A stretch of DNA of 22,902 nucleotides. Origin: a virus. Below are positions 1 to 22,902 of the stretch, one piece after another (position 1 is the first letter of the stretch; each line of letters starts with the position of its first letter). The stretch covers positions 1 through 22,902 of the IMG/VR virus record IMGVR_UViG_3300031578_000358. One strand, given 5' to 3'. A program made the position numbers and the translations under genes. The notes beneath the pieces were generated by a model. The model searched no databases and was not told where the DNA came from. It saw only the letters and a program-made list of their open reading frames with translations.

Positions 1-2
1 CC

Positions 3-1352
3 TCGTCATCGAGTTTATCATCCTCCTCGTCATCGAGTAGTACTTCTTCAAGTTCTTCGTCATCGAGCAGTTCCGTATCATCAAGTAGCAGTTCCAGTTC
101 TGAATCGAGTTCATCCTCGTCATCTTCATCGAGTGAGTCATCCTCGTCTTCGAGCAGTTCGAGTTCTGTAAGCTCATCCTCGTCAAGCTTTAGTGGATCG
201 AGTTCTTCGAGTTCAAGTTCTATAAGTTCATCGTCGAGCAGTACTTCTTCAAGTTCAAGTTCTTCGAGTGAGTCATCCTCGTCATCGAGTTCATCTAGTT
301 CTGTATCAAGCTCTAGCTCGTCAAGTTCAAGTTCTCTATCTTCATCGAGTTCATCAAGTTCTAGTTCACTTAGTTCAAGTAGTAGTTCATCTTCGTCGAG
401 CGTTAGCAGTTCTAGCTCTTCGAGTAGTACTTCGTCGAGTTCAAGTTCGTCAAGCTTAAGTTCATCAAGTTCATCGAGTTCTGAAAGTTCATCTAGTTCC
501 TCGTCGTCGAGTAGTAGCAGTGAGTCATCTTCATCAAGCTCATCCAGTTCTAGCTCTTCAAGCAGTACTTCTTCGAGTTCATCCAGTTCATCAAGTTCGA
601 GTAGTAGTTCTGTAAGCTCGTCTTCGTCATCCAGTTCCAGTAGTACTTCGTCGAGTTCCAGTTCTAGTAGTAGTTCTATATCTTCATCGAGTTCGAGTAC
701 TTCATCTTCATCGACAAGTTCATCGAGTTCGAGTTTCTCTGGGGTATCAAGTAGTTCCAGTAGCAGTTCGAGTAGCAGTTCTGTAAGTTCTAGTTCGTCT
801 TCAAGTTCTGAATCGAGTTCGTCAAGTTCATCCTCGTCTAGCCTTAGCAGTTCTAGCTCTTCAAGTAGTACTTCATCGAGTTCAAGTTCTGGATTTAGTT
901 CATCAAGTAGTTCATCGTTAAGTTCATTTAGAGAACAAGGCGGCGGTGGTGCTCCTGCATGGTTAAGGCCAATATTTAGAGGTCGAAGCTCTTCAAGTTC
1001 AAGTTCATCAAGCAGTAGTTCTTGGAGCAGTAGTTCAAGTAGTTCAAGCTGGTCATCCAGTTCAGAATCATCTAGCTCATTTTCATCAAGTTCAAGTGAA
1101 TCAAGTTCAAGTTTCTCAATTTCAAGTACAAATTATCTTGAAATAGAAGTACATAGATTAACAGGTGGTTTCACAGGCGTAATAGTAAAACCAATAACTT
1201 ATACAGAGGAACACATTAGTGTGAAAGTGTCCTTAATAGAAGATGGAGATGTGGTTAAAATTAAATCAGTGAAAGATATTGGTGAGAAAGTTGGAGTAAA
1301 TCTGAACTTATTGAATCTTGAATTAGATATAAAAGATATAAAAGCTAAATAA
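3..1352 (+). CDS. Polyserine protein, 5'-truncated by the window edge
   Basis: The frame is open from the first bases to a TAA at 1350-1352, about 449 codons, and no start is visible. Codons 3-926 are overwhelmingly serine, broken every 5-12 residues by a single Val, Ile, Leu, Phe, Glu, Thr or Gly. A linker follows at 930-986 (REQGGGGAPAWLRPIFRGR), then a second serine tract with Trp, Phe and Glu interruptions (987-1130). The C-terminal domain of about 73 residues is ordinary, beta-prone and charged, and starts near TNYLEIEV. TCN and AGY serine codons are mixed throughout, so the protein sequence rather than a DNA repeat appears to be kept. GC content is visibly higher than in the neighbours. 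It lies just upstream of late-type genes, so a structural role such as a flexible tether, fibre or surface protein is plausible, but this is inference. I do not recognise the family. Confidence 0.8.
   Translation, partial: SSSSLSSSSSSSSTSSSSSSSSSSVSSSSSSSSESSSSSSSSSSESSSSSSSSSSVSSSSSSFSGSSSSSSSSISSSSSSTSSSSSSSSESSSSSSSSSSVSSSSSSSSSSLSSSSSSSSSSLSSSSSSSSSSVSSSSSSSSTSSSSSSSSLSSSSSSSSESSSSSSSSSSSSESSSSSSSSSSSSSSTSSSSSSSSSSSSSSVSSSSSSSSSSTSSSSSSSSSSISSSSSSTSSSSTSSSSSSFSGVSSSSSSSSSSSSVSSSSSSSSESSSSSSSSSSLSSSSSSSSTSSSSSSGFSSSSSSSLSSFREQGGGGAPAWLRPIFRGRSSSSSSSSSSSSWSSSSSSSSWSSSSESSSSFSSSSSESSSSFSISSTNYLEIEVHRLTGGFTGVIVKPITYTEEHISVKVSLIEDGDVVKIKSVKDIGEKVGVNLNLLNLELDIKDIKAK
403..448 (+). repeat. 46-bp in-frame near-identical repeat in the serine tract, copy 1
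   Basis: This 46-bp segment recurs at 844-889 with two differences. The spacing is 441 bp, exactly 147 codons, so both copies encode the same Ser-rich peptide with one Thr. A shorter, more diverged relative lies near 549-590. Such copies suggest that the tract grew by unequal recombination and then drifted at synonymous positions. Confidence 0.8.
844..889 (+). repeat. 46-bp in-frame near-identical repeat in the serine tract, copy 2
   Basis: Second copy of the segment at 403-448, in the same reading frame, with two substitutions, both G to A and both synonymous (TCG to TCA). Confidence 0.8.
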
Positions 1353-1355
1353 GTA

Positions 1356-1363
1356 TATAAATA
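1356..1363 (+). promoter_or_regulatory. T4-type late promoter box
   Basis: An exact TATAAATA lies four bases after the stop of the polyserine gene and 37 bases before the next start. In T4-like phages this octamer at -10 is the whole recognition element for the late sigma factor gp55 with the sliding clamp. Initiation would fall near 1375, leaving a short leader with the AGGAG ribosome site. It probably drives the run of genes from 1400. Confidence 0.65.
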
Positions 1364-1399
1364 TTAATGAAATTTTGTATTCATTAGGAGAAGTTAAAA

Positions 1400-1996
1400 A
1401 TGAGAATAAAGCTAACAGAGTCAAAGAAATTAGAGTTCAATATGGACACAGTGGGATGTTCATGGGAAGACTTAAAAGGACATTTAAGGTTCACCTTTGA
1501 AAATATTGAGTATGGTTTTCCAGCAGAAATTAAAGATGGGAAGCTTGTAGTAAATGTACCACCATTTCAAAGCGTTATAAGCGAACGTCTTAATGAATCC
1601 ATTTCTAAAAATAAACAAATTATAGTCAAAGGTAGACTGGATGTTATAGCCAATGAAAATAGCTATGTAATGCCATGGAGTGGTGATGTAGAGATAGAGG
1701 TACCAGTTGCTGTAAGAGTAAAAAGTGATAAAGATTTACAAGATATGCTTGAAGCAGCTAAGGGCATTAAGTCTAAATTTGTCAAAGAAAAAGATGTTAA
1801 AGTTACTGATCCAAATATAACTACTGTAAGTACTGCAGAAAAAAATCCAGAACCATTTGATATTGTATTAAAGAAAGCTAAAAAGGATGCAGACTCAAAA
1901 ATAAAAGAAGTTGAAAGAAAAGATAAGAGAAAGAAAATGAGTAAGTTTGCATCGGCTTTACAAGGAGGAGACGGGATAGATGGATTTATTAGGTAA
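1400..1996 (+). CDS. Unknown protein with prohead-type leader and charged C-terminal tail
   Basis: 198 residues, started by ATG after an AGGAG site (about 1387-1391). It opens with MRIKLTES, which contains an L-T-E|S site of the type cut by T4-like prohead proteases. Residues 10-105 look like a beta-sandwich: alternating hydrophobic strands, an ENIEYGFPAEI stretch and a VNVPPF turn. The C-terminal 90 residues are rich in Lys, Glu and Asp and probably helical. It is the first gene behind a late-type promoter and overlaps the next gene by 17 bp. Leader, late promoter and acidic/basic tail would fit a prohead core or internal capsid protein. That is inference; I recognise no family. Confidence 0.75.
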   Translation: MRIKLTESKKLEFNMDTVGCSWEDLKGHLRFTFENIEYGFPAEIKDGKLVVNVPPFQSVISERLNESISKNKQIIVKGRLDVIANENSYVMPWSGDVEIEVPVAVRVKSDKDLQDMLEAAKGIKSKFVKEKDVKVTDPNITTVSTAEKNPEPFDIVLKKAKKDADSKIKEVERKDKRKKMSKFASALQGGDGIDGFIR

Positions 1997-2183
1997 AATA
2001 GATAAGTTACTGATTGGTGATGAATCGGGTGCAACAACTACTGGCAATGTAGCTATTAATACTGCTAAAGGTGGTATTGATGTTATCGGTATGGAATATA
2101 AGAAAAAGAAAAAGAAAAATAGACTAGGTACAGAAACCATTGTCCATGAGGAACAGGAATGTCCAGAAGGAGAAAAATGGTGA
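1980..2183 (+). CDS. Small IDKLLI-leader protein, ends at a possibly leaky TGA
   Basis: 67 residues. It starts with MDLLGKIDKLLIGDE, one of five copies in this window of an M-x-x-L-x-[RK]-I-D leader. The start is set by a strong AAGGAGGAG at 1962-1970. A run of six lysines lies at residues 41-46. The chain ends in CPEGEKW and then TGA. Beyond this TGA the same frame continues with QLKQKCVPV and a TAG at 2211-2213, which together would form a C-P-x-G-x-x-W...K-C-V-P motif. From memory, similar Cys-Pro/Trp/Cys-Val-Pro tails occur in other phage proteins. The stop may be a recent nonsense mutation or be read through. Function unknown. Confidence 0.7.
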   Translation: MDLLGKIDKLLIGDESGATTTGNVAINTAKGGIDVIGMEYKKKKKKNRLGTETIVHEEQECPEGEKW

Positions 2184-2213
2184 CAATTGAAACAGAAATG
2201 TGTACCAGTTTAG
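2181..2213 (+). other. Possible stop-codon readthrough extension (TGA-C context)
   Basis: TGA at 2181-2183 is followed by C, the weakest termination context known for TGA in bacteria. The nine codons after it encode QLKQKCVPV before TAG. The extension supplies the second half of a CPxGxxW...KCVP motif whose first half is the annotated C-terminus. TGA works as a normal stop elsewhere here, for example in the ATGA overlaps at 4312 and 4689, so a genome-wide code change is not the explanation. Confidence 0.4.
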
Positions 2214-2224
2214 GTATATAAAAA

Positions 2225-2665
2225 ATGACTCCACAACAAGCAACAAGCGGATACATACCAGCGACAGTTGGATTTCATACCGCAGAAGATTGGTGTAAAA
2301 AATGCAGAAAGGCTATGGAAGATAATGATCCTAACGTTGAGGAAATCTGCACAAAATGCCAGAAAGCACTTACGAAGGAGAAGAGGCTGAACATGAGTAC
2401 TCTTATAGATAGAATAGATAAGTTATTGATTGATGAAATGTCAGTTGTTGGTGGTAGCTATATTGCTGGCACCACAATTAGTGTCATTGGGTCACAGCAA
2501 ACAAGAGCACATGGTGACTACACTCAAGCAATAGATATAATGCAGCAAAAGGAACCTTATAACAAAAATGCAGTAAAGTTTAATAAAATACTGGGTGCTT
2601 TTGTTCCAAGAGAACAACAACCAGATGTTGATTTAGAGGACGGTGAGCATGACTATATTAAGTAG
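2225..2665 (+). CDS. Zinc-ribbon module joined to an IDKLLI-leader module
   Basis: 146 residues. Residues 24-45 hold C-x2-C-x14-C-x2-C, a likely zinc ribbon or knuckle. Residue 57 is a Met that opens MSTLIDRIDKLLIDEM, the same leader that begins other genes here at their true start; its I-D-E|M resembles a prohead-protease site. An AAGGAG at 2375-2380 lies 12 bases before that internal ATG (2393), so a second start giving a 90-residue product is plausible. The ATG at 2225 itself has only a weak ribosome site. The remainder (residues 72-146) is unrecognised. The gene could be a fusion of two small genes, a nested pair, or a precursor cleaved into two. Confidence 0.65.
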   Translation: MTPQQATSGYIPATVGFHTAEDWCKKCRKAMEDNDPNVEEICTKCQKALTKEKRLNMSTLIDRIDKLLIDEMSVVGGSYIAGTTISVIGSQQTRAHGDYTQAIDIMQQKEPYNKNAVKFNKILGAFVPREQQPDVDLEDGEHDYIK

Positions 2666-4082
2666 AATTGATCTAGTTACTGAACAAGATGAGTTAATTA
2701 AGGAGTCCGGTATTAGAAATATATCTAGTCTGGGTAAAGAATATAAAACAGCAGAGATTTATTTTCATAAAGACCTTGATGGTGTTACGTCTGCAATAGG
2801 AATGAAAACTTATTTAAAAAGATATGGTATCAAGACTGTTGCTGCTCATCCAATTCAATATGGTGGTGAAGAGTATGCTGTTCCGAAGCCAAAAAATAAA
2901 ACACTTGCAGTCATGGTTGACTTTGCTCATGGTAAACCAACTATGAAAATTCATACCGACCACCATGATAATCAGGTTGGTGTAGAAAAAGGAACAAGTA
3001 CTTCATTTAAACATACGCCATCTAATGCTGCTCATATATCACAAACACTTTCACCGAATGACTTATTCCCACCATCAGATGTAAAAGTTATTAGTACTGT
3101 TGACTCGGCTGATTTTGCAAGAAATAATATGACACCAGATGATGTAATGAGAGCAGTGTTTACACTTGATAAATCTAAAAGTGGTAAAGTTAATAGAGAA
3201 ATGATGGGTTACGCAACAAATTCATTAGTGCTAGCTTATAAAAATAAGCCTGATTTTTTAAGTAGTCTTGTTATGCGATCAGAACCATCACTACTATCAA
3301 TGTATAATATTACAAAGAAGCTTGCTGTAGAAAATGGATATAAAACACCAGCAGATGTTGAAGCCGGAAAATTTGATTATGTAAAACAGCAAGCTGGAAA
3401 GTCAATGGGTAAAGGAAAAGTATCTGATGTTAAGGGATTAAAGAGTGGTGCTCAAGTTATAGTGGGGAATACTATAGTTCAGTATGGTGGTGGTGGTATG
3501 TTCAAAGGATATGATAGATACACACCATTTAAAAATAATCCTGATGCACAGTACATAGTAATTGCTTGGCCTATGGGTTTGATTCAAATATCAAAAAATC
3601 CATTTATTGGCAGAGATAACCCTTATAACTTAGGTGACCTTGCTCAAAAAGAAGTACTTGGAAAATTTAAAAGTAAAATGATGAGTAAGATGATTGATAT
3701 GGAATCAGCAAAGAGAATGTTCGAAATGGATATTGAAAAGAAGAAAATAGAAAACGCCATGGGATTTACTTGGAAGGATATGGTAGCTTTATATGATAAG
3801 AATTTAAGTGGTCTTGGAAAAGATAAAAGCACTTATAGAGAAATGCAACAAGACATTATGAATAAGCCATATAAGAACTTATCATACAAACAAAAAGATA
3901 TTTTAAAGAGGATTCAGATTCCTCTTTGGGATTTGGTACAGGCTGGTTCTGGTGGTCATAAAGATATTACAAATATTTCAGGATTGAATTTCTGGGGTAA
4001 AGGGTATGTAGATGATCTTATGAAACCAATGATGGTAGCGGCCGCTGAGGCGATGAAGGATAAAGAATTAAAGGAAAGATAA
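2649..4082 (+). CDS. DHH-superfamily phosphoesterase-like protein
   Basis: 477 residues from the ATG at 2649, chosen over the GTG at 2643 because AGAGGA at 2635-2640 is well spaced only for the ATG. The leader MTILSRIDLVTEQDELIKES holds an I-K-E|S site. DHH-family metal ligands follow: H40-K-D42-L-D44-G (motif I), VDFAH near residue 91 (motif II) and D104-H-H-D107 (motif III), then a TVDSADFA segment near 150 that could be motif IV. The family includes RecJ, nanoRNases and cyclic-dinucleotide phosphodiesterases, all two-metal phosphoesterases. The C-terminal 250 residues do not look like a standard DHHA1 domain to me, so the substrate cannot be named. It overlaps the next start as TAATG. Confidence 0.8.
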   Translation: MTILSRIDLVTEQDELIKESGIRNISSLGKEYKTAEIYFHKDLDGVTSAIGMKTYLKRYGIKTVAAHPIQYGGEEYAVPKPKNKTLAVMVDFAHGKPTMKIHTDHHDNQVGVEKGTSTSFKHTPSNAAHISQTLSPNDLFPPSDVKVISTVDSADFARNNMTPDDVMRAVFTLDKSKSGKVNREMMGYATNSLVLAYKNKPDFLSSLVMRSEPSLLSMYNITKKLAVENGYKTPADVEAGKFDYVKQQAGKSMGKGKVSDVKGLKSGAQVIVGNTIVQYGGGGMFKGYDRYTPFKNNPDAQYIVIAWPMGLIQISKNPFIGRDNPYNLGDLAQKEVLGKFKSKMMSKMIDMESAKRMFEMDIEKKKIENAMGFTWKDMVALYDKNLSGLGKDKSTYREMQQDIMNKPYKNLSYKQKDILKRIQIPLWDLVQAGSGGHKDITNISGLNFWGKGYVDDLMKPMMVAAAEAMKDKELKER

Positions 4083-4315
4083 TGGAACTTCTTGATAAGA
4101 TTGATAAGCTTACATTAGAGAGTACTTTTGGAAAACAAAAGTCAAAGGACTGGTTCAAGTTTAGAGGTTTAATTGTTGGAACAAAATCCAAAGAGGAGTT
4201 AGGAAAGCTGTTGCATCAGATGCAAAAGTCGTTTAAAAAATCTAAGGATGGTCTAACTGAATTTGAGTTAGCGGACATGATAAATCAATCTCTTTTAAAG
4301 ATGAACAACTTATGA
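4082..4315 (+). CDS. Small IDKL-leader protein
   Basis: 77 residues, beginning MELLDKIDKLTLEST, another copy of the shared leader. The remainder is a probably all-helical, Lys-rich small domain (KSKEELGKLLHQMQKSF, then ELADMINQSLLKM). The start overlaps the upstream stop as TAATG, and its own stop overlaps the next start as ATGA, so it is translationally coupled on both sides. No family recognised; the leader suggests it shares the fate of its neighbours. Confidence 0.7.
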   Translation: MELLDKIDKLTLESTFGKQKSKDWFKFRGLIVGTKSKEELGKLLHQMQKSFKKSKDGLTEFELADMINQSLLKMNNL

Positions 4316-4692
4316 TACAAAAATATAAAAAGATAATAATAAGTGCTGCAAGTGTAATTGCTGCGGTTTTTGGTTTACTTGGTGGCATGTGGGCATTTGA
4401 TAGTCACTATGCGAAGAGTATAGAAGTAGCTGAGCTAGAAGTACAAGTAGTTGAAAGTCTTAAACAATATAATGTTCAGCAACAACAAGCTCAAACTATT
4501 TATCAAATGAAAACTGATTATAAGTTTTATCAATTCATGTATGATAAATTAACACAAGATATGTATGAAATAAAAAGACAGTTGAGAAGAGACCCAACCG
4601 ATCAAGATTTAAGACAAGATTATATTAATATATCTAATGAAAGACAACAAGTTAAAAATAAAATGGATTCATTGATGGAGAAAATCAAATGA
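4312..4692 (+). CDS. One-pass membrane protein with coiled coil
   Basis: 126 residues. After a short Lys-rich start (MIQKYKK) comes a hydrophobic segment at about residues 8-30 (IIISAASVIAAVFGLLGGMWAF), then a long soluble region rich in Gln, Glu and Lys that should form a coiled coil (residues 36-125). The order suggests N-in, C-out topology. Coupled by ATGA overlaps at both ends. The shape would suit an inner-membrane spanin or a superinfection/lysis helper, but no outer-membrane lipoprotein partner is visible, so I leave the function open. Unlike its neighbours it lacks the shared leader. Confidence 0.65.
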   Translation: MIQKYKKIIISAASVIAAVFGLLGGMWAFDSHYAKSIEVAELEVQVVESLKQYNVQQQQAQTIYQMKTDYKFYQFMYDKLTQDMYEIKRQLRRDPTDQDLRQDYINISNERQQVKNKMDSLMEKIK

Positions 4693-4850
4693 GCAAAAAC
4701 CTAAATGAAAAAATTCAAAAGGCATATGAAGATACATTTTTAAAAGAACAAAAGTTTGAATGTGAGTGTGGTAATAAAATAACTAGTTCTTGGAAGGATA
4801 GGGCAAAGTGTAGAGAATGTGGTGCTGATATGAAAATTAAAGGACATTAA
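4689..4850 (+). CDS. 53-residue zinc-ribbon miniprotein
   Basis: ATG overlaps the previous stop as ATGA and the frame runs to TAA at 4848-4850. The protein has a helical N-terminus (NEKIQKAYEDTFLKEQ) and then C-E-C-G...C-R-E-C-G, that is C-x-C-x13-C-x2-C, a Cys4 ribbon. FLKE|Q in the helix resembles the prohead-type cleavage site, but weakly. Such ribbons bind nucleic acids or proteins; nothing points to a particular role. Confidence 0.6.
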   Translation: MSKNLNEKIQKAYEDTFLKEQKFECECGNKITSSWKDRAKCRECGADMKIKGH

Positions 4851-4852
4851 AA

Positions 4853-5341
4853 ATGAAATTTTTTGAAGAGTTAATGATTGAAGAGTACTTAAACGAATCT
4901 AAGAAAAAGAAAAAATATACATGTATTAGTGGTAAGCGTGGATGCTATTGGGAAGGTGATAGACCAGTGAAACAAAAGGATGGTAAAATTAATTGTCCTG
5001 TATGTGGTGGACCCGCTGGTAAAAATAATGCACGTCAGTTGAAGGATTCTATCAATGAGGCTCCCATTGGATCAAAGGGCTGGACACAAAAGTCAGTTGA
5101 AAAGTTTGGAAAGACTATTGGTAAGTCACCACAAGATAAGGGATTTTTTGATGCTTGTGTGAAAAGAATGGAAGGTAAAAAGGGATTTGATAAAGAAAAA
5201 GCACAGGGATTTTGCGCGAGTTTGAAAGACGCATCTTATGGTTCACCAAATTGGAGAGGCAAAGATAAACCAAAGAAGCAGGCTAAGGCTGATGTAAAGA
5301 AGGATAGATTTAAAAAACAATTACCTAAGGGGAAAAAGTAA
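4853..5341 (+). CDS. Zinc-ribbon/basic protein with leader and internal cleavage-like site
   Basis: 162 residues. The leader MKFFEELMIEEYLNES (L-N-E|S) is followed by five lysines and a ribbon with Cys at 24, 31, 48 and 51. A second I-N-E|A site at residues 67-70 sits exactly between this ribbon and the C-terminal domain, which has conserved-looking elements: GWTQKSVEKFGKTIGK, GFFDACVKRM, AQGFCASLKDASYGSPNWRG. The tail is very basic (Lys-rich) and could bind DNA. I have seen similar FCASLKD...WRGK segments in phage hypothetical proteins, but no function is known to me. TAATG coupling to the next gene. Confidence 0.7.
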   Translation: MKFFEELMIEEYLNESKKKKKYTCISGKRGCYWEGDRPVKQKDGKINCPVCGGPAGKNNARQLKDSINEAPIGSKGWTQKSVEKFGKTIGKSPQDKGFFDACVKRMEGKKGFDKEKAQGFCASLKDASYGSPNWRGKDKPKKQAKADVKKDRFKKQLPKGKK

Positions 5342-5505
5342 TGAATAGTGAAGAAGCAGGAAAATATATTAAAGACGTCAATGACTCATATTTGAAAATA
5401 TTAAGTGAGGACGTTGAAATTGAGAAAAATAGAAAGAAGAGATTGCTTGGTTTGGAACCGGATAAAGTAGAAGAAGCTTACGAGAAAATGCTAAAAGAAG
5501 CGTAA
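5341..5505 (+). CDS. 54-residue helical miniprotein
   Basis: ATG overlaps the previous stop (TAATG), with a purine-rich AAGGGGAAAAAG just upstream as ribosome site. The product is acidic/basic and probably two helices, ending KVEEAYEKMLKEA. It contains I-L-S-E|D, which fits the (L/I)-x-E pattern, but it has no typical leader. No family recognised. Confidence 0.55.
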   Translation: MNSEEAGKYIKDVNDSYLKILSEDVEIEKNRKKRLLGLEPDKVEEAYEKMLKEA

Positions 5506-5511
5506 ATCTTT

Positions 5512-6759
5512 ATGAAAGTTAGAGATTTTCTCATATCAGAAATGATTCTGGCACGAAGTTCTATCAATCCACAGGTTCCACCTGGTATATTTGTAACTGG
5601 CACTAGATATAAAAGAGCTGATTACTTTAATAGGCTTACCAATTATGATACTATTTGGAAAAAAGACGATAGTAACAGTTGGTTTTGGGATTGGTTTGAT
5701 TATGCTGTTGGTGAGGATAATCCAGAAAACTATCATAAAAGTTTGAAAGATTTAAAGCATTTATTTCCAGATGATGTATGGAATGAAATTTGGTCACATG
5801 TTCGCAAAAAGCCAATTCCAGATGAAGAAGTAAATAAAAATCATCCTTGGAAAAACACAACAGATATAACAGGTTCGGGTGGTGAAGGCGACTTGGGAGA
5901 AAACATATTAATGAAAGAATTGTTTGAAAAATATTTATCAGAAGCTGGTATGATTACAGGTGGTTATCCTGATGATGGATCAACTGGGCCCGCTAGTGAT
6001 GATGATAGACCACCAGGAAATATACTTGTTGCTCCAAGATACGAAAGAAGTGATTACTTTAATAAACTAACATCTTACAATACAATCTGGAAACATGATG
6101 AAAAGGGTGGGTGGACTTGGGATTGGTTTGAAAATGCCACTGGACAAGATGATCCTGATAACTATGATAAAACTCTTGGGAATATGAAAAAGTTATTTCC
6201 AGATGATACATGGGAAGCTGCGTGGAGCGCTGTTCGTAAAAGAGAGGTTCCAAGTAAAGAAGTTGATATTAGATTTGATGATAAGGGACAACCATATCGT
6301 AAATCTGGTGATGTTTTGGGTAAACATGATGATGCTCAAGGTGGTGAGTCCGACAAGGAAGCAGAAATTCCAAGTGAGTTGGATTCAGATGATAAAGGAG
6401 TAACAAACGAAATGAGTGTACTAGATAGAATTGATAAACTTTTGATTGATGGTTGTAAGAAAAAGAAGTTAACTGAGTCAACTGTAGCTAAGACAATTCT
6501 AAAACAAATAAATGCTATAGACAAATGGGCTCTTCAATCATGGGGAGCAAAGAATTATGTATCTAGTGATAAGAGTATTCAATTTGATGTAAGAGGTTCT
6601 AAGTTTCGCGGTAGAGTTATTATAACTTATGATAGAGGACCAGATACATATGTAGTCGAACTTGGACAGGTTAAAAACTTAGATTGGAAACAAAAGTATA
6701 TGATGAAAAATATATTTGCACAAGACTTAGTTAATGTCTTGGACCAACAAATTGGCTAA
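5512..6759 (+). CDS. Three-module protein: duplicated W-rich domain plus C-terminal module, each with a leader
   Basis: 415 residues. Module 1 starts MKVRDFLISEM (I-S-E|M) and carries a Trp/Asp-rich domain at residues 32-107. Module 2 starts at Met134 with MKELFEKYLSEAG (L-S-E|A) and carries a clear second copy of that domain at 176-251; shared blocks include DYFN[RK]LT, WDWF and LFPDD. Module 3 starts at Met301 with MSVLDRIDKLLIDGC...KKLTES (L-T-E|S) and ends in a domain built around WGAKNYVSSDKS...YVVELGQV, which resembles a small domain common in phage hypothetical proteins. Shine-Dalgarno-like GGGAG and AAAGGAG lie 11 bases before the internal ATGs (5911, 6412). It may be a fusion of three small genes, a precursor cut into three parts, or a set of nested starts. 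Confidence 0.7.
   Translation: MKVRDFLISEMILARSSINPQVPPGIFVTGTRYKRADYFNRLTNYDTIWKKDDSNSWFWDWFDYAVGEDNPENYHKSLKDLKHLFPDDVWNEIWSHVRKKPIPDEEVNKNHPWKNTTDITGSGGEGDLGENILMKELFEKYLSEAGMITGGYPDDGSTGPASDDDRPPGNILVAPRYERSDYFNKLTSYNTIWKHDEKGGWTWDWFENATGQDDPDNYDKTLGNMKKLFPDDTWEAAWSAVRKREVPSKEVDIRFDDKGQPYRKSGDVLGKHDDAQGGESDKEAEIPSELDSDDKGVTNEMSVLDRIDKLLIDGCKKKKLTESTVAKTILKQINAIDKWALQSWGAKNYVSSDKSIQFDVRGSKFRGRVIITYDRGPDTYVVELGQVKNLDWKQKYMMKNIFAQDLVNVLDQQIG
5605..5832 (+). repeat. Duplicated Trp-rich domain, copy 1
   Basis: Encodes residues 32-107 of the three-module protein. It aligns over its full length, nearly without gaps, with copy 2 at 6037-6264; shared landmarks are DYFN, LT-Y-TIW, WDWF, LFPDD, W...VRK and a final [KE]EV. 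Confidence 0.8.
6037..6264 (+). repeat. Duplicated Trp-rich domain, copy 2
   Basis: Encodes residues 176-251. Conserved with copy 1 in protein but well diverged in DNA, so the duplication is old. Confidence 0.8.
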
Positions 6760-6922
6760 GTGTGAAAATAAAGAATGTGGGAAAAACTCCCACTGCATGT
6801 ATTTAACTAGGGATTATGGTTGGTTATGTGATGCATGTATGGATAAATTAAGGGAGGAAAGAGATGCCAAAGTTCAAGGAGTTTGCGGAGACGACTTACA
6901 CAGTCCCAATGGCGAAGCGTGA
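6734..6922 (+). CDS. Small Cys4 zinc-finger protein
   Basis: 62 residues with Cys at 10, 15, 21, 32 and 35 (CENKECGKNSHC, then WLCDACMDKLREE), a pattern common in small phage zinc fingers. It overlaps the upstream gene by 26 bp and the downstream gene by 59 bp, and has no good ribosome site; translation would depend on coupling with the upstream gene. The Cys spacing is the main reason to accept it. Function unknown. Confidence 0.5.
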   Translation: MSWTNKLAKCENKECGKNSHCMYLTRDYGWLCDACMDKLREERDAKVQGVCGDDLHSPNGEA

Positions 6923-7337
6923 GAAGTATAAGAAGATGAATCCTAAAACAAATAGGATGAAGAATTTTAAAAAGACCAGACAAATGGTCACGGAAATCCC
7001 ACCAGAAGAACGATCGTTCGAAAACATTCCTAAGTATTCAACAGGAAAACCCAAAGTAAAATTTCAAGATTGGTTAGAAATAGAACATGGTGAAAAAGGT
7101 TCCTTATATGGCAAGGCAAAGAATGGTAAGTGTTATGGATGGAGTCATAGAGCTGTCTATGGTTTCAAAGCTGGTGATGAAGTCAAAGGTGATAGCTTGG
7201 GTAAAAAGGTAGAATATCCTAAGTTACCAGATGGACAGTTTGACTTTGATAAACCAAGTTATGAATCTGATTTTACAATAAAAAATGATGCACATGCTAT
7301 GGAAGTAGCCAAGACATTTGCTCACAATGTTAGCTAG
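6864..7337 (+). CDS. Unknown conserved-looking phage protein
   Basis: 157 residues, with a strong AGGGAGG site at about 6851-6857 setting the start. N-terminus MPKFKEFAETTY is similar to the leader class (F-A-E|T), followed by a basic region (AKREKYKKMNPKTNRMKNFKK). The C-terminal half contains GKCYGWSHRAVYGFKAGDEV and ends in ANxxA-like DDAHAMEVAKTFAHNVS-type helix. GWSHRA-type segments recur in phage proteins of unknown function. Its TAG stop shares the CTAG palindrome with the stop of the convergent transglycosylase gene. Confidence 0.7.
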   Translation: MPKFKEFAETTYTVPMAKREKYKKMNPKTNRMKNFKKTRQMVTEIPPEERSFENIPKYSTGKPKVKFQDWLEIEHGEKGSLYGKAKNGKCYGWSHRAVYGFKAGDEVKGDSLGKKVEYPKLPDGQFDFDKPSYESDFTIKNDAHAMEVAKTFAHNVS

Positions 7338-8065
7338 TGCTTCTCTTCTGTTGATTCTTCTTCTAATTCTTTAGATTTTGGATTTGAATCTTTATTATAT
7401 TCATACATTTCCAAAGTTGCCCACCATTTTAATATTTCATCCATATACTTTTTAGCGTCGGCTTTGCTTGCTTTTTTAGATAAGTACTTATGAAATGTTT
7501 CTGTTAAATCTCCATCACTTTCATCATAGTAATCTCTAAATATTTGGCATCCTATATCTATATTAATATCAACGTGATATAACTGTTCTAAAGTTATTCC
7601 TTTCATTTTTTCAATATGCCACTTTGCAAATACTTGCATCAGTCCTCTTGCCAATACTTCTCCTTTACTATTTTTACTTCTAGCTAGAGGATTTAAGTCG
7701 CTTTCTTTTTTCATAATAGCAATGATTAATTTCTTTGGCAGACCATATTTCTCGTGCGATCTATCAACTGCTTCTGCTATTACTTTAGCAGTACTTTCGT
7801 TAAACCTTCCATTAAGGTGTTGAATAAACTTCCATGTTGGGATGGCATTTTGTTTTTCAACATATCTGATTTCATGTTTTATTTTTGGTTCTGGTGATGG
7901 TGGTATATTATTATCAATTACTTCCTGTATGTATAGTGGTCCATGAAAGTATTGATAGCTAGCCCATACAGTAAATGATGATATTACAAATAAAAGTAAA
8001 CAAATCCTAAATAGAATTTTAAATATATTGATAGTTTTTGATGAGTACTTTGTTGTATATAACAT
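7334..8065 (-). CDS. Membrane-anchored lytic transglycosylase (SLT domain)
   Basis: 243 residues. A Lys-rich N-terminus precedes a membrane segment at about residues 14-37, so the enzyme is a signal-anchored periplasmic protein. The SLT fold follows: the catalytic Glu is E121 in IAIMKKESDLNP, with the family's GLMQV motif at 141-145 and a helix with an IGCQIFRDYYDE core. The enzyme would cleave the glycan strands of peptidoglycan, either for lysis or for local remodelling. The C-terminal tail is acidic and low complexity. TAATG coupling to the upstream gene, whose last codons supply the ribosome site. Being in the replication operon and not with tail genes is unusual for a virion muralytic enzyme. 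Confidence 0.85.
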   Translation of the reverse strand: MLYTTKYSSKTINIFKILFRICLLLFVISSFTVWASYQYFHGPLYIQEVIDNNIPPSPEPKIKHEIRYVEKQNAIPTWKFIQHLNGRFNESTAKVIAEAVDRSHEKYGLPKKLIIAIMKKESDLNPLARSKNSKGEVLARGLMQVFAKWHIEKMKGITLEQLYHVDINIDIGCQIFRDYYDESDGDLTETFHKYLSKKASKADAKKYMDEILKWWATLEMYEYNKDSNPKSKELEEESTEEKH

Positions 8066-8592
8066 TAATTATTCTCTTCCTCTTCATCTTCTTCTCTTAC
8101 GAAGCATCCATCGTTATATCCATCGTCATATCCTTCCTCTTTACCTTCATTATATCCATCACGGTGACCTTCTTCATATCCACGTTGTTGTCCATCTGAG
8201 TATCCTTCTTCTCTTCCATTCTCATATCCTTCGTTATATGCGTCCTCATTATCATCATTCCAATCATCACGTCTTGTTGTATCATTTTCTTCAAGAGCTT
8301 TCATATAACCCGTTGCGTGTCCACTATCTTCACCAAGATAAAATGATTCATCAATAAGATCAAGTAAAAACTCGTGTTGATCGTCATTAAAGATACGTAC
8401 TCGTCTTATTTTATCTCTCATTTCATCAATACTTTGGCACTTGAGTACCTTCATTTCATGCCTAAATCTTAATGAATCAACATATTGTTTTGATTCACTA
8501 AGACTCATTCCTGTTAGTTCCCTATGTAACTTGATAGCTTTAATTATTTCACCTGCTTTTACATAATCCATAACACTAATCATTTCTGTCAT
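8065..8592 (-). CDS. L7/L12 C-terminal-domain-like protein with Gly/Tyr tetrapeptide repeat tail
   Basis: 175 residues, started after an AGGAG with a six-base spacer. Residues 8-48 match the ribosomal L7/L12 C-terminal domain pattern (GEIIKAIKLHRELTGMSLSESKQYVD); in L7/L12 that domain contacts translation factors. Residues 113-165 form a repeat with a four-residue period, mostly x-x-G-Y or E-x-G-x (YNEGYENGREEGYSDG), and the end is a run of acidic residues. Similar small L7/L12-like proteins exist in bacteria, but I do not know this fusion. Sits between DNA polymerase and the transglycosylase. Role unknown; a link to the translation machinery is inference. Confidence 0.65.
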   Translation of the reverse strand: MTEMISVMDYVKAGEIIKAIKLHRELTGMSLSESKQYVDSLRFRHEMKVLKCQSIDEMRDKIRRVRIFNDDQHEFLLDLIDESFYLGEDSGHATGYMKALEENDTTRRDDWNDDNEDAYNEGYENGREEGYSDGQQRGYEEGHRDGYNEGKEEGYDDGYNDGCFVREEDEEEENN

Positions 8593-8601
8593 TGTATTCT
8601 C

Positions 8602-11202
8602 CTAACTAAAAAATAAATTTAACTTTGTTTGTGAATCACCTCTAATCAGATACTCTTTGACCATTGGTTTTAATAATGTTTCAATTTTCTTTATAAAGAA
8701 TTTGTTTATCATAGTATCAGCATCGAACTGAAGTATTGTGTCAAATTCTTCCGGCCATTCTTGAAAAGTAATTGTTTCTACATTGAATGGATTTTTCTTT
8801 ACATAAGCAACCCTTGATTTTATACCCTCATGTATGTCCTGATACTTATGTTCTATTTCTAATAACTTCAATAACATTCTATAGTTATAGACTCCCTTTA
8901 CATGCCATGGTGTGCCTTTTATAGGATGACCAGTGCCAAGATATTTCTGTATGTTATTGATTCCTATATTAGCAGCTAATTCCCCAGGAGTTAAATCTCT
9001 TAACTCCTTTTTATACTTCTTAATCATTACAGTTATTTGTTCTTCTGCTTCCTGTCTCATAATCATTTCCATGATATGTCTTAATCTTGGTCTAACAGCT
9101 TGAGCGCTATCTGATCTAATAATTTCAAGACCAGTTACAGAAATTTCATCACATGGTGTTCCTTCTTCATTAACTTTCCAATAAGCATATTTCTTTTTCT
9201 TTACGAATAAGGCTGTTCTGGCAATGATTTCTTGTTTAAATTCTATTTTAAAATCTGTTACTTGTGAGTTGAAGTCCATCAACTGAGTTTCTTCATAAGT
9301 CCTCATGTTAACATATGGTTCAATCTCATTCTTTGAGAAATCAATTATATTTTGAATCTTTTCTTCACTGGGTTTATCTTCCCAGTCTGGATCGACTCTT
9401 GAAAAGTATTCACCCAGTGTAACAAATAACGAATCAGTATCAATGTAGGCAACTAAGTCTGATGGAAGACCATCAATTTTAAGATCACTAAAGTATTCAT
9501 TAACAAATTTTTGACCTTGTTTGATTGAGTGTCTTGCACAGGAAGTAATTGCCTCAGCGATATTTGTATTAAAATATCTTGAATAAGGAACAGCAAGGAT
9601 TCCAAATACAGCATTTAACCAAATTTTTAAAGCCCATTGAAGTGAGAATAACTCTTGTGCCCTTTCTAATAACTTATCTTTTTTTTCACCATCTGGCATC
9701 TCTGCTGCATCGTCTCTCATTTTCCTCATTCTATCTTTCACTTCTTTTCTCTTGAAGAAAACGTTTCTTTCTACTTCGGCAATGACTCCGGTTTCAGTTG
9801 TTGTGAATATAGAACCACATGGTGCAATGGCTAGAAGTCCCTTTTTAACGGCCATGTTAAATTTATTTAATTTTATACCATCAAAAGATATAATTCCTTT
9901 GTCTTCTTTGAACATATCGAATTTTGGAAACTCTCTATTTTTAGTATAATAAATAACATCTTGCTCTCTTATACCAAGTATTCTACCATAGTAAGTTTCG
10001 CTGCTCATGTTTAGAGCTATCATCTTTGATGGATATGATGAAGTAATATCAAAATCAACTACCCACTCATGAAGTCCTTCAATAGGTTTTTTAACATAAG
10101 CGGCTTCGAATGTTTCCTGAGTACCACCAGCGAAATGAGGGGCACACAAATTATTTCTCCTATAGTGAGTTAACAACGCTCCCTCAATTAGCTGAGTCAT
10201 AGCATTATAATATTTCGCTGGTGCTTTTGATAGTAATGATAGAGATTGAATAAGTTTTATATATCCTAACTTATCTTCTAACTCATTAACTCTTATGCAG
10301 TCAATCGCATTGTATTCGGTAAATGAATCCCAATCGTTTACATACCAATCAATAAAACTAGAAAATTTATTTTGAATTTTACCCACGCCGAGTTCTGTTT
10401 CTGATACATATTGAAGAGTATAGTTTTCAAGATTTTTTGGAGTATACCATCTATATACATTGTAGTAATCAAGAATGCAAACTCCCGCAATATCTATGTT
10501 TATTTCTTCACTATGTTTTTGTTTCCATGTTTTTACCACACCAATCGGTGACATTAAGTTATGTGGTGAGGCTTCTCCAAATAAATTTTTAGACCTATTG
10601 ATAAGATATGGTAAATCAAAACTCCATATATTCCAACCACTTAAAATATCACATGGATATTTGTGCATATATGTAAATAACTTACGAAGTAAATCTTGTT
10701 CTGTTTCACAGTATACAAATATTATATCCTCCATTTTACCAGTATAGTGTTTTGTGCCAAATGTAATTGTTTTGTGGTTTTTATTATTTCTTAATGAAAC
10801 CAGAACTACCGGATCCTTTGGATCTAACACATCTGGAAATCCTTTATCTGGTATTACTTCAATATCTATATAATATACTGTCATGTTTGGTACTGACATT
10901 TCATCATCTGGAATATCATAGTATCTTTCAGATAAAAACTGTACATCCGGTCTTACTTTATTTTCATATACATTAGAACTTTCTTTTTGAAAAGCATAGT
11001 ACTCATAATAATTTCTAAATTCTTTTTTAATTACTGGTACTCCATCTATTGTGTTAGCTTCGTGAGGTCGTCCTCTAGCTGGTACAAATACATAAGGAAC
11101 CCAATTTATTTTTGTATATAAATCTTCTCCATTATATTGTTCCCATAAATGAATGGTAGAATTTCTTGTATCGTAATATGAATTTTTGAAAATTTTAGCC
11201 AC
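8602..11202 (-). CDS. gp43: Family B replicative DNA polymerase with 3'-5' exonuclease
   Basis: 866 residues from the GTG at 11202, close to T4 gp43 in length. Exonuclease motifs: Exo I YYIDIEV (D113, E115), Exo II NIWSFD, Exo III YNAID. Polymerase motifs: A DFDITSSYPS, B KIWLNAVFG, C YIDTDS. The C-terminus QTKLNLFFS matches the Q-x-x-L-x-x-F-F clamp-binding peptide, so it should act with a gp45-type sliding clamp. The start is uncertain: GTG directly abuts the GGGAGG site with no spacer, whereas an in-frame ATT at 11193-11191 lies eight bases from it and would give MFKNSYYD. An in-frame TAA at 11211-11209 rules out an upstream start. Confidence 0.97.
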   Translation of the reverse strand: MAKIFKNSYYDTRNSTIHLWEQYNGEDLYTKINWVPYVFVPARGRPHEANTIDGVPVIKKEFRNYYEYYAFQKESSNVYENKVRPDVQFLSERYYDIPDDEMSVPNMTVYYIDIEVIPDKGFPDVLDPKDPVVLVSLRNNKNHKTITFGTKHYTGKMEDIIFVYCETEQDLLRKLFTYMHKYPCDILSGWNIWSFDLPYLINRSKNLFGEASPHNLMSPIGVVKTWKQKHSEEINIDIAGVCILDYYNVYRWYTPKNLENYTLQYVSETELGVGKIQNKFSSFIDWYVNDWDSFTEYNAIDCIRVNELEDKLGYIKLIQSLSLLSKAPAKYYNAMTQLIEGALLTHYRRNNLCAPHFAGGTQETFEAAYVKKPIEGLHEWVVDFDITSSYPSKMIALNMSSETYYGRILGIREQDVIYYTKNREFPKFDMFKEDKGIISFDGIKLNKFNMAVKKGLLAIAPCGSIFTTTETGVIAEVERNVFFKRKEVKDRMRKMRDDAAEMPDGEKKDKLLERAQELFSLQWALKIWLNAVFGILAVPYSRYFNTNIAEAITSCARHSIKQGQKFVNEYFSDLKIDGLPSDLVAYIDTDSLFVTLGEYFSRVDPDWEDKPSEEKIQNIIDFSKNEIEPYVNMRTYEETQLMDFNSQVTDFKIEFKQEIIARTALFVKKKKYAYWKVNEEGTPCDEISVTGLEIIRSDSAQAVRPRLRHIMEMIMRQEAEEQITVMIKKYKKELRDLTPGELAANIGINNIQKYLGTGHPIKGTPWHVKGVYNYRMLLKLLEIEHKYQDIHEGIKSRVAYVKKNPFNVETITFQEWPEEFDTILQFDADTMINKFFIKKIETLLKPMVKEYLIRGDSQTKLNLFFS

Positions 11203-11208
11203 CTCCCG

Positions 11209-11775
11209 TTAATATTGATATGATCTTACGTCTTTAAATTTGGCAATACTTTCTTCTAGTAATTTTATTCCTGAATCCTTCTGGTATATACAATATGCTG
11301 GATGAACACTCATTACAGCATATATTTGATATTGGGTAAGTGTTTCTATCCATCCATTATACTTAACTATGCCTTGATAGGAACCATTTAAAGAACCTCT
11401 GGCATAGTTTCCAAAAGCAATCATTTTTTCCGGGCTGACTACTTTGATATATTTTCCTACCCATTGGTGGCATGTTCTAACTTGTTCAAGGGTTGGTTTT
11501 CCATTTGAACCACCATTAACTGGTCTACAATTAACTGAATTTATTACTAAGAATTGTTCTTTTCTAAATCCTTGTTTTGCCATAGCCGTTCCAAGTATTT
11601 CTCCGGCTTTCCCTACAAATGGCTCATTTTTATCTACTTCATCTTTGCCTGGTGCTTCTCCTAAAGCACAAAATATTGACATAGGTGTCCAGTATGGTTT
11701 TACACGGCCACCTGTATGCAGTTCACATTCAGTACACTGGCTTATCATTCCATCCAATAACTCCAGCATTCTCAT
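11209..11775 (-). CDS. Iron-sulfur uracil-DNA glycosylase (family 4-like)
   Basis: 188 residues from the ATG at 11775. Family landmarks are GEAPGKDEVD (39-48), EPFVGKAGEIL (51-61), INSVNCRP and the SVHPAY active-site segment. Cys14, Cys17, Cys83 and Cys102 have the spacing of a [4Fe-4S] cluster. It excises uracil from DNA and fits the adjacent dUTPase as a uracil-exclusion pair. The frame stays open to a GTG at 11838 inside the dUTPase gene, but those codons encode the dUTPase motif 5 in another frame, and family members usually begin 10-15 residues before the first Cys, so I chose 11775. No start has an ideal ribosome site. Six bases separate its stop from the polymerase GTG. Confidence 0.88.
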   Translation of the reverse strand: MRMLELLDGMISQCTECELHTGGRVKPYWTPMSIFCALGEAPGKDEVDKNEPFVGKAGEILGTAMAKQGFRKEQFLVINSVNCRPVNGGSNGKPTLEQVRTCHQWVGKYIKVVSPEKMIAFGNYARGSLNGSYQGIVKYNGWIETLTQYQIYAVMSVHPAYCIYQKDSGIKLLEESIAKFKDVRSYQY

Positions 11776-11782
11776 TTGTTTA

Positions 11783-12325
11783 TTACTTAGTAACTCCACC
11801 TGTCGAACCGAATCCTCCTTTCCCTCTTGCTGTGTCACTTAACTGATCTACTTCTTCAATAACACATCTGATTATAGGACTTACTATTCCTTGAGCTATT
11901 CTATCACCAATATTAATCTTAAACATATCCATGGGATTATTATTAACTACAGGAATTAAAATTTCACCACGATAGTCTTGATCTATTGTACCAATTCCTA
12001 TAGCAATATAATTTGGATATTGTTTTGATAAACCACTTCTTTGTCTTATTGTGAGTTCTGAATTACATGGTATTTGTACTGCCAGTCCTGTTGTTACAAC
12101 TCCTTTTCCTTGTGGAGCCAATATAAATGAAATATTTGAGTAAATATCAAACCCGACTGCTCCTTCAGTCATATATTGTGGTATTATTGCATTATCACTT
12201 AACTTCTTGAATTTAATTGTATTACAATCATCACCTTTTCTTACACCACATTCTACACAGTACTCATGATTATTAAATGACTTATTAAACTGTGTTGATT
12301 TCCAAACATGTTTTGTGCATTTCAT
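11783..12325 (-). CDS. dut: dUTPase with N-terminal zinc knuckle
   Basis: 180 residues. All five trimeric dUTPase motifs are present: GAVGFDIYS (55-63), RQRSGLS (94-100), GTIDQDYRGE (112-121), GDRIAQ (140-145) and RGKGGFGSTG (167-176). It hydrolyses dUTP to dUMP, lowering uracil incorporation and feeding dTTP synthesis. Unusually, about 36 residues precede the enzyme with Cys3, His6, Cys23 and Cys26 (CTKHVW, then YCVECG), a likely zinc knuckle. The start overlaps the helicase stop as TAATG, with a purine-rich GAGGAAGGGGAAG ribosome site. The extra knuckle may tether it to DNA or to a replication partner; that is inference. Confidence 0.95.
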   Translation of the reverse strand: MKCTKHVWKSTQFNKSFNNHEYCVECGVRKGDDCNTIKFKKLSDNAIIPQYMTEGAVGFDIYSNISFILAPQGKGVVTTGLAVQIPCNSELTIRQRSGLSKQYPNYIAIGIGTIDQDYRGEILIPVVNNNPMDMFKINIGDRIAQGIVSPIIRCVIEEVDQLSDTARGKGGFGSTGGVTK

Positions 12326-13728
12326 TAATTTCTTCTTCCCCTTCCTCTTGTTGTATTTGCTTCTTCTCTGTGATTTGGTGGTGGTACTAAGTTTCTATCA
12401 TCACCTGATTCCCGAGCATCTGCTGCCCACATGTCCAATTCAGTTGAGTCATACATTCTAAGACTTCTAGCATCATAATAAAGTCTGCCTATTTCACCAA
12501 CTCTACCACCCAGTCTATTCTTTACTAACTTATAAAGAATTTCATTTGCATAAACCATTGCGTCGTCATCCGTTCCAAATATTGCCATGAAATCTGCTGT
12601 GGCTGGTAACCCTAAACTTTCTGCTACATAAGTGAAGTCAAGTTCATCAAACCCTACAAATGATCCTTCTCTATTTAACTGACTTACTGAAACAACTGGA
12701 ATTTCAAATGCAAATGATAGCGCTCTCAATTCTTCTGCAATTCTTTTTACTGCGGAGTACATATTTCTTTCAACCTGATATGCTGTTTTCATCAAGTTGA
12801 TATAATCAACATAAATTATTGATGGTCTGATCCCCCTTATCAATAACTCACGAAGATAAATTGTGAACTCTAATACAGAAGCATTACCAGTTGGGAATTG
12901 TTTTATTAATAATGATCCTCTATCTTCCAATGCTTTTATTTCAGCTAGCTTTCTTGTCAGATTGTTTCTATAACCATTTGAAGCATACATTCTGTTTATA
13001 TCAAGTCCACTGTATATAGCGTCAAATCTTTGTGCGAAAGCATCTTGTGCCATTTCTAAAGTCATAATGACTACATTGTGGCCATGGAGAACCTGTCTAG
13101 CGGCAAAGTTTGCCATTGTGTTTGATTTAAATCCATGAATCCTAGCTGTTAATACAGACAAGGTAAATGGTGTGAACCCACCATTTATATACTCATCAAA
13201 CTGTGGATAATAGGTTGGTATTCTAATATTAGATGCAGTGAAAATTCTAGTTAACCTATCACCAAGATCACCAAAGTAGTTAAGACCTAAGTCAATCTTA
13301 ATATCTTTGGTTAGAGCTCTTTCTATTTTTTCCCTTATTTCAGGACGTCTTTCTACATCCTCTACAATTTCAACTGATTCGATAATAGCATTCTTGACTG
13401 CCTGTTCTTTTAAGTAGTTATTTGTTTGATCTATTAAATGGTTGTAGTTCCTTGCTATATCATAATCAATTGTATCAATTTCATCAAAAATTTCTGTTAT
13501 GTCTGTCTTTTCAAAATCATCTGGTAAAGAGTTAATAACTGTATCTCTTTGTGGGACTTCTCCATACTCATTTACATAATCCCTGCAAAATTTAAAAATA
13601 TGACTTACTGATGAATCATCGAAATAGTTTGGTTCAAAAGTACTTGTAACTAGGACAAGAAAATTCTTGTCAGTCATTAACCCCTTAATGATTAACTTTT
13701 CCAGAAAATCACTATCTAATCTTTCCAA
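12325..13728 (-). CDS. gp41: Replicative DnaB/gp41-type hexameric helicase
   Basis: 467 residues with a TTG start at 13728-13726, preceded by GGGGGA at good spacing. The N-terminal helical domain and the ATPase core follow T4 gp41 in order: FTLSVLTARIHGFKSNTMA, then VVIMTLEM (H1a-like), IIYVDYINLM (Walker B, about 304-313), VVSVSQLNRE, and LVKNRLGGRVG with the arginine-finger region. The Walker A is odd: residues 195-202 read A-R-I-H-G-F-K-S, so the two consensus glycines of GxxxxGK[ST] are replaced by Ala and Phe while Lys-Ser is kept. It should unwind the fork ahead of the polymerase encoded downstream. The C-terminus is Arg/Gly-rich (RGRGRRN). Confidence 0.9.
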   Translation of the reverse strand: MERLDSDFLEKLIIKGLMTDKNFLVLVTSTFEPNYFDDSSVSHIFKFCRDYVNEYGEVPQRDTVINSLPDDFEKTDITEIFDEIDTIDYDIARNYNHLIDQTNNYLKEQAVKNAIIESVEIVEDVERRPEIREKIERALTKDIKIDLGLNYFGDLGDRLTRIFTASNIRIPTYYPQFDEYINGGFTPFTLSVLTARIHGFKSNTMANFAARQVLHGHNVVIMTLEMAQDAFAQRFDAIYSGLDINRMYASNGYRNNLTRKLAEIKALEDRGSLLIKQFPTGNASVLEFTIYLRELLIRGIRPSIIYVDYINLMKTAYQVERNMYSAVKRIAEELRALSFAFEIPVVSVSQLNREGSFVGFDELDFTYVAESLGLPATADFMAIFGTDDDAMVYANEILYKLVKNRLGGRVGEIGRLYYDARSLRMYDSTELDMWAADARESGDDRNLVPPPNHREEANTTRGRGRRN

Positions 13729-13746
13729 TTATAATCCCCCGTCTTC

Positions 13747-14169
13747 TTACTTTAGATTTTTTGTATCAAAAGCCTTGCAACTATATATCATAACACCATT
13801 TCCTTGCTTACATGTCCACATACACTGGGCACATAAGAAGTTGATGTCTAACTTTGAGGCGTCATATTCACTTGCGCAGGCATATATAAACATTTTTTCT
13901 ACACCCCTGCCTACTATTTGACTTACTTTTGTTTTTCCATCTTTTAGGGCATATATATAAACATTTTTCATTAAAGTACTTGCGATTTTATCATTAATAT
14001 CCTTTATTCCATTATCCTTTAACCATTGTTTTAAGGAAACATGACCGGATATATGGGTTATGTCTTTGGAACTGTTTACTTTCTTATCAATTCTGAAAGA
14101 AAATCCGTTAAGGTTTCCATCATACCATTTGCCTTTTTTGTAAATTATAGCATCTGTGTCTAGTCTCAT
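13747..14169 (-). CDS. Unknown protein, first gene of the replication operon
   Basis: 140 residues from the ATG at 14169. The frame extends to 14190, but that ATG lies upstream of the predicted transcription start, and AAAGGAG sits ten bases before 14169. The N-terminal half is basic (IIYKKGKWYDGNLNGFSFRIDKK); the C-terminal half has five Cys, including CAQCMWTC and YSCKAF, plus an earlier ACASE. That might bind metal. Its position directly behind the promoter and ahead of the helicase suggests an early gene. I do not recognise it. Confidence 0.7.
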   Translation of the reverse strand: MRLDTDAIIYKKGKWYDGNLNGFSFRIDKKVNSSKDITHISGHVSLKQWLKDNGIKDINDKIASTLMKNVYIYALKDGKTKVSQIVGRGVEKMFIYACASEYDASKLDINFLCAQCMWTCKQGNGVMIYSCKAFDTKNLK

Positions 14170-14192
14170 TTCTATCCAACTCCTTTTCATAT

Positions 14193-14221
14193 ATTATACA
14201 CTAAATATAGTGAAAAGTAAA
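14193..14221 (-). promoter_or_regulatory. Sigma-70-type promoter for the minus replication operon
   Basis: Read on the minus strand: TTTACT (14221-14216), a 17-base spacer, and TATAAT (14198-14193). Initiation near 14186 would place the start of the RNA at the AAAGGAG of the 14169 gene, giving a very short leader. Confidence 0.7.
14199..14212. promoter_or_regulatory. Dyad inside the promoter spacer, possible operator
   Basis: CACTA-AATA-TAGTG is a perfect five-base inverted repeat lying entirely within the -35/-10 spacer of the minus promoter and upstream of the plus promoter. It is placed where a small repressor could block the leftward promoter. It may also be chance in AT-rich DNA. Confidence 0.35.
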
Positions 14222-14229
14222 TTTTTGGA

Positions 14230-14258
14230 TTTACAATTTATATTTGATACGATATAAT
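14230..14258 (+). promoter_or_regulatory. Sigma-70-type promoter for uvsY
   Basis: TTTACA (14230-14235), a spacer of exactly 17 bases and TATAAT (14253-14258). Initiation would fall near 14265, just at the AGGTGG ribosome site of the uvsY-like gene. It diverges from the minus promoter, with about 8 bases between the two -35 boxes. Confidence 0.75.
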
Positions 14259-14276
14259 TACTGTAGGTGGAATAAT

Positions 14277-14690
14277 ATGACAGAAGAAGAAAAAATTGTT
14301 GAAGCACTGCTTGTAGAACATCCAATACATGAGCTGGTAAGATTTTCAGAACTGGATATTACTCAGAAGCTGGAAGAAAATTCTTTTATGATAGTTAAAT
14401 ATAAAGAACTGTACTATAAAGAACTAGCATTGCTTGAAGACTTAGAAACAAAATATGAAAAGCTGGTTGGTATAAGATATAAGTATTATAGGTTTGAGGA
14501 CAATGAGTCTTGGACTAAACCAGAAATAGAAAAGTACTGCATACCATCTGATTCTAAAGTACTTCAAATGAAAGGAATACTAGCAAGGCAAAAAATAAAA
14601 GTAAGATTTTTTGAAACAGCGTTCAAAGCATTTGAGAATCAAGGTTGGCGTTTAAAAACTTTTGTAGATGCTATGAGGAGTGGTATATGA
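14277..14690 (+). CDS. uvsY: UvsY-like recombination mediator
   Basis: 137 residues from the ATG at 14277 (AGGTGG six bases upstream); an in-frame ATG at 14244 lies before the -10 box and cannot be used from this promoter. The length equals that of T4 UvsY. The layout also fits: an LDITQKLEENSFMIVKYKELYYKE opening like the T4 helix after the first Asp-rich turn, a central YYRF segment, and a C-terminal FKAFENQGWRLKTFVDAMRSG helix that mirrors the end of UvsY. UvsY loads the recombinase UvsX onto gp32-coated single strands. In T4 it also neighbours uvsW. The call rests on pattern and context, as overall similarity is low. Its stop overlaps the next start as ATGA. Confidence 0.75.
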   Translation: MTEEEKIVEALLVEHPIHELVRFSELDITQKLEENSFMIVKYKELYYKELALLEDLETKYEKLVGIRYKYYRFEDNESWTKPEIEKYCIPSDSKVLQMKGILARQKIKVRFFETAFKAFENQGWRLKTFVDAMRSGI

Positions 14691-14980
14691 AAAGAAGTGA
14701 ATGGCTAGAAGATGATAGATTTAAGCATGTATCTGAAATGATTGAATCATTGTGTGAGAAATATGAATTACCAATACCGGTAATTCTTCGAACTTATATA
14801 GGTGAGCCATGTGATTTTACTAGCCCACAAGTAATTAGATTATTTGTAAATAGTGATGTGGTAAGAGATATTTCATATGAAGACCATGCAATGCATGTAT
14901 TCGGACATTATCTTTGTAACCTCGAGCAAACGGAATTGAGTGATAGAGTAGTTGATATTGTTACGGAGAATTTGGAATGA
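14687..14980 (+). CDS. Small zincin-like protein with altered HExxH
   Basis: 97 residues from the ATG at 14687, which has GAGGAG six bases upstream and overlaps the uvsY stop as ATGA. Residues 66-90 read like the active-site helix of small phage zincins, but the motif is H70-V-F-G-H74 and not H-E-x-x-H: the catalytic Glu is Val. Asp or Glu ligand candidates (E80, D85) follow. It may be a catalytically dead zincin fold or a resemblance only. Function unknown. Confidence 0.6.
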   Translation: MKRSEWLEDDRFKHVSEMIESLCEKYELPIPVILRTYIGEPCDFTSPQVIRLFVNSDVVRDISYEDHAMHVFGHYLCNLEQTELSDRVVDIVTENLE

Positions 14981-14992
14981 TTGTGATAAAAA

Positions 14993-15000
14993 TATAAATA
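14993..15000 (+). promoter_or_regulatory. T4-type late promoter box
   Basis: Second exact TATAAATA in the window, in the 50-base gap before the gene at 15031. Initiation would fall near 15012, upstream of an AGGAGG. It could also transcribe uvsW, which is a late gene in T4. Confidence 0.6.
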
Positions 15001-15030
15001 CTGTTAGATTAAAATTTAGGAGGAATAGAT

Positions 15031-15387
15031 ATGAAACTAGCAGCATTTAACGCATTAACAACAGTTGTCTATAGTGGAATCGCGGCTCTACCAGTTGGAA
15101 CTTATTTTCTATTGGATACTGCAACTACTAATCCAACCGGTACTGTTGGTGAGTCAGCACAAAAAGGAAATACATCTTTGAGACATAAGATAACATATCA
15201 TCAAAGAATTTCATCTGATGGTTCATTGGCTGGTATGCATTCAAAAATATATCGAAGAGTATTTGATATTCTTGAATCAAATGATTTAGGACAATCAACT
15301 AAATCCACTAGGAAACCGAAAATCTCTACAGCACCAGAAAGAGATGACAATGATAGAAATTTCATTAAGGAAGGGGATTGGTCATAA
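15031..15387 (+). CDS. Unknown protein behind a late promoter
   Basis: 118 residues with a strong AGGAGG site nine bases before the ATG. The N-terminal 35 residues are hydrophobic and Thr/Ala-rich (LAAFNALTTVVYSGIAALPVGTYFLLD), the middle has HKITYHQRISSDGSLAGMHSKIYRRVFDILES, and the tail is charged. No signal-peptide cleavage site is obvious and I recognise no family. Late timing is inferred from the box at 14993. Confidence 0.6.
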   Translation: MKLAAFNALTTVVYSGIAALPVGTYFLLDTATTNPTGTVGESAQKGNTSLRHKITYHQRISSDGSLAGMHSKIYRRVFDILESNDLGQSTKSTRKPKISTAPERDDNDRNFIKEGDWS

Positions 15388-15404
15388 TAAAATTGTAGGA
15401 GCTA

Positions 15405-15423
15405 GGGGAGCAAAATGCTCCCC
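15405..15423 (+). promoter_or_regulatory. Hairpin upstream of uvsW
   Basis: GGGGAGCA and TGCTCCCC pair perfectly (8 bp) around an AAA loop. No T-run follows, so it is unlikely to be an intrinsic terminator. The left arm contains a Shine-Dalgarno sequence, so folding would hide the ribosome site of the mini-ORF at 15415 that overlaps the uvsW start. The distance to the uvsW ATG is 11 bases. Confidence 0.6.
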
Positions 15424-15435
15424 ATGATTATGTAA
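15415..15435 (+). CDS. Possible six-codon leader ORF coupled to uvsW
   Basis: ATG CTC CCC ATG ATT ATG TAA, with AGGGGAG four bases upstream. Its TAA shares a base with the uvsW ATG (TAATG), the same coupling used by genes throughout the window. uvsW has no other ribosome site, so this ORF could deliver ribosomes to it. Confidence 0.4.
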   Translation: MLPMIM

Positions 15436-16886
15436 TGGAAGAAGTAAATATAAGTCAACATAATCCTATGTTGATTAAGATAAACACAGAAGATGTTAAT
15501 TACCTTGATGATATAAAAGAAATTTTTACTGAACACGTTGAGGGGTTTCAGTATATGCCACAATATAGAAGTGGTGGCTGGAACGGTAAAACTTGTATGA
15601 TTCATAATTTTTTGAATACCATGCCTTATGGATTATTATTTGATTTAATTAGAGAACATAGAAAGTATTTTCCAAGACATAATTTAACAATTGAACCAGA
15701 AGTAAAAGCAATATTTAACGGACCAAAATTCCTACCAAGATATAATCTATCACTATATCCACGCAATTATCAGAAGGAAAGTATAAGAGCATGCCTTGAT
15801 TATACAAAAGGTATAATTAGATCAGCTACTGCTTCCGGAAAAAGTTTGGTAATTTCTTATATAGTTAAAACATTATTAGAACGTGAAGCTTCTGGTGTTA
15901 AAAATGCTATAATCATTGTACCAACAATTACTCTAGTGGAACAATTCTTTGGTGATATGATAGAGTATGGTATACCAGAAGATTATATTGGTAGAGTACA
16001 TGGTAAGTCAAAGCAATGGTCCAATCCAATAACTATATCAACCTGGCAAACACTTCAGAATAACCACGATCAGCTAACTAATTATGATTGTGTGATTGTA
16101 GATGAAGTTCATCAATCAAAAGCCCACCAGTTAAAGAAAATTTTAGTGAAGTCAGTTAGAGCAAAGTATAGATTGGGATTTACCGGTACTTTACATTCAG
16201 GTAAGCTTGATAACTGGAATACTAAGTCATATCTTGGTCCTATTCTAAAAGAGTATCCATCTGGGTTATTAGCTGATAAGGGATTTATCAGTAAGTGCAA
16301 TGTTAATGTGTTAAATCTGGAATATAAAGGAGAGCCATATGAAGGTACTTATGATGAAGTTAAGGATGCTGTGTTTACAAACGGATTCAGAATTTCTCTC
16401 ATTAATGATTTGGTTAATCGTCTTGACCACAATACGTTACTTCTAGTTGGTAAGGTTGAAAAGGAAGGCGATTATCTAAAAGATATTTTAGATACTAATA
16501 AAGAAGTAGTGTTCTTATCGGGTAGGGATTCTGTTGAAGTTAGAGAAGAGTGGAGAAACAGAATGAAAGACCGTAAGGATGTAGCACTTATAGCTACTTA
16601 TGGTATTTTCCAACAGGGTATTAATATTCCAAATTTGAAGTATATTATTCTAGCTTCACCGTTTAAATCTAAGATCAGAGTACTACAGTCAATAGGTAGG
16701 GCATTGAGAACTCATGCTGACAAAGAAAACGGAGCCTATATCTTTGATTTACATGACCATACTACTTTCTTTGAAAAGCATGGTGATGTAAGGTACAGAT
16801 ATTACGACTCCGAAAAGTTTCATATCTCTGAGTACTTATATGAAGAAGGTGATATAATCGACGTAAGTAAAATAGAAATTACTTAA
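15435..16886 (+). CDS. uvsW: UvsW-like SF2 recombination/repair helicase
   Basis: 483 residues. The N-terminal domain matches the start of T4 UvsW in layout (HVEGFQYMPQYRSGGWNGKTCMI, then MPYGLL). Helicase motifs: I SATASGKS (K at about 141), Ia IIVPTITLVEQF, II VDEVH, III FTGTLHSGK, IV LLLVGKV, V TYGIFQQGIN and VI QSIGRALR. T4 UvsW unwinds D-loops and R-loops and moves branched junctions, shutting down origin replication late in infection. Placed two genes after uvsY. No direct ribosome site; see the hairpin and leader ORF. Its end overlaps the convergent gene by 8 bp. Confidence 0.93.
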   Translation: MEEVNISQHNPMLIKINTEDVNYLDDIKEIFTEHVEGFQYMPQYRSGGWNGKTCMIHNFLNTMPYGLLFDLIREHRKYFPRHNLTIEPEVKAIFNGPKFLPRYNLSLYPRNYQKESIRACLDYTKGIIRSATASGKSLVISYIVKTLLEREASGVKNAIIIVPTITLVEQFFGDMIEYGIPEDYIGRVHGKSKQWSNPITISTWQTLQNNHDQLTNYDCVIVDEVHQSKAHQLKKILVKSVRAKYRLGFTGTLHSGKLDNWNTKSYLGPILKEYPSGLLADKGFISKCNVNVLNLEYKGEPYEGTYDEVKDAVFTNGFRISLINDLVNRLDHNTLLLVGKVEKEGDYLKDILDTNKEVVFLSGRDSVEVREEWRNRMKDRKDVALIATYGIFQQGINIPNLKYIILASPFKSKIRVLQSIGRALRTHADKENGAYIFDLHDHTTFFEKHGDVRYRYYDSEKFHISEYLYEEGDIIDVSKIEIT

Positions 16887-17919
16887 ATTTAGTTTGTTTT
16901 CCTTTTGATACATATAGCGAATCAAGTTTAGATGGTTTAGTAAAAATGTTATGCTTAGCATAAGCATACTCCAAATCCTCCGTACCTGGAAACCCTTTTT
17001 GTTTTTGTATGTTCCTTCTTGTCATTGGAACTTTTTCAAATCCAATTTTGGATTGCTTAGGATCAAAATCCAATTTTTCACCACGTATAACATATTTTTG
17101 AACAGCATCAAGAAATTTCTCATCAACTAAATAAAAGGTTTTACATTGAAACATGATTTCCACTTTTCTTGTAATTGCTAGATTTAAGTTACTATCTCTA
17201 TAATTATTAATTATATCATAATAAAATTTCTCATCACTTGATTCTTCTTCATCTCTTTTATATTTAATAAAATCTACTAAATCCATATCTGGTATCCATT
17301 TAAATAATGTTTGATCTAAATCATCTTCATCAATACCATCTGAGTTAGCGGCCGCAATTTCAGCGAAGTGTCTATCGGATTCCCCAGTACCAATTCCATC
17401 ATATTCCCACTCACCTTGATTGCCTTCACCATAATCATATTCCCACTCATCTTCCCAACCAGTAACAAAAGAATCAATGTAATCATCATAATCACTATAT
17501 CCACTCATGCCTGAATCTTCCATTTCAGTAAATAAATCTGATATATCTGGATTATATAAGTATCTATATTTACCAACTGGAAAGAATATGTATTCATCAC
17601 CATAAGCACCAGCATGTCCTTTGCTTGAAATAACGAATACTCCTGTGCCTCTTGGTTTCCATCCAAATTTCTTTTGAAATCTATTATCAAGCTCATCATG
17701 TATAAACTCTGGCATATCTTTTGGATGTCTATCTTGACGTGGAGTTACTTGGGTTATAGATTTTGTTGTGACTTTATGAGTTCCTCTCCACAATACATTA
17801 CCACCAGACTTCCTAAGTTCTTGAATAAATGGCATACAATTCTTATACAAAGAATTAATTATACCATAAACTTGTAGTTCATATTTGGATGCCTCTGTTA
17901 TATACTCTGAGAAATTCAT
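16879..17919 (-). CDS. ADP-ribosyltransferase-like capsid-cargo candidate, long paralogue
   Basis: 346 residues. The leader MNFSEYITEA holds I-T-E|A. The core shares block after block with the gene at 21668: NC-PF-[RQ]E, a W-R-G or T-G-R site (R45), GVFVISSKG (94-100), GDEYIFFPVGKYRYLY and RKVEIMFQCKTFYLV (E274). An Arg, a Ser-containing strand and a Glu before a hydrophobic strand, in this order, recall the R-S-E fold of ADP-ribosyltransferases; T4 packs such an enzyme, Alt. A very acidic insert (about residues 124-245, rich in Asp, Glu, Tyr, Gly) is absent from the paralogue. The enzymatic call is a structural guess; the paralogy is plain. Confidence 0.55.
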   Translation of the reverse strand: MNFSEYITEASKYELQVYGIINSLYKNCMPFIQELRKSGGNVLWRGTHKVTTKSITQVTPRQDRHPKDMPEFIHDELDNRFQKKFGWKPRGTGVFVISSKGHAGAYGDEYIFFPVGKYRYLYNPDISDLFTEMEDSGMSGYSDYDDYIDSFVTGWEDEWEYDYGEGNQGEWEYDGIGTGESDRHFAEIAAANSDGIDEDDLDQTLFKWIPDMDLVDFIKYKRDEEESSDEKFYYDIINNYRDSNLNLAITRKVEIMFQCKTFYLVDEKFLDAVQKYVIRGEKLDFDPKQSKIGFEKVPMTRRNIQKQKGFPGTEDLEYAYAKHNIFTKPSKLDSLYVSKGKQTKFK

Positions 17920-18188
17920 TTTAATACTACTGTAAATACACCGGGCTTTGTTGAAAATTTATACCCACCAAGGGAGTCTGCTATGTCCACAAGAGTGGTG
18001 ACAAGTTCAAAGTCATCCTTGTCGTGAATAAATTTGACTCCATTATTAGTGGGCTCCACCTTAAATAGCTCACCGCTTTGCATCTTATGAGCGGTCTTTG
18101 CTTTAGGTGGACTTTTAATAAATCCTATTATAGCTCTTTTATCTTTACTATGTAATCTTTCCTCATTTATATAATGTTTTAGTTTCAT
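17916..18188 (-). CDS. Small basic protein with capsid-type leader
   Basis: 90 residues. The leader MKLKHYINEE (I-N-E|E) is followed by a compact alpha/beta-looking domain (AIIGFIKSPPKAKTAHKM, ELVTTLVDIADSLGGYKFS) ending in a TVVLK strand. AAAGGAC precedes the start. Its stop overlaps the next start as ATGA. No family recognised. Confidence 0.65.
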   Translation of the reverse strand: MKLKHYINEERLHSKDKRAIIGFIKSPPKAKTAHKMQSGELFKVEPTNNGVKFIHDKDDFELVTTLVDIADSLGGYKFSTKPGVFTVVLK

Positions 18189-18210
18189 TTTGTCCTTTAG
18201 ATATATTTAG

Positions 18211-18414
18211 TTATTTCCAGAAACTAATATCTTCCATAACTTCTGAATTTCTTTCAGCTCTGAAAATAGCATCATTTATTTGTTCTCGTGTAAACAGAGC
18301 GTTAACATTTTCACCGTCTTCAGTGACTACTCGACATGGATAATAATAGTTACTCCTTCCAAATTTTCTTTCTTTATTTTCCACTAATTCATCTATTCTA
18401 ATTACAGATTCCAT
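18211..18414 (-). CDS. Small phage protein of unknown function
   Basis: 67 residues. The central YYYPCRVVTEDGENVNALFTREQINDAIFRAERN segment (quoted in parts: YYYPCRVV, NALFTREQI, RAERN) resembles a small protein seen in many phage genomes, whose role is unknown to me. The N-terminus MESVIRIDELVEN weakly resembles the RIDKLL leader class and has L-V-E|N. Starts by TAATG overlap with the upstream gene. Confidence 0.65.
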   Translation of the reverse strand: MESVIRIDELVENKERKFGRSNYYYPCRVVTEDGENVNALFTREQINDAIFRAERNSEVMEDISFWK

Positions 18415-19835
18415 TACTCCTCCTTTACAGTTATTACAAATGTCTTATCTGGATTAATTGAGACGTTTGCTCTTCTCATAAACTTACGATCTACTAATAT
18501 TGGTGAAACATCAATTCTTTCATCTAATGTAAAATCAACATCTCTATATATAATATTATCAAATGTTATATCACATGATGTTTTTGGTCTTTTTTCACTT
18601 TCTTTTCCGGCTCCCCATACTTCTACTGTACCCTTGAAAACACCTTTAAATTCCTTTCCATGAGTAACCCATTTTATAGTTTTCTTTTCTTCATCAATGG
18701 TGAATTTATCTGCATGTAAAACACAGTCAACTCCATTACCTGTATCAAATTTAGCAACGAAGTCGTGGCCGTTTATTTTCATCATTTCTTTCCACCCAAT
18801 TTCTTCGGCTACCTTTTCCCAATTTTTTCTATCACTTGCCCAACTTAGTACTTTACCAACTATATTAGTTTTTGTTGCTTTTTCTATACCTTCTGTGCCT
18901 GGTGAACTGTTTACTTCTATGACTAGTGGTTTATCATCTTTAATAATATAGTCAACTCCACCCCATAAAGCACCTGTGGCTTTTGAAGCTTTAATACATA
19001 TTTCTTTTTCATTATCAGATAGTTCGTATGATTCAATTTTACCACCTTGTGAATAGTTACTTCTGAAGTCATTTTCTATTACGTATCTTTTCATAGCTGC
19101 AATAACTTCATCACCAAGAACATGTGCTCTGACATCAAATTCCGTTTTAATGTATTCTTGTAGAAGTAGTTCAGTGTCTGATTCAACTTTCCAAATAAGT
19201 TGAAGCATTGATCTTAATGATGCCATTGATTCTACAAGAATAACTCCAACACCTTGTGATCCTTGGAGAGTTTTGACTATATATGGAAATTCATTACCAA
19301 GATATTCTACAGCAGCATCAATACCCCTTTCACCTTGAATAAGTACTGTTTTGGGACAGTCAACACCTGCATCAGCAAGATTCAATATTGTTCTATACTT
19401 ATCAGAGCATATTTCAATTGTTGTTCTGTTGTTTATACAAAATATATTTCCTCTTTCTAATTGGGAAATAATATTTCGTGAGTTGAACTTACCCAAAGAG
19501 GAACCTCTGTTTATAGCTATGGTCTTATCTTGGTGAACATGAAACCCTTTGGGATCACCTAAGTTATATGCGGTATAACTACCATCTTCATTCCTTTCTA
19601 ATTTACCAGTATCAGAAAGTAGAATATAACTTGGAATACCCATTTTTTTACATTCGTTGTCAACTCTACTAGCAGTCTGAAACAATCCCTCACCGTGTTT
19701 TTTTGACTCAGTCGTGAGAACTAAAACATTTAAATCAGAATCTTCGTCCTTATTACCCTCATTCATTAATTTTATTTTCTTAAATTGATCTGCGGGTCCT
19801 AAGGATTCAAATATGAAGTCATTGAACTTACTCAT
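18414..19835 (-). CDS. RimK-like ATP-grasp ligase fused to a retropepsin-like (RimB-type) domain
   Basis: 473 residues. Leader MSKFNDFIFES has I-F-E|S. Residues 35-330 form a RimK-like ATP-grasp enzyme: YIVKTLQGSQGVGV (K188 and glycine loop), LLLQEYI, RAHVLGDEVIAAMKR, and the metal-binding end LVIEVNSSPGTEG. The last 120 residues resemble the small retropepsin-like family (COG4067 type): FVAKFDTGNGVD, where D364-T-G carries the catalytic Asp, and PILVDRKFMRRANVSINPDKTF. In bacteria RimK adds glutamates to ribosomal protein S6 and the RimB protease reverses this; here both activities appear in one chain. The substrate in this phage is unknown. Overlaps neighbours as ATGA and TAATG. Confidence 0.85.
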   Translation of the reverse strand: MSKFNDFIFESLGPADQFKKIKLMNEGNKDEDSDLNVLVLTTESKKHGEGLFQTASRVDNECKKMGIPSYILLSDTGKLERNEDGSYTAYNLGDPKGFHVHQDKTIAINRGSSLGKFNSRNIISQLERGNIFCINNRTTIEICSDKYRTILNLADAGVDCPKTVLIQGERGIDAAVEYLGNEFPYIVKTLQGSQGVGVILVESMASLRSMLQLIWKVESDTELLLQEYIKTEFDVRAHVLGDEVIAAMKRYVIENDFRSNYSQGGKIESYELSDNEKEICIKASKATGALWGGVDYIIKDDKPLVIEVNSSPGTEGIEKATKTNIVGKVLSWASDRKNWEKVAEEIGWKEMMKINGHDFVAKFDTGNGVDCVLHADKFTIDEEKKTIKWVTHGKEFKGVFKGTVEVWGAGKESEKRPKTSCDITFDNIIYRDVDFTLDERIDVSPILVDRKFMRRANVSINPDKTFVITVKEE

Positions 19836-20026
19836 TTTTTCTTTTTTCCTAATTCCTTCATTTTCTTTTCTAAGGCTTCTTTTACTTTTGTTCTTTCTGT
19901 TTCAGTCATAGTCATTTGGTGCATGAGTTCCTTGTATTTTAATAGTTCATCCATATTAACGGTGGATTTAATAGCTTTAACAAACTTTGCTTCTTTACCT
20001 TCTTGTATATATTTTTCAAATTTCAT
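19832..20026 (-). CDS. Small helical protein with capsid-type leader
   Basis: 64 residues: leader MKFEKYIQEG (I-Q-E|G, a textbook T4-type cleavage site), then an all-helical Lys/Glu-rich body ending in KKMKELGKKKK. If cut, the mature product would be about 55 residues, much like T4 internal proteins. ATGA overlaps on both sides. Confidence 0.65.
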   Translation of the reverse strand: MKFEKYIQEGKEAKFVKAIKSTVNMDELLKYKELMHQMTMTETERTKVKEALEKKMKELGKKKK

Positions 20027-20250
20027 GGGTTTACTTTCCTTAGGTGTGGTTCTGGTTTTAAATATCCAATTTTTTTATCCAGATAATCTTGAATAAAAAG
20101 AATATCATCGTCATCTAGTTCCTCTACTGCTGATGATATGAGAGCCACCACTTGTTGTATATCAACACCGTCATTGGCTAAGTCAATGGCCCTAATCAAA
20201 TCACCTCTTAAGTCATCCTTTGACTTCTGTATGAACTCCCTTAATCTCAT
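20023..20250 (-). CDS. Small helical acidic protein with leader-like start
   Basis: 75 residues, AAGGAG eight bases before the ATG. MRLREFIQKSKDDLRG resembles the leader class but has Lys where the cleavage Glu should be, so it may be targeted without being cut. The body is a probable helical bundle with an acidic EELDDDD turn. No family recognised. Confidence 0.6.
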   Translation of the reverse strand: MRLREFIQKSKDDLRGDLIRAIDLANDGVDIQQVVALISSAVEELDDDDILFIQDYLDKKIGYLKPEPHLRKVNP

Positions 20251-21668
20251 ACTAGTCTCCTTATATAATCATCAATTATATCTTGGTCTTTTACGTCGTT
20301 GTCCATGATCCACGTAGTTGTATTTTTAATAATTTCACCAACTTTAGGACCGGGTTTTAATCCAGTTATTGTCATAACATGGTTTCCATCAACAAGCTTC
20401 ATTCTTTTTGTAACTTCTTTTGTACCATATTTATTTTTTATTTCAACTGCTTTATCAATAATTTTTTCAAATTCACCTGCATGCATAAAAGCTTCGCCTC
20501 TAGCAAACTCATCAGCCTGACCTACGGCGACAAGAACATCCCAGTTATCATCATTGGCAAGCTTGGCAATTTTAGAGGGTTTCATATCAAGAATCTTATG
20601 AAACTTCATGTGGTTACCAACTCCAAAGATAAGAGCATCACGTTCTTTATTACTCATCTTTAATCTATCAGCAATAGCATTAACTAGTTCTACACTTTTC
20701 CTTGCATGACGCAGGTATCTTGGTAGACCTTGGTCATGTGATAAAGAAACTCCCTTGCCAACATCATGTAGTAAAATCGCTAGATTTTTAATTGGGTTCG
20801 CTGTTTTACTTTGTTTTAAAGCAGCCATAACGTGGCTGAATACTGTACCGCCTTCACCTCTTGTTTCTGGGTGATGTTGTAAGTTTTCTCTAAACCACTT
20901 TAAGTTCATAACTTCTGGCAGAATAAGCCTAAGAATTTTAAGGTCTCCAAGTATCTGAATATACTCAGCAAACTTCTCGCCACTCTGGGCTGCTGACTTC
21001 ATTAACTCATCTTTAATTCTTTCCGGTGCCAAGCTTAAAATATTTGGTGAAAGTTTCTTCGCAGCTTTTTTGGTTTCAGGATCAATTTCGAATCCAAGTT
21101 TTGAAGAGAACCTAGCAAGGCGCATCATACGTAAGTAGTCTTCACCAAACCTTTTTAGTGGGTCTCCCACGGTGCGGAGCACTTTGTTAACAATATCTTT
21201 CTTGCCGTCGAAGAAGTCAATGATCTCTCCTTTCGCATTAATTCCCATAGCATTAACTGTAAAATCTCTGCGACCAGCGTCATCCTCAAAACTTCCTGTG
21301 ATTTTAACGGTTTCGGGCCTTCGCCCATCAATATACTTTCCATCATTTCGAAACTGGGCAACTTCAAAGCTAAATCCTCCTTCTTTTACAACTACTATAC
21401 CGAAGTCTTTTGACTTACCAATGTCATAAGTCTTAAACATTTTTTCAAGTACCTCCATCGGCATATTTGTTGCCATATCAATATCATTGGGTTGGTTACC
21501 AAGAGTTATATCCCTTACACAACCACCAACTAAGTATGCCTTATATCCAGCTTTATTAATCTTCTGAAGTAATTTGACTCCAGCAGCAAGCTCTGAATTT
21601 TTATTAACATATTGCATCCAGTCCTTAAACATTTCTCTTGCTTCATATAGATGGTTTGTAAATTTCAT
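20247..21668 (-). CDS. cca: tRNA CCA-adding enzyme / poly(A) polymerase family with HD domain
   Basis: 473 residues. The leader MKFTNHLYEA (L-Y-E|A) precedes a class II nucleotidyltransferase: AYLVGGCVRDITLG (46-59), the catalytic carboxylates in NDIDMAT (about 61-67), RRDFTVNAMG, then the neck and body element GEDYLRMMRLARFSSKLGF. An HD metal site follows (HVMAALKQSK, then LLHDVGKG; NHMKFH later). This is the full bacterial CCA-enzyme plan with HD phosphohydrolase, where HD can act on the 3' phosphate or 2',3'-cyclic phosphate of tRNA. It could repair tRNA 3' ends cut by host defence nucleases; that role is inference. The leader implies capsid delivery. Confidence 0.9.
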   Translation of the reverse strand: MKFTNHLYEAREMFKDWMQYVNKNSELAAGVKLLQKINKAGYKAYLVGGCVRDITLGNQPNDIDMATNMPMEVLEKMFKTYDIGKSKDFGIVVVKEGGFSFEVAQFRNDGKYIDGRRPETVKITGSFEDDAGRRDFTVNAMGINAKGEIIDFFDGKKDIVNKVLRTVGDPLKRFGEDYLRMMRLARFSSKLGFEIDPETKKAAKKLSPNILSLAPERIKDELMKSAAQSGEKFAEYIQILGDLKILRLILPEVMNLKWFRENLQHHPETRGEGGTVFSHVMAALKQSKTANPIKNLAILLHDVGKGVSLSHDQGLPRYLRHARKSVELVNAIADRLKMSNKERDALIFGVGNHMKFHKILDMKPSKIAKLANDDNWDVLVAVGQADEFARGEAFMHAGEFEKIIDKAVEIKNKYGTKEVTKRMKLVDGNHVMTITGLKPGPKVGEIIKNTTTWIMDNDVKDQDIIDDYIRRLV

Positions 21669-22267
21669 TACAAAAACTCTCTTCCTAATATTCCATTTTT
21701 AGCTCTAAACATTCCTTCAACTAAGTAGTAAGAATTACATTGGAATATTATTTCATTTTTGGATTGTACTGCGTCTTTTAAATTTTTATTTGTATATGTT
21801 TTAAATATTTTATCTATTATTTCATCTATTTCATCTTCTTCATTATAGTATCTAAAATAAACATTTAGGTCATCTATTTTTGGTGACCAAAAGTATTTGT
21901 ATTTGCTTATTGGAAAGAATATATATGGTTGTCCATAAACATCTGCTTGACTAATATCACCAGTACAAAATACTGTGTTTTCTTGTCTATCAAAACCAAA
22001 ATTTTCTTTAAACATCTTATTAAATTTTGATCTTATACCGACTTTTAATGTACCTCTTGGTTTTCTATTAATTTTTGTTGACTCTTTTGAAAAAACATTG
22101 ATTTTTTTCTCTCTACCAGTAAAAATGAAACCATTGGCTCCTTTTATTTCTCTTAAAAATGGGGCGCAATTTTTTCTTAGAATTGGTATTACTTCACTTG
22201 TTATTTTATTATTAGCATTCTCCATTTCTTCTCTATCAAATATATTAAGATATTCAATTAGTCTCAT
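21668..22267 (-). CDS. ADP-ribosyltransferase-like protein, short paralogue
   Basis: 199 residues. Paralogue of the product at 16879 without its acidic insert: NCAPFLREI, R52 (TGR), TVFCTGDIS (98-106), GQPYIFFPISKYKYFW and KNEIIFQCNSYYLVE (E172) line up in order. The same R...S...E logic supports an ADP-ribosyltransferase-type fold as a guess. The N-terminus MRLIEYLNIFDREE resembles the leader but lacks the (L/I)-x-E ending. The overlaps are TAATG downstream and ATGA upstream. Confidence 0.55.
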   Translation of the reverse strand: MRLIEYLNIFDREEMENANNKITSEVIPILRKNCAPFLREIKGANGFIFTGREKKINVFSKESTKINRKPRGTLKVGIRSKFNKMFKENFGFDRQENTVFCTGDISQADVYGQPYIFFPISKYKYFWSPKIDDLNVYFRYYNEEDEIDEIIDKIFKTYTNKNLKDAVQSKNEIIFQCNSYYLVEGMFRAKNGILGREFL

Positions 22268-22785
22268 TTCATAACCTTTTCTAGTTGTTTGATTGTATCA
22301 TTGGTGTTTTTATGTAAAATACCAATACCACCTTTGCTTTTCCATTGTCTAATATTTCTATCTGAATCATCTATAAGTATATGGTTTGGTGATGCATAAT
22401 TTTGTTTTTCAACAGCAATTACTAAAAGAGCTTTACTAGAATAAGATGAACCGATATTTTTACTTAACCAATTTTTCTTTCCTTCTATCGATATTGGTCT
22501 GGATATACTATCACGTGGTGTTGCAGATAGAATTGTTACATCCTCATTTTTTAAATAATTCCAGAGTTTTTTACCATCTCTTGTCCAATTCATTTGACTC
22601 CACCACTTTTCACCCATTTTATTGATCTTGCTATATTTTTCTGGTCCTAACTTTTCCCACTCTCTAAAATCTTTTAAATTATATAATTTATAAACCGCTT
22701 CCATAAAATCTACTATAACACCATCCATATCAAGGAAAATTTTTTTCTTATTTTCATCTTCTTTTATATATTGTTTAAATTTCAT
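22264..22785 (-). CDS. HAD-superfamily phosphatase (5'-nucleotidase-like)
   Basis: 173 residues. The leader MKFKQYIKED (I-K-E|D) is followed by all HAD motifs: I FLDMDGVIVDF (D19, D21), II ILSATP (S87), III K near 103 in EGKKNWLSKN and IV HILIDDSDRNIRQW (D139, D140). Size, the DMDGV motif and a small cap fit the deoxyribonucleotidase/NT5C-like group, which dephosphorylates nucleoside monophosphates. Substrate specificity cannot be read from the sequence. ATGA overlaps at both ends. Confidence 0.85.
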   Translation of the reverse strand: MKFKQYIKEDENKKKIFLDMDGVIVDFMEAVYKLYNLKDFREWEKLGPEKYSKINKMGEKWWSQMNWTRDGKKLWNYLKNEDVTILSATPRDSISRPISIEGKKNWLSKNIGSSYSSKALLVIAVEKQNYASPNHILIDDSDRNIRQWKSKGGIGILHKNTNDTIKQLEKVMK

Positions 22786-22902
22786 AATGCCTTTCGTATC
22801 ATATCTCTCATTTCTTCTCTAACGTAATTATCTATTTCATCTGGTGTTATATATTTCCATTTATCAACTTCTCGTAATGTTGTTTCTGTATCACCCACAT
22901 AC
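22782..22902 (-). CDS. 3' end of an unknown gene, cut by the window edge
   Basis: The frame is open from the window edge (first whole codon at 22901) to TGA at 22784-22782, which overlaps the HAD gene start as ATGA. The 39 visible residues are charged and helical (YVGDTETTLREVDKWKY, then DEIDNYVREEMRDM, ending IRKAL). Too little is visible to name a family. Confidence 0.65.
   Translation of the reverse strand, partial: YVGDTETTLREVDKWKYITPDEIDNYVREEMRDMIRKAL

Follow-up and report, generated by a model that had tools for sequence, protein, structure and literature searches.

How does one reading frame of an uncultured T4-like phage come to hold three segments that each resemble a capsid-targeting leader, two of them in its interior, and what is made from it? 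The frame lies in a complete IMG/VR record of 22,902 bases, which we analyzed as a whole and refer to as the window; it is a fragment of a T4-superfamily phage whose family-B DNA polymerase shows about 28–29% identity to its pelagiphage and cyanophage counterparts. In T4, the prohead protease gp21 cleaves at L/I-X-E, and a 10-residue capsid targeting sequence (CTS) is enough for packaging (PMC9026906). The ORF at 5512–6759 on the plus strand codes for 415 amino acids, runs from ATG to TAA without interruption and is laid out as follows (↓ marks a predicted cut):

5512–5541, plus strand: leader 1 (residues 1–10), MKVRDFLISE, an (L/I)xE site with the cut predicted after E10 (I-S-E↓M)
5581–5832, plus strand: module 1 (residues ~24–107), a W/D-rich domain
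5893–5899, plus strand: Shine-Dalgarno-like TTGGGAG (-7.3 kcal/mol) upstream of the internal ATG at 5911
5911–5943, plus strand: leader 2 (residues 134–144), MKELFEKYLSE, with the cut predicted after E144 (YLSE↓A)
6013–6267, plus strand: module 2 (residues ~168–252), a paralogue of module 1 with homologues in L003, L008 and L097
6268–6411, plus strand: variable linker, its frame kept in three genomes
6394–6400, plus strand: Shine-Dalgarno AAAGGAG (-8.2 kcal/mol) upstream of the internal ATG at 6412
6412–6477, plus strand: leader 3 (residues 301–322), MSVLDRIDKLLIDGCKKKKLTE↓S, with the cut predicted after E322
6478–6756, plus strand: module 3 (residues 323–415), phrog_9437-like, with stand-alone homologues

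The three leader-like segments that an earlier note on this DNA had placed at residues 1, 134 and 301 are all present, the internal ATGs at 5911 and 6412 being residues 134 and 301; its predicted cuts at residues 10 and 322 stand, and its middle cut shifts by three residues, from 147 to 144. The domain duplication that it saw is equally real: modules 1 and 2 share 52% identity across 88 amino acids, with module 3 unrelated to either. Residues 324–414, in module 3, match positions 2–92 of the 98 of phrog_9437 (E 7e-4), and this module is predicted to adopt an alpha-beta5-alpha fold (AF2 pLDDT 87), for which a fold search returned no PDB match at E ≤ 0.001, the best viral matches being uncharacterized proteins. 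The AF2 model of module 2 (pLDDT 41) is too low in confidence for use, and PDB sequence searches with the modules gave sub-threshold matches or none.

Leaders were scored with a PSSM built from the hand-aligned leaders of the related contigs G001 and G002, in which many genes begin with leaders of this kind, in two classes, MKF..YI.E and L(D/E)KIDKYL.E; a first PSSM obtained by unsupervised EM had drifted, mixing the two classes, and was replaced by the hand-aligned ones. Leader 3 scores 19.5; out of 63,823 internal positions scored in relatives a single one is higher, the homologous internal leader of G001. Among ~325,000 internal position scores from 928 ORFs, the top four comprise leader 3, once for each of its three genomes, and the internal leader carried by a second fused ORF of the window:

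2225–2665, plus strand: ORF with a Cys-rich N-terminal part, an internal leader MSTLIDRIDKLLIDE↓M at ATG 2393, and a module

This internal leader scores 18.8 and is preceded by an internal Shine-Dalgarno sequence of -8.8 kcal/mol; the same fusion is seen in G001. Leader 1 scores 10.4 at residue 1. Leader 2, at 10.7, is matched by five of the 63,823 internal positions and falls within what shuffled window proteins reach (PSSM maxima averaging 9.9), so that on motif score alone it is weak; its counterpart is MKQDKIIGHFDKYLSE↓S, the N-terminal leader of the G001 protein (L008). The (L/I)xE sites of the ORF number five (residues 10, 130, 139, 144 and 322), which is the chance expectation (1.2% per residue); hence, we do not count their total as evidence and regard their placement alone as telling, all five falling within leaders or linkers and none within the modules.

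The earlier note had proposed a comparison with relatives in which the modules might be separate genes, and both the separate and the fused states do exist. L002 is identical to the window sequence. A single frame joins module 2 to leader 3 and module 3 in L003, whose 5′ part is missing, and in L008; module 2 shows 86% identity in L003 and about 59% in L008. The latter sits in G001, a 120 kb contig, and has a single module 1/2 domain, module 1 being missing, so that its N-terminal leader occupies the place of the internal leader 2 of the window. This module 2–3 fusion is found in three genomes only, from different samples, and all the relatives are metagenomic contigs. Four phages encode module 3 as a gene by itself, each with a different leader, namely MGFKNYITE↓A (L010), MKFGNYLLE↓G (L049), MGVINKINSYLTE↓A (L051) and MIDILNKIETYLIE↓G (L052), and in Ochrobactrum phage OC, L011, L013, L015 and L020 it is a separate leaderless gene starting at the position of the LTE↓S cut. 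Leaders are thus exchangeable between cargo proteins, module 3 bearing four different ones in some relatives and none in others. A module 1/2 domain stands alone in L097 (3258–3791, leader ..LFEALEFLNE↓T); the C terminus of this protein reads ..KNESLLNRIDDIII, with a terminal stump ..NESLLNRIDDIII that resembles leader 3 and looks like its remnant after loss of module 3, and a search of the L097 contig for module 3 did not find it. As a separate observation, the module 3 domain also occurs inside very long ORFs (>780 aa) with several unrelated segments (L019 7092–9446 and L017 6831–9422); in L019 these segments are separated by recurrent R/K-N-P motifs, possibly another style of polyprotein.

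We consider it fairly probable that the ORF encodes a head-cargo polyprotein cut by the prohead protease, as the earlier note had suspected, with internal starts adding shorter leader-first products; separate leader-bearing homologues, the in-frame fusion and the protease of G001 all support this reading, in which proteolysis is the predicted step. Acting like the T4 CTS, each leader would dock the chain to the core of the prohead; the protease would cleave behind the (L/I)xE sites that end at residues 10, 144 and 322, setting three small proteins free in the head to be ejected along with the DNA. The ATGs at 5911 and 6412 would start additional shorter chains, the leader again coming first, which could yield an excess of the downstream modules. 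The fusion itself may have originated from separate leader-bearing genes through a duplication (modules 1 and 2) and lost stop codons. Packaging, cleavage, internal initiation and ejection are steps that we infer from sequence.

The gp21-type protease encoded by the close relative G001 is a Peptidase_S77 member (104.8 bits at a cut-off of 27) in which the conserved His and Ser segments can be recognized by eye. Its gene adjoins portal-, scaffold- and capsid-like genes, and the products of the scaffold- and capsid-like genes that follow it have LxE motifs at their N termini too. No protease gene was matched in the window, a 22.9 kb fragment, and a protease family search of six further relatives, whose contigs are fragmentary or too divergent, found none; a protein search with the G001 protease gave matches in two large contigs only.

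An independent, convergent line for predicted cleavable junctions comes from the family of a neighboring ORF:

4853–5341, plus strand: ORF with a leader MKFFEELMIEEYLNE↓S (YLNE↓S), an in-frame Zn-ribbon cassette, a SINE↓A junction (SINE↓APIG...) and a mature domain

Its homologues in G001, G002 and L052 have YLNE, YLSE or YLKE directly joined to the mature domain, without an insert. Across the 47 loci of the family, at least seven phages feature unrelated inserts that separate the leader from the mature domain, and a hydrophobic-x-E junction is retained in all of these insertions: INE↓A in the window, LTEGLMLE↓A in L049/L071, ISE↓A in L051/L073, VNE↓A in L080 (where the insert is a C2H2-type finger), LNE↓K in L097, VSE↓A in L102 and ITE↓A in L056/L105. 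Four of the inserts were compared pairwise and showed no similarity. In L097 the family member comprises a leader, a module, a full internal leader lacking Met, and the mature domain. Since the junctions of the window ORF, L080 and L097 offer no usable ATG, release of their mature domains would need cleavage. Scanned against bacterial and archaeal genomes, this family gave no relative.

The alternative that survives best, and which we nonetheless regard as unlikely, is that these are nested genes: the modules would be made mainly from three in-frame starts, each product being trimmed once, and the read-through fusion would be a tolerated by-product of lost stops. It draws on the Shine-Dalgarno-like sequences that the earlier note had pointed out ahead of the internal ATGs, which are indeed strong: equal strength is seen before 1.1% of 729 in-frame internal ATGs for the one at 5911 and 0.5% for the one at 6412, against a weak -2.2 kcal/mol at the ORF's own start. 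Moreover, L008 retains the sequence preceding leader 3 (-10.6 kcal/mol) despite encoding other residues there, and T4 offers a precedent in gp21, whose internal start at Met45 is essential (PMC9026906). Such persistence supports the note's suggestion that the modules once were, or still are, separately started, and so the polyprotein and the separate starts probably both occur. Against nested genes as the main route, the linker before leader 3 keeps an open frame with whole-codon indels in three genomes; its dN/dS is about 0.35 in the close pair (window and L003), and in the distant pair (window and L008, 33% identity) it is unconserved. The cargo ORFs without a usable junction ATG (window 4853, L080 and L097) likewise speak for cleavage. 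Fusion and internal initiation both appear to be in use.

Less probable again is an ordinary multidomain fusion in which the internal leaders are unprocessed relics of the joining of genes. Gene fusion is common, and the low score of leader 2 fits such a history, but leader 3 is under purifying selection as strong as that on the folded module (dN/dS 0.04–0.06 in comparisons with L003 and L008), whereas the adjoining linker is not, and the hydrophobic-x-E junctions recur in independent insertions. That the repeated leaders are multiple core-binding tags providing avidity, with the first one alone removed, seems to us very improbable: in the T4 CTS the targeting residues (4 and 7) are separate from the processing residues (8 and 10) (PMC9026906), which makes targeting without processing possible, but the (L/I)xE sites are kept exactly at the leader/module borders and the leaderless homologues start at the cut. 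An assembly or sequencing artefact deleting stop codons, a worry raised by the purely metagenomic contigs, has a negligible chance and was rejected, as independent contigs agree on the same fusion in three divergent sequences (window/L002, L003 with 86% identity in module 2, and L008 with 62% identity).

If the ORF is such a polyprotein, each of its single components is known from T4, with the arrangement setting it apart. The internal proteins IPI–IPIII and Alt of T4 are likewise small cargo proteins with a short N-terminal leader (~10–20 aa) ending in (L/I)xE and served by a gp21-type protease; however, their leaders have been described at N termini only, one per chain, whereas here they recur between modules. 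The T4 core proteins gp22, gp67 and gp68 also have several prohead-protease sites per chain, but there cutting reduces the scaffold to peptides, most of which are lost from the head (PMC9026906), whereas the sites of the ORF border intact modules. Head and ejection proteins of SPN3US and phiKZ share the maturation of packaged proteins by a prohead protease at multiple propeptide sites; unlike the leaders described here, their propeptides are ~80–250 residues long, with S/A-x-E-type sites, and only one mature product results (PMC5694885). A parallel is offered by polyvalent proteins (Iyer et al. 2017, PMC5512222), packaged chains that each unite several effector-like domains and were there likened to viral polyproteins, but they have embedded peptidase domains or remain uncut, and none was described with capsid targeting leaders between its domains; further, that class is recognized by effector or enzyme domains in one chain, and a Pfam search of all our modules returned no domain above threshold. 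Finally, phrog_9437 matches along the whole of module 3 but is usually a stand-alone leaderless gene, for example phiOC_p058 of Ochrobactrum phage vB_OspM_OC. In the open-access papers that our searches found, the CTS is described as an N-terminal propeptide only, and a leader-punctuated phage polyprotein is in none of them.

Between 16879 and 22785 on the minus strand, and at 2643–4082, the window codes for enzyme-like proteins that begin with capsid-targeting-like leaders:

20247–21668, minus strand: CCA-adding/poly(A)-polymerase-type nucleotidyltransferase with a capsid-targeting-like leader
18414–19835, minus strand: RimK-like ATP-grasp protein with a capsid-targeting-like leader
22264–22785, minus strand: possible HAD-type phosphatase, recognized by eye, with a capsid-targeting-like leader
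2643–4082: DHH phosphoesterase-like protein with a weaker leader

This suggests that leader-bearing enzymes are packaged in the head as well. Elsewhere in the window, the minus-strand gene at 8065–8592, which lies between those for the polymerase and a lytic-transglycosylase-like protein, codes for a protein ending in a repeat run rich in Gly, Asp/Glu and Tyr (DGYNEGKEEGYDDGYNDG), and such repeats are also seen in G001, G002 and L061. The downstream part of ORF 2225–2665 is continuous with the 1980-type gene in L097, L099 and L103.

Close to this ORF, at 2160–2213, lies an in-frame UGA recoding candidate (TGA at 2181–2183). The motif CP[EKP]G.K[WY]-TGA-[PQ]....CVP occurs in eight contigs (window, L008, L089, L097, L098, L099, L101 and L102) and in several different genes. 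Its UGA is aligned with a Cys in L103, and in L098, L099 and L101 the frame beyond the UGA is homologous to the uninterrupted L103 protein. An RNA hairpin starting ~18–20 nt 3′ of the UGA shows two compensatory changes; TGA elsewhere in these genomes is an ordinary stop. The motif is a candidate for selenocysteine insertion or programmed readthrough; an Rfam search with its RNA gave no match. Separately, G001 (L023–L025) carries 35 tRNA genes, one with the anticodon CUA, called tRNA-Pyl by ARAGORN, which could be an amber suppressor.

Beyond this locus, we are evenly poised on the broader proposal that a widespread group of T4-like phages builds leader-punctuated cargo polyproteins, with modules captured between a leader and the next domain and freed by the protease in the capsid, such that leader plus cut site would form a portable cassette in the evolution of injected proteins. 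If this is true, repeated punctuation would be a further role of the T4 targeting tag, which is known as a lone N-terminal propeptide, and a single frame would let a phage load several injected proteins. The many leaders in these genomes would then permit a sequence-only listing of phage head cargo, and the leader cassette might be used in designing multi-protein loading of T4-like capsids.
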